From positions 49,104,001 to 49,168,000 of the forward strand of contig OX485804.1 of the NCBI GenBank assembly GCA_950295325.1: a stretch of 64,000 bases of DNA. Reading direction: 5' to 3'. This DNA is from Polytrichum commune. Taxonomy: Eukaryota > Streptophyta > Polytrichopsida > Polytrichales > Polytrichaceae. Positions 1 to 64,000 of this stretch are shown here, piece by piece. Each line of letters opens with the position of its first letter. The stretch's first letter is position 1. The translations under genes were made by a program, and so were the position numbers. The notes beneath the pieces were generated by a model. The model was not told where the DNA came from. It was given only the letters and a program-made list of their open reading frames with translations, and did no database searches.

Positions 1-617
1 GAATATTCCACCCTATTCTCTTGTTTTTTTACAAAAAAAAGAAAGTTCAAAGATTCAGCAAATCTCAAATAAGTTCATAAACACCTAAACTGCCATGGGA
101 GTATGGTAGATATATGTGCTATGTGTAGTTGAGTCTAGGTCATATATGAGTTTAAGTCTCCATGTAATCCAATTTACATATATATTCGAGGTCCAATTGG
201 AGTATTGCATATGATAAATGGGATAATTTTAAACATGATAAATTTTAACTTCAAATTTCCGAAGTAATAACAAACACATTTCTATGACACCTTGAAGTCC
301 GAAGTGGGCCCTCAATGGGCCTCTCGGGCATATAAGGGTTAAATCCTTAGAGGTCTAGGGGGTTCAATGTATGTCTTGTATAAGTCCTCATCTAGTCTTC
401 AAGTCACAATTTTCATATTTAAGGGTTTGATATTTTAGTTAGAACAATATCTCATGACATGTGGAAAATCATAATACAATCATATTTGTCATCAATGATC
501 AATATGTCCTAAGTATGTACTTGCTTTCAAGGGTACCCATGTTTGTATCTTAGCCAAATCTTCAAATGCATTAATAAGATTTACATCCAAATTTTAAAAT
601 GTACTTGATGAATGAGT
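1..617. other. Gene-free AT-rich leader
   Basis: AT-rich DNA with no open frame of coding character on either strand and no recognisable element end. It stops at the first TA-flanked MITE. Confidence 0.5.
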
Positions 618-619
618 TA

Positions 620-992
620 CACTAAATATGATATTAGTGTCACCGATTCTAATTGTCTTGCGCAATACTAATTGTAAACCATGATGTAATGTCACCAACA
701 CTAAATGTCAACCCACCATTATTTTTCATTCCTTATAATCTTTTGGGGGGGATAACAGATTTATGGTGTTGCAATTACTATCACTTATCAAGTGATTTTT
801 CATCCAAATTTCAATCATCCATGGCAATATCTCATCACAACTTGCTGACAAGAGAAGGTAGGGTTTTGGCCAATGGATGAACTCATCCATCATCCATGAC
901 AATATTTGTTCACTTCTCCATGAGAAGTATCACCTGAAAAGTTTCCATAGTGACATAAAATTTCCATATGACACTAAATATCATATTTAGTG
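620..992. mobile_element. TA-flanked CACTAAAT MITE, long subfamily, copy 1
   Basis: A 373-bp non-coding element. It begins CACTAAATATGATATTAGTG and ends CACTAAATATCATATTTAGTG, so each end is itself a near-palindrome. TA sits directly outside both ends (618-619 and 993-994), consistent with a 2-bp target duplication. Similar elements lie at 7318-7716 and 21684-22057. It has no transposase. The TA duplication suggests Tc1/mariner-type mobilisation, but the superfamily is inferred from ends only. Confidence 0.75.
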
Positions 993-1004
993 TAGTTCTA
1001 GATG

Positions 1005-2329
1005 GCAAGGCTTTTTTAGCACAATTAGTTAAAAGTGAACATATATATAAACTCAAATGCATGTTTGTGTACATGTCGAGGTCCAAATAGGGCATATCGG
1101 ACGCTTAGGAGTCAATCAACTTACATTACTAAAATAACGTGGTCCTAGAGCACACTTCTCATTAGTCACAAGCGATCATTAGGACATGAACCCATTTACA
1201 AGCATCCAATTAAATCTACAGGAGTTGTAGATTGAACTTGGCCTATGTAAATGGGGTCATGTCCCCATGACTACATGTGTCAAATGGGAAGTGTGTTTCT
1301 AGGACCACGTTTTCTAGTAGGGTTAGAAGTGGAATTCACACCCTACAGTATGTGGGTGTTATTAGATTCATTTTTCATGTTCTCCAACTTCTACCAATGA
1401 AATTTAGACAACAAAACTCGTGTTGCATTAGCAAATCTGCAATGAAAATACTTTCCATAACTGGATCGAAAACCGGATCTCCCTAGTTTAGTTATGATCA
1501 CCAGAACTGCATGTTTGTTGATTTCTTAACTGGATATCTAGGTCCTCCCAATTGTGTTCACTATTGAATTTATTAATATTTGACAACATAGTCCAATCTC
1601 TCGTAGTCCAATGTGTCTTTACGATGTTCGCTCTTTGATCCTCACCGCAACACATACCAATCAAATATAGGAGTCCCATAAACAAAACGAGCCACTTAAG
1701 ACCCATTTACATCACCAAGTGATGGTTTGGGAATAAGTGATAAGCATACTTTTCTTTATATATATATAAATATATAAGATATTTTGTAGGGAACCACAGA
1801 AGAGTCTACATCACCCGAATAGGTGAGGTTAAGTTAACACTTATTAGATTTTAACACTGTAATTAAACCCTTGGACCTGCAGTGGTAGTACTAATTTGCA
1901 CTTTACTATAAATACTGCATCCTGCATTTAGCATAAGTGTTTGACAAATTAGTGCGACTTATTCAAATTTGAGAAAACTTAATACAGGCTTAATTTCATG
2001 TCGGTGTACTCCTATACGGAACTCTGGCAAGGATATAAAGCCGCTTGCTCAACTGCACCACAACATTTTGAATCATGGGCAATTGCCTTGCATCGCTCGG
2101 AAATTGTCCTACATCATTAAAGAATTTGCAAAATCCACCACATTGATGAATTTGCATATTTTCCTCACCAATGTCAGGCGATTGTTCATGCTTCAGAAGG
2201 GGATTTACATGTTGATAAGTGTAATATTTGCAAATGCTTAAAAAGGTGAACAAAAGGTTATGTCATCAAAATAGCAAAAAAAATGAACTTTAATAACAAA
2301 TAATAGACTTAACCTAACATAATTCTATA
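1005..2329. other. Gene-free stretch with old repeat fragments
   Basis: No gene is visible. The stretch holds a degenerate relative of the TTAA-flanked 376-bp family (listed separately at 1346-1713) and a short TA-rich run near 1757-1780. Open frames here match repeat sequence found elsewhere in the window. Confidence 0.5.
1346..1713 (+). mobile_element. Degenerate copy of the GGTA..TGGGTSTT element family
   Basis: Starts AGTATGTGGGTGTTATTAG and ends AAGACCCATTTACA. It aligns by eye along its length with 47174-47536 and, in the opposite orientation, with 38166-38541. Shared blocks include tgcatgtttgttgatttctt, tagtccaatctct and the end aagacccat. The terminal TTAA target sites are no longer recognisable here. 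Any open frames inside it are repeat sequence. Confidence 0.6.
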
Positions 2330-2476
2330 CATAACATTACTCAGATCTATAACAATGTTTTGTGGGACTGACTGTGTTCCACGCAATATTCCACACATTT
2401 AGTCTGAACGTGAGGAACATTCTGCGAAATATTGTCAGTCCCACAGAACAATGTTATGGATTTGAATAATGTATTG
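2330..2476. repeat. Foldback element CATAACATTA, copy 1
   Basis: The left arm (CATAACATTACTCAGATC, then an AACAATGTT and GTGGGACTGAC block) is the inverted complement of the right arm (GTCAGTCCCACAGAACAATG, then TTGAATAATG). The arms are about 45 bp around a central spacer of about 60 bp. A shorter version with most of the spacer lost lies at 21379-21463. A single strand could form a long hairpin. Confidence 0.75.
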
Positions 2477-3070
2477 CATACATTGAGTTGAGGGTTTTCT
2501 TTAATTGAGGGTGCCTACACACCAAAAGTCTAATATGGTTGGCCTTAACCCCCCCCCCCCCAACTCCTGGGGGCTTACCAACCCCACCAATTGTGCTGAT
2601 GGGTATGGCGCATTGACAATGCGTGGCAATGTAAAATGCTCAAATTTTCAATGCCCGAACATATTTATTGTTTGCTTTTATAGAGAATTCGTGAAAAATA
2701 ACCAAGTATATATGCTATTCAATTTGAATAGAATCGCAACAAAATTTTGACATAGAACATGGGGCTATGATCCTAAAATGCTTATGGTCTTGATTCTAAT
2801 AATTATAATTGGCATATCATCACAAGTCTCCAACTTGGCACTTAAGTGGAGTTCGGATTTGGGAGGAGGGATGGTCACATTCCCCCTCCCCACTTTGCTA
2901 ATTTGCTACATCTAACTCTTGATATGTGTACATATATTGCTGTTAAAGAAGGAGTATTTAAAGTAAGAACTTTGTGAGCGCAAGGCTAGAGAATGTGCAT
3001 GTCCTATTTAAACTTATTATGAATATAGGTTCAATGTCCTCCAATCAACGGTGGAACTCCAACCTAATTC
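2477..3070. other. Gene-free spacer
   Basis: No gene or element ends recognised. Contains a C11 run near 2550 inside otherwise AT-rich DNA. Confidence 0.45.
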
Positions 3071-3073
3071 TTA

Positions 3074-3572
3074 GGGCCACTTCACACACGAGACTGAGAG
3101 CCCGTGACCATTACACTTCAAGCACTCTCATTGGTGGAAAAGGCGGAACCGGTCCAACTTCGCTTCACACTACGCTCGAGGGACCAACGGAGTATGTGAA
3201 TGCAAGATGGATGTAAAGTCTACATGGTTTCCTACATGGCATCAAATGGATCATGTTTCATGGTCACTTGGATTATTTTAAAAAACCACCTCTTGGAGGT
3301 AGGCCCGACACAAAATCGAGAGACCATGGCACTCCGAATGCTCAGAAACATTGATTTATTTTATTTGATCATGTGTGAGGACCTTCATGAATAGAAATTC
3401 ATTACAATAGCATTCAGTTGAGGACTTGGTCACATATGACTTCACACTACACTTGAGGATCGGTGACCACACTACATGAGTTTGGAGGTGTGTTGGGATG
3501 GCATTTGGACACTTTCTTTTGGGCTCTCACAACCCCATGGTCACGGCTCTTGGCTCGTGTGTGAAGTGGCCC
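3074..3572 (+). mobile_element. Harbinger/Tourist-like MITE, copy 1
   Basis: A 499-bp element with terminal inverted repeats GGGCCACTTCACACACGAG and CTCGTGTGTGAAGTGGCCC, flanked by TTA on both sides (3071-3073, 3573-3575). A 3-bp TWA-type duplication with GGG/GGC-starting ends is typical of PIF/Harbinger-derived MITEs. The interior is non-coding. Four more intact copies lie at 6276, 17821, 22095 and 53160. This copy has the same orientation as 22095 and is opposite to the other three. Confidence 0.88.
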
Positions 3573-3677
3573 TTAATTACACAACTTCATATGACTAACG
3601 CACCCTTGGCGGGTTGCCATCTCAACTTTGGAGCGGGTTGAATGCCCATGAGTTTGTTGCCCACTTGACAAACTCAA

Positions 3678-5781
3678 GAGAGAGAGAAGAAACGTTGACC
3701 CCTGATGGGATCAACATGATTGAAATGCCCGTTCGACCCACCCTTGATATTATGTCCACTGGACATAATATCAGTGGTGCAGGACTACTAACCCCTCTCG
3801 GGGTGGGCACTATAGAAACTGGGGTGACCAAGTTGGCCATGTGTTGGTGCGGTTGTAGAGCTTGTAGGGGCAAAGGTTATAGTTTTGTGGGGTGGATGTT
3901 GAGTCATGGGCCTTCTATTAGTTTATTGTGATATCTTTTATTTATTGGTTGACTAGTGTTTTGGGAGTTCTTATGGTAGTTGTGTGTCAAGTGGTATTGG
4001 CTCGTTATTTTCTATCCTTCTTTTGTGCAGAATTATGGACATGTATAGCATATTGTATAGCGATGACATTAATTGCCTCAGATGTGTTCTTGATGCTCTG
4101 CTTAGGGGTTTTAAATGTTGTTTCAATGCTATCCATAGAGGGGATATGTGTGGCAGCCCTAGCGCCTGCAGTGATGACAATTAGTGGGTCTATTTTCCAA
4201 CCTTTGTTGGCAATATTATCCATTAATGGTTTATATTTCTTTATTTTACGGTTTATAGTTTCATCCGGTATTCTATCGTTACAGTATGTAAATTCAATGA
4301 ATTGTATTGTTAGGTTGTCATTAGGTTCTATTGGGGGTGAGGACTGATATGGTAGTCCTTTCACACATAAAAGATCTTGTTTGAATCTGGCATTGCAATG
4401 GCATCTTTGTTGGCCACATATACACGGTAATATCCATGAAGGGACCGTGTTTTCTGGGGGGTCGTTATTGAATGTTCATGTATTCATGAGAATATAACAT
4501 CTTGATTTTTTTGATGACACTATAAGTTTTCTTAATTCCCATACTGCTTTATTGTGTCTTTTGGTGCGGAGGGCATGAATGTGGTGTTGTTTGCATTTTA
4601 GAAGTACATGCAGCCATGTATCCGGGCATGTTGAGTCACATATAGGGCATGTGATTGATGGGAAAGCTTCTCTTCCGAATAACAGTTGTTTCCTGGCATT
4701 TCCCATGTATTGACCGTGTCTTAGTTTTAGAAGACATGTTTTTTGGGAGTCAGTTATGTTTTTGTTTGTCCAAAATTTATTTGATAGCTCATTATCTATT
4801 TTATCGTTGGCTATCCATTTATCTATGTTGGGGTATAATATAGGGATCGATTCTAAATTTATATTCTTATTGTACTTCACTAGATGTTTATCTAGGAATC
4901 TAATGGGTCCTTTGTCTGGGGTTGTTCCCATTGATGGCCATGTGTCTCTTTGGTAGAAGTACGGCGTTGAGTGGGCAAATTCGTGTGATTGAGAGGCATT
5001 GTAGTGTGCTTTTGATGTCCCTTCTTTTGCAAGTGTGTCGGCTTCTTCGTTACCTTTGATGTTTGCATGTGCTCTTACTTTGTATAGTGTTGTGGGTTGG
5101 GTTCTCTGTACAAGAAAGTTCACTATTTCTTCTAAGATAGTTTTATCGGGGTGGTTATTGTGTAGTGTGGGGTGTTTTATTTGGTTCTTGATTACATATA
5201 GGCCGTTAAGGCAGTCTGTGAAAATATGTGCCGGTTCATTTGGGAAGTCATTTTTTATTATTTTAAGGGTATGGTGAATGGCCATTAGTTCTACTCGAAA
5301 TATGTATTGTAGGTCTGGTAGTCATAGTGCAAGTTTGATATTTTTTTCTTGGTTATATATACCGTATCCAGCTTCTTCTCTCCACCAACTATCTCCTATT
5401 TTTTTGGGGGGGGGGGTTAAAGGATCCGTCTATGTAGAAGCAGTGTTTGGGGGGGAATTTAAGTGGTGTTTCGTTTTCATAGTTGGGAATTTGTGGGATT
5501 GTATTATGTAGGTGTGTGCTTGGAGTTGGGTAAGTGAGGGTGTTCCATGTTTTACATTTGTTGACTTCTAGATTTTGTGGGGTAGGGGGGGCAATTTGGG
5601 TGATTGTGCGAGATATGTTCAGATTGTTGCATATATTTCTTATTGTGTTCATTTGTTCTATATTGCCGATACTATTGTTTTGGTGATGGACGCATAGGAT
5701 TCTTATGGTGAGTGGTTCTATACGAGGCTCGTTGGATTCTTGTGGTCTTGTAGGTTCTTCATATTTGGTGGTGTCTGCTGG
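3678..5781 (-). mobile_element. 5'-truncated LINE with 13-bp target duplication
   Basis: A 2.1-kb non-LTR retrotransposon remnant on the minus strand. The 13-bp direct repeat TTGACAAACTCAA sits at both borders (3665-3677 and 5782-5794). The coding part retains the 3' half of an ORF2: RNase H, a CCHC zinc-binding segment and a C-terminal PD-(D/E)XK-like domain. The reverse transcriptase and N-terminal endonuclease are missing, as expected for 5' truncation during target-primed reverse transcription. The 3' terminus is a pyrimidine-rich run (ttcttctctctctc in LINE orientation), not a poly(A) tail. Confidence 0.85.
4003..5781 (-). pseudogene. LINE ORF2 3' half: RNase H, CCHC, restriction-like nuclease (broken)
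   Basis: Reading on the minus strand, the frame enters at the truncation point and reaches an RNase H start (FYIDGSFNPP near 5410). It then shifts frame at a G10-11 run (about 5404-5415), and continues with RVELMAIHHTL (catalytic Glu), HIFTDCLNGL (Asp) and HANIKGNEEADTLAKEG (His and Asp). Next comes CPICDSTCPDTWLH...C with a following RHN motif, the CCHC finger used by restriction-like-endonuclease LINEs. After one TGA (about 4476) the same frame runs on to 4003 through CICGQQRCHC, ARFKQD, QFIEFTYCND, KIKKYKPL and PLIVITAGARAATHIPSM. The spacing of D, E and K..KY fits a PD-(D/E)XK fold. One frameshift and one stop make it non-functional as it stands. Confidence 0.8.
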
Positions 5782-5794
5782 TTGACAAACTCAA

Positions 5795-6272
5795 CAACAT
5801 GCATGGAGAAGATAAAGCCCCACATCTTGGCACTATCCCCATTGTTTGGGAGGAGGGTATAATCATGTGCTAGAGGATTTCAAAAGGAGCCCAACATAAC
5901 ATTACCAAGTGATCGTGCGCCCTTGAAATATAACCATGGGATACTTGGAACTTAACTTAAATTTGAGTCTCCTCACGCAATGTTTGTGTATCCCATGGTT
6001 ATAATTTGAGAGCCCACGGAACGAACGCACACTGCTTATTAATGTTATGAAGATCACATTTGGACACACACCCTTTTCTTCTTCAAAACGCTCACCTCTT
6101 AGCTTATTGACAAGTGGGGCTTGGTGTTGAAGATGTAAAACATGAAAGGCATCCATCCAAAATGGGTCACATATGTCTTTTTTTTACATAGTCGTGATTA
6201 GTTGGTCCCTATGGTTAGTTAGTCCCCATTATAAAAGTGTATAGCTAGATTTAGGGAAAATCAATACCAACA
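5795..6272. other. Gene-free spacer
   Basis: No gene seen. The short frames lack coding character. Confidence 0.45.
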
Positions 6273-6275
6273 TAA

Positions 6276-6779
6276 GGGCCACTTCACACACGAGCCAAGA
6301 GCCATGACCATGAAATTGTGAGAGCTCAAAAGAAATTGTCCAAAGGCCGTCCCAACACAATGCAAAATCATGTAGTGTGGTCATGGATCCTCAAGTGTAG
6401 CGTGAAGCCATATGTGACCAGGCCCTCAACCAAATGCTATTTCAATGAATCTCTATTCATGCAAGTCCTCACACATGATAAACATAAAACAAATCAACAG
6501 TTGTGATCATTCGGAGTGCCATGGTCTCCCCGGTGGTTTTGTGTTAGGCCTACCTCCAAGAGACGGTTTTTGAAAACAATCCAAATGACCATGAAACATG
6601 ATCCATTGGATGCCATGTAGAAATCCATGTAGACTTTACATCCATCTTGCATTCACATGCTCCGTCGGTCCCTCAAGCGTAGTGGGAAGCGAACTTGGAC
6701 CGGCTCCGCCTTTTCCACCAATGCGAGTGCTTGAAGTGCAATGGTCACGGGCTCTCGGTCTCATGTGTGAAGTTGGCCC
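6276..6779 (-). mobile_element. Harbinger/Tourist-like MITE, copy 2
   Basis: A 504-bp copy of the 3074-3572 family in the opposite orientation (starts GGGCCACTTCACACACGAGC, ends TGTGTGAAGTTGGCCC), with TAA duplications at 6273-6275 and 6780-6782. One extra T in the right end breaks perfect pairing. Non-coding. Confidence 0.88.
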
Positions 6780-6782
6780 TAA

Positions 6783-7315
6783 GGCACATAGATGAGGCAA
6801 CGTGGCAAAATTACAAGAGCTTCATGCTTGCCCCTATGTCATAGAACACAATCTAATGAGCCGGATTGAGTGGGTCAATGCGATGACCCCTTATGAAACT
6901 TTGCTATCATGGTTGCCGATCGATCAAAAAGAATCAACACGATTGACCCGCACCATTGTTGCAAACGCAATGAATGCAAGTTCAACGATCCAAAATCATA
7001 AGTATACCCAAACTAGGATTCAATGCATGGTACTAAATTGGTGCAATAATGGCAAGAAACCGTAACCATTTTGCAAGAGAATTTTACATGTTCACCCAAC
7101 CACACATGAATATAACGCGTGCATCTTTTATTTCACCCAACCGATCTCATGTGCATTTAGGGTTTCGATCCACAATCCAATTTTGATGGGTGTCATTTCT
7201 ACACCCAAATTCCCAACATGGATGCATGGCCCGCTACTTTGTCTTTACAATTTGAAGCCGGGTTTCATGAGCTCCCTTGAATGCATCAAAACCCCTCCCA
7301 ACTCTTAAGGATTAG
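6783..7315. other. Gene-free stretch
   Basis: Open frames around 6802-7065 show no recognisable domain. I see no RNA gene or element end here. Confidence 0.4.
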
Positions 7316-7317
7316 TA

Positions 7318-7716
7318 CACTAAATATTGTGATTAGTGTCAAATGGCATTTTTATGTCGCTGTGGTAGCTTTTTTTTAATGACACTTCTTATGAAGAAGT
7401 TTATGAATGTTGTTATGGATGATCGAAATTTGGGTGAAATTCATGCCAATTGTTGAAAGAAAGTTTTGGTGGTTTCTGTATCCTAGCATTTTTGTAATGA
7501 AGTTTTTGTCGTGGGTGATTGGAATTGTATGAAAAATTGGTTAGTAAAGTGAATGTAATTGCAACATTGTGAATCTATAATGTCCGAACTTTATTTTTCT
7601 AGGAATGACAAATAATGTTAGTTTTACATTTAGTGTTAGTCACACTATAGGGGTGGTTTATGATTAGTATTTGAGCAAGGCAATTAGATTGGTGCTACTA
7701 AATACAATATTTAGTA
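7318..7716. mobile_element. TA-flanked CACTAAAT MITE, long subfamily, copy 2
   Basis: A 399-bp element starting CACTAAATATTGTGATTAGTG and ending ACTAAATACAATATTTAGTA, with TA outside both ends (7316-7317, 7717-7718). The last base has mutated from G to A. The interior resembles 21684-22057, sharing a gatgatcgaaatttgggtga-like block. Confidence 0.72.
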
Positions 7717-7718
7717 TA

Positions 7719-8858
7719 GTTGCTTGTTGAAATTTCCAAACATGTGTTGCTTCCCACTTGGAGTCATGTAGCCAACTTGATAAGTGAGTGGACGGTGAAA
7801 ATCAAACACACCACCAAATAACAAATTTATGTCCTCATCGCTCTCCTGAATAAAGATGATCTAAGTAGTGTCTTTGCCTCTAATTGAGAATTTTGATAAT
7901 GCAAAGATTATTGAATGTCTTTGAATTTGGGATTCAATATGCCTTTGGAATTAGGGTTTGAACCCAAGGGATGCACTCCTCAAGTTTTGGTTGGTGACGT
8001 GCAATCAAACGAAGGGGTATGTTAATTAATTTGGGTCTTTTTTTAGAATAGTATTGGAAGTAAAATATCCCATAAAATATATACTTTTTCATGTATAGGT
8101 AAGGATGGGTATGAGAAAATCAATAGTTTTTATGAGATCATTTTAAGAAAAAATTCTAAGTTAGCATAATCTATAAGCATAGGATGGAAACTTCTTGGAC
8201 ATGATTTGGCTTTCAAGCTCGTGGTACAACTTCTTGATTGGAAAGTTGTGGATGTAATCCACAAGGCAACTTACGGTGACGGAATGGTCATCTTCTCCAT
8301 TGAGGTAGGATTTGGAGGTTTGTTGTGTCTTTGAAGCTCATTTTCTCATTGTCTTCAGAGGAAGGGTGCGGCTGTGAAATTTCCATGCGACCTCTTGCAA
8401 TCTTCGTGTTCTTCTTCTTGGATTCTTGGTTTCATTCAGTCTTGGTGTTTAGGGTTGCAATCGGTTCATTTACTATTGGTGTTTACATGTTTTTGGTATC
8501 AATCAATTTTGGTTTTGGGTTGTAGTGGTTGGTTTACTGCTAGCGTTTACGTGTTTATTGTGTCATTCAAGAAAGGAAGAAAGACAACTCCAATGTTGCC
8601 ACCGGTGTGAGTTCTGATGTTTCTTCAATTTTGAGTGGGTCTATATTTGTATGTAATCCTGAAACAGGCATTACATGAATTAAATAGCCCCTGATGTCTA
8701 TTGCCTCATTTCAAAGGTGAACACCTTGAACGGGCATGGACAAGTGGGTTGGCTCCTATCTCCCCAAAGGGCAAGCCCCTAGGTTCCTATATGGTTGGTT
8801 GAAAATATCCGGCTCACCCTGATACCCCCACAAATGATTGGGTGGATCATAAGTGGTA
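7719..8858. other. Gene-free stretch
   Basis: Two overlapping open frames at 8325-8610 have low-complexity hydrophobic translations and no domain. Nothing else is supported. Confidence 0.4.
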
Positions 8859-8948
8859 GGGTGCACAAGAAATCAAGTGCTATAAAGGTCACCCATCCAA
8901 GTACTACTCCGGATTAGGTGGCCTAACCTTGGAGATCCCATGGGATCC
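8859..8948 (-). pseudogene. 5S rRNA-derived sequence
   Basis: On the minus strand this stretch keeps GGATCCCAT, an AGTAGTACTTGGATGGGTGACC-like block matching the internal control region (box C) of plant 5S rRNA, and a TTGTGCACCC 3' end. The middle has diverged: the expected box A segment AGTTAAGC is not intact, and the 5' quarter is missing. It is therefore not a functional 5S gene. Possible sources are a dispersed 5S pseudogene, a 5S-derived SINE or the LTR of a Cassandra-type TRIM. I could not find paired LTRs. Confidence 0.65.
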
Positions 8949-8949
8949 A

Positions 8950-9799
8950 GGTTAAGGCCTTGGGTTAAAGCCAACTTTGTGTCACACACTCTTGGTGTTC
9001 AAGATTGCAGTGGTGGATTTAATGTTGTTGTTCATGGGGTCTTGTTGTCACTTAGTCATCTTGTTTACATATTGCATTAGGGGTGTTTAGGGGAGGTTTA
9101 AGGTACTTGCATAATGGCAAAGATCACATTGTGGGCATTGGAAGATGAGGCCAATGAACCATAGTAGTTTGGGTAGGCGGTTGGAGGTGAAGTTGTCACA
9201 TACACCACCCTCTAATCCATATTAGAAGAGAATGAGACCTTGGATTAGGGTTTTGAATTATGGGACTTGGAGGACAAAAGGCCCACAAGGGAGAATCTCA
9301 AGCACTTTAATGATATTTCTTCCAATGTTTACATCATTCATCTTGAGGGCGGTGGTGCTAAAACTAACATGTATGTGATTGATGGGTCACATGTGGTTGA
9401 TTCTCTTGAAATTGAAGCTCTTTTTGGAGATGATGCATATAGGGTACAAATAATTAGGTCAAACTAAGTTTTATAAGAAATGGTAGGGTAGTCTCAAATA
9501 CATAAATTTACATTTTTGGGTAAATATAGGGCTATCTTAAACCCCATTTTTTGTACAAATAATCTCCATGTAATTAGGGGTTGAATGTACGTGATCAACA
9601 AACATAACAAATGTTGCATCCCCGACTTAGAGGGTTTGATACATCTTTGGGTTAAGGTTTATAACATCTTTGCAATATTTACGAGTTTGTGTGGGTGGGG
9701 TGGGCGGGGGGAGGGGTCGTAAATTTTGCTTGGAATTGTTTCTACAAGGTAAAATTTTGGCCATTGGTTTGGGCAAGTGGGAGAGAGAACACATGGAAT
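8950..9799. other. Gene-free stretch with an isolated 66-codon frame
   Basis: An open frame at 9267-9467 (plus) encodes a 66-residue polypeptide of fairly ordinary composition without a known motif. It could be a decayed gene fragment. No splice-linked partner is evident. Confidence 0.35.
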
Positions 9800-10692
9800 T
9801 ATCGCATACAAGCGTACCTCTCATTCATCCAATAAAAGCCTGGAAATAGTGTGCCACTTTAAATTTATTATTTTCACCTAGTTTGACACTAGAATTCGTT
9901 TAAAAAAAATCACAAATTATTCTAGTCCAAGTCATTTGAGATGAATCGTGAATGTAAAGCCCTAACTCATACTTTCCTTTGTGATGGCCCGCTCCTTTCA
10001 TGCCGTAATTTCCCACCGTGTATCACAAGAGGACCTCAAGCATAATGACATCTGAACCATAAATCATGACAAACATCTGATGACAAAACTATGATCCCGG
10101 CCTTTACACTCAATAACGCCCTCGGACCAGGACAATCCATGAATAATGGCCATGTCCCCAGGTGGACCATTATTTGTTGCATGCCTTGGTCTCCGGGTGT
10201 AATCTATCACAAACCTATAAGGTAGAAATACCATAACCCGTTAACCACCCTCTAGCCGTGCACTAGACTGCCCTCATAATGGTGAAGTACCATTTCTAAA
10301 ACGGATCATGGCTCGGCGGCAACTTCAATGCATGTACACTTAGTGTAGCCAATGGGAGTCAAGTGTTAATGTGCTCATGAGGTAACCGATTTAGGCGATG
10401 TTCTGTATGAAAAAGCGGATTACCGTGCTCGGTGTAGGGAGAATCTAGTGAACGAGTAGGGGGTTGGACAAACTTTCCACTTTAAAAAATTGTGGAATAT
10501 TTTGTACAAGGTAGAAAAATATGAAACAACTTGCATTCTTCACGAATCCTCCTCGTCTATCTTGGAAAATTATCTCATGATTGTCAGACCGGATCTTCAA
10601 TGCGAATCACCTTATTTTCACGGGTCATGATATTTCCACCTTAAGGGTCAAGTTTTGATGTTGGATGGATGAGAAGTATGCTCATATACAAT
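9800..10692. repeat. Inverted-repeat element interrupted by another element
   Basis: The left end TATCGCATACAAGCGTACCT, followed by CTCATTCATCCAA, is mirrored at the right by TTGGATGGATGAGAAGTATG, followed by CTCATATACAATA. The same end pair bounds 52865-53093 and 62317-62526. Here the interior is enlarged and contains the separate 420-bp element at 10221-10640, so the outer element is older. Exact borders are uncertain. Confidence 0.5.
10221..10640 (+). mobile_element. GGTAGAAATACC inverted-repeat element, copy 1
   Basis: A 420-bp element with inverted ends GGTAGAAATACCATAACCCGT and ACGGGTCATGATATTTCCACC. A 421-bp copy in the opposite orientation lies at 26284-26704, sharing long blocks such as ccccctactcgttcactaga (complement here). 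Flanks are ATAA and TTAA, so the target duplication is unclear. Non-coding. Confidence 0.75.
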
Positions 10693-11203
10693 AATGCCCT
10701 ATTTCTTTGGCAAGAGGAGGCAAAACCGAGGTGTCTTGTTGTCCAACACATAACTTGGAAATTTGTTCCATATATAGGACTTTAACTTACATGTGAGGCA
10801 CTCGATCGTGAGGGAGGGCACTTGACCTTTTACTTAAGCTTCGAAAGAAATGAGCGATTGTGTCTCCCATAACTTATGGCGCGTTTCTCGGTGCTTAAAG
10901 ATGGAGAAAGTTTTTGGGGAAGGCCGCCAAAGGTAGGTAGCTTGCAATCGAGCCAATCAAAGGAAGTCAAATCCTCAAGTGAAGAATAGCGTACAAAGCT
11001 TCGTTTTGAGCCGTCCAATCAAATGAACATTTGGCAACCTCAAGTTACGCTTTGGCCACATCATATGAAGATCGAATCTAGACTGCTTTGTCTAATTAGT
11101 GTGGGTTACCATTCAGAGTCACATGTCGCTATAACATTTTACCGACATTATCATTTTTTTTATCAACTAAGTTTTATCATATTCTTTGGTGTGCATACTA
11201 ACT
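10693..11203. other. Gene-free spacer
   Basis: No gene, RNA or element end recognised. Confidence 0.4.
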
Positions 11204-11204
11204 A

Positions 11205-11504
11205 CACAAAATATGATATTTAGTGTTTGATTATATTTAGTGTTGTTACCACCCTACCATGCTCAACACTAATTTTCAATTCTTTTACAGTTAGTGTTAG
11301 ACATAAATGTGCCACTACCTTCCCTACTACCACCTCTTTTATTATATCCCTTTTTTTCATATCCTTACTGACACTAATTTCAAACATCTAACTTCCACAT
11401 ATTACTATAGTTGATATTTAGTGTTTGAGTTTACGTTTAATGTTACTTACTTTCATAGGGTTATTGATATTTAGTGTATCAAACACTAAATATCATATTT
11501 TGTG
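11205..11504. mobile_element. TA-flanked CACAAAAT MITE, short subfamily, copy 1
   Basis: A 300-bp element with exact inverted ends (CACAAAATATGATATTTAGT followed by GTTTGAT) and TA at both borders (11203-11204, 11505-11506). The interior shares ccaccctac, cacaactctcaacact-like and gttacttactttcatagggt blocks with 23371-23691 and 23957-24244. Non-autonomous. Confidence 0.78.
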
Positions 11505-11701
11505 TACTTATGTTATCTAGGTAGAAAACGATCCTCTCAGTAAAAAATGACACTCTCGATATAAATAAATTAAAAAGAAGAAAAAAAGTGGTATTGAATG
11601 CATATTCAATGCCTGGGCGGATGACAATGTTGAGGATTTTAAAATAATTGGTGGTGTGATGCTAGTAGGGAGAGGAGTAATGTTGCGCTTTTGTCTTAGA
11701 T

Positions 11702-11702
<1 letters not shown>

Positions 11703-11732
<30 letters not shown>
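11703..11732 (+). repeat. T30 homopolymer
   Basis: Thirty consecutive T residues. In the minus orientation this would be a poly(A) tail, but I could not find a retroposed body directly upstream of it on that strand. Confidence 0.9.
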
Positions 11733-11733
<1 letters not shown>

Positions 11734-12959
11734 GTGGTTTCATTTTGGATGGACCACTTTAGGGATGGGGCTAAGCGTATACCTAGATATGTGTATGGTT
11801 CATTTTGTGAGTAGTTGCATACCTCATCTATTACTCATATATCAATTTTCATAACTAGCAAAGTAATGTACAACTTATAGTGCAACTTTTAATCAAACTA
11901 ATATTTGTCTTGAACAATCCCTTAAAGATCTGTTTGTATCAAAGTCAATATCTCTTGATCCATAACACCTAGGAAGCCAGAATTTCACTACAATTGAAGC
12001 AAAGAATCTTCCAAGCTACCCTCTAGATCTCACATTCATAACTATAACATTTGTGGAGAAATAAACCCTCAAAGTTTGGTTATTTAGTTGCAATAGTTTC
12101 TAGACCCCTTTGCTTTAACACTTCATTGCTCCTTCTCCATGACTAATCATGCCCTCAAATTTTGTATACAAGTAATGTACATCACTAAAAACTCTCCACT
12201 AAGAAATTGCATCAAAATACTTCTCATATCATGCACAATAGACCAAAACCCGAGACCCAAAATTTGCCTTCTTTATGAACCAAATTTAGAAGATACAACA
12301 TATTGCCTAGTGCATATCTTCACTCCTCCAAGTAACCTCACTACCCTCAATTTCTCTAAGCACTTAGAAACACTCACTCTTTTAACCTCATAAGCTCTCT
12401 AAATACAAAACCCTTCAAATTCCTTAAGAATAGTCATTTCTTAATGGCAACCCTCCAAATGCCCACAAGAATGGCTCACCATCCTTCTTCCCCTTTGGCC
12501 TCTTTGGCCAATAGGAAACCATTGGGTCGAGGGCATCAAAGAACCCTAAGTGGCTAGGTAATGGCCGTTGCCACTGGTAAACTCTAACCTTCTCCAACTC
12601 TCAAGTCCTTCCTACCAAGTCCTCACTACTAAGCACTTCCGGTCTTGAACTCAAGACCGGGTTTTAATTAAACAACTAACTAGAACATGATTAATTCAAC
12701 ATTATACTAACATCCATCTACATGCATATTCAGAGTAGCAATAACACACGTAAATGCCTACGTTATAAATTCTAAGTAGCCCACATCACAATACCAATTT
12801 GTGTAAAATCCATCTATTAGGCTAGGGTATTAGTGATTAGGGCACCTTGTATTGAAAAATATGACTTGTTGGGGACTGGTGCGAGTTGTAGATTATTGGT
12901 GTGTTAAAGCCATTTCTTGTCGTCTCTTGATGGTGTGGTTGTGGCATATTGGGATTGAC
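11733..12959. other. Gene-free stretch
   Basis: An open frame at 12139-12393 lacks a domain. A short palindrome (cggtcttgaactcaagaccg, about 12640-12659) is the only structure I noticed. Confidence 0.4.
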
Positions 12960-13695
12960 ATCCAATAAAGAAGATGTCATAATTGAAATTGCCAGTGAGT
13001 GAAAGAAAGTATATGGGGGAGTGCACTTAGTGTTTCTTCTATGACTTGTTGGATTAAGGGTATTTGTTGTAAGTCTTCATGTTCTATGGCATGTACATGT
13101 ATATTATGAGAATGGGGGTGAGAGACTTGTTGGTGATTGTTAGCATTTGTAGATGTGGGGTGAGTTCTATGGGGGTTGGAGCTTTGTGTTGTTGCCGGAG
13201 AAGGCAATTGATTTGTGTATCAAGGTGATTAGGCCTCCTCTTGTTGGGGCATATATATATATGTATGACTGCCTTAGGCATGTGAGGGCGTCATTTATTA
13301 TTTTGTCTATGATTTATGTGATGGGTATCTATGTATCTTGTTGATTTGTCCTTAAGAATTTTTGTTTCTTGTATGTATAGAAATAATGATGGAGTTTTGT
13401 TGATGTTGATGAGATGGTGAATGTTTTGGAGGCTTGTGCTAAGGTGTCCGTAGTTCCATGTGAGGCATGTGATGGAGTCTGAATATTGTTTGGTTGGGGG
13501 GGTTGAGAGTATAGGTGAAGGTGGGTGGGGGCCTTGGTATGGTATTTGTGAGAAGCCATGAGTAGGTTTTAATATTTTGAGAGTTTTCTTTATGCAAGGA
13601 ATTGTTGGTGTAGAGAGGATTTGAGACAATGTAGCATTATCTAAGACGTTATATAATTCCTCTAGTAATATATTCCAAGGTTTGAGAGGTGGCAA
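12960..13695 (-). pseudogene. LINE ORF2 N-terminus, APE-type endonuclease (broken)
   Basis: The translation includes ITCLTWNYGHL (the WN-x-x-G opening of endonuclease/exonuclease/phosphatase folds), LYIQETKILK (the catalytic QETK motif), then, after a frame change, RRPNHLDTQI/GGLITLIHKS and later IIYMYMP. The order and spacing match the N-terminal endonuclease of APE-bearing LINEs. At least two frame shifts or stops separate the blocks, so it is a relic. The reverse transcriptase expected downstream is not found in the adjacent DNA. Confidence 0.7.
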
Positions 13696-13729
13696 AAACT
13701 TAGTCTATTGGGTAGGTGGTGATTTGGGG

Positions 13730-15680
13730 GGAGGGGGGGGGGGGTTCATAGGTAGGGTATGGATTATAAGCATGAGAGTATGATTAAGGTGGGCATATTT
13801 TGGTTTAAGAGTGGTGGAGTTAGGGAGGTTGTATTGTGCATGGCATTACTTGAATACCTTGGGCATGTTGGTTAGGATATGGTGTGTGGGTGTGGGGTTG
13901 GGATAGATGTCACCTAATTTTAATATAAGGGTTGAGGTATTCCAAGTGTGGAAGTGTATTCTTTGGTTTTTTTGGATGTTGGAGGTGTAGGTGAGATATT
14001 ATATTGATTGTACCTATAATTATGTTTTTGTATTCATTGGTGAGATTGCGGTGTTAGTTGGTAGGTTTGCGGGATTTGTGAGAGTGGTATGTGAGAGTAT
14101 GTATTAGGGGGGGGGGGGGGGGTTGGTGGTATTGTGATGGTATATTTGTGGGTGTAGAAATGATCAACAATACATGTTGGTGTGGGTGTATGGGATTGAA
14201 TGGTCGGGTTGGTGAGATTGGGGGGTAATCATAAGTAGGATAATCATAAGAAGCATTTTGGTAGAGTAATGTGTGTAGTTGGGTGATGTATGGGTCGGAA
14301 AATGTGGTTGAGTCAAAACATATTTTGGACGAACTACAAAGAATCCCTGAGTAGATAAAGCAATCAAAATCTTTATTTATAAAAAGATAGACAAACAAAG
14401 TGCAATAATAAGTAGCCATTAATGAATAACTAGATGTTTTCTATTCATTAAAGTTGTTGTAGCCTTGTTGTTGGTGGGGAGGTGCTTGGTGTGGTCGGAG
14501 GAAACCTGGTGGTACTTGAAGTTGTGGAGGGGGTGCGGTCGTAGCGCTAGTGACATGTGCACTTTGGTGAGGGGGCAGTGGGAGTTGGTCGGTAAGTGCA
14601 AGTTGGTTGATGAGTAAATGTAGGCAGTGGTTGGACATTTGGAATTCATACGCCATGGAGCCAACAAGAGTCTATAGTTTGTTGGCTTGATGCTTAAGTG
14701 CTTTAGTAGATGACTCCACTCGGTGGTCAATGTTGAGGTTAATTGATGAAGTTAATGTGGCAAACTTATTGTCAAGCTTTTCCTCCCATTTCTTCATGGT
14801 CTTCGTGAGTGACTTCTCCGTGAGGATTGGATTGTTAATGTTGGCGTTTGTCATGGCTTGGTTATCCTTTGCTATGGCTTCTTTGCCAGTGCATGGGCGA
14901 GGCATATGGTGGTGTGGTTGGCATTCATTCCATCTATGCTATCCTTGCATGTCCAAAACTCACTCCAATTATGTTGCCTCCATTGAATATCTTCTTGATG
15001 GCTCTCACAATCGATGTGTGGGACTCCTTTTGGGGGAGGTTGTGGTGCTAATTCATATTTCCGACGGGATCATGGCTTCTTTGTCACGTGTCACACTTAC
15101 TACGATCCTCTCATGGTTGAAGACGATGCCTTTTGCTAGGAGAGTGTCTCTTGCTTCTCTAGTAGCTAAGGTGAGAAAAATAAAGTCTTTTGTGATTTCC
15201 GGTTTCCTCAAGTTCATGAACTTGAGTTGGTTGCCTTCGTAATAGCTATATCTAAGAACGGTATGAAAGATAACATGTGCAGGTTGGTCTTGGAGTGTAT
15301 CACCTTTTAGGTGGAGCCGAAGGTTACGGATTTGGTGACGAGCTCAAAACCCTTTTCTCTCTTAACAATCACCTTCAATCCATCCTCCATCTCCAATACA
15401 AATGCGCGCTCATATTTGAGAAATGCAAGTTTGTCTTTGTGTGTTGGTGTAGGTAAAGTTTGATGAAGCCCACCCAATTCTTAGCGATAGTGTTGAGGCC
15501 TATGTCGATTGGATGTGAGTGCTTTAATTATTTTCCTATGGCAATGCCCATTTTTTGGAGCCTCTCCATGCATGGTTGCCCTTACTTCCCCTTTACTCAT
15601 GCTCTTGAAAACTCTATGAAATCGGATAATAATGTGAATTCCGTCGGAGAATCTGGTGGTTTCGTTGACATTATCATGGT
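13730..15680 (-). pseudogene. LINE ORF1 relic (RRM-like, coiled coil)
   Basis: Broken minus-strand frames that read as one protein. An N-terminal block ends MEDGLKVIVKREKGF (about 15,350-15,420). An RRM-like strand-helix pattern follows (KDFIFLTLATREARDTLLA and IVFNHERIVVSVTRD, about 15,090-15,200). A coiled-coil segment (KTMKKWEEKLDNKFATLTSS, about 14,770-14,830) leads into a proline/glutamine/histidine-rich tail. This composition suits a LINE ORF1 nucleic-acid chaperone. G-run length changes and several stops interrupt it. The 170-codon plus-strand frame over 14730-15242 is its shadow. Confidence 0.6.
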
Positions 15681-15994
15681 TCGGAATTTGGGTGAAATGT
15701 AGGTGATGTCTGACAATAAGTTGGGGAAGAGATGTTGTGGCACCCTTGGGAAGGTTCTCCTCAAGGTGGGAAATTCAATGACTTCATTGGGGGGGGGGAG
15801 GGGGGTGCACGCATGAATTCTTTGTCCACTCTATCTCCATGAATGGGTGCAACTCCTCTATGCTTGGCTAATTTTTCACGAACGGGAAAGCCTGGCCACA
15901 CGCGGGAGACTATGCTAGGTATCTCTATGCTAAGTATTGTTACTTTGTGTTTGGTGCGGCTCTATGACCCCTCTCTAACTTGAGGCTTGTTGTA

Positions 15995-16640
15995 CGTTGG
16001 TGGGTGGCATGTACCTCTACTTTCCTCCTCTTTCTGCCATGACTAGTGGTCGTTTCAACTTTCCTTGGACTCATGTATAAAAGAGTGGCTGAAGTTTGAC
16101 TTGCGAGGTTGACAACTTTAAAGGTTGGCCCTGGATGGAAAGTGTGTTGGTATGACTGCGCTTGAGAGAGTTGGAGAGAATCACCTTCATTCTTTGGTGG
16201 CACATTCTCTAATTCCATCTCTTAAATTTGGCCTATTCGCTACAAAATTCTCTCGAGGGCTCTACTTGTGTCATTGCGAAGCAGCCACCAGAAAATTCTC
16301 CAACATCATGGTTGGTGGATGGCATGTACCTCTCTCTTTTTGCCATGACTAGTGGTCGTTCCAACTTTCTTTGGACTCATGTATGAAAGAGTGGCCGAAG
16401 TGTGGCTTTGTGAGGTTGACAACTTCAAAGGTCGACCCTGGATGGATAGAGTGTTGGTATGACTGCGCCTGAGAAAGTTGGAGAGAATCGCCTTCATTAT
16501 CTGGTGACACATTCTCCAATTCCATCTCTTAAATCGGCCTCTTCCCTACAAAATTCTCTCGAGGGCTTTACGTGTGCCGTTGCGAAGCAGCCACCCACCG
16601 GAAAGAAAAAAAATCCTCCGACATCATGGTTGGTGGATCG
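15995..16640. repeat. Two-unit tandem duplication, period about 305 bp
   Basis: The block from ggtggcatgtacctct through ctcgagggctctac is repeated once; for example ccatgactagtggtcgtt occurs at 16038 and 16343. A third start (gttggtggat, 16628) then diverges. Non-coding. Confidence 0.8.
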
Positions 16641-17037
16641 GTGCATTTGAGAACACCCTACGTCGCTACGCAATAACCAAAGCGGGAATAATGAAGTGGT
16701 CCGACTCACCCGGGCACTCGACTAGCTACCACAGTTTTGATGAAGCGCAGAGGGCCCAACTTAAAGAACGGACGCATAAAAAGGTGTACGTCATTGAACA
16801 GAGCGAGCGAGGCAAAGGCTAAGTTAGGTTTGGCTTTGAATGCTGAGGGAGTCAGCAGGTGGGTTTTGAATCCGAGGGAGCACAATCACTCGTCGCATTC
16901 ATAACCCCAGCTCCAAGAATCATTCCCCACTGACACAGGAAACGTCAATGCATTCAATCACTTATGCTACTTGTGGATTGTACAGCATGTCACTGCAATC
17001 AAACTGTGTGCACTGTGATTAATTAGATCCCTCCCAC

Positions 17038-17266
17038 CAGTGATCGGGGAGATTTTTGGGCATAATCGGTTGACATCCTAGTGTTTGCAAGTCCAACCGG
17101 TTACATGTTGATGGCATCCTTGAGTTTTTCTATATTAATCTGAGGTATATTCCACAAATTCCTCTAAAGTGATTGGTAATTCTCCTTATGTCTTGAACTT
17201 CAACTGGTTATTTCTCAAACTCAACCGGTTCATCTATAACTAACTGCCGGTTCTCCCCGATCATAG
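17038..17266 (+). mobile_element. hAT-like MITE, copy 1
   Basis: A 229-bp element with ends CAGTGATCGGGGAG and CTCCCCGATCATAG, flanked by a perfect 8-bp duplication CCTCCCAC (17030-17037 and 17267-17274). CAGTG-type ends with 8-bp duplications are characteristic of hAT transposons. The interior carries repeated CCGGTT blocks. Non-coding. Confidence 0.85.
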
Positions 17267-17286
17267 CCTCCCACTCTCAACTAGTG

Positions 17287-17519
17287 CAGTGATTGAGGAG
17301 ATTTTTGGGCATAATCGGTTGAGATCCTAGCTAGTGTTTGCAAGTCCAACCGGTTACATGTTGACGACATCATTCGGTTTTCCTTTATTAAATTGAGGTA
17401 TATTCCACAGATTCCTCTAAAGTGATCGGTGATTCTCCTGAAGTCTTGAGCTTCAACCGGTTATTTCTCAAACTCAACCGGTTCATCTGTAGCCTACTGC
17501 CGGTTCTCCCTGATCATTG
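17287..17519 (+). mobile_element. hAT-like MITE, copy 2
   Basis: A 233-bp copy (CAGTGATTGAGGAG ... CTCCCTGATCATTG) flanked by AACTAGTG and AACTGGTG (7 of 8 bases match). It lies 20 bp downstream of copy 1 in the same orientation. Confidence 0.82.
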
Positions 17520-17525
17520 AACTGG

Positions 17526-17751
17526 TGTCTGGGGAGGTTTTAGGGCATCACCGGCCGAGATCCCAGTGTTGTCAAGTGCAACCGCTTACATGTGGACATC
17601 GGGCAAAATTTTATTTATATGTCGACATCAGTTGTCTTTATTGATTTCAGGTATATTCTCAAAATTCCTCTAAAACGATCGGACTCTTGGATGTCAGTCT
17701 CAACCGGTTCATCTGTGACTAGCGATCACTTCTCCCCGTGCAGTGCTCACG
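17526..17751 (+). mobile_element. hAT-like MITE, copy 3 (degraded)
   Basis: Immediately downstream of copy 2. It carries the same order of blocks (ggggaggttttagggcatca, ggtatattct, aaccggttcatctgtgac, cttctccccg) but has weak ends and no clear target duplication. Either it was duplicated together with copy 2 or its ends have decayed. Confidence 0.6.
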
Positions 17752-17798
17752 ACTTGCCTTGTGTGACAAATTGGTTGGTCTTATTAGTGTGGCTTTGA

Positions 17799-18595
17799 GG
17801 TATGCGGGTGTTGTTAATAAGGGCCACTTCACACACGAGCCAAGAGCCGTGACCATGAAATTGTGAGAGCCCAAAAGAAAGTGTCCAAAGGCCGTCCCAA
17901 GACACCTCCAAAATCGTGTAGTTTGGTCACGGATTCTCAAGTGTAGTGTGAAGTCATGTGTGACCAGGTTCTCAACTGAATGCTATTTCAATGAATTTCT
18001 ATTCATGCAGGTCCTCGTCCATGATAAAAGAAAATAAATCGATGGTTGTGAGCGTTTGGGGTGTTTTGGTCTCCCAGTTTTGAGTTAGGCTTACCTCCAA
18101 GAGGTGGTTTTTGAAAACAATCCAAATGACCATGAAACATGATCTATTTGATGCCACGTAGGGATCCATGTAGACTTTTTATCCATCTTGCATTCACATA
18201 CTCCGTTGGTCCCTCAAGCGTAGTGTGAAGCGAACTTGGACCGGCTCCGCCTTTTCCACCAATGAGAGTGCTTGAAGTGTAATGGTCATGGGCTCTCAGT
18301 CTTGTGTGTGAAGTGGCCCTAAGTTAGAATTTCTTGTTCTCCATCTTCTATCGATCTGGTGAGCATCTTCAAATTTGTGTTGCATTAGCAAAGGTATGAT
18401 GAAACATCAACAAAAATTAAATAGAAAATCGGACCACCCTTGATTCAATTATGCGTATTAGAAATGTATGTTTGATGAATTCTTAACTAAATATGTAGGT
18501 CTTGCCAACCGTGTTCATTGTTGACTGGTCACATGTGATTGGTGTGTGGTATACTTGTTTAATTAAGGAAAGCATTTGAATAACACCCGCATACC
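17799..18595. mobile_element. GGTATGCGGGTGTT element split by a Harbinger-like MITE
   Basis: Inverted ends GGTATGCGGGTGTT (17799) and AACACCCGCATACC (ends 18595) match exactly. The interior right of 18322 matches the 38166-38541 family (atgtttgatgaattcttaac-like, cttgccaaccgtgttcattg). The 499-bp MITE at 17821-18319 sits inside it. The flanks read TTGA and TTAC, degraded from the TTAA seen at 38162. Confidence 0.7.
17821..18319 (-). mobile_element. Harbinger/Tourist-like MITE, copy 3 (nested)
   Basis: A 499-bp copy starting GGGCCACTTCACACACGAGC, with TAA duplications at 17818-17820 and 18320-18322. It is inserted into the older element 17799-18595, so this family was active after that one. 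Confidence 0.88.
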
Positions 18596-20711
18596 TTACA
18601 TTAGGGTCCGGGATCAAAATACTTGGGGTCCAATCATTTCTTAATGGAGTATCGTTTTGGATTTTGAGACTGGACCCAAGCTAGAGGATTGGTTCTTCAA
18701 ACTAAGAGGAGTATTCTCATGAGTCAGGACAAGCAAAGTTTGGCGGGAAAGTGATGACACATTAGTGCCAATCCATGGTTTCCATCACTTGGACTCTAGT
18801 GTCCTAGTGTAAACACCTTGGGTTCAAATTTTGCTCTTGACTAATAAGATCACTTACTTTTGAAGCTTCTTTGATATTGGACAATAATGCAAACCTGCCC
18901 TATGGGTTGACATTGGGGTATGTTTCTAATGTGGCACCACCTCCTCGCCAAACCTTGTCGGTCCCGACTCAAGAAAAACACTCCACCCAATTTAACACCT
19001 AAAGGTCGACCCGAACATTTTTGTTTGGGCAGACAACTGCCAATGGTACTCGATCATGTTCACACATGCAACCACAAGGCTCCCCCCAAAAAGGGGCAGT
19101 GGAAGCTACTTCAGGTAGGTCATGGGCCTTGTTTGGTTACTTTTGTCTTGCTTGCTACCTTACATGATCCACCACACAAATCTAGGTGTCCGATGAAAAA
19201 TCTAAATGCGGGTCAAGGAAAAAAATAATTCCATAAATGGATTGTAAACTAATTGCCCTATTTTGGGTGGCACAACCATTGGCCACTCCATGAACATGGA
19301 GAAATTTGAACCAATTTGGCCACTATCCTTACTTCTTTATTATCAACCGTTACTTAATGATTTTTTTTGGTTATTCCTTGTATTTCTTGCTCATAATAAT
19401 AAAATTTCCAAATATGGCTCGGTTCATTTCCTAAAGTTTTGATTTAGAATTGATAATTTGGGGAAATGAGCCGGTTGATCTATAACTAATAGCCGGTTCT
19501 CCCTGTTCATTGGGCCACTCCCATAGTGGTTCCACAAAAGGGATATGGTTGACCATGCACTGATGGCTAATCCAACTAACCCTTTAAATGCGGGCACTTG
19601 TATAGAGGCCAAAGCCACTTTCCTCATAATTTTCATAGCTCATATGAGTATCTTATTCATTATCAAAGTGAAGATGCTCATTCACATGCTTGTAAAATGG
19701 TCTTATAGGTCTTCCCAATTATGTTGACAATTGAATATAGAATAGTTATCATGCGTTGAGCACGTAGTCCAATCTTTTTTAAATACATGTCTTTTTACAC
19801 CCATTCTTGGAGCCACACCACACCACATACCAATCAAATATAGGTGTCATAATATGAAAAATAACTGAATAAGGATGTCTACCTTACCACTCTTGAAGGA
19901 GTCTTGAGGGTCTTGAGGGTGCCCCACCTCCATTTAATTTTTTTTTTAAAAAGAAACATATTTTGCTACTTTATTGGGCTTGACGGGGGCTTGGCCTTGA
20001 AGGGAGGTTATTGATTTGGAGACAACCAACACATCAAATTCCCGAGATGGACGAAACCCCAAACATCTGATGAAGAATCTCATTATTTGCTAAGAAAACA
20101 TTTACAATAACAAAATATTGGTGTACGAAACGAACCTTGAAGTCACCACTATCGTCCAATGCATGAAATATTACTTCTATATCTTCATCAACAATTGATG
20201 GAAGTGTCCTACAACAACACCAATTATGTGATGCTCGATCTCATATTCAAAACAACTCAGCTTTTAAGGATATGTAGAAAGCATAATTAATAGGGCTTGC
20301 ATTTGAGATTAGTATGCGGTGATCTTCACAATAATTAATGCACACACTTGTACAAATTCAACTCCTTGAAGAGCTTCCCACATCGGTAGATTGAATTGCC
20401 TAGAGTTGTGCAACACATGTGAGAGGGAGAAGACAAGGATCAAGATCAAGGTTTAGGGTTTAGAACAAATGATACCGTGGGAAATCTATGGTATCATAAC
20501 ACATGATCCATCTTCACATGTCAACCTCACACTTGGCCTTCCCAAGCAATGTGACACATGCATGCACTGACAATTCGACAAGTGGCATAAGAATAAGAAT
20601 AAGACACTCTACATATTGACACATGGCGCACTGTGAGGGTGTGGTTTGACTTCTATGATGGTTTACATTAATGGAAAAACATGTGACAATAAGGAGTGAG
20701 AGTTGAACTAA
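18596..20711. other. Gene-free stretch with a hAT fragment
   Basis: No gene is supported. About 19,466-19,512 (gagccggttgatctataact, then gccggttctccctg) is the right end of a hAT-like MITE without its left end. About 19,700-19,890 resembles the right part of the TTAA-flanked 376-bp family. Confidence 0.45.
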
Positions 20712-21128
20712 GAGCATCCCCAGGAGAGATAGTAAGCAACCCGCCAAAAATAATATATTATATGGTGTTTAGGAGCCCTCCATCTTGGGCGGGGCCGCTC
20801 ATCTTGAGTCAGAGCCCACCAAAGCCTAGGCATACCCCCGGTATAATTAGGAAGCAATCAATAAGACAACGACACCTACTATCTGACATGGGATAAAGTA
20901 GGATATCGGAGTATCTGATATTAAAGTAATCTCTTGGCGGGCCGGAGGAGGGTCGCCATATGAACCATTTATGGCGTTGGAAGGCCTTTACTATACCCGG
21001 GCCGCTTCTAAATTATGCCGGACCGGACATTGGTGGGGTTCAATTTATGCCGGTACCGCCACCTAAGAACCCGGGATGCCCCATTTTTGGCGTTGGCATG
21101 CCCTATGGCGAGGCTGCTGGGGACGCTC
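20712..21128. mobile_element. TAA-flanked MITE with GAGCATCCCCAG ends
   Basis: A 417-bp element with ends GAGCATCCCCAG and CTGGGGACGCTC and TAA on both sides (20709-20711, 21129-21131). The interior is GC-richer than the surroundings and contains repeated tatggcg/ggcgttgg motifs. The ends and TAA duplication suggest the PIF/Harbinger group. It has no transposase; the open frames inside are spurious. Confidence 0.75.
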
Positions 21129-21378
21129 TAAGAACATCCGTTCCCTAGGGTTTTGGGATGTTAGAGAGTGAGTGACATTACAGAGCTTGATATTACGGAG
21201 TTTAGGGTGCACTTAACTTATCAAGGTCGGTGGGCCCTCATGAGGTCACTTTTATTGAGCGACACAAATTTGGTATGTAGATTCTTCTTGTGATGGATTT
21301 GCTGACTTTAAAGTGTTCACAACACTAGGATAAATAAAGTTTCAGAGTTATAAAAGGTTCCTTGCGTTTGCAACAATG

Positions 21379-21463
21379 CATAACATTATTTAGATTCATA
21401 ATAATGTTCCATGGAATATTGTCAGTCCCACATAACACTATTATGGATCTGAATAATGTTATG
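21379..21463. repeat. Foldback element CATAACATTA, copy 2 (short)
   Basis: An 85-bp version of 2330-2476: CATAACATTATTTAGATTCA on the left and GAATAATGTTATG on the right, with a shared aatattgtcagtcccaca core. Most of one arm and the spacer have been lost. Confidence 0.65.
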
Positions 21464-21513
21464 TGTTAGATTTGTGTTGGATTTTCATTTGAATTCTAGT
21501 TCTATTTTTTCAG

Positions 21514-21673
21514 ATACAAGAGGAAGAAGGCAATGAAAGAGACCTTAGAATGTGATACCCGACAGGTCGTGGTATTGAAAAAGTTGCAAGAGCAATATGG
21601 TGGATGCATCTTGATCATGAAGGGAAGTTATAGGCACCCCATCACTTTCAAGGCATTTGTAGAGGAGGCTTTA
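21514..21673 (+). pseudogene. Orphan exon of an unrecognised gene
   Basis: A 160-bp block with strong splice signals: acceptor tctattttttcag before 21514 and donor GTAAGC from 21674. One frame is open throughout, giving about 53 residues beginning YKRKKAMKETLECDTRQVV and ending TFKAFVEEAL. The composition (Lys/Glu-rich, amphipathic) looks coding. I do not recognise the family and could not link it to flanking exons, so it may be a gene fragment or one exon of a gene with very long introns. A TA-flanked MITE begins 10 bp downstream of the donor. Confidence 0.45.
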
Positions 21674-21683
21674 GTAAGCACTA

Positions 21684-22057
21684 CACTAAATATTGTATTT
21701 AGCATGTCATATAGTATTTTATGTTATTGTGATAACTTTTCAAATGATGCTTCTTATGAATGGATCTACAAATGATGTCATCCCAATTTACTTTGAGTTC
21801 ATCCACTTTTGGTATATTCTGCATCCTAACAATTTTTATTATGAATTACTATCATGAATGATTGAAACTTGGATGACAAATCACTTAGTAAGTGACAATA
21901 ATTGCAACATTGCAAATCTATAATGTACAATTTTTTTTTCAAGGAATAAAAATTAATATTAGGTCTACATTTAGTGTTGGTGACACTACACAAGCGGCTT
22001 ACAACTAGTTTTGAGCAAGACAAATAGAATTAATGACACTGAATACAATATTCAGTG
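21684..22057. mobile_element. TA-flanked CACTAAAT MITE, long subfamily, copy 3
   Basis: A 374-bp element, CACTAAATATTGTATTTAGC ... CACTGAATACAATATTCAGTG, with TA outside both ends (21682-21683, 22058-22059). Closest to the 7318-7716 copy. Confidence 0.77.
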
Positions 22058-22094
22058 TAGTTTCTTGATCGGCTTAGATAGTGTGGAAAGCTAA

Positions 22095-22588
22095 GGGCCA
22101 CTTCACACACAAGACTGAGAGCCCGTGACCATTACACTTCAAGCACCCTCATTGGTGGAAAAGGCGGAGCCGGTCCAAGTTTGCTTCACACTACGCTTGA
22201 GGGACCGACGGAGTATGTGAATGCAAGATGGATGTAAAGTCTACATGGATTACTACATGGCATCGAATGGACCACGTTGCATGGTCACTTGGACTATTTT
22301 CAAAAACCACTTCTTGGAGGTAGGCCTAACACAAAAATGGGAGACCATGGCACTCCGAACGCTCACAACCATTGGTTTATTCTATTTTATCATATGTGAG
22401 GACCCGCATCTCATTAAAAAAAATAGCATTTGGTTGAGGGCCCAGTCACATACGACTTCGCACTACACTTGAGGGTCCGTGACCACACTACATGATTTTG
22501 GAGGTGTGTTGGGACGGCCTTTGGACACTTTCTTTTGGGCTCTCACAATTTCATGGTCACGGCTCTTGGCTCGTGTGTGAAGTGGCCC
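22095..22588 (+). mobile_element. Harbinger/Tourist-like MITE, copy 4
   Basis: A 494-bp copy in the same orientation as 3074-3572, with TAA duplications at 22092-22094 and 22589-22591. It starts 35 bp after the preceding TA-flanked MITE ends. Confidence 0.88.
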
Positions 22589-22591
22589 TAA

Positions 22592-23368
22592 TAAGTGCAT
22601 GCTGGACTCACTCAAATTGCAGAATATATAAATCAATCAAATTTTTTTAAAAAAAAATGTTATTTTTCACATTGATGACTGACAACAACAGTTGGCTCAT
22701 TCTACAACAATTAATGATGACAACAACAGATCTACCTCGATCGTGAGTGCGGATGGAATTGCAAAGCACTGAAGCATAATCCAGAAACACTCATGCCCTG
22801 ATCACACCAAACTTTCCGTCCAGTTCCAGCTGTGAAACTGCTGGGGATTATGTTCATAAATAGATGTTGGTCCACCACTTTTCACACTATTACAACCGGA
22901 GATGCTTACGGATGGTGTCAAAACTAGCCATTGTGATCAGCCCCTCACCCATGGAGTTGTGACATGAAGTTGCAGAGTGATGTCGCCAATCTTCATCTCT
23001 TCATAAATTCTCTATCAAGCAACATATTTTAATGTTGCCAATTGATAGAAATGTCAAAGTTCTCCATTTCATCAAACTCTTTATTTACTTTTTTTTTGCG
23101 TTGTTCCAATATCTCGTCCTCAGATTACAAGTGACAATGTCTTTCAATTTGAGAGGCAACACCAATATCCTTTGAATCAAATTTGTGCAATGAACGTCCA
23201 CGCTAGACGACACCATAGGTCAAAGTTGATCATATTTTGCACACGATGCTCACTTGGGGTGATTTGACACCAATGGAGTGATGCCACTTAAATCTTTGTT
23301 GATGCCACATGTCACACCGCAACAGGTCGCACGCTATCCACCCCCCACTCCACGGGCACTCAACACAC
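22592..23368. other. Gene-free stretch
   Basis: No gene, RNA or element end recognised. Confidence 0.4.
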
Positions 23369-23370
23369 TA

Positions 23371-23691
23371 CACTTAAAAGGATATTCAATGTTTGGTACA
23401 CTAAATACGAACGCATACACTAAATGCCAATAACCCTATGAAAGTAAGTAACGTTAAATGTAAACTCAAACAGTAAACATCAACTATGGTACTATGTGGA
23501 AGTTACATGTTTAAATTCAATGTTAGTAGGGATGTGAAGTCCATGCTTCGCAGGAAGGGAGGTGGCAGTAGGGAAGGTAGCGACATATTTATGTTTAACA
23601 ATAATTGTCAAGGAATTGAAAATTAGTGTTGAGCAGGGTAGGGTGGTAACAACATTAAATATAATCAAACACTAAATATCCTTTTTTAGTG
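23371..23691 (-). mobile_element. TA-flanked MITE, short subfamily, copy 2
   Basis: A 321-bp element (CACTTAAAAGGATATTCAATG ... AAATATCCTTTTTTAGTG), TA at 23369-23370 and 23692-23693. It is the reverse complement of the 23957-24244 copy across its interior, for example aaccctatgaaagtaagtaa here and ttacttactttcatagggtt there. Confidence 0.77.
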
Positions 23692-23956
23692 TACTTATGC
23701 TTTTGGGTACTTTGATCCTACTCCGACTTGTTAGGCGACTTTCGTTTGGACAAGCACCTTCACTTTATACCATGCATGCTGGGAGTAGGGAACTTCTCCA
23801 CCACTGTAACTTCTTCTTCTTCTTCTTCTTTTTTAATTTTTTTAATTTTTAATGTTTTTTTTTTAATTTTTTAGTGGCACAACACTGCAACAACTTCAAA
23901 GTCCAACTTGCACCGATTGTGGCTGATATATATGCTGCCAAGAGCTACTGACACTA

Positions 23957-24244
23957 CACTAAATAGGATATTCAATGTTTTATTATATTTAGTGTTGTTA
24001 CCACCCTACCCTACTCAACACTAATTTTCAATTCCTTGACAATTAGTGTTAGACATAAGTGTGTTGTTACCTTTCCTACTGCCACCTCCCTTATTATATT
24101 CTTTTTTATATCCTTACTAACACTAAATTCAAAGATGTAGCTTTCATATATTACCAAAGTTGATATTTAGTGTTTGAGTTTACATCTAATGTTACTTACT
24201 TTCATAGGGTTATTGATATTTAGTGTATGCGTTCGTATTTAGTG
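23957..24244 (+). mobile_element. TA-flanked MITE, short subfamily, copy 3
   Basis: A 288-bp element (CACTAAATAGGATATTCAAT ... CGTATTTAGTG), TA at 23955-23956 and 24245-24246. Together with 23371-23691 it forms inverted arms of about 290 bp around a 265-bp spacer. Confidence 0.78.
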
Positions 24245-24246
24245 TA

Positions 24247-25640
24247 CCAATGTGAGGAAATTCTATCAGGTGGTGATGCCATTTAAATATTTGTTGACAC
24301 CATATGTCAAATTGCAACATGTCATGCTCCATCTACCGATCACAACAACCAATTAGTTGCTTCTTAGATCCAATGAGTTTTCAAGTCCAAATTATACATG
24401 ACATGCATCATACCTTGAGATACAATTCATACTTCGTATATATATCATTAATGTCACATATATTTGCATTTTGATTTTGATTTAATACACTTGGCTTAAG
24501 ATAATGTATTAAATAAAGTTTTTAAACCATGATCATAAATGAAGAGATGATTTTAAGACTTTGTGAGGGTCATAGACATTGTGTGCACATAGGCCGTAGG
24601 GTCAGGTCTATGATTTTTAAGGGTTCGGCAACCATTTTGTACTTGAGAGTTGGCTTTGAGATGAGAATGAAGAATGAACTTAAATTGCCAATCTCAATTG
24701 AAGGTTTGGTGTGAATGTTGAGGTACAAAAGTAATCCATCAACATGGAACAAGTAGGAGAACAATGCCTCATTCCTTTGATGTGATCAAGGCCATTGCAA
24801 CTCAGTACAAGAAAAGAAAAGAAAAGAAAAACTTTTAGGATTGATGAGAATGGAAGCCCATTTTTCTTATACTGACCATGGGTGTAGCTCAATACATATT
24901 CATATCTCTTACAATTCTTTGAATGGAATAAAAATAATGAGATTCATCATCATGATATTTAGAATCAACTTCATTATTACATTTGAAGACTTATGCATGC
25001 TTTCTTCCTCCCTCAGCAGTGGACGCATATCTTTTGAACATGATAGGGTTAACATGCTCATAATCATGTCAATGTAACCACGTATGTTCCCCCACACCCC
25101 CCTTTTCTTCTTCTTCTTCTTTTTCTCTACTGTATCAAATATAGGCAAGATGTTCAAGCATAAATTTCAAGATAGATCTTGATTATGAGAGAAATACACG
25201 AACTAATTCATTGTTCACAAGAGTTCAATGTTAAATGAAATCCATACCAATTAGTTCAAAACAATGTAAAAGCACCTAATATAATAAGACACTTTGAACA
25301 TGGGAGATCACATCCACCAACAAGATATCCAACTACTCGGGCTTAGGAACATTCTAAGCCACATTTCACACATATGGTCAAAATCCCGATGGAATCCTAT
25401 AGCCACATTTTAGGGTTGGGTGTTTGTGCGCTCGAGTGTGAGAGTGCATCTTACACATGACACACATTGCAAGGATTGTATATCCTCATAAATGCTCCAC
25501 AAGTGAGGCCTAGAGACTTATGGATGCATATTTTAGACCCCCTATCATCATTTTAGCACATTAGTTTAATATCGAAGAAACTACAAGAACAAGGATGGCA
25601 TTTATGCCCACATTTAAAAAATTGAAGCCATACTCAAAGA
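24247..25640. other. Gene-free stretch
   Basis: No gene recognised. Short CT/CTTT microsatellites lie near 24,810 and 25,103. Confidence 0.4.
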
Positions 25641-25739
25641 CATCAACCATTAAAAAGCACATTGAGAGTACATTGGTGTACATAGTAGCCTCATAGAAGA
25701 ACCACATTTGGGTTGTTCAAGCCTTGAGGGGTTAAGGGT

Positions 25740-26280
25740 GAAGACGTAGCACCAACTATTCCAAATATTGTTGACATGTTGTGTTTTCATTGGACTTGAG
25801 CATGATGAATATAGACTATTTACAAGCGGTCTCACAACATAGTCAAAGTTATGTTTGATATCGTACATGTCTTGTCCTGTTATGGGATGTAGTAGGGTTT
25901 CTCTTGTACATTATGGGTACAATATATAATAAGTGGTGCTAACCATCCCAATTCTTGTTGATGTAAGATGAATATAGACCGTACCAAGTGGCATGCTAGG
26001 AGCAATAACATGATTCCTTGTGTACCTAACTCGTCGCACCCGTGACTTGGTGGGTAGCACAAGGACGTCTTGCTACAATCTGTAGCAGGGCTCTTTGTGT
26101 ACAATATCTAGTACACGGTGTTGAACACCCAAATTGCGTTGATATGTTATGTCTTCATTGGACGTGAACACAACGAACACAACCCATAACAAGTGACCCT
26201 GACGACATGGTCAATGTTGCGTTCGATATTATACACGTATTGCCTTGCTGGGGGTTGTACCAAGGCTCCTCATGTATGTA
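25740..26280. repeat. Degenerate tandem duplication, period about 375 bp
   Basis: The block tgttgacatgttgtgttttcattggac (25,765 region) recurs as gttgatatgttatgtcttcattggac (26,138 region). Both are followed by similar gtcaa-gttatg/gcgtt-gatat-acatg and cttgtacc/cttgtgtac motifs. The array is interrupted at its right by the element 26284-26704, beyond which another gtagca...tccttgtgtacaatatct block appears. Confidence 0.55.
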
Positions 26281-26283
26281 TAA

Positions 26284-26704
26284 GGTAGAAATACCATAAC
26301 CCGTGAACATAAGGTGATTCGCATTGAAGATATGGTCTTACAACCATGAGATAATTTTCCAAGATAGACAAGAAGATTTCATGAAGAATGCAAGTTGTTT
26401 CATATTTTTCTGTTCTATACAAAAAATGCTACAATTTTTCAAAGTGGAAAGTTGTCAAACCCCCTACTCGTTCACTAGATTTTCCCTACACCGAACACGG
26501 TAATCCGCATTTCCATACAAAACATCGCCTGAATCGGTAACCTCATGAGTACATTAAAACTGGACTCCCATTGGCTACACTAAGTGTACACGCATTGAAA
26601 TTGCTGCCTCGCCATGATCGGTCTCAGAAATGACACTTCACCATTATGACAACAGTCTAGTGTGCATGGGTAGAGGATGGTTAACCGGTTTGGGTATTTC
26701 TACC
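26284..26704 (-). mobile_element. GGTAGAAATACC inverted-repeat element, copy 2
   Basis: A 421-bp element, ends GGTAGAAATACCATAACCCG and CGGTTTGGGTATTTCTACC. It is the reverse complement of 10221-10640 along its length. It has inserted into the degenerate tandem repeat to its left and right. Confidence 0.77.
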
Positions 26705-27090
26705 TCACCTAGCTCATCGCTTGGTAGGTAGCATGAGGATGCCTTGTTACAACCATTCATGCGAGCCCCATATGTAGCAGCAGGTCTCCTTGTGTACAAT
26801 ATCTGGTAGCTTCCATACCAACAAGAGGAGAAGCCAGGAGGAGGCCTTCAACCAAAAGAGACCCTGGGACTGACTGGCATGGGGAGCTTGGTGGGGAGCA
26901 TGGATGAGACATGGTGAGGCTCATAGAGTTCCAAGAAGATGACAAAGGAGACTCCTGAGGCGTCAGTCTGTCAATCTGTGCCATGAGAGCCTCCTCCTGC
27001 AACTGCTGCAGTACACTTCGCTTCCAAACTTCAAACTTCCACCCAATCCCAGGCCCAATCTACCTTTTGGGAATAGGTAGCCTCATTCAC
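26705..27090. other. Gene-free stretch, possible gene-derived fragment
   Basis: A minus-strand frame at 26757-27002 has a Ser/Pro-rich translation (LSSSWNSMSLTMSHPCSP). It could be a captured gene fragment or a shadow of the IQD promoter region. I cannot assign it. Confidence 0.25.
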
Positions 27091-27099
27091 ACGTGCCTC

Positions 27100-28783
27100 A
27101 CCTCCTCCTCCATTTTCAAATTCTCCCTCGCTCCTCTCGCTCCTCTCTCTCTTTCTCTCTCTTTCGATGTATGGATCAGTCTGATACTCTACGTTTTCCA
27201 GTCCCCAACTTCCCATGCACCCCCTGCTGCCTGCCTGGTCTTACACACTACCTTTTCAAATTTTCAGTTTGCACGGTACCTTAGCCCAGATACTCTACTT
27301 TAGCCACCTACAGTGTAGCATTCTGTTGTGACTGTTGGAGCTCCTTGGAACTTGGAGCTTGGAGTAAGTTAGGCAAGCAACCTGCTTGTGAGCTCCTTGT
27401 AAGCATAGAATTGGGTGGGGTAGCTGTGAGAGATTGTAGATGCAGGCTTGTATGATAGCTAGCAGCTTGCAGCAGCTGCTGCTGTTTCTACAAAGTTACG
27501 TTAACCCTTTGAAGTTCAAATCTTGCAGTTCCTAGTCTTGTCACCGACATTGCACAAGTGATCTCTTCCTGTGGTTTGTGTAGCTTCTTTTGCCAAGTGG
27601 TTTGCAGCTTTGGAGGTTTATCTTGCAGAGTGGCAGGTCTTCACACTTTTGGTCGGGGTTTTATAACAGACCGACTATATCCTTCTTGATCCTTGTCAAA
27701 GTTTCCCTACATTTAGCCAAACACTTAAATAAAAACTCTGGAGCCGTGATCATCTTCACGCAGGCTGGATACAGTTGGACTCTGCTGGTGTGCTTCTGTG
27801 AGTTACATGTTTCAACTTGTAGCTGTAGTTTACTGGGTTTCGGAGCTGATCAATTTGGGCGGCGCTTTGCATTCCATTCCATTTCGGTGCACTCCTCTCT
27901 CTGTCTGTGCATTTGATACACGACCTGCTGTAGGTTCGGTAGCTCATGTAGGACAGGACCTGCCATCTGCTAATTTCTTCTACTCACACAAGACTTTTGA
28001 GAGCATTGTGACTCATCCTTGTGAGAACCTGGGGTTTCAAGAATATCTGAACTTCTGCTAAGTCTCTACATTATCCATAAATCCTCTGCATTTAAGGAGT
28101 TCGGAGCTGGTGGTGGCCGGGCGCTTGCTGTTCTGTAGGAGAGGTAAAATTCTAATCTTTCTTCCCAATGCAAGCTGCATACTCATAAAATGTAATCAAA
28201 AGCAAGGCTGTCGGTTTATGATGTACCCTCTGATTCTTTAGAGGTAATTATGTTGAAGCAATGGGTATTACGAAAATGTTTGTGTGACCCTCATATTGGA
28301 ACATATACCAAAGAAGCTTGGAGTAGTTGTCTAGATTTATTGTCTTTATTGTCATGGTGAGAGTTTTATGGTTGGCGCAATTTGAATCTGCAAACCTTTA
28401 ATAAAGAAATTTCTCCATTTCCCTGGAACCATTAGAAATTCCTTGCCAAGCTGTCCAATGGCACCATGGAATTCCAGTACTCATCCTGTGGAGATAAATT
28501 GAGCAAGCCTGCTCGCAACCAAGTTCTGGAACCTTTATCTTCATTTTCTTTAATTTCCACCTCCATGGTGTTGCCCTTATGTCACTTATGAAGTTTCTTT
28601 TGAGCGGCACCCATTATTGCTTGAATCAACAGACTGTAGATATAGTTTCTATTGGTGTTGACAGAATATTCAATGGCATGGTTATTGACAACAATTTTAA
28701 GAAACTTTGAATGTGCAACAGACAAGTGACCCTGATGCCCAATTTGTGCAGGGTGGTGACCACGGAGAAGTGGAGGGTGCATT
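27100..28783 (+). promoter_or_regulatory. Inferred promoter and 5'UTR of the IQD gene
   Basis: A CT-rich tract (tcctctctctctttctctct, about 27,140-27,165) like those near plant transcription starts is followed by unique DNA without long coding frames. A plausible 5'UTR intron runs from 28144 (donor gag/gtaaaattc) to 28751 (acceptor tttgtgcag/ggtgg), placing 32 nt of leader before the ATG at 28784. The start site is not determined. Confidence 0.4.
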
Positions 28784-31700
28784 ATGGGTGCATCCAGCAA
28801 ATTTTTCAAGACACTGGCGAACATGAAGAGGATGGTGAGGGCCAGTTCTGCAGAGAAAGATGAATCTGCAGTAAGTTTCATAATCACCAACACACGTAAC
28901 CAAGACAAGACGATATTGTAGGCTCACCATTTCAGTATAACAAAAGTTCAAACGCATGCAATTGTCAGTATTGCATATAATGTCAGAGGAGAAAAATTGT
29001 TGGTGATAAATCATATCCAAGGCATGCCTGGAAACAGGAAATCAAGAGCACAATTTCCCATAGAGCTTGAGAGAAGAGATAATTACTGTTAAGCTGAAGT
29101 TTGTCTGAGTAAAAAATTGCAGAGATCATGTACTTCTAAAATGTTTCCCCTAGGTAGACCTCCTTCCTTGTCCTTTCCACCGTTGTAGCTTGACCACTTA
29201 CAGTACAAGAAGGTTTTCAAACGCATACAATATCATTATTTCATGTCAGAGATAAGAGTTGTTTTTGGAAACAAGTCCACGGGATGCCTGGAAACAGGAA
29301 ATTAAGCGCACAATTTCCCCTTAGAGAGCTTAAGACTAGAGATATTACCGTTTACCCGAAGTTTGTGTGACTAGAAAATTGCAGAGATGGTGTATTTCTG
29401 AACTCCCTTGTTGCCATTTGCACCAATGGAGGTTCACCATTGACAATACTGCAAGAAAATATTCAAATGTACACAATATCACTATTGCATATGTCAGAGA
29501 TAGAGTTTTTATTGAAAATTTACAAGGGTGGCATGAAAACAGAAATGAAGAGCACAATGTACCCTAGAGCTTAAGACTACAGATGTTACAGACTGATTAT
29601 ACCATGAACTTTGTGTGACGATGAATTGCAGCGATAATGGATTCACAAACTGCATAGATCTCATGATAAACACTCCATTTCATTTGCACCAGACCTTTCT
29701 GTGCAAACTGTTCCAAGTCAAAGTTGTGTACATCCTGAAACTCCTTCAGGCTATTGCATTTGGTGAATTCAGAAACAATAAAATTATCTTCATTTTCTTA
29801 AGGATGTGTCCATGGGCATGTGGCATTTACAGAAAAAACCAGGGGGTGAGAAACACCGACGATGGGTGCTGTGGAAAACGTCAGCAGAAAACAACAACAA
29901 AGTGGAGGAATCAGCCAAGGAGGAGGAAGAGTACTTCAAAGACGTGAGGGAAGATCCGAAGTTGGCAATTGTAACAGAAAATGTGGAAAAAATTCTTATG
30001 CTTTCCTCCAGGCAGCGGTACAGGAATCTCCAGGAGTGGGGCGCTCTTCGCATCCAGACTGCTTTTCGTGCCTTTCTGGTAAGTAATCACCTTGTAATTC
30101 CTGGTTGACATACTCTAACTTCAATATAGTTAAGACTCAGTGACTCCCTAATTCATTCTAAGCAGTAAATATCAGGATTGAATGTCTGTACAAAGCCCAA
30201 TTCACTTATCAAAGTCATGACATGCGAGATTACAGTCATCGACATATCCATCATTATGGGACTATGTGTGGGTCATGCTCTGACTTCCATATGGCAATCA
30301 ACCATGGAACTACCTGCTTCAATCTTAGCAGTGATGATGACACTGAATTTTCTAATACCACCAAATGACTGATTGCCTGTACAAAGGCCATATGATCCTC
30401 CAAATCACTTTAAATAATCATGACATTTGAGATTACAGTCATTGACACATCTATTTTTGGGTTTATGTTTGGGTCATGCTTTGATTCAATATGGTAATGA
30501 ATCGTGTGACTTCCAGCTTCAATCTCAATAGTGATGAGGGCACTGAAATTCCTGATACCATCATATGTTTGACTGCCTGTACATAAGGCCATTTAATCCT
30601 CATAGTCACCTTATTTAACAGTATGGACATTTATACAGTTATTGACACATCCATCATTTTGGGTTTATGTGCAAATTCAGGCACGAAGGGCGTTGCGAGC
30701 ACTAAAAGGGCTGGTAAGACTTCAGGCACTGGTGAGGGGTCACACTGTGCGACGTCAAGCTGCCATAACTCTGAGGTGCATGCAAGCTTTAGTTCGTGTG
30801 CAGGCTCGAGTGCGGGCACGCCGCGTCCGCCAGTCATCCCAAGGCCAAGCCGTGCAACGCACTATCACTGAGCATCGGTGTCGAGAGGCTCTACTTCGAG
30901 AATCCGAGGTACAAAGATCTCTCAACTTTTCCTCCCATGATTTGTGGTGCTCATGTTCTTGAAAATCTGGAAATTCTCCTGCCTTACTCACAATATGCCC
31001 CAACGATGATCCAGAAGTAACCATGAACGTATGACTCTTTCTCTGGGTGAATGTCGATCCCATGTAGAGTCAATTCTCTATATGCAACGAATTCTGTAAC
31101 TCTGAACTCTTCCTCCCATGAATTGTGCTCATGTTCTTGGAAATCTGTAAATTTGTGCTGCCTTACACACAATATACCCCAACAGTGACCCAGAAGTAAC
31201 CATGAACACACTCTCTCTTCGGGTTGATGTTGATCTCATCAAGAGGCAACTCTCTGTATTATAAAACTGCAATTCAGAGGGCTAGATGACTTGGGTAGAA
31301 CACCTTCATTTCTACCTAGGAAGAGCATCGGGGGCTGTGTACGAGAGTCGAATCTGAATCATTCTTCTTCAACTAACAGGATGGCCACTCTCAGTGGGAT
31401 CTTGTTATTTGGACTTAGAAGCAGAAAGGATAAGAATACTGGAATTCTTTTAGTGTGTCAAACAAGTGTCACTTGTACAGAATCTTGCGACCGCCGCAAG
31501 TCTGCTTGTGATTAACTTGAGAAGTCAGAGCTTGAGAAATGGCCTGGGTTGGTTTGTATTGTGTAGCTTGGATGGTGTGCTAACTCGGGGACAGTTCAAG
31601 ACTTACAAGCAAAGCTACAACAGAAGCAAGAAGGCGTGATCAAGAGGGAGCGGGCGTTGGCATATGCAAGTAAATATCAGGTAAGGGCTGCCAGTCAATC

Positions 31701-34213
31701 CACACTTGGTATGACATAAATCATTCAAATTATGTAAGTTATTTTATTGTATGTTGCGCATCACTGGTAGATGAGTCCCAATTTGATATGGTATGGAAGT
31801 TCAACCTATGAATCGTTCTGGTTTGTTTCCTGAACAAATTTCGTAACTAAAGGAATCACAAGTTTAGGTTCGCATCATGGGGTTATATTGTTTGAGATTT
31901 ACCCCCAGAAGTCATGAGCCTTCGGTGGCTCATGTGGTTGTATGAACAATAAGCCTTCATTCAGATTAAGGAAGTCATTGCATGTCGCAAATCACTTCCC
32001 AGAAGATTATATCGAGGTTAAGATAGGCCGAAGATGGTGAGGAAGCTCATAGTGTGAATCGTTGTGATTTGTTTCCTGAACTGAAATTTCTGAAGGAAGT
32101 ACTAAGTTTAGGTTAGCAATGGGCCTTCATATTCGGTGGCCGTAGTTGAGCAGATTAGAGTCCATGGAATATAGTAACTTTCGCAAAGTAGCTATATGAT
32201 AGCATTTATTTAGATTATGTAAGTTATCGTATATTACAAATCCCTTCCTGGAAGGTACCCAGTTTAAGATGGTGAGGAAGTTCAAGGTGTGAATCGTTGT
32301 GGTTTGTTTCCTGAACTGAAATCTCTCAAGGAAGCACAAGTTTAGGCTAGCATCATGGGGTTATCATATTGTTTGAGTTTTATGTCCCAGCATTATCACT
32401 ATCTGGATCACTTTCTGGAAGAGTCCTCAATTTAAGATGGTGAGGAAGGTCACGGTGTGAATCCCTGCAAATCGTTTCCTGAACTAAAATCCCTGTTCGG
32501 AAGCATAAGTTTACGTTAGCATCAGTGGGTTATGTTGTTTGAGCTTTCTGCAATGAGCCTCCAATATCGGTGGCTATGGTGTGCATTTTAGAGTCCATTG
32601 AATGATAGCATCGTTCTTGTTTGCTTCTTGTTGCAGTGGAAAGGAGACACAGGATCTTCGCGGCTCCAGGTGTACTTCGACCACGAGCCTGAGAATCCTC
32701 ACTGGGGTTGGAGCTGGCTTGAGCGCTGGATGGCAGCACGGCCCTGGGAGAATCGTATGCTCGATCACAACAACAATGGCTTCTGCAAGGAACCTGAATC
32801 CTCCGCCTCCCACCATATCCTGCCACCGTCACTTGGGTCGACGCCTGAGAGCTTATATGAGGACAGCATTAGTATTCCACCCAAGGCCATGAAACTGAGC
32901 TGTAATGTCAATAGCGTTCGAGGCAGTGCTCTGAGCAGTGTGAAGGACATGAGCAGCGTGAACGGAAGTGTGCGAACTTCTCCCACCAAATCCACTACTC
33001 TACACTACAAGCAGCTGATCCACCAACGGAATTCACAGCCAACTCAGGTTTTCTTCAATTCTTTATATATGTTTCATAATTCTTATCCTCTCAACAAATT
33101 CAGTCCTGCTGCGAGGAGTGCAGAAAGATGAATCCAACGATGCCTTATTTGATGTGGTTGACATCAACATTCATCTTGGGGCTGCAATTAGCTCAGTAAT
33201 CTGATGAATCTAATGATACCGGCTTATTTGACATAGTTGACCTCCATATTCATCTTGGGCTGCAAGGAGCTCAATAAGATGTATCCCATGACACCAGCTT
33301 TTTTGACATGGTTGACCTCCATATTCATCTCCCATTCATCTTGGGCTTCAAAGACGTCAATAAGACGAATCTGATGATACCAGCTTATTTGACATGATTG
33401 ACCTCGATATTTATCTTGGGCCGGTGCATAGAGCTCAATAAGACGAATCTAATGAGACCAGCTTAATTTCACATAAATGACCTTCAGATTCATCTTGGGT
33501 TGCAAGGAGCTCAACAAGATGAATCTAATGACTCCGGCCTATTTCTCACCTCCATATTCATCTTTTAGTGCAATGAGCTACAACAGATAAATCCAATGAT
33601 GCCTTATTTGACATGGTTGACCTCTACATTCATCTTGGGCAATGGATACTAGATAGTAAAGGAATTATACTAAGGGACTTTTTGTTCTTCTGCACAGGCA
33701 CCAATGAATATGAACTTCCCGATATATTTCGACCAGGCGTCCGACGTAGCGTCCTCGACGGCGCGGTCTGTGCACGACCGAGCGGTGATGGCCGTCCTCG
33801 ATGGAAACATCCCCGGCGGCGGAAGTGGATCCGCCTCCGCCGCCGGGGGGGTGCGCAGGAGCTACATGGCCCCGACAAAGTCCGCGAACGCAAAGGTGCG
33901 ATCGCAGAGCACGCCGAAGCAGCGGCCGAGCTCCGCCACATCCGATGTCGTCGACTCATCTTCAGCATCAAAGCCCAAGAGGAAGCGGCTCTCCTTGCCC
34001 ATGAAGCCTTCCACCGGGCCGTTAACGAAAAGCCCGACACTGAAATACCCGGAATCCGGAGGGGTGACAATTAGCCCCACATTGTTGAAGCGAGATGCGT
34101 CACGAAACCAGTTGCCTCCCATCATCATGCGTTACGACCGGCCCGCCACCCGGAGCGGCGAGCTCAGCATGGCGAGCTCGTACAGTGACCTAATGCGGCG
34201 GCCATTCAGATGA
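28784..34213 (+). CDS. IQ67-domain calmodulin-binding protein (IQD family), six coding exons
   Basis: Exons 28784-28870, 29833-30078, 30681-30908, 31567-31680, 32637-33047 and 33698-34213, all joined in phase 0, give 533 residues. The start [17 protein letters not shown] is the usual IQD N-terminus. The IQ67 domain (about residues 100-166) begins IQTAFRAFL, is split by the family's conserved intron, and continues [20 protein letters not shown] and [15 protein letters not shown]. Further family marks are [18 protein letters not shown] and [10 protein letters not shown] (exon 4), [15 protein letters not shown] (residues 249-263) and the DUF4005 motif [16 protein letters not shown] (about 418-433). 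A KPKRKR stretch (454-459) could be a nuclear signal. Family members bind calmodulin and act as scaffolds at microtubules, membrane or nucleus. Splice sites are my assignment; every exon shows clear homology or splice consensus. All introns are unusual (see repeats). Confidence 0.9.
28880..29720 (+). repeat. Tandem repeat filling IQD intron 1, period about 245-260 bp
   Basis: Three to four decayed units inside intron 28871-29832. Anchor atgcctggaaacaggaaat occurs near 29024 and 29284, with a decayed form at 29528. Each is followed by agcacaatttccc, a gaagtttgtgtga-like block and aattgcagagat, and preceded by caaacgcatacaata and atgtcagag. The unit is not found elsewhere in the window. Confidence 0.8.
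30170..30680 (+). repeat. Tandem repeat filling IQD intron 2, period about 200 bp
   Basis: About two and a half units in intron 30079-30680. The anchor tacagtcat[c/t]gaca recurs at 30231, 30434 and 30634, with gattgcctgtacaaaggcc-like, gggtcatgct and aatct-agcagtgatgatgacactgaa blocks between. The last partial unit runs into the splice acceptor of the next exon. Confidence 0.85.
30915..31260 (+). repeat. Tandem repeat in IQD intron 3, period about 181 bp
   Basis: Two units in intron 30909-31566. cctcccatga at 30931 and 31112 is followed in both by gtgctcatgttcttg-aaatctg, cctta-cacaatat-ccccaac and ccagaagtaaccatgaac. Confidence 0.85.
31720..32560 (+). repeat. Tandem repeat filling IQD intron 4, period about 170-245 bp
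   Basis: Four units in intron 31681-32636. tttcctgaac occurs at 31826, 32072, 32307 and 32475. Each is followed by a[a/t]tttc/ctc, gga-gcacaagtttaggttagcatcatgggg and tattgtttgag. Units differ by internal indels. Confidence 0.85.
33120..33650 (+). repeat. Tandem repeat filling IQD intron 5, period about 75 bp
   Basis: About seven units in intron 33048-33697. attcatcttggg-type anchors recur roughly every 65-90 bp (near 33170, 33250, 33343, 33410, 33492, 33556, 33629), with gatgaatctaatgataccagcttatttgacat and gttgacctccat between them. Confidence 0.87.
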
Positions 34214-34239
34214 ATTTTGGTTGACATGGCAAGAATTTC

Positions 34240-34640
34240 AATTGGTAACACTAATTCTTCGATCGACACGTTTCCGAGCTTCAATATATGGTTGCGGTAA
34301 CTTCTGGTTACTTGGCCATTTTTGTGGGATTTGATGTTGATGGGATTTAATTAGAGTCTGTTGATGATCATGTGCATGGTATCAACCTCCGATGCCAACT
34401 TTAGACGGTTCTGGGAAAATCTGATTGCAGCAGTTATATATAGCACTTCTTCGATCGACATGGTTTCAGTGCTTTAATATGTGGTTGCGGTAACTTCTGG
34501 TTGCTTGGCCATTTTTGTGAGTTTTGGTGATCATTAGAAGTCAAAATAGTTTGTTGATGATGATCTGCATGGTCCCAACCTCTGGTGCCGAGAAATTATT
34601 AGCAGATCCTGTTTTAGTTTGTCGATGATGATCAGTGGAG
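34240..34640 (+). repeat. Tandem duplication just after the IQD stop codon, period about 200 bp
   Basis: The block cttcgatcgacacgtttccgag, then atatggttgcggtaacttct and ttggccatttttgtg, occurs at about 34,257 and again at about 34,448. It is followed in both copies by gttgatgat-atg-tgcatggt and caacctc. It lies in the probable 3'UTR or immediate downstream DNA. Confidence 0.75.
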
Positions 34641-34699
34641 CGTGGTTTCTCGCTCACCATGTACAGAAGTTCGATGTCTCATGAATGAAATGCTCTTCT

Positions 34700-36949
34700 A
34701 GGATTCAAAAAATTGTTGCTTTCAGTCCAGCACCTTGCGTCTTCCACTGATTCTGAATGTTCTCCTGAAAATCTGAAGTGTAAATGAGGTACTAAAAGTA
34801 AATTACATGCGTGTCTGCGATGCTTCGAAGGTGTAGACCAACTTATTGAAGAATTCAACTTTTGAGTTTCAAGCATTGTGTCATCAGTAAACCCTTCTCT
34901 GAACATGTCATAGGAATCTCTGAATCCACCATACAATGTTCAACCGCTGGAAATTTGGAAATTATCTTCTGCATTGAAATAGACAGGGCCGACAGTTTCC
35001 CACTCAAGGTACTTAGTAGGCATGTGGAATGTGAGTTTTTGGTCCTTGTACAAAGTGCTCCTGAATTCCATCCTTAACAGTATATTCTCGCAAACAAGTG
35101 TTGCGATCGAAACACACGATTGAATCAACGTTGATGACATCTGAGGGAATGAGCTTGTGGAATCTCACCAAGAGGGAGAGAACATGACTTAACATTACTC
35201 AGCGTGCAGCTCTCATGCTGTGAGCCCTCATAATATAACATTGGGATGTTCGAAAAGTTGCACAAGGAGAGTCGGTTTTAGACTGAACTCCTAACATCCT
35301 AGTGTTATTCTAGGGGCCCATGTCGTTAAGTGATGTTATGAAGGTCTCATGCAATTGGTTTTTTAATTTTTGTTTAGTATTAATATTGTTAGAACCCTTT
35401 GAATACAACTAGGTCCTTTTTTACATCGCTAGTTTGGGTATGTTTTCCTATCCTGACTGGTTGCATCTATGCATAAATTTTAATGTCCCATTGCATTCTA
35501 GCACCATCTGTTGAATAAGTCATGCCATCGGTTGACGATGGATGACCGTTTTGGAACCTTGAATCGGCGAGTGCATCAACATTATGTGTTGTTGCCATTC
35601 CAAAGTTTCAAAATGCATAGAAGACTAGTTTGGGCTTCTGCTATTTTGGCATATCGCACATGTGCATATAAAATAATGTTTTGGGCCATCCCCACATTGT
35701 CCGCTCAACATGCAACCATAGACAACCGATTGTTTTGAAAATTTGGAACTTTGGAATAACAATTGGGTCAACATCCATGAGCTTGTTGAATTGCTCAAAG
35801 TTCCAAAATGTATAGTAGAGTGGGCTGAGTACATCTTGTAACAAGTTGCGACTCTTGAACAAAAGTTTGATGTCTCATGAATGACATTTTATTTTAAGAT
35901 GTACATCAAATTTGCATTTTGGAGCAACAACTTGATTATACATGTTGGGTCTCTTATTGAAACTTGTTTCGTAAGTAGTAGTGCCCGTCTCCATGCTAAA
36001 GAGATTCAATAGAAGGATGCAAGCATGGTAAAGTGGATTGAAAAAATGCACCCTCTTCTAAAATATGTTTATCTTTTTTGAAATGATTTTGTCAACATAT
36101 ATTGCTTGGCTTTGTAATTCAATATGTTTTTTTTTAATGTTTATGATTTTTTTCCCACAAAGCTCAAAATTAGTATATGATTTTGCATCACTTTCACTTA
36201 TACCTTTGCAGGGATCAAGAGTTGTCCACTATACCGTGCCTTCACCTCGGAGATAAAACCTAGGATCCACAGTCTAATGAAAGGAAAGTATTTCATGACA
36301 CATGGCTCAAGTGCAAACTTAAGTTTGTCTAAGTGCAAAAGAGAAGCCATCTTGAAGAACATTGGTTTCATGTATGTGTGCATACAACTATTATCCATTT
36401 CTCACGCATCTCCATACTACAGTGAATAAAAGATTTGACAATTGTCTTTCATTCCTAAACATCTAAGTGTTGTAGTGACTAACAGTATATTATACACCCC
36501 CAAATTCTTAAAATCTCAAATCAGGTTGGTCAAAAGAATGTCGGAGGGCCCCTAAATAACCTTCCATGGTTTAGTTCAAAAATTATAAGGTCTCCTTGTC
36601 AAAATCGTGGGTTTCATTAATTTGTTTATTTTAGGTGCATAATTATGTGAGCCTAAGTTCAACATGCATTCAATTTACCAACGAGCCACGACCTACGCAC
36701 AATTGCTTTCAATGTGTGCATTGTTTGTTGCCCGATACAAAAAGTGTAGTAGGGCATGATCTCGTGGACAAACCACATCTACAAGTACTCGCTTCTAGAA
36801 GTCACGTACACATGTGTTGCCAAGTTTATTTAGCAAAGGGCCCACTCTAAAACAAATCCGGGAATCCCGACTTTTTGATTGTTTGTTGCAGAGTCTTGGA
36901 ATTATGGAGGAGGGTGGACGATGCATTAGCCCCACATGGGAAGCCTAAC
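34700..36949. other. Gene-free stretch downstream of the IQD gene
   Basis: No further gene is supported. Short frames lack domains and no element ends were found. Confidence 0.4.
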
Positions 36950-36952
36950 TTA

Positions 36953-37531
36953 GGGCCACTTCACACTTTGGCCGAAGGTCGAGAGGCCGTCGGTTTCCAC
37001 CAATTTGATTGCAAGAAACCAAGAATTTGGTCTTTCAACTCTTCACATTAGAGGCTAAAGTCCAAAGGCCATCGCTCTCCAAAATGTTTACATGGCAATA
37101 CTTTTTGACCAAGGCAACGGACTCTCGAAGGAAGTTTGGGTCGGACAAGAATGGAAACCCAAACAATGGTCGAGAGGCCATCGATTTTTTTTTAGAAAAA
37201 AGTTCAAAAACTAACAAGATCTTGGCCATTAGATTGGAGGGGATGTTTTGGGCAGGGAATAAAGTGGGATGCTCCTTCTTCCTTTGGACTTTGGACTTGA
37301 TCTTTGGAGGCTTCACACTATGGCCATCCAAGTCAAGAGGCCATGGGAGTTCATGGCCAAAGGTTTGAACTTTGGGTTTGGCCTTTGGAAACTTCACACT
37401 ATGCCTGGTTGAAGGCTCCAATTCCTATATTTTATTGGCTATTTTCAACCCATTTCTTTGGACTCTCAACAAAGTTTGGCCATTCAATCCCACGTCCTCT
37501 CAACTTGGACGGCCGTAGTGTGAAGCCGCCC
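36953..37531. mobile_element. TTA-flanked MITE related to the Harbinger-like family
   Basis: A 579-bp element with ends GGGCCACTTCACAC and GTGTGAAGCCGCCC and TTA on both sides (36950-36952, 37532-37534). The ends match the 3074-3572 family, but the interior is different and carries repeated ggccat-cgagaggccat and ttcacactatggcc-type blocks. It is probably a second family using the same transposase. Confidence 0.75.
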
Positions 37532-38165
37532 TTAAATAGTCCCCCAAAGTGCTCCACATTGGCAATTGGCTAAGCGGCTTCCTTTAAATCGCAAGTGGTC
37601 TCAATCCAAAACCATTTCCAACCCTCGTTGGGACCGAAATTTGCTTAGGGGCAAAGTACTTTCAATCCTCGGGTACCAACCCAGTGTAGGCTTTTGCTAA
37701 CATTTTTTGCCTAAAGCATATGTTGTTACAACAATAGTGTACAAAACGTGTAGAAGGCCATGTCCAAATCTTGTGTACAATTGCATTCCACATACATGAT
37801 TCTACAAGCCTTGGGCATGTTTGTTGCAAATTTTATGTAGGCAAAGGGGCATGTTTCTTTTGCCATGTCACTCAATCGTGAACTATGGAGGAGGATTAAA
37901 CCTTGCTTTCCCCTCAAGTGCTCAACGTTGGCACTTGGCTAAGCGCCGGCCACCTCATTGCAAATAGCCTCAATCCAAAACCATTTGGCAACCCACTTTG
38001 AGACCGAAAATTCGCTAAGGGGTCATGTGTCTTAGATTTCAATCTTCATGTACCACCTCGGTCTTAGTTTTTGGCAATTGATTACCATACACATTTTAGT
38101 CCGATGCCTCTTCCATGTGAAGGGCGGTAGATTACCCCTTCGTATGGAGGCGTAGAGGCCCTTAA

Positions 38166-38541
38166 GGTAGGTGGGTCTTAAGTGGCTCGTTTTCTTCATT
38201 GGACTCTTAGATTTGATTGGTATGTGGTTCATTGAGGATCAAAAGAGCGAGCATCATAAAGACACGTGTTTTCAAGAGACTGGACTACGTCTTCAAATCG
38301 TAATAGCTACTCTACACTCTATAGCGAACACAACTGGAAGAATCTATGTATTTAGTTAAGAACTCAGCAAACATGCAGTTCCAATAACCATATTACAATT
38401 ACAAAATGTGTCCTCAAAGGAGGACCAATTTTCAATCCGATTTTTGCAGATGTTTCGTTGTAGATTGGCTAATTAATGCAATGTGAGTTTTTGGTAGAAG
38501 CTGGAGAACGTGAATAACAAACCAAATAACAGCCATGTACC
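38166..38541 (-). mobile_element. TTAA-flanked (piggyBac-like) MITE
   Basis: A 376-bp element, GGTAGGTGGGTCTTAAGTGG ... AACAGCCATGTACC, with TTAA directly outside both ends (38162-38165, 38542-38545). The interior matches 1346-1713 and 47174-47536 in the opposite orientation. Exact TTAA duplication is the hallmark of piggyBac insertions. It carries no transposase. Confidence 0.72.
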
Positions 38542-38545
38542 TTAA

Positions 38546-39118
38546 GGAAAATTATTGGGGGGGGGGGGGGGGAGAATAAACAATTTAATAATCTAAAAAA
38601 TGGAAAGGCCCATATACATTGCATCAATCCCATTGATGGACATGCATGCCTTTGGTCATGAAATATTGTGAAGAAATATATATTTTATTGGACAGAGAAG
38701 GACACAACGTACACAACAACATTATTGGGCTCCGTGGGCCCTAGAATATGCTATGAATTATTCGACCATCAATCCTAAGTGAAGCAAATGTTGGAGTCTA
38801 AGGGCCGGTTCACCTGGGGTCCGAAGTCCCATGCAGTGTGTATTGTTTGACAAATTTCATTTGACATTCAACTTCAAATCCAAAGTGTCACGTGATGTTT
38901 TCAAAAACAAAAATGAATGTCAATGGACATCTATATTTTTTTCAAAATATCACCTCATTGTCACATGTTTAGCAGTACGTGTCATTTCAATTTCTAACGT
39001 GCCAATTGACATGTGGTTTTTTTGGTTCACAAGTCACATCGCAAGTGCCCCCCCCCCCCCCCCCCCCCGGGAACACAACCATGTAGCTGAACAATGATAT
39101 GTGTTGAGAGTTGGTGCT
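38546..39118. other. Gene-free spacer with long G and C runs
   Basis: A run of about 14 G near 38,558 and a C20 run at about 39,049-39,068. No gene seen. Confidence 0.45.
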
Positions 39119-39765
39119 TGCACTCCATGTAGGAATCCATGTAGACTTCCTTCATCCATGCGAGTTTCTTTGGGCTTTGTAGGCCTTCACCTTCTAAGTG
39201 TGAAGTGAACTTGGACGGTCTCGGTCTTTTCGACCAATGAGTGATCTTAGAATGCAATGATCACATGCCTTCAGTCTTGTGTGTGAAATGGTCCTCAATT
39301 CCCTCATCCATGCCAATTTCTTTGGGCTTCGTAGGCCTTCACCTTCTAAGTGTGAAGTGAACTTGGACGGTCTCGGCCTTTTCAACCAATGAGTGATCTT
39401 AGAATACAACAATGATCACAAGCCTTTAGTCTTGTGTGTGAAGTGGTCCTCAATTCCCTCATCCATGCCAATTTCTTTGGGCTTCGTAGGCCTTCACCTT
39501 CTAAGTGTGAAGTGAACTTGGACGGTCTCGGCCTTTTCAACCAATGAGTGATCTTAGAATACAACAATGATCACAAGCCTTTAGTCTTGTGTGTGAAGTG
39601 GTCCTCAATTCCCTCATCCATGCCAATTTCTTTGGGCTTCGTAGGCCTTCACCTTCTAAGTGTGAAGTGAACTTGGACGGTCTCGGCCTTTTCAACCAAT
39701 GAGTGATCTTAGAATACAACAATGATCACAGGCCTTCAGTCTTGTGTGTGAAGTGGTCCTCGATG
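39119..39765. repeat. 155-bp tandem array derived from a MITE end
   Basis: Four head-to-tail units of 155 bp; ccctcatcca begins units at 39301, 39456 and 39611, after a diverged first unit from about 39,147. Units 2-4 are nearly identical. The unit matches the terminal ~155 bp of the Harbinger-like MITE: the shared order is aatccatgtagactt, agtgtgaag-gaacttgga, ccttttcaaccaatgag, tgatcac and cttgtgtgtgaagtgg. Each unit thus contains one inverted-repeat end. Confidence 0.88.
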
Positions 39766-39769
39766 GGCT

Positions 39770-41022
39770 TTTACCTAATTCACCCGACACCTCCCCCTCT
39801 TGCACCTCTTGCATTAGTTCATTGCATTGGGAACTTTGAGAGCCCTTGGACCCTATTATTCCGCATTTGTTTCTTAGAGCGCGACGAAAGGGCACCCCCT
39901 CGGTAATAGGACAACATACCTTACAACATAGTGCACTTTGTGGGTGGCCATTGGGCCTACACAAACACAGAGACACTCAAGCAATGGCTTTTCCTTCGGA
40001 CTCGCTCCATCAAGCAACGACGGGTGGTTGGGCTGTTCCTGGGAGATTCCATTGCGAGTGGCATCATTCTCTCTCCTCTTTTTCACTGTTGGTACAAGTT
40101 TTCCAAGAGCCACGTGCTGCAGCGATTGCTGGTAGCAACAATGGACGTGTCCTTCATGATTTGCGCTATTAAATTTCTGTATAAAAACTGATGGCCATCA
40201 TGTAGGGTCGCAGAGTAGCAGACCTCACACACAAGGACAATCGATCACCCCGAGTTGCCAGAGTAAAGCTCCGGGGCAGTTGGAAACAGATTGCAAGACT
40301 TGAATGCTCCATGACACTTATCCATCAACACACCACACAGTTATCGCTACTGCCCGTTCTCAAATGACTCATCTAGCTAAGCCTGATCGGCTCCTCTGGT
40401 TTCTGACTGGTTTCTGAGAAGGCCTTCGTGAAGATGATGTGGTGAGAACACCGGGTTTAATTGCTTGAAGCTCCAGTTCCCGTGCTGCAATTCCTGCAAA
40501 TCAGTCAGTACACATTGGAGGTAGTCAGTACACATTGGATCTTCACTTATGTGTGCTTTCGCATGAAGCTGGGGATCTTCGCTATCTATCAGTTTGAGTA
40601 CTCATTGATTAGTATACATTTGCGTCTTTGGGGACTGTGTATATAGCTCATAGGTAGTAGAAAAAAATCGTCCAAATTTCAGCCTTGCGTCGGTGGTATA
40701 GTTTAGTAGTCCACAGTGCACACTGTAATGTTATACTTCTAGCTGCAGCTGACTCGAATTGGACGAATTGTAGCATACACTTTCGGTAGTTCACTTCAGG
40801 TGCTTGCTGCTTGATTGACTTTTCATCACAGTACTAATCGGTGCTTGCCACCTAATATACATATAGACGATGGTCACACTACCGGAATCCAGTGGATTTA
40901 ATGCCAAGTATCGTTTGTCAGTTTTGTGACATTCTCAGTTTCCACTGAGAGAAAGTATCATAATCCGTGGCATTATTGTGCTCAATTAGTTGACAATAAC
41001 GCAGTCAAAACGCACTGGTGTC
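39770..41022. other. Upstream region of the DUF3455-type gene
   Basis: No supported coding region. A tgtatatagct motif near 40,638 could be TATA-like, but I cannot fix a start site. Confidence 0.3.
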
Positions 41023-43362
41023 ATGATGGTTCGAGGATGGTTAGCATTAAGTCCAGTAGTGCTGTGTCTGTCGCTCGCATCTCTTCGGGTGACCGTAAGT
41101 GCAGGTTATGATAGTGCAAGTGTCGATACTCCAGTGACGGTGCCACCAGCAATAGCTGTCCCAGCTGCAGGCTACGAGCTGCACTTGGTAGTGTTTGCAA
41201 AGGGCTACCAATACTACCGATTCAACGGCTCGAGCTGGGTGAACTACAATGTGTCGTCCGTGTTGTATCTAAAGAAGGTGAAGAAGCTTGCGGCGATCGG
41301 GCGTCAATTTTACTTGACACAGCCAGATGCACTCGGTGGGCAGCCCACGTGGGTGACTCTCCCCGAAGATGGCGTTCCATTCAGCCTCGTCACAGGCAAG
41401 GTGGTGGCACGAGTCACCGTGGACTCCAATAGCATCGCATGGCTGCTTCTCAACGCCACCAATTCTGAAGGAGATAGGTACGTCATTAAGTTTTGGCTCC
41501 TGATTGTGTGCATTTTGTGGTTCCGATGAGTGCCCGGGAAGTTTTTGGGCATAGTCGGTCAAGATCCTAGTGATTCTAAATCCAACTGGTTGCATGTTAG
41601 ACATCTTCTGGTTTTGCTTTATTCAGTTGAGATATATTGTATAGATTCCTCTAAAATGATCGGTAAATTTCCTGAAGTCTTGAACTTCAACCGGTTATTT
41701 CTCGAACTCAACTGGTTCATCTGCAACTAACTGCCGGTTCTTCCCGGACATAGGTTCCGATCAATAAGAAACATGCTATGTTGATTTATTACATGCACCA
41801 TAACATTCTTCAACTAGATGTACATGAACTACATATCAAAGCTCGTCGTCATCTACTCTTCTCTTGCCCGTCGTGGGACATACCATGTCTACTCATGGAT
41901 GTAAACTAGAGGTTATGGACAAAACGTCTTCTGTGTCGATAGAAATACGCGAGCTAGTTGTTGGAAGTTCTCTCCGCTTGGATGAGTGACCGGTTGTGTT
42001 CGCTTCATTGAGAATCAAGAGAGAGAGATGTTGGGATCCCGACTGTGCAAGGAGGAAGGGACCAACTTCAGATCGGATGAGAATAACTAAGTGTGGTCGA
42101 CGATTGTTATGGTGTCTTGTGATGATAGTAGATAGTTACAATCGCTCCGGTACTACATTCTTGCATTAATCCCCCATAGTGGTTCTAGGGAAAGTGATTT
42201 TTGCTTACATTTCTATATGTGATTGCGTATGAGGAAGCATGATAACCCATAAGTAATGATCATGGCATGCCTTAACCACTATGTCCGGTAATGGGCACAT
42301 GTCATCATGTCATCAGTTGTAGTAGACACCCAATACTTACCTCTATGTTACAGCGGTTCAGTGGATTGAACGTCCACTAGAACTTGTGATAGGGCTCCTC
42401 GCTTTCATTACCTAGTTCATAATGCGTCTCGTTGCCATGGAAGACAAGCGACATTGAATGAGATTGTAAAGAGCAGAAATTGGAATTGACCGGAACAAAG
42501 ATTTGTGTGTTAATATGCTTTATCCTTGATTTTTTACGTGTGTAGTAAGGATGGTTACAATTGATCCAGGAGCACTTCTCTCCATTCATCTATAGTGTGT
42601 CTAGTGTCCATGAAGACATGCAACACCTAATCACTGCTTAGGAGCATAAATTAGAATCCATGAGAACAAAATTTGTGTGCTAATTTCTTGACTTTCTTAC
42701 CCGTGCAATGATGATGGTTATCGTTGCTCCACCACACTCCTGCATTAATCCACATTGCTATTGCACCTCTTACACCTATTATTGTGGGTTGAAAGTTAGC
42801 ATGGGTTAAAAAAAAAAAAACCGCGGCTTGTTGTGTTTCATGTGTGGGTTGAGATTCAATGTGGCTTGTTAATTAATGAATTAATGATATTCAATTGATG
42901 GAATATCAACAAAACATTGAGAACTTATTGATGTTACATTTCTCAATCCATAATAATCAATGTTCATGTGTACGATATTGATTTTCACATTCTTAGTTTG
43001 GGACATATAATACCATAGGCTCAAAAATGGAGTGGGTCAAGAAAAATAACATTAACCAAAACTTGGTATGACAAAACCACAATGTGCCACAGTAATGGAT
43101 CTAAAAGGTGCTCTGGCCATTTAATTGAAATTTGTCATGATTTAAATTGTGATATTACAAGGTTGAGTTGTGGGAGTTGAATGAAAGACTAACATTTTAA
43201 ATATGTTCTTTGCTCCACAGGAGGTACTTTGGTGATGTGGCTTACATACAACGCTACAACACTTCCCACGGACTTGGGCCAAATTCTACATCAGGCGCAA
43301 GTGTGGGCGAAATTAGTAGATCACGATATTCTGCAAATTATGCATTCTACATGCCTTCGTAA
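41023..43362 (+). CDS. DUF3455-type secreted protein, two exons
   Basis: Exons 41023-41477 and 43221-43362 (phase-2 junction, donor AG/gtacgt, acceptor ccacag) encode 198 residues. The N-terminus is a signal peptide (VRGWLALSPVVLCLSLASL). The body carries features I associate with DUF3455: AGYELHLVVFAKGYQYYRFN, GGQPTW and LPEDGVPFSLVTGKV, IAWLLLNA and, in exon 2, YFGDVAYIQRYNT. The function of this family is not established; secretion is inferred from the signal peptide. ATGs lie at 40990, 41023 and 41026. I chose 41023 because it places the hydrophobic segment at the usual distance. The intron is 1.7 kb and contains a hAT-like MITE and tandem repeats. Confidence 0.78.
41528..41753 (+). mobile_element. 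hAT-like MITE inside the DUF3455-type gene intron
   Basis: A 226-bp copy of the 17038-17266 family (GAGTGCCCGGGAAG ... CTTCCCGGACATAG) with a perfect 8-bp duplication GTTCCGAT (41520-41527 and 41754-41761). It starts 50 bp after the splice donor. Confidence 0.85.
42050..42770 (+). repeat. Degenerate tandem repeat in the DUF3455-type gene intron
   Basis: Related blocks recur at about 42,135 (gttacaatcgctcc), 42,552 (gttacaattgatcc) and 42,719 (gttatcgttgctcc), each followed by a ct-c-ttcattaatcc/catctat motif. gagcagaaattggaatt (42,472) recurs as gagcataaattagaatc (42,641), a period of about 170 bp. Confidence 0.6.
42770..43110 (+). repeat. Dispersed repeat also present at 49890-50215
   Basis: The order ctattattgtgggttgaaag, ttagcatggg, gtggcttgt, atgatattca, caatccataata, ccatgttca-like, ggctcaaaaatgg, gtcaagaaaaa and taaaaggtg is shared with 49890-50215. 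It occupies the 3' part of the intron. Confidence 0.6.
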
Positions 43363-44433
43363 AAACCCCAACAAATGAACAAAAAGGTCATATTTACAAT
43401 GTCAAAGAGAATGATTCCTTTCAAGCATGGATCAAAACCTTCAACTTGGCACTACGACTATAACCTCCCTAATATTACGCCTATGGCAATCAAAGTGCAC
43501 ATGATATTAAGGAAGTATGCAGTGTTAACATGAATGTGTGATTGTAGAGAATTAGTGTAGCATGTGACATTGTGGAATAACACAAAGTCAACATTGCAAT
43601 AATGACAATGATGATAATGATGACAACATGATGTGTGTGAGCTTGTGTGCAAGGTTTGTGTTTCAAATGTCAAAACCTTGAAAAAAATTCAGACTTACAA
43701 AAGGGTCAAATCCGTTCCTTCAAAGGCTTCAATACCTCTCAATTCACCCCATGTTGCCTTCAATCCTTCAGTGGCAGTTCTAAGAACGTTCAATGTTGCA
43801 CAGCACTCGTGCCATGGAGACTTGATTGTAACACATCTTGCAAGTAAAGCAACATCCATGTGGGCATCTGGGAATGAAGTGAGCGTTCTGGAGATAAATT
43901 GCTAAATGGGTGAGTTCTGGGAAACAGTTGGTATATTGTTTGGACTGACAGATTCTCTCATGTCAAAATCCTATCCCCTAGGCTGAGTCCCTGTCAAACC
44001 CATAAGTTTCTTATCATGAGTCAAACCCATCAATAGGAAGAGTTATGTGCTCTACCCAAAGTTTCTTAGGGTGAACCCATATATTGGAAATGTGGAAAAA
44101 TGTTGCGAAGTATATTAAAACTAAAATTGCACGAATACCACAATACCCGATGCACAATTCCAGCTGGGGATAATAAATGGATGTTGGCTCCCATATACCA
44201 CTCAAAGTCTGAAATAACACTTCATTAAAGTCTGCTCAAACTTGTATGCGATCTGCACAAATAAAATTGCAGGCACTATGATCCATCACATGTTTACTTT
44301 ATAATAGATGTGAAGCGCATCAAACTCAAGGCTGTCATGTAAACGAGATTCTGCAAGACAGACACAAGAAAAACTTGTAGGAGGTGAAATTTACAAATCA
44401 ACTGCCCACCCTGCACAATGCCTAGATGTGGAC

Positions 44434-45739
44434 CTAGAGGAAATCCCCTGTGAGAATGGGGCCTTCGGGTTCCTCATCCACACTACCCTCAGCTTCATGA
44501 GATCCCGATGAGGAAGCTCCAGGCATTCCAACAGGCTCCAATGGGTCACCTTTGACACACCCATCTCCTCCAAGTATCGGCCCCGCATCTATGCCACCCA
44601 CTAATTTATCTTCCTTAACCTCCCCCATAGGATCAACTACTGTATCTTTCCCTTCCTCCAAAAGCCCTCCTGTTTGAGTTTCAGTACAGCTGCCACCCTA
44701 CACCCCATAAACCTCTCTTCAAAGAGTGCACACAGAAAACAAGACTCAAACATAAACTGCAATATACCACATTGAAAGAAAGTTCTGTGAATATAATGCA
44801 GTAGAACCAATGAACCTCAATGACACAGTATTCCTGGATCCTCAATGATAAAGAATGATGATGAATAATTTTGAATAAAAATAAGAAGACCTTGTAGAAA
44901 TTGATAGGTCACAAGTGCTTCAAGAATGGAAGAGGATTGGACAAGTCGATATCACCTCTCCTTTAAGTCCAATTATGTCCCCAGCGGCATCCTCGAAGTC
45001 CCCGTCAACATGGTCAGAATTAGGTACGCAGCTTCCCTCGTCCTTCAGAAAACCCTTTGTGTTTATTACTTCTTTAAGACTATCTGCAGCTGATCGTGCT
45101 TTCTCAGCTGCCAAACGAAATGCCTCCTGAAATGAGCATAATCAGGACCACACTTTCACGTCCTCGTCAAAGTTCACATTCAAAGAAAAAGAGGGAGTAC
45201 ACATATCCATATCACCCACTTATTGTCCATCAAATATTTGTTTACAGAAGCCAGTCATGCTTACTTTATCGAGCCTCAAGACGTCAACACCTGTCTTCAC
45301 GAGAAAATCATTATAGCCTTTAATGACATTCTGAAACACAACTTTCCATCATTACGTAATCTTCATCACTTCTAAGATAGCTCATTTTCTCAACATTCCC
45401 ACAACAGCAGAATAGGAAACAAACTGGAGAAAAACCGTGGCAAACAACATGAAGTCAGCACATTGAATATAGTAGTGCTATACTAGAACTCAATTCAGGC
45501 AACCATATCATAATTTAAGTAGCCAAGGAGAACTTAAATCTCCAAGAGCACAGAAGTACCTGAATTCCCTCAAGAGGCAACGCACAGTCTTCAAGGCCTG
45601 CATCTTCTAGTTTTGGAGGCAGTGAAGTTAAGTAATCTGCATTGCTCTGATACTCCATTTTTGTATGTCTATGATCCACTTCAACTCCACAGTCTGTCAC
45701 AAAAAGGGACTCACATAGTCTGAGAATGTGTAGGTGAGC
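44434..45739 (-). CDS. Unrecognised protein, four exons, N-terminus not found
   Basis: Minus-strand exons 45560-45739, 45265-45330, 44956-45126 and 44434-44697, all phase 0 with GT-AG borders, give 226 residues to a stop after GPILTGDFL. The reading opens with AHLHILRLCESLFVTDC, then YLTSLPPKLEDAGLEDCALP, NVIKGYNDFLVKTGVDVLRL, an Ala/Lys-rich amphipathic helix AFRLAAEKARSAADSLKEV, and an acidic Gly/Pro/Glu-rich tail. Short introns and consistent phase argue for a real gene. I do not recognise the family. The first listed exon starts at an acceptor (acaattag), so at least one upstream exon is missing. The last junction is the least certain. Confidence 0.6.
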
Positions 45740-46099
45740 CTAATTGTACATCCACACTTTGCAATGAACATCCATATTCCACATTCCTTCTACAAGCTGT
45801 AATACATCCAATACTGCAATTCAGATACTCTAATTCCTAACTCACAAGAAAAGGTGCTGCAAAATATCCACCACAAAGAAACAACCCCAAACTCACAGGA
45901 TTGATGAACTTGTTCAAGAAAGCCTAGGGCACTAATTACAATATACTCCTACTTCTCTTTGCAAGGCTGTGTTTCTTTCAGTTTCTTGCTTTCATCATCA
46001 ATGTGGGAAAATTGAACAGAATTTTGACCTCAAACTCAAAAAAATATAAAATTGTCTCAGATAAACCAATTCATTTATCCTCGAAAGATGTCTTGAACA

Positions 46100-46610
46100 T
46101 CGCCACTCATCACAATTGTACCGACACAGATATTTGAATCTTCATATATCTTATACGGGTAGGAATGAAGAGTCCATAAGCGTCATAATAGAAAGTCGAT
46201 GGGAAGCAACCGTAATCTGCTCAATAGCATAAGCAAATGTACTTTCCATTGGGAAGAGATTATGCCCTCCACCAAAACTTCTTAGGGTGAACCACACAAT
46301 CAAACACATCCATCTCACTTATAAAATGTCACATTGTTCAACACATTGTTTATGAAAGCTCTAGATGATGTGCATAACTGTTTCCTGGTGGAAACTAGCC
46401 ACTCATCAAAATTGTACTAACACAGATGTTTGAATCTTCGTGTAAGAGGAATGAAGAGTTTATAGACGTGATAATAGGTAGCCAATGGAAAAAAAACCCC
46501 TAATCTGCTCAACGGCTTAGGAAAACGTAACTTCCACGGATTATGCACATCAATTAGAGCGTCCGTAAACAATCTATTAAGTAATACGACATTTCATAAA
46601 CGAGGTGGAT
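46100..46610. repeat. Two-unit tandem duplication, period about 290 bp
   Basis: cactcatcacaattgtaccgacacagat (about 46,107) recurs as cactcatcaaaattgtactaacacagat (about 46,392). Both are followed by tttgaatcttc, ggaatgaagagt, gtgataatag-like and taatctgctcaa. It lies between the unrecognised gene and the bL31-like ORF, probably in an intron or UTR. Confidence 0.75.
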
Positions 46611-46760
46611 GTGTTTAAATGTACTGTTCACCCTGAGAAACTTCGGGTGGAGTGCATTATCTCTTCCCGGTGGAAATGACGTTTACTTAAGCCGTTGAGC
46701 AATTTACCCAAGACAAAATGCCACGAAAGAAAACGACGATGCGAGGTGATCTTACCTTTG

Positions 46761-46985
46761 TTACTCTTGGGAGGCTTCCGACGCGGACGCCGACACCTTG
46801 GGAGAGAACTCGAACCTGCGCTTGAACTTGGCAAGCTGGCCCACGGTCTCCGACTGTTTGCCGGGGTCCCTCACATACGTGGGGCGGTCGAGCTTGAATG
46901 CTTTGGCAGCCAGAACGCGCACTAAACGGCCGTGGGGCGAGATGATTCGGATGAACTGTAACGCTGGGTGCACTCCCTTCTTCAT
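46761..46985 (-). CDS. bL31-like organellar ribosomal protein
   Basis: A 74-residue frame on the minus strand beginning MKKGVHPALQFIRIISPHGR and containing ETVGQLAKFKRRFEF near residues 47-61. MKKG(I/V)HP followed by a GRL strand and a basic AKFKRR helix resembles plant mitochondrial L31-type proteins, and the length fits. GC-rich coding, a purine context at the ATG and a CT/GA-rich leader support expression. A good splice donor (AACAAAG/gtaagatc) lies 8 nt after the TAA, so the transcript may have a 3'UTR intron or be joined to the gene downstream at 44434-45739. The two other frames over this stretch are shadows. Confidence 0.58.
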   Translation of the reverse strand: MKKGVHPALQFIRIISPHGRLVRVLAAKAFKLDRPTYVRDPGKQSETVGQLAKFKRRFEFSPKVSASASEASQE

Positions 46986-47173
46986 GGCCTCCCCTCCCCC
47001 CCGATCTCAACCCTTTCTCGCGCTCTTTCTCTCTCTGTCGCTCGCTCGCTCTGCAACGAACTTGCTATCGCCCGTGCCACCAGGAGTCTGCACTCTGCGT
47101 AACCGCTCGTCGCGCTCGCATTGGCTGCTTAAACCCTAATTCCAATCTCTAGGCCCTATAAGGGTTTTCTAAA

Positions 47174-47536
47174 GTATGTATGTGGGTGTTATTTGGTTCC
47201 GTTCTCATATTCTCCATCTTCCACCCATTAGGCTTACACAATAAAACTCGTGCTATGTTAGCAACTCTAAGATGAAACATCTGCAAAAATCGGACCTCCC
47301 ATGATAATAGTATGGCTACTAGAAGTGCATGTTTGTTGATTTCTTGATTGGACACATAAGGTCGTCCTGATTATGTTCACTATTGAGTGTAGAGCAGTTT
47401 TTAATATACGAAGATGTAGTCCAATCTCTTCTAAACACGTGTCTTTATGATGTTTTCTCTTTGACCCTCACCGAATCACACACTAATTAAATGTAGGGGT
47501 CCGATTAAGAAAAAGAGCCATGGAAGACCCATCTAC
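47174..47536 (+). mobile_element. Degenerate TTAA-family element
   Basis: AGTATGTATGTGGGTGTTAT ... AAGACCCATCTACC. It aligns with 1346-1713 along its length, and inverted with 38166-38541. The flanks CTAA and TTAG are decayed TTAA sites. Confidence 0.65.
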
Positions 47537-49848
47537 CTTAGGGTTGCTTTACACCTAGAGGCCGGGCCAATTCCCCTTGAGGCCGATTGCATGAAATTTC
47601 AACCCCTTTTGGATTGGAGGCCGGCCTCAACTACACATTATAATAAGATTATAATGGGGGCCAATTTTCCCATATGTAAAGGCCTTAGGGCCAAGAACCT
47701 AGGCCGATTCAATAAATGTAGCATAATCCAACGGATCTAGCATAATCTAGCATAGAGCCATTCATATTTTCACATAATCCAATGGATATGGTTCGCTAAA
47801 AAAATCATAATGGACCCAAGCTTGAGTTTGGTGTTTGAAATTGGGTGGGATCTTTTGCTGAGTTGGAACCAACAAGATTTGGCAGGAAAGTGGTGCCCCA
47901 TTAGCGCCACTTCAATTTTTTCATACTTTGGTGGGGTATAGTGTAAATTCCTTATGTCCATTATCAATAAGATTGCACAATTTTGGAGTTTCCATGGTCT
48001 TGGACCCTAGTGTAAATACACTAAGATCAAAGACCAAGTATAGTCCAAATTGAGCAACCTTGGGGAACCTTATTAGTCAAGAGTAAAAATATTGGACCCA
48101 AGGAGTACACACTAAGAGCGGGTCTAAAGTATGAACAAATGAAGTGGCACTAATGGCACATCATTATCCCTCACACTCTTGATAATCGTCACTCAAGAAA
48201 ACATTCCTCCTAATTAAGGAGCCAATCTTCAAGCATGGGTATGATCTTGATGAGTTCAAAAGCAAGGTCCATTAAAAGGAAGTGTGGACCTCAAGCTTAT
48301 TGGACTCATACCCTAATGTAAACCCACTCTTAGGCCTAAGGGGGGGGGATGCTATGACCATTTTCTAAGATATGTTATGAACTGACCTTTCTAGGGGATT
48401 CTTGAGAATTACGACAAACTTTGCCAAAGTTATGAGGCACCAACTTATTAAGTTATGAGGCACTGACTTATTAAGTTATGTTGGCATTGTTATCAATCAT
48501 ACGTGTATAAATTGAGTGGTACATGGCAAGAGGTTTATAGTAAGAATGAATGCCAAAAGATACAAAGAAAGGCCACACTTTCTTGTCCAATGCAAGCTTT
48601 GTCAAAATTATATTGTGAAGTGCCATAGTCTACGAACCATGCATTCAGACGATGTATTGGTGGTGAAGTTTAAGTTCCATGGCATATACTGAGAGTTTAG
48701 TTATGGGTGTGGAGACTTCTTGGCATTTAGGTCAAGGCATGAAGGATGTCGGCAATGAGGGTGGGCGATGTGCAGAAGTTGTTGAAACAAACTTGGCATC
48801 GTCATTGGAGTCCGGGCCATGATTGACAATTGTAGCCAAAGCCAGCTTTTGGTGAGGATCACGTTCATGGACATCCCATTTAATTTCCTCCGCAAATATG
48901 GAGCAATTGCACATCTAGTGAATGTGTTTGTTGCAAAAGTTATAGGAGCCTTTGTGCTCATGAGATTTGCCTTAAAAGTCACTTGGTCTTCAATGTAGAT
49001 TTGGTTTCGCCTTCAACATTAATCCATACATCTTTATGTTGTTGTCATGCATGAGTTGTTTCATCATCGAGTAATATGCCCTCACCAAGTCTAAAAATTA
49101 TGTTTCTTGTATTTATTGGTTCGCAACTTAATTTGGTATGTCATATGTCACGGAGAAAATCAATATTTATCATTTGTGACATTGCAAATCAATTTTTTAA
49201 GTAAGTACTTGCAACCTAGGTTTGTGTATTTGATCACAAATCTCTAATGAAATTAGATAATTGGGTTACTACCCATTTAGAATAATTAGATAAGGTAACT
49301 TCTAACACGTTTAACTAAATATGTAAAGTATGTATATTAAATACAACAATTAGGCCTCTTGTACACAAAGGAAATATGGACTTCTTATAATGAACTTTCA
49401 AGTCATGAACTTTGAAGTTTTTAGTGTAATCATAGCTTGATGAAAAACTTTACATGATTGACTACAATTATAGATGTAACTGTAGATCGATGGAAAGTTT
49501 CAAGCATAATATAACTTCAAGGTGATTAGAATGTCAAAAAGTTTCTTCAGATGTGATCACTTCATCATGATGATGTATAAAGTACAACCATTCATAGATA
49601 TAAAATAAAAAACTTTGGAAGCGATAGTTGATTGTAGCAGCAACATTTGGGGATTTTTGTTTAGCGAAAGTATTAATCTTTCAAGCAAGATCCAATTGTT
49701 TCTAATTAAGAATCACATTTGGGATATCAAGCCATCATTGGTTAGAGTAACTACATTTACTCATCACTCAATGTTTTTCCATCAATTCTCCTTCAACATA
49801 TATCACAATTTAGAATGATGATGTTTGAACTTCCTCAAGGTCATGCCT
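47537..49848. other. Gene-free stretch
   Basis: Frames at 48701-48982 (minus) and elsewhere lack domains. No element ends recognised. Confidence 0.4.
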
Positions 49849-50577
49849 CACATAAGGGCTACCAACCCATAACTAAACCATTACCACCTATTACTCTAGG
49901 TTGAAAAGTTAGCATGGGGTAGAAAGATTATGTGGTCCATTTTGTTTTTGTGTAAATTAGGGTGGCTTGTAGATTAACAATCTAGTAATATTCAAGTATA
50001 TTATGATAAAATGATATTCAAACATATTATATGTTTCAACCCATAAAAGTCCATGTTTGTGTGGCAGACATTAAATCCATATTCTTTAATTAGAATATAC
50101 AATATGGTTCAAAAATGGCACATGTCAAAAAAAATTACACCGACCAAAATTATCATGGCATGTCATAATTATATTGGGCCCACATTAATAAGTGTAAAAG
50201 GTGTAGTGAGAGAATAATATTCAAGGAGTGGCACGATTCAAGAGACAATATCTACACATTTTATCATCTCAAGCCATCTCTATAAAGACCTTTCATGCAC
50301 CTTTAGCTAACCAAACACCCACCTCATAGTATTGGTTAAATGCCAAATAAGTGTGAAATGGGACATGGAGGGGACACGATAAAATCATAGACTCCCATAA
50401 AAGAAAGGGGTGGATAAGGTTGGAACAAAGAGGGCATGGTGGGACCAAATAGGGTTGGATGTTATTACTTACATTTCATATGCACACGTGAATAACGAAA
50501 ACTTTTAGGAGATTTTTTTCAAGTTAACTTACATGGACAATGGGTTTAGGGTTTTAGGGTTTGGTAGCCCTTATGTG
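49849..50577. repeat. Inverted-repeat element CACATAAGGGCTACCAA
   Basis: Left CACATAAGGGCTACCAACCC and right GGGTTTGGTAGCCCTTATGTG are inverted copies 729 bp apart. The interior contains the dispersed repeat shared with 42770-43110 (at about 49,890-50,215). No clear target duplication. Confidence 0.6.
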
Positions 50578-50606
50578 CAGAATTAATGGCCCTAACCAAG
50601 GATTAA

Positions 50607-50917
50607 GGTAGAGGGGCCCTTTCCCGCTCGGGTCCTTAAACCGCTCACTAGACCTATCCAAACAAGAGGTACATTATAGCTTCCAACCTCAAATTTCTAT
50701 GTAATCATGGTGTACATTTTTGGGGTGAGTGGTTTTCGGTACCCCTATGAGTTCTCCTTCCAAAATTCATAACTAATTCAATATTAATCCAAAATTAATT
50801 ATTCCAATTGGTCCAATTTCCAATGTACTTTGCACATCTTCCAAGATTGATTCCCCCTTAATAACTCCCCAATGAACATGCCAATCTGAAATTCGAGCGG
50901 GAAAGGGCCCCTCTACC
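50607..50917. mobile_element. TTAA-flanked (piggyBac-like) MITE, second family
   Basis: A 311-bp element with perfect 24-bp inverted ends beginning GGTAGAGGGGCCCTTTCCCG and TTAA immediately outside both (50603-50606, 50918-50921). Non-coding. The perfect ends suggest recent insertion. Only one copy is in the window. Confidence 0.82.
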
Positions 50918-50921
50918 TTAA

Positions 50922-52864
50922 TACGTAGATGAATGTTGAAGTTTGTCCAAATTTTACATGACCTATATTAATGGCAGTAGTTGTTTTTAAAATAATTTCT
51001 AGAACCAATGGGTGATGTTCCACTACTAGAATCCAATACAACCAAGAGAATAACCCACGATCATGGACCTTGATCGAGAGGCTCCAACCACAAAGTCAGC
51101 GCTCACATAACTTATTGAAACCAAGGAGCCTACTTAGGGTTAGTTTCCATGTTGGTCATTTGCCCACTAGATTCTAGTGGGAATAACGATAAACTGACCC
51201 AAATATAGATGGAATTTGATGGGGCAGTGTTCATATGTGCTAACTAGTTGCTCTCATTTTCTCAAATTCATCTTCACCTACTAACCTCCTCCTCCTCCTC
51301 CTCCTAAAAGCTCAAGGAGGTCACTCCCTCTTTAATTGATGCATACACGTGCGCTCAGTTCTTATTTATCGGGGGGGGGGGGGGTATTTACCTTCCAGAA
51401 AAGATTATAAGGTATGGTATTTTTCAAAATAAAGGTAAATGCTTGTGTTTTAATACACCCTATCAGTAATTATAATTTTTTTGGGGAATCATTTTAAAAT
51501 ACCCTATATTACTTATATTGCCAAAGAAAATTGGAAAGAAGATTGCAATTCAAACAATGCATTGAAATTTTCCCTCCCGGCACGTAGGTAGAGAACATGA
51601 ACTCCATATTGGATACGTTGGTTCAAGTGCGTTCAAGCCGGCCAAGCTGCGAAGTCATCCATCCAAGTTTTTTCAACAGAAAATTACCTCTTTTCATCCA
51701 CTAGCACAAACTCTACCCTAGACCCGCTACCCCTAGTAATTGTTTCCACATCATTTTACATGTACTGACTAGATAAAAGAGGCCATTAGATGTGATGGAT
51801 TTTTTACATGTAAACATGTTTCATTATTTTAGAACCCACTATATTATATGTACATTTTTTTGCAAAATTTATCTACAATGAATATATTAGACCTTATTTT
51901 TTAACGCATGTTGTTTCTACAATTTTTGCTAGTGACCTCCCTAAGCCTAAAAGCACTCTTCAATTCTTTGGTGATTGGCACTTGTAAAAATTGCTTTAGT
52001 GGACGCGTGCAAGTTTAGCGGCCCATGTTCATGGCCCTCCACATTCTAGTAGGCCATCAAAATGTGGTTGGATGGCAACTTGTGCTTATTTACATGCAAA
52101 CACCTTTAACCCAATATTATCTAGAATGTAGTGGGTGAACGGCTAACATGGAAACTCACCCTTACCAACCAAAAGGGTTTGTGGGATGACCCCACCATTA
52201 ATGGACATGCATTGACCCACGTCACTTGGCAAATACCTTCAAAGATTTGTCATTCAATTGTCCACTCGACATTGTCCAATTTCATTCGCAATGGACATGA
52301 TGAGCTTCCCAAGGTTTATCAAATTGATGGATATAGTTCAACACATTTGAAGAGAATATGAAACTTTTAAATATAATAGAGTCATATGTAAACTTGTCCC
52401 TCAAAGAAGGACAAAACCGTGGGTTTGATCCTTCTTGGAATTTTTTTTTAAGAGCTTGTTAGTTCATCGTGTATCGAAGCCTACTTTGAAAGTTGGGTGA
52501 AATTTTTGGGACCTCCTTCTTCCATCTCTTAAATTTTGAGAGGGTTTTAGGATTTAAAATAGGATATGTGCATGAGACTCATTGTCCTGGATCTCATATT
52601 GGCTTTTGCAAGGCTAGTTTCGTTCACCCACCCTAGTAAGACAAGCTAGGAAGTCAAATTTTAATAGCCAACAATACTCTTTGTGTATGATGAATTAAGC
52701 ATTAAGAAAACTTGAGTGACTTTGTGTTTATTCTCATAAACTTAGGGTTTGGCACTAAACCCATGCTCTCCATTGCTTCACTTTATGAATAACTCTAATG
52801 TCATGAAATTTTACCCAAGTGGCAGTGTGTGTCTCCCACTTGTTCTCAAATGGAGAGAGGGAAC
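50922..52864. other. Gene-free stretch
   Basis: CTC microsatellite near 51,285-51,303 and a G12-13 run near 51,372. No gene recognised. Confidence 0.4.
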
Positions 52865-53093
52865 TTTGGCATACAAGCACACCTCTCATCCATTGAACAT
52901 AAAAAAACTTGACCTCCGATAGGTTTGTTGCTAATTCATCTCAAATGACCTTGAGTGGATTATGATTTTGGGGTCTTTAGTACTAATTCCTGTGTCAAAT
53001 CAACTTAAAAAAGCAACTTTTGGGCTACACACTATTTCATGACATTTAAGTTGGATGAATGAGAGTTACACTCATATGCGATATATCCCTTTG
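52865..53093. repeat. Inverted-repeat element (GCATACAAGCACACCTCTCAT ends)
   Basis: About 229 bp. The ends match those of 62317-62526 and the outer ends of 9800-10692. The flanking DNA of the three copies also looks similar, so the true borders may lie further out. Confidence 0.55.
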
Positions 53094-53159
53094 TCATTCT
53101 CAAAGAAGTATACCAAAAAAATCCCGGAGATAACTTCAGGTTTAGATATTGGTCCTTCA

Positions 53160-53653
53160 GGGCCACTTCACACACAAGGGCCATGACCGTGAAATTGTGA
53201 GAGCCCAAAAGAAAGTGCTTTAAAGCCGTCCCAAGACACCTCCGAAATCATGCAGTGTGGTCACGGATCCTCAAGTGAATTGTGAAGTCACATGTGACTG
53301 GGCCCTCAACCAAATGCTATTTCAATGAATTTCTATTCGTGTGGGACCTCACACATGATAAAATAAAGAAGTCAACGGTTATGAGCATTCAAAATACCAT
53401 GGTCTCCCGGTTTTGTGTTAGGCCTACCTCCAAGAGGTGGTTTTTGAAAACAATCCAAGTGACCATGAAACATGATCCATTTGATGCCACGTAGGAATCC
53501 ATGTAGACTTTTCATCCATCTTGCATTCACATACTCCGTTGGTCCCTCAAGCGTAGTGTGAAACTAACTTGGACCGGCTCCGCCTTTTTCACCAATGAGA
53601 GTGCTTGAGGTGGTAATGGGCACGGGCTCTCAGTCTCGTGTGTGAAGTGGCCC
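53160..53653 (-). mobile_element. Harbinger/Tourist-like MITE, copy 5
   Basis: A 494-bp copy (GGGCCACTTCACACACAAGG ... GTGTGTGAAGTGGCCC) with TCA duplications at 53157-53159 and 53654-53656. This shows the target is TNA, not strictly TWA. Confidence 0.87.
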
Positions 53654-53656
53654 TCA

Positions 53657-54384
53657 GTAGCAATAGCACCAAGTAGTTCACATCAAGCATGAATATGATC
53701 AGGTGACCCCCTTTTAACACTACTTAACTTACCCGACCTTTTTTCCACGCTTTTATCCACCAGTTTCCATGAACCCATGCCAACCATTGGAATGAATTAG
53801 GTTGGGAGGAAAAACATTCCATAGTAACTAAGCGGATCTAATGGAAATCATATTAATTTTAAAAATTCCAAAAATGATTAAATCATCAAAACCGTCTACA
53901 TAGGCACTTGGTTGCATGTCCAAGATCTTCCTAACAAACAAAACTTTTGGGTTTGGTGGATGAGCTCGACATCATGTTTCATCCACTAGAAGCCTGTGGG
54001 AACCTTGCAACTTATCTCCAAAGCAGTGGATGAGTGGTGGTAGGAACGGAGGAGATCAGGGGATGAGGGTTACATCGGTCAAATCCGACGGTCGAGAAAG
54101 CACAAGCAACGTGGCCTCACCAGAAGCCATAAGCTACTTTCATCGCCCATAGACTTCTTCTTGAAAAATTTGAAATTTCTTACAAGAATCTGCACCGTAG
54201 TTTATGTCAAATATGGCTTTGTGTGCACCCAAATATAAACATGGTGATTCAAGAATGATATTTTTGATCAAAATGTGTTGATAGTGTGTCTAGTAAAAGT
54301 TGAGGTGGTTAAATGCATGTTGGGGAATAGAAATGAGGATTTATCTGGGGTAAGTAGTAGGTAATATAATGCTACAATGGTATG
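53657..54384. other. Gene-free spacer
   Basis: No gene or element recognised. Confidence 0.4.
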
Positions 54385-54497
54385 GAGTTACGCAGTGCAA
54401 TAACGTCTTACTCAAGAGTTCAATTTTTACTAACGACAATTCAAAATTTTGTTCGGACATTACAGAACATAAATGACTTTGCTTGGTAAAATATCAC
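54385..54497 (+). repeat. Short dispersed repeat GAGTTACGCAGTGCAATAACG, copy 1
   Basis: About 113 bp shared with 57866-57980: gagttacgcagtgcaataacg, ctcaggagttcaa-like, gttcggacatta-agaaca and atgactttgc-tggtaaaat. The type is unknown. Confidence 0.65.
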
Positions 54498-56926
54498 GTT
54501 CTCAATAAATAATTATAGCATTGCATAACTCCTAATAGTAACAAGCACTACATGGGATAATCAATGAGGCATTAGATAAGGGCTACTTCTAATCCTTCTA
54601 GAGCCGCATAACCTTGAATGAGATGTTTTTTTTTACATTTGGATGAATATGTGGCATGGTCTAAATGAATGTGAGTTGGATTGGGAAATGTTTTGCATTT
54701 GTGGGACTTGAAGCCCCTTTGTACCCAATAGTCCAACCCATATGGCATTTGAATGTAATTGGGTGCTTAGATGCTAGCATTTGTGTTGTATGGCCTTGTT
54801 TCTCAATTTAAGGCATGGCATGGCCTACGTGAAAGGTTGTACAAACCTCCGACAAGTATCAATGTAAAGTTTTACATGATCCGTGAGATTGAACCTTTTT
54901 CTTTTGTTGAGGAGGGGAGTACGTTCAATAAGTGACAATGGCGACAAGATATATGTGGTTTGTATTCGAATCTAGGTCAATGGTATGATCCCAAATGTCT
55001 CCATATTTCCTTAAGTATTTGGAATGGTGTGATTGAAAGATTGTATTTGATAAATGAGTTGATTTTTGTTGGGCCCTTGTTTACATGATCAAATATAAAT
55101 GACAATCAATCACCTTAAACACCTTCGCTCGGCGTCTTGAGGCCCCACTATAGTCAACATATACTTCCAAAAGAAATCACTTTGTCTATCATAACAACAA
55201 TGAACTAAATTACAATTGGTTCTCACAAATGATTTTCTCCATGACTCATGGAAGGTTGACCTTTTGAGAAACAAGATGTGCACATATTCAATGAGGGATT
55301 TGGTACAAACAAACAACAACGAATGGAGACTTTTGAGGTTTTTACAACTAGGTGCTAATGTATGTGCCCCTCCCCCGTATTGTTAACACTTCCAACTTTG
55401 TATGTTATTTTGGTTGTTGTACCAAATTGGGAATTGTCTCATCCAATATCAATTGCCAATCCAAGTTCCAGATGGGATTTCCACAAGATGTAAAAGCTAG
55501 AGATCCAAGTGAAGATTTTGCATCCATTTAAATTATCAGATGGACCCTCTCAATTGTCTTTGTTATAGTCAATCCTTGACTAGTGTATGGAGATGTACCC
55601 CATGTTAAAACCACGACTCATGTGAGTATGTTCTTTCGACCCTCCTATGTGTATGGTAAAAAATGCACCAAAATTATACCCAATTAGCATGTATCTGATG
55701 CACTTTGAACTCTTGCCATAGAAAACCCAATAAAACATTGCATGTATCTACATCTTATCTAAACACACATTTTTGTAGCTCAAACTTTAAGAAAACAATT
55801 GGGTAACTAAGTTGATTACTTTTTGGATTGAGCCTTGCCACACACCCCTCAAATATAGGCGTTCAACTAAGAAGAGTGAGCACAAAAGTCCCAAGTATAT
55901 TAGTCAAACCGCACATAATTTGAGCTCAACCTCAAGCTTGCAACTTTTGTGGGCCAAGGTAAAAGTTTGTGGACCCTTACATTTGCCCATCATGACTTCA
56001 ATTATGATTCTTGAAATTACAATCTTATCAATTGGCCATTGCTAATCAAATGAGTTGATTCTCAATCCAAACCAACAAATAAGATTGTTGGTGGAGTTGG
56101 AAATACCTACAATAGGGCAAACTACCTTACCACTCAAATAGGTGCCAATTATGAAGAGCAACCACATAAGGCCCACATAAGAGTATGCGTGCCTTATGCA
56201 GTCATTGTTCTTGATGCGATTGCTCTTCTTGATGTGATAATTGTGCCTTGTGTCATTGCTCTCCTTAATTAACATACAACTATATTTGAGTAGTATATGG
56301 TAAGGCTTGTAGCCAAGGATGGACACCAAAAAGACATATGTCAAGACGAGATTGCTTTCTGTGCTCAAAACATAGACATGAAGATCATATAATGTGGTTG
56401 TTTGAAGGGAAAGAAAATCTTCATTTTGACCTCGTATAACTTTGCATAAAATCAACTCCAATTTTGAAAGTTGAAATGACAATCTCTATGATTTGCAATT
56501 GCTAACTGGATAAAACAATTCATGATCCAATCCAACGGCCAAAATTCTTTGTGGAGTTGGAAGCTCCCACAATAAGACCATAATGGTACCTCACCTGCAT
56601 AAGGTAGACATGCCTAATTCGGTTACCTATTTTATCTATCTATCTATCTCTAGCTAGCTAGCTATTGATTGGAATTTAGTTTGGTGTGGCTCCAAAAATG
56701 GATACCAAAAGGATATGTGTTTAAAAGAGATTGGATTGTGTGTTCAAAATATGATAACCATTGTAAGCTCAATTGTGAACACAATTGAGAGGGACCTATA
56801 TGACCATTTAACGAGCATCAAAATATTTGCTTTGATAATGAATAAGATATTCATACAAAATCTAAAAATTATAAAGTGGAAAGTGGCTATGGCCTCAATT
56901 CTGATTTGTTGATTGTCTTGTACTAA
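54498..56926. other. Gene-free stretch
   Basis: A 146-codon minus-strand frame (56042-56482) has no domain. A TATC/TAGC microsatellite lies near 56,632-56,662. Parts (about 56,060-56,760) resemble the TTAA-family interior. Confidence 0.4.
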
Positions 56927-57045
56927 GGGCATGTTTACATTAAAGGCCATGGCTCTTAATTGACCGTCACAGTACCCTGCTTTTCAGATGAAAGCATAGA
57001 GAAGTCTATGGACTATAGCCCAAAGCCTTTTGTGTGAACATGCCC
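56927..57045. mobile_element. 119-bp TAA-flanked MITE
   Basis: Ends GGGCATGTTTACATTAAAGGC and GCCTTTTGTGTGAACATGCCC with TAA on both sides (56924-56926, 57046-57048). The arms cover over a third of the element. PIF/Harbinger-like by ends and duplication. Confidence 0.78.
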
Positions 57046-57048
57046 TAA

Positions 57049-57865
57049 ATTGCATGTTTCATATCTGAGTAGAAGTGGGCTTGTTGAAACAAGTTAATTA
57101 TACAAGACCCATCTACCTTATTTGGAAATGAGAGCCTTTTTGGAAGGTAGGCAACCATGCAACTACTATTTTATACCATGCCTATGCTAGGACCAGTTGC
57201 TCCTCCTTAGTTATAGCAGGAGTCTCTCTTGATAGGGAAAATTCATCTCATTTCAAAATAATCTACTATGAGTAAGGGCTTTTTGTCCTATTCATAGTAA
57301 CCTCACTAGATGAATGTAATGGCAATCGTCCAAGATTTGCAACAGTAGACCTCTGGTTGACAAATAAAATGATTTAATTATGCATTTTATTGCCACGATT
57401 CACAATGACCAAGTCACAATAGATTGTTGTAATGGCCAAATTTTCTTCTCCATTGATTTTCCCATTGAGAGCATGTAATTTTGATTCCCAAAGCACACAC
57501 TATTTTTCTAAACCTCAAAATTAGTGAGGGCTTAGAATTTTACTAAGTGATATCAAATTCATGAATACATGCTCATTTATCATACATTAAAGATAATTAG
57601 TGCGTGCTCTAAGATGTTTGTAAAGTGCATGATATGTTTTGGTGAGCTTGAAGAGGCTTCTTCTTCTTCTTCGTCAGTGCTACTGACTCCAAAGACATCT
57701 CCTAAAAGTAAAAAAAATTAAAATTGAAAAGAGCTTGCATTGAAGGTTTCTAGCACATTGACACTTTGGGCTCCCAAAACCCTGGATCTTATGGTGACAC
57801 TAATTTCCCACACGCACTACTTAGCTCACCCTCAATTATCCCAATTAGTGTGTGCTACTATTCAG
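57049..57865. other. Gene-free spacer
   Basis: CTT microsatellite near 57,660. No gene recognised. Confidence 0.4.
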
Positions 57866-57980
57866 AGAGTTACGCAGTGCAATAACGACTTGCTCAGGAG
57901 TTCAAATTTTCACTACCAAAAGTTCAATAGGTCGTTCGGACATTATAGAACAAAAATGACTTTGCGTGGTAAAATTTTAC
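57866..57980 (+). repeat. Short dispersed repeat GAGTTACGCAGTGCAATAACG, copy 2
   Basis: Second copy of the 54385-54497 repeat in the same orientation. Similarity ends at the same point in both copies (ggtaaaat). Confidence 0.65.
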
Positions 57981-58069
57981 ATCCTTGTTTCAATAGTTAG
58001 CTCCGAATAGGCAACCCACACTAATTGGGAGAATGAGTGTAGCAGGTGTGAATAGAGCCGGTGTCATAA

Positions 58070-58336
58070 ATGGCTGCTAGTCTCCGCTCATGCCGACGTG
58101 CAACACTACTACTAAGCCCGCCCCTGTCCCTTCGGAGACGATTCCAGGCGCTGACGAAACGAAGCAGATTCATCAGCCTAGTTGAATGGCCACCACCGAT
58201 CATCGCCATCATGCATGATGCCCACACCGCCGCAACATGCCATGTCTACTTACCTTATTACGCCCGAGAATCTCTTTCTATTCGCCTCGCCCACTCAAAG
58301 CCTGCCACCCACCCCGGCCCCCACAAACCTACTTGA
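58070..58336 (+). CDS. Possible small basic protein (hypothetical)
   Basis: An 88-codon frame beginning MAASLRSCRRATLLLSPPLS in a GC-richer island upstream of the 59-kb gene. The Arg/Ser/Leu-rich N-terminus resembles a mitochondrial presequence, but the rest has no domain. It may be an unspliced first exon, an upstream leader or chance. No supporting homology. Confidence 0.2.
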   Translation: MAASLRSCRRATLLLSPPLSLRRRFQALTKRSRFISLVEWPPPIIAIMHDAHTAATCHVYLPYYARESLSIRLAHSKPATHPGPHKPT

Positions 58337-58801
58337 GTTTAGTAACTAGAAATTAGCAAGCAGGCAGTGCCGCATGCCCGCCCTGCAACGCACTTCCTTC
58401 GATAACCTCACTTTGGGTAAGGCAATAAGTTAAGATGATGATGATCCACTGATGATCTCGCGGCTGCCTGATCTTGATCTCCTCCCAGCAAGATAAGTAA
58501 GTTTCTTAAGTTGGTGGAAATTTGGAATCCCCAGGCTGGCTGTTGCCCCCCTCTCCACTAAATTGCAAATGGCAAGCTGCCGGCATCCACTCGTGCTTTG
58601 CTGACGGAAAATGCAGTTGAACTTGCTCCGAACAACTGGAAGTGCTCAACGTACTTAACTTGTTAGTGATGATGATGGAGCAGCAGCTTTGGGAGAGAGG
58701 AGAATAAGCAGGTGGGATGAGCATCATCGCCGAATTTTACTGGATGTCTCTTGATGGTACTATAGCCTAATCTTGCAGTCTTGAAGACTGTGTGGACCTT
58801 G

Positions 58802-58838
58802 GAAGAAGAAGAAGAAGAAGAAGAAGAAGAAGAAGAAG
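58802..58838 (+). repeat. (GAA)12 microsatellite
   Basis: Twelve GAA units in the presumed promoter or leader of the gene starting at 59090. Confidence 0.9.
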
Positions 58839-59089
58839 CCTGCTTGTCGGATGTATATGATCGTGCTCTAGCTGACTTTCGGGTGCATCAAGGCATTTTT
58901 AGAAGACAAAAAAGGGGAGATACATACGTATGGGTATCTGAGAGAGTTCCAAGGCGATTGTTAGGGTTAACTTAGCACCCCAGTTTGTTTCTGCTGTGTT
59001 GCGAAAGGATTCATATTTGGTTGGAGCTTCGGCACAGAAATTCGGGATTTGCCTCCCTTCTGTTTGCAGTACGTAGAGGTTTGGTGAAG

Positions 59090-60664
59090 ATGCAGAGGTC
59101 TGGGAGCGGGGGAATGAACTTGAGTATGGAGGATAATTTCGAACCTACTACGCAATGTAGTACACCTGTTCCGCGTGCGGCGAAAGGTGTCATCTCCGTA
59201 GACGTAGGTCCACGGGTGTACACTGACGTCGACCTGAAACTGAAGAATGGGAGCAAGGAGTACTCGCCTGTGCAGAAGACGTCGAAGCCACCCGCACGGC
59301 AGGCGGTGTCCCGCATTCATGCCATCCCGTTCTTGATGCTCGTCGTCTTCGTCCTGCTGTGGGCGGGATCCACCTCGGGTACTACTGCCACATTCATTCC
59401 TCCACCAATTCAAGTCCATGTTCTTCTCCTCAGTTTCCTTACTGTAGCTATTTTTTTTCGCTGCTGGTGATTGATGCATTGCAATTCTTTGAAGCAACTC
59501 CTCTCATTCTGAACAGTTGTTTTAACGTCACTTCCGATGCTCTTACTGATGATCATTCGTCATTTCACAAAGAGCCAGAGCAACATGATGATGCTTGGAA
59601 TGAGGGAGGAAATGGAGGGGAATCCATTGATAACACTTGTGTGTCTGAATTAGAAAAGGCTTGCACTTTCAAATGTTGACGATGAACTTCTTCGAAGCAA
59701 TTGTCCAAGCTCATTGGAAACTGTTTGCTGTTGATTGTTGCATTCCAAGTGTCGAAGAAACTCCTCCCATTCAGAACAGTTGTGTCAACATCACTTCCAA
59801 TGCTCCTACTGATGATTTGTTGTTTCACAAAGAGTCTGATCAGTAACATGATGTTTGTAAAGAGGGAGGGCATGGAGACGAATCCATTGATACCATTTGT
59901 GTCTGAACTTGAAAAGGTTTACACCCTCAAACGTTGATGATGAATCACTTAGAAACGATTGTCCAAGTTTTTCTTCTAGTAATCTCCTCATTGAAACTGT
60001 TTGCTGCTGATTTTTGCATTGCAATTGTCGAGGCACCTCCTCCCGTTCCGAACAGTCGTTTCCAAAACCACTTCCGATGCTGCTACTGATGATTTTATCA
60101 TACATGATGATGCTTGGAAAAAGGGGAGGCCATGGGAGAGGAATAGGTTGATACCAATTGTATCTGGATTAGAAAAGGTTTATTTCAAATGTTAATTATG
60201 TTCTTAGAACTACTTCGAAGCGATTTTTCGAAAGCAGGGATCATCATAGTCCAGGCCCATCAGAACTTTTAGTTCAAAATACGAATATGACAAGAGAGCA
60301 CGTTTAAGAATATATTGCTTCTTTTTAAATAATGTTTTAGAGGAATTGCAGTGGAATTGACGAATCCACTCCTCATCAACTCCCCATCTTCTAATTTTGT
60401 GCTCTACACTGTGTTTGGGAAATGATTGCAGAAGTGAAGCCAAATGTGGAGTCTACGGGAGCTGTCACAGGTGCTACAGAAACCCATGCCCACCGTGTTG
60501 CTACCAGAGGACTACCTATACAGAAAAGCACATTCGGAGCTAAGGTAACCAAAATCAAAATGCCTACAGATCTTAAAAAAGATTCTCTCAAGAAAGACAA
60601 GGATTCAGTCCACATGAAGGACAAGCTCCTTCGAGGCGGGATGCCGAAGGTTCATAGTCCGTGA
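59090..60664 (+). CDS. Single-pass membrane protein of unknown function, two exons
   Basis: Exons 59090-59378 and 60432-60664 (phase-1 junction, donor TCGG/gtactac, acceptor gattgcag) give 173 residues. The N-terminal 75 residues are polar (start MQRSGSGGMNLSMEDN). Residues about 78-93 (HAIPFLMLVVFVLLWAG) form one membrane helix preceded by Arg/Lys, suggesting a cytosolic N-terminus. The C-terminal tail ends with a Lys-rich segment (KMPTDLKKDSLKKDKDS). I do not recognise the family. The 1.05-kb intron is almost entirely three tandem units. An alternative middle exon in the first unit (acceptor ctttgaag before 59495) would also be in phase, so the model may be incomplete. Confidence 0.5.
59461..60240 (+). 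repeat. Three tandem units (266-276 bp) in the membrane-protein gene intron
   Basis: Units start at 59461, 59727 and 60003 (gctg-tgattgttgcattgcaa). Each contains actcctccc-ttc-gaacagt, cacttccgatgctcctactgatgat, ggagg-aatccattgataccatttgtgtctga and gaaaaggtt. Unit 1 holds an open phase-compatible frame; units 2 and 3 are progressively broken by stops and a shift. Confidence 0.88.
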
Positions 60665-60699
60665 AGAACGAGGAGGATATCCAAGTATCACAATGTGAC

Positions 60700-62163
60700 A
60701 ATGTGATACTTTTGTGTGAATTAGCGTTACAGAAAGTAGCAATGTAGAATGAGATGTATATGAAGAGTCAGGATACTCCTTGTTGGATATTTGCCGTCGA
60801 ACAAATGTATCTGAAAAGAAGAGACAATAGGATCATCACAAGTAGAGCGAATTAGAGTGCCTTCATGAAGTCCAGGAATTACAGGTATGTCACACTCTGC
60901 GACCGACTCTCTTGAACTTTGAACTTAACCCCTTGGGTTTGGTTTGTTCCAAAGCAGCAAACTCTTGAGAGGTATGGCATATGATTCCTTATAATATATG
61001 CAAGAATGTCAGATTATCGATTACCTTGCGAATAATCCTTACGCATATATCATGCCTCTCAAGCAGATTATCTCGCAGATGTCCTTACAACCTAACCTCC
61101 AAGTAATGGAATAAAGGAGATGATTAATTCTGTACTACTCTTTGCTGAGCCAGCAATCACTTTCTTCCGAGAAAATTTCCTGTAAGTACGGTGGATCTTG
61201 AATGTTATAGCAAGTTGAATGTTTTGACCGAATTACATCTCAAGGTTCATCTTCCAAGATTTCAAATGATCTTCCATATAAAAATCTCAATGCTCGACCC
61301 GATTGTATCCAATCTTTATGTATGTTCATATGGTGGTAGCTCTGATGAATATAACATCGCTCTGAATGATGTACATGGAAAATTGTCACGAATAATTTTC
61401 TGTTCAAAACTCTCTTCCAAAATTACGATGTGTCGTTTACAACACCGCCATTCAAATTCTACTGCCTAAATATGCTGATCTAACACTTGTTTTTCACATT
61501 GTCACATTGTTCAACAACAACTATGTTGCATGGAGATTTTACAGTGGTGAGGACTGGAATAGAAAGCTCCTCATTACATATCACATCACAGTACAGACTG
61601 TATTGGCAACTACCCTGAAGATTGATTGGCGGCTTGAGCAGTTACTTCCATGTCTCTTGACTCCCTCTATAAAATTGCGGTGAATAAGGAAACCATTCAT
61701 TTTGGAAAGTGGGTTTTGTTTTGTTCTCATGACAATGATTTATCGAACTCACCGGATTCTCAGCCATCCGCTACAATGATAACGCTTTCATTGCTGGATC
61801 TCATGAGAATTGGATGCCACATACTCCTAAAAAATGAATAATACTTTTCTCACACCATCATAATTTATTCAAATTTCCCAGAAGTCGCAACAGTTGTCGT
61901 GGCGAAAGCCTTTAAATTTAGAATACATAAAGACTCAAAAGGAGGTTTATGCTACTGGGACATTGCAAATAGATGAAACTTAGGAGATAACACCTACGGC
62001 TTTCAGCAAGCTCAATCCTAGGGTCGTATTCAGTTTGTTAAGTAATGTAGACCCCCCTCTTCTAGCATCACTTCAGTAGGTGCTCGGATGGCCACTACTG
62101 CTCGCTCCTGGCTGTGGATGGTTGGGAGTTCGATCCCCGGCGGCGACACTAAGTGTAAGAATT
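60700..62163. other. Gene-free stretch
   Basis: No further exon is supported. Frames at 61191-61469 and 61650-61841 lack motifs. Probably 3' flanking DNA. Confidence 0.35.
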
Positions 62164-62235
62164 GGAGGTATAGCTCAGTGGTAGAGCAATCGGCTGCAGT
62201 CCGATAGGTCAGCGGTTCAACCCCGCTTGCCTCCT
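62164..62235 (+). tRNA. tRNA-Cys (anticodon GCA)
   Basis: A complete cloverleaf: acceptor GGAGGTA pairs with TGCCTCC, D arm GCTCAGTGGTAGAGC, anticodon stem ATCGG/CCGAT around loop CTGCAGT (anticodon GCA), T arm AGCGG-TTCAACC-CCGCT. The base at position 73 is T, the known identity base for tRNA-Cys. It has no intron and is followed at once by a T5 RNA polymerase III terminator (62235-62239). It appears functional. Confidence 0.95.
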
Positions 62236-62316
62236 TTTTGTGCAAAGTGAATAGAGTAATACATTAATTTAGCCGGAGTTTTGTTCGGGAATTGGTCTTT
62301 TTGGGAGAGAGGACAC

Positions 62317-62526
62317 TATTGCACATGGGCGTGCCTTTCATCCAACATAAAAACTTGGCCTCTAGGTGTTTGTGGCCGATTTATCCCAAATGCCTTGGAC
62401 TAGACTAATTTGGGATCTTTGAGGTTAATTTCAATGTCTTTTTCACTAAATATAGACATATCTTGGCTGCATATCATTTCAAGGTTTTTTATGTTGGATG
62501 AAGGAGAGGTATGCTCATATGTGATA
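62317..62526. repeat. Inverted-repeat element (TATTGCACATGGGCGTGCC ends)
   Basis: About 210 bp. The left arm ends TTTCATCCAACATAAAAACT. The right arm is TTTTTATGTTGGATGAAGGAG followed by AGGTATGCTCATATGTGATA. Same family as 52865-53093. Confidence 0.6.
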
Positions 62527-64000
62527 CTTCCCTTACTTTGTCATTTTGCAAAGAAAACTTGCCATGTTCAATAAGTTTTCGGTGCATGCTTGGAGTGAGT
62601 TGGTGTGGAGGTGTGGATGACGTACATTCAATATCGAACCGTTGCGGTGGCAAACTCATTTTAGCACCTTTTGCAACCTCTGATTTTGAAACTTGAAATG
62701 ATAATCTCTATAATTAGCTTAGTGATTACTAATTGGATGAGAACAAATCCCTAACCAATCTATTTAGCATATTTGCATGTGGCATTGGAAGTGCTCACAA
62801 CTTACATGAAGTAATGCTTCATAATTGCGTCCAAAGATGAACTTGCCAACACATTTGAGCTATCCAATACTCTCCGCTTTAGACTCTAGGAGAGTCGACT
62901 AAAAGGTAAGCCTAAAAATATGAGTTATCCATAGCTAAAATGTTGGCTATAAAAACATGGCTTATTGGAATGGTGTGCATAAGCTAAATAAAAGGAGGCA
63001 AGTGGGGTTGAATTGTTGACCTATTGGATTGTAGCCAATTGCTTCACCACTGAGTTGAATGATCCCCACATGTGTAAGTTAAAAAGTACCAACCCGGCCG
63101 AGCCCTAAACAATCGCCTGCAAGGAGCCAACCGAAGCCAAAAAATAAGAAGCCACTCAATCGATCACAACAAGGAGCCACCAAGTCACAACCGATCAAAA
63201 ACAAACATCAAGGGCAACATCAAGAAAGTCAATCCTCTGACATTCCCACCCCAAAACACCTCTAAGACTAGTTGACTTACTAGCCTCCAAATTAATACTA
63301 AACCATAATCTCATATCCTCTCTAGTGAGTGGCGAGCTAGTCATAACCGCTTGAGGAGAATGTCCCATAGGAGAGTTAGGAGGTGTCTTCCAAACCTCCT
63401 CCTCAATGGAGCCTGACCTTTCTTTCAAGCCCAAACCTTCACCAATGTCTTTCCCCTAAGACGGCTTAGCTGCAACCCTAATCTCATCCAAAAGTTCATT
63501 AATTCATGTTCCACCAACCTACCCATCTCCTCAACACTCAAACCACAACTCTTGCTAAGAGATTCATACTAATGGTTGTCTAGTTCTTTAGCTGCAATGT
63601 TGGGCCTGCCGTATGCCACAAAAGTTGATTGCCAAGGTTGTTTGAAGCTTGGAAAAGTGATCTCCATCCCTTACAAATGTTGGCTTGAGGCAATCCTACC
63701 TGCCAACCCATCTTCCCATCCTCGGGTGGCTTTGGTTGTCAATCAAATTGCATTCTCAAGTCAAAGTGACAAAGAACCTTCGTTTTGGTACCCTAAGCAT
63801 TGATTTACTCTTCAAACAATTCAACCAACACTGGTATGTTCCTTGCAAACTAGGCTCCGCACTATTATGACCAAGGTTGGCACACAACCCATCTTCATCA
63901 CATTCAAAGTTTTTTTGTCCACCTTGCTCCCAAGTTTCTTGCATCTCTTGCTAGGCAACATTCCAATGTTGGGAGATTTATTGGTTTTGTCTATAGGACA
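62527..64000. other. Gene-free right edge
   Basis: No gene recognised. Frames at 63195-63434 and 63576-63944 have no domain. Confidence 0.4.

Follow-up and report, generated by a model that had tools for sequence, protein, structure and literature searches.

An IQD-type gene of Polytrichum commune with a separate tandem array in each of its five coding introns, one of them containing MITE-like sequence

Results

The window analysed here is a stretch of 64,000 nucleotides of the Polytrichum commune genome, at 49.10–49.17 Mb of contig C2. Seven contigs of 42–78 Mb make up nearly all of the 408-Mb genome, which suggests seven chromosomes. On its forward strand the window carries an IQD-type gene (28784–34213) for which translation and paralogs give six coding exons (28784–28870, 29803–30078, 30681–30908, 31567–31680, 32637–33047 and 33698–34213) and a predicted protein of 543 amino acids. 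Exon boundaries and splicing were predicted from reading frame, GT/AG sites and paralogs. All five introns (932, 602, 658, 956 and 650 bp, in order) are in phase 0, and the length of every exon is divisible by three.

The predicted protein has a C-terminal DUF4005 domain (Pfam PF13178; E = 1.4 × 10−9, 38.8 bits against a cut-off of 22.1), as many members of the IQD family do. The Pfam scan returned no other family and reported no IQ motif; from the amino-acid sequence we read an IQ67 region. In the IQD family this region is described as split by a conserved phase-0 intron (codon 16/17; PMC1368998). Intron 2 of the present gene, after amino acid 121, is in phase 0, lies within the IQ-like region and has a counterpart in five paralogs (L001–L005), its position at codon level being approximate. 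According to the same source, most IQD genes have introns in phase 0, and six members from rice have one in phase 1 towards the 3′ end (PMC1368998).

Other features of the window are an open frame with an RNase H domain on the reverse strand (4476–5321; PF00075, E = 1.3 × 10−9), which probably derives from a LINE-like element, an inverted repeat (23393–24250) with arms of about 300 bp that are 85% identical and spaced by about 260 bp, and a tRNA-Cys (GCA) gene (62164–62235). Two SNF2-domain matches of equal length and score (C2:48901631–48902518 and C2:49000273–49001160) lie about 99 kb apart, 100–200 kb upstream of the window, and are possibly a recent duplication.

A preliminary description of the locus had claimed that each coding intron of the IQD gene is built from its own tandem repeat and had proposed Tandem Repeats Finder (TRF) as a check. 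TRF alone reported arrays in introns 2 and 5 and missed those of introns 1, 3 and 4, which are too diverged for it, and we therefore compared 28001–35200 with itself by gapped BLAST. Direct repeats were found within each of the five introns (best E between 1 × 10−68 and 1 × 10−34), at scores of 94–173 that none of 100 dinucleotide shuffles per intron reached (largest shuffle score, 20); each intron holds head-to-tail copies beyond chance, that is, a tandem array. With unit lengths that depend on where we cut the units, and all on the forward strand, intron 1 has three units of 267, 244 and 238 bp that are 67–78% identical (28916–29664); intron 2 has full units of 203 and 191 bp and a partial one of 81 bp, with a period of about 200 bp and 71–78% identity (30178–30671); intron 3 has two units of 181 and 161 bp with a period of 181 bp, 80–83% identical (30919–31259); intron 4 has four units of 246, 232, 168 and 192 bp, 54–69% identical over whole units and up to 80% across shorter stretches (31710–32616); and intron 5 has seven units of 69–83 bp with a period of 75 bp (33095–33640).

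Much of the preliminary description survived this comparison. The five families are mutually unrelated, no repeat pair joining two different introns at E ≤ 10−3; no array overlaps an exon. The periods (about 240–267, 200, 181, 170–246 and 75 bp) come near to those first given (250, 200, 181, 170–245 and 75 bp). The arrays do fill most of introns 1, 2, 4 and 5 (80, 82, 95 and 84%), but intron 3 only to 52%, and the last partial unit of intron 2, which had been said to run straight into the 3′ splice site, stops 9 bases before exon 3.

Because the units of the intron arrays differ by 17–46%, an assembly artefact is very unlikely as their source. Introns that arise by tandem duplication of exon sequence would resemble the neighbouring exon, with a duplicated AGGT; the self-comparison gave no intron–exon pair at E ≤ 10−3, and such an origin was rejected. 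Reduced arithmetically to one unit per array, introns 2–4 shrink from 602, 658 and 956 bp to about 311, 498 and 289 bp, inside the rough range that alignment ends give for the same introns in seven IQD paralogs (about 130–930 bp, mostly 160–600 bp). For the DNA of introns 1, 2 and 3, no other match in the genome was found among the scored candidates, in a search that scores only the best candidates and skips very common words, so that a lack of matches is not proof of uniqueness. An origin of the intron arrays through local duplication is supported. The earlier claim that this took place instead of transposon insertion is not supported: intron 5 is largely a dispersed MITE-like element. Intron 4, too, has a dispersed match elsewhere.

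An 86-bp piece of one intron 4 unit (32267–32352, forward strand) recurs, 94–95% identical, in a young dispersed repeat of which five copies were compared (L016–L020). Four of these are 96.7–99.3% identical to each other across about 2 kb; in the fifth, L017, the match to the others covers about 1.1 kb and 0.2 kb flanking an interruption. As the piece is 94–95% identical in the repeat and only 75–84% identical in the other intron 4 units, the comparison suggests that the young mobile repeat took it from intron 4 after the array had formed.

Introns 2–4 share their positions with paralog introns, most clearly in L001–L004, and intron 1 has a counterpart in the same four paralogs at an approximate position. 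Intron 5 (33048–33697, forward strand, phase 0) is different: in L001–L004 the frame is uninterrupted at its location, and L005–L007 have in this region a predicted intron in phase 1 instead, which fits the 3′ phase-1 intron of the six rice members (PMC1368998). With no such intron in four paralogs and one of another phase in the remaining three, intron 5 is most simply a gain in this gene.

The DNA of intron 5 has ten relatives elsewhere in the genome (L021–L030), which belong to one old dispersed family. We fetched 20 further copies, and an alignment of 23 copies yielded a profile and the consensus of an element of about 420 bp with terminal inverted repeats, ending in CCCCGGGGCGGCAACA and TGTTGCtgCCCCGGGG. 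Matches to it in the genome number at least 41, the query's own place included, with the best 40 of 177 candidates scored. The element behind intron 5 is short, multicopy and bounded by terminal inverted repeats, three properties of a MITE. A search of intron 5 with the profile (nhmmer) gave seven matches (best E = 1.5 × 10−17, weakest 7.6 × 10−6), the first at 33064–33179 and six more that reach 33651 and are confined to profile positions 162–246. By these matches, intron 5 consists largely of MITE sequence: the MITE-derived part (33064–33651, forward strand) corresponds to profile positions 118–246, with positions of about 164–235 repeated seven times. Units 2–6 carry a 3-bp insertion that is missing from the two outermost units and from the MITE, the pattern expected if the inner units multiplied later by unequal exchange. 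The tandem 75-bp unit was found in none of the ten element copies L021–L030. In the other approximately 262 kb of sampled sequence the profile found no copy, which makes the family sparse.

The idea that insertion of the MITE gave rise to intron 5 and supplied its splice sites is our inference. Neither the profile search nor a comparison of ends recognised the element's ends around intron 5. Homology between the end of exon 5 and the left end of the MITE found no support, as 158 of 1,000 shuffles and 566 of 2,000 genomic segments scored at least as high; with that homology unsupported, the look-alike CAACTnAG/GTTTT common to exon 5 and the element copy L025 is only suggestive.

The copy in L025 interrupts an open frame. 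The frame is open on either side of the copy, the two exon matches lying 376 bp apart, and joining GGGCAACTGAG directly to GAGTTGCC, at splice-like sites within both element ends, keeps the frame. In a paralog on contig C3 the frame is continuous across the site, in one alignment of 43% identity. By our reading, L027 is a second frame-compatible case; the genome search found no paralog of that gene. Candidate MITE introns number two or three among 11 places (L021–L030 and intron 5), the flanks of the 20 further copies being too short to judge. Open frames around the copies showed no clear enrichment, most of the ten loci lying within the background range, with L025, L027, L030 and one antisense run of L026 above the 95% point of the background. 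A weak Pfam match of L021 to a viral glycoprotein fell below the cut-off and was taken as chance. Given the L025 case, more than one intron may derive from this family.

To place the intron arrays in context, we detected arrays in all samples by the same method (E ≤ 10−6, period up to 700 bp). Between 25.76 and 39.76 kb of the window, a stretch of 14 kb, there are ten arrays, five of them intronic and the others flanking the gene, and none of the ten overlaps an exon of the IQD gene. The flanking arrays, on the forward strand, lie at 25761–26299 (period 368 bp, 68% identical; the left edge of the cluster), just past the stop codon at 34255–34589 (192 bp, 81%; non-intronic), at 35429–35819 (196 bp, 61%; E = 9 × 10−7, near the threshold), at 37540–38073 (369 bp, 72–77%) and, at the right edge, at 39147–39764, where four units of about 152–155 bp are 96–97% identical. 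This last, young array is the best spot to look for length polymorphism. Divergence between neighbouring units spans about 3% (the array at 39147) to about 42% (intron 4).

The remaining ~50 kb of the window hold seven arrays, and 20 kb beyond the window ends hold one. Among the seven window arrays outside the cluster, two lie close together and away from the gene (15996–16638, 315 bp × 2, 84% identical; 17038–17738, about 250 bp × 3, 75%). A 264-bp × 3 array at 59414–60225 apparently lies in the first intron of a second gene (59000–60700), whose predicted model has a first exon to about 59403 and a later exon from about 60431.

Random 10-kb pieces of the genome, which are unannotated, contain nine arrays per 90 kb, with six of the nine pieces hit (about one array per 10 kb). 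These are of the same kind, 59–88% identical, and no comparable hotspot occurs among the pieces. Against this background the gene has five arrays where 0.54 are expected (Poisson P = 2.5 × 10−4) and its flanks within the cluster five where 0.86 are expected (P = 0.002). Outside the cluster the window shows no enrichment (7 arrays, with 5.0 expected; P = 0.24). All three tests are post hoc, and the P values overstate the case because the gene was picked for standing out. The intron-by-intron process put forward in the preliminary description is not supported by these data: the random pieces have similar arrays at about one per 10 kb, and the cluster reaches beyond the gene on either side.

As control genes we took 40 loci, hand-picked from search lists for several adjacent exon matches: 20 kinesin exon clusters (of about 30, a rough count) and 20 SNF2 loci, 106 kb in total. 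No array was found in these 106 kb at E ≤ 10−6. At a looser threshold (E ≤ 10−4, 40 bp), none of 88 exon-to-exon gaps held an array; 30 of the gaps are at least 500 bp long, a gap between exon matches may span several introns, and in one kinesin case (L047, 103 bp) the matches that border the gap overlap. The sole repeat pair in the control loci at this threshold sits at the edge of L039, outside the gaps. With an array in every one of its five introns, the IQD gene is a real outlier, though it was picked for looking odd.

The seven IQD paralogs contain two arrays in all, both in the closest paralog, L001; by our reading of its exons, one would lie within intron 4 and the other upstream of the start codon. 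L002–L007 have none. The L006 locus has two inverted repeat pairs (4.5% of its bases) and no direct array. In exon 3 the present gene and L001 differ at 25 of 40 four-fold sites, so the arrays probably postdate the split from this paralog.

Discussion

On balance, we favour the reading that the gene lies in a local duplication hotspot of about 14 kb, and that intron 5 came from a MITE followed by internal amplification. Within the hotspot (25.8–39.8 kb), segments of about 75–370 bp would have undergone repeated local duplication, begun by replication slippage or template switching and continued by unequal exchange, and selection against disrupted coding sequence probably keeps the exons free of arrays. 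As the arrays differ in divergence, a persistent tendency to duplicate would be at work, not a single burst. In the case of intron 5, a new intron specific to this gene would have formed from the MITE-like element, and an internal segment of about 75 bp would then have been amplified about sevenfold. Several observations weigh against parts of this reading. Five arrays in 3.8 kb of intron are dense even for a hotspot, and we identified no DNA feature that accounts for one; arrays in L001 and not in L002–L007 would fit a tendency of the gene lineage in place of one of location; and, for an intron made by the MITE, exon 5 has no significant match to the MITE end.

The alternative that survives best is chance: arrays may be common throughout the genome, with this gene the extreme of a random scatter, noticed for standing out. 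The background of nine arrays of the same kind per 90 kb agrees with it, and many windows and genes could have been examined. We nevertheless regard it as unlikely, given that none of the 88 control gaps has an array, 30 of them being 500 bp or longer, and that the gene's flanks are enriched too. Closer to the preliminary description, the sequence or transcription of this gene lineage might promote duplication specifically inside introns, as the arrays in all five introns would suggest, together with L001, whose two arrays we place in intron 4 and ahead of the start codon, when L002–L007 have none. The five arrays of the same kind outside the gene in the same 14 kb, their presence in random pieces and the array-free introns of the control genes make this quite improbable. 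A further reading, in which an old transposon inserted in each intron and its internal repeats form the array, is largely true of intron 5, although the compared element copies lack the tandem unit, and tandem repeats derived from MITEs are known (PMC9659126), but we give it very little credence overall, as introns 1–3 had no other match among the scored genome candidates and intron 4 had a single dispersed match, of 86 bp, whose nesting fits capture from the intron.

The cases of L025 and L027 raise a bolder idea, resting on two or three places: the MITE family could be Introner-like, its landings in exons being spliced out through the inverted ends. It would then have made intron 5, the L025 intron and perhaps that of L027, and the new introns would grow by tandem duplication. 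We consider this possible but less likely than not. Should repeated intron formation by the MITE be borne out, land plants would have such a case, where the survey PMC9860276 reports no Introners, and Introner-like elements could be tested in the laboratory in land plants. More generally, this gene would have two routes to intron sequence side by side, a small transposon and local tandem duplication, with paralogs of the same genome serving as controls for both.

In a literature search over titles and abstracts, no description came up of a gene whose introns each have an array of their own, which is a weak negative. Minisatellite-like tandem arrays arise by local duplication. The present arrays resemble minisatellites in being head-to-tail and local, with few, diverged units, and are here confined to non-coding DNA; they differ in their longer units (75–370 bp), in having only two to seven copies, and in that each of five introns of a single gene has an independent family. 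Tandem repeats have been reported to arise inside MITEs (PMC9659126), and intron 5 is alike in that part of a non-autonomous element of about 400 bp was amplified in tandem; in contrast to the MITE-born satellites described there, this happened at a single intronic site, none of L021–L030 having the tandem unit. Mechanisms of intron gain described in PMC3443670 include transposon insertion and tandem duplication. With the first, intron 5 shares element sequence that forms a gene-specific intron absent from paralogs, but its element is old, truncated and then tandemly amplified; with the second, the gene shares the pairing of tandem duplication and introns, but no unit here is exon-like at E ≤ 10−3. 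Introners, reported among animals and land plants from only two groups, both of them animals (PMC9860276), likewise include non-autonomous DNA elements with inverted ends, and the ends of the L025 copy hold splice-like sequences; here, however, there are two or three candidate introns, and most of the MITE copies seen are not demonstrated introns.
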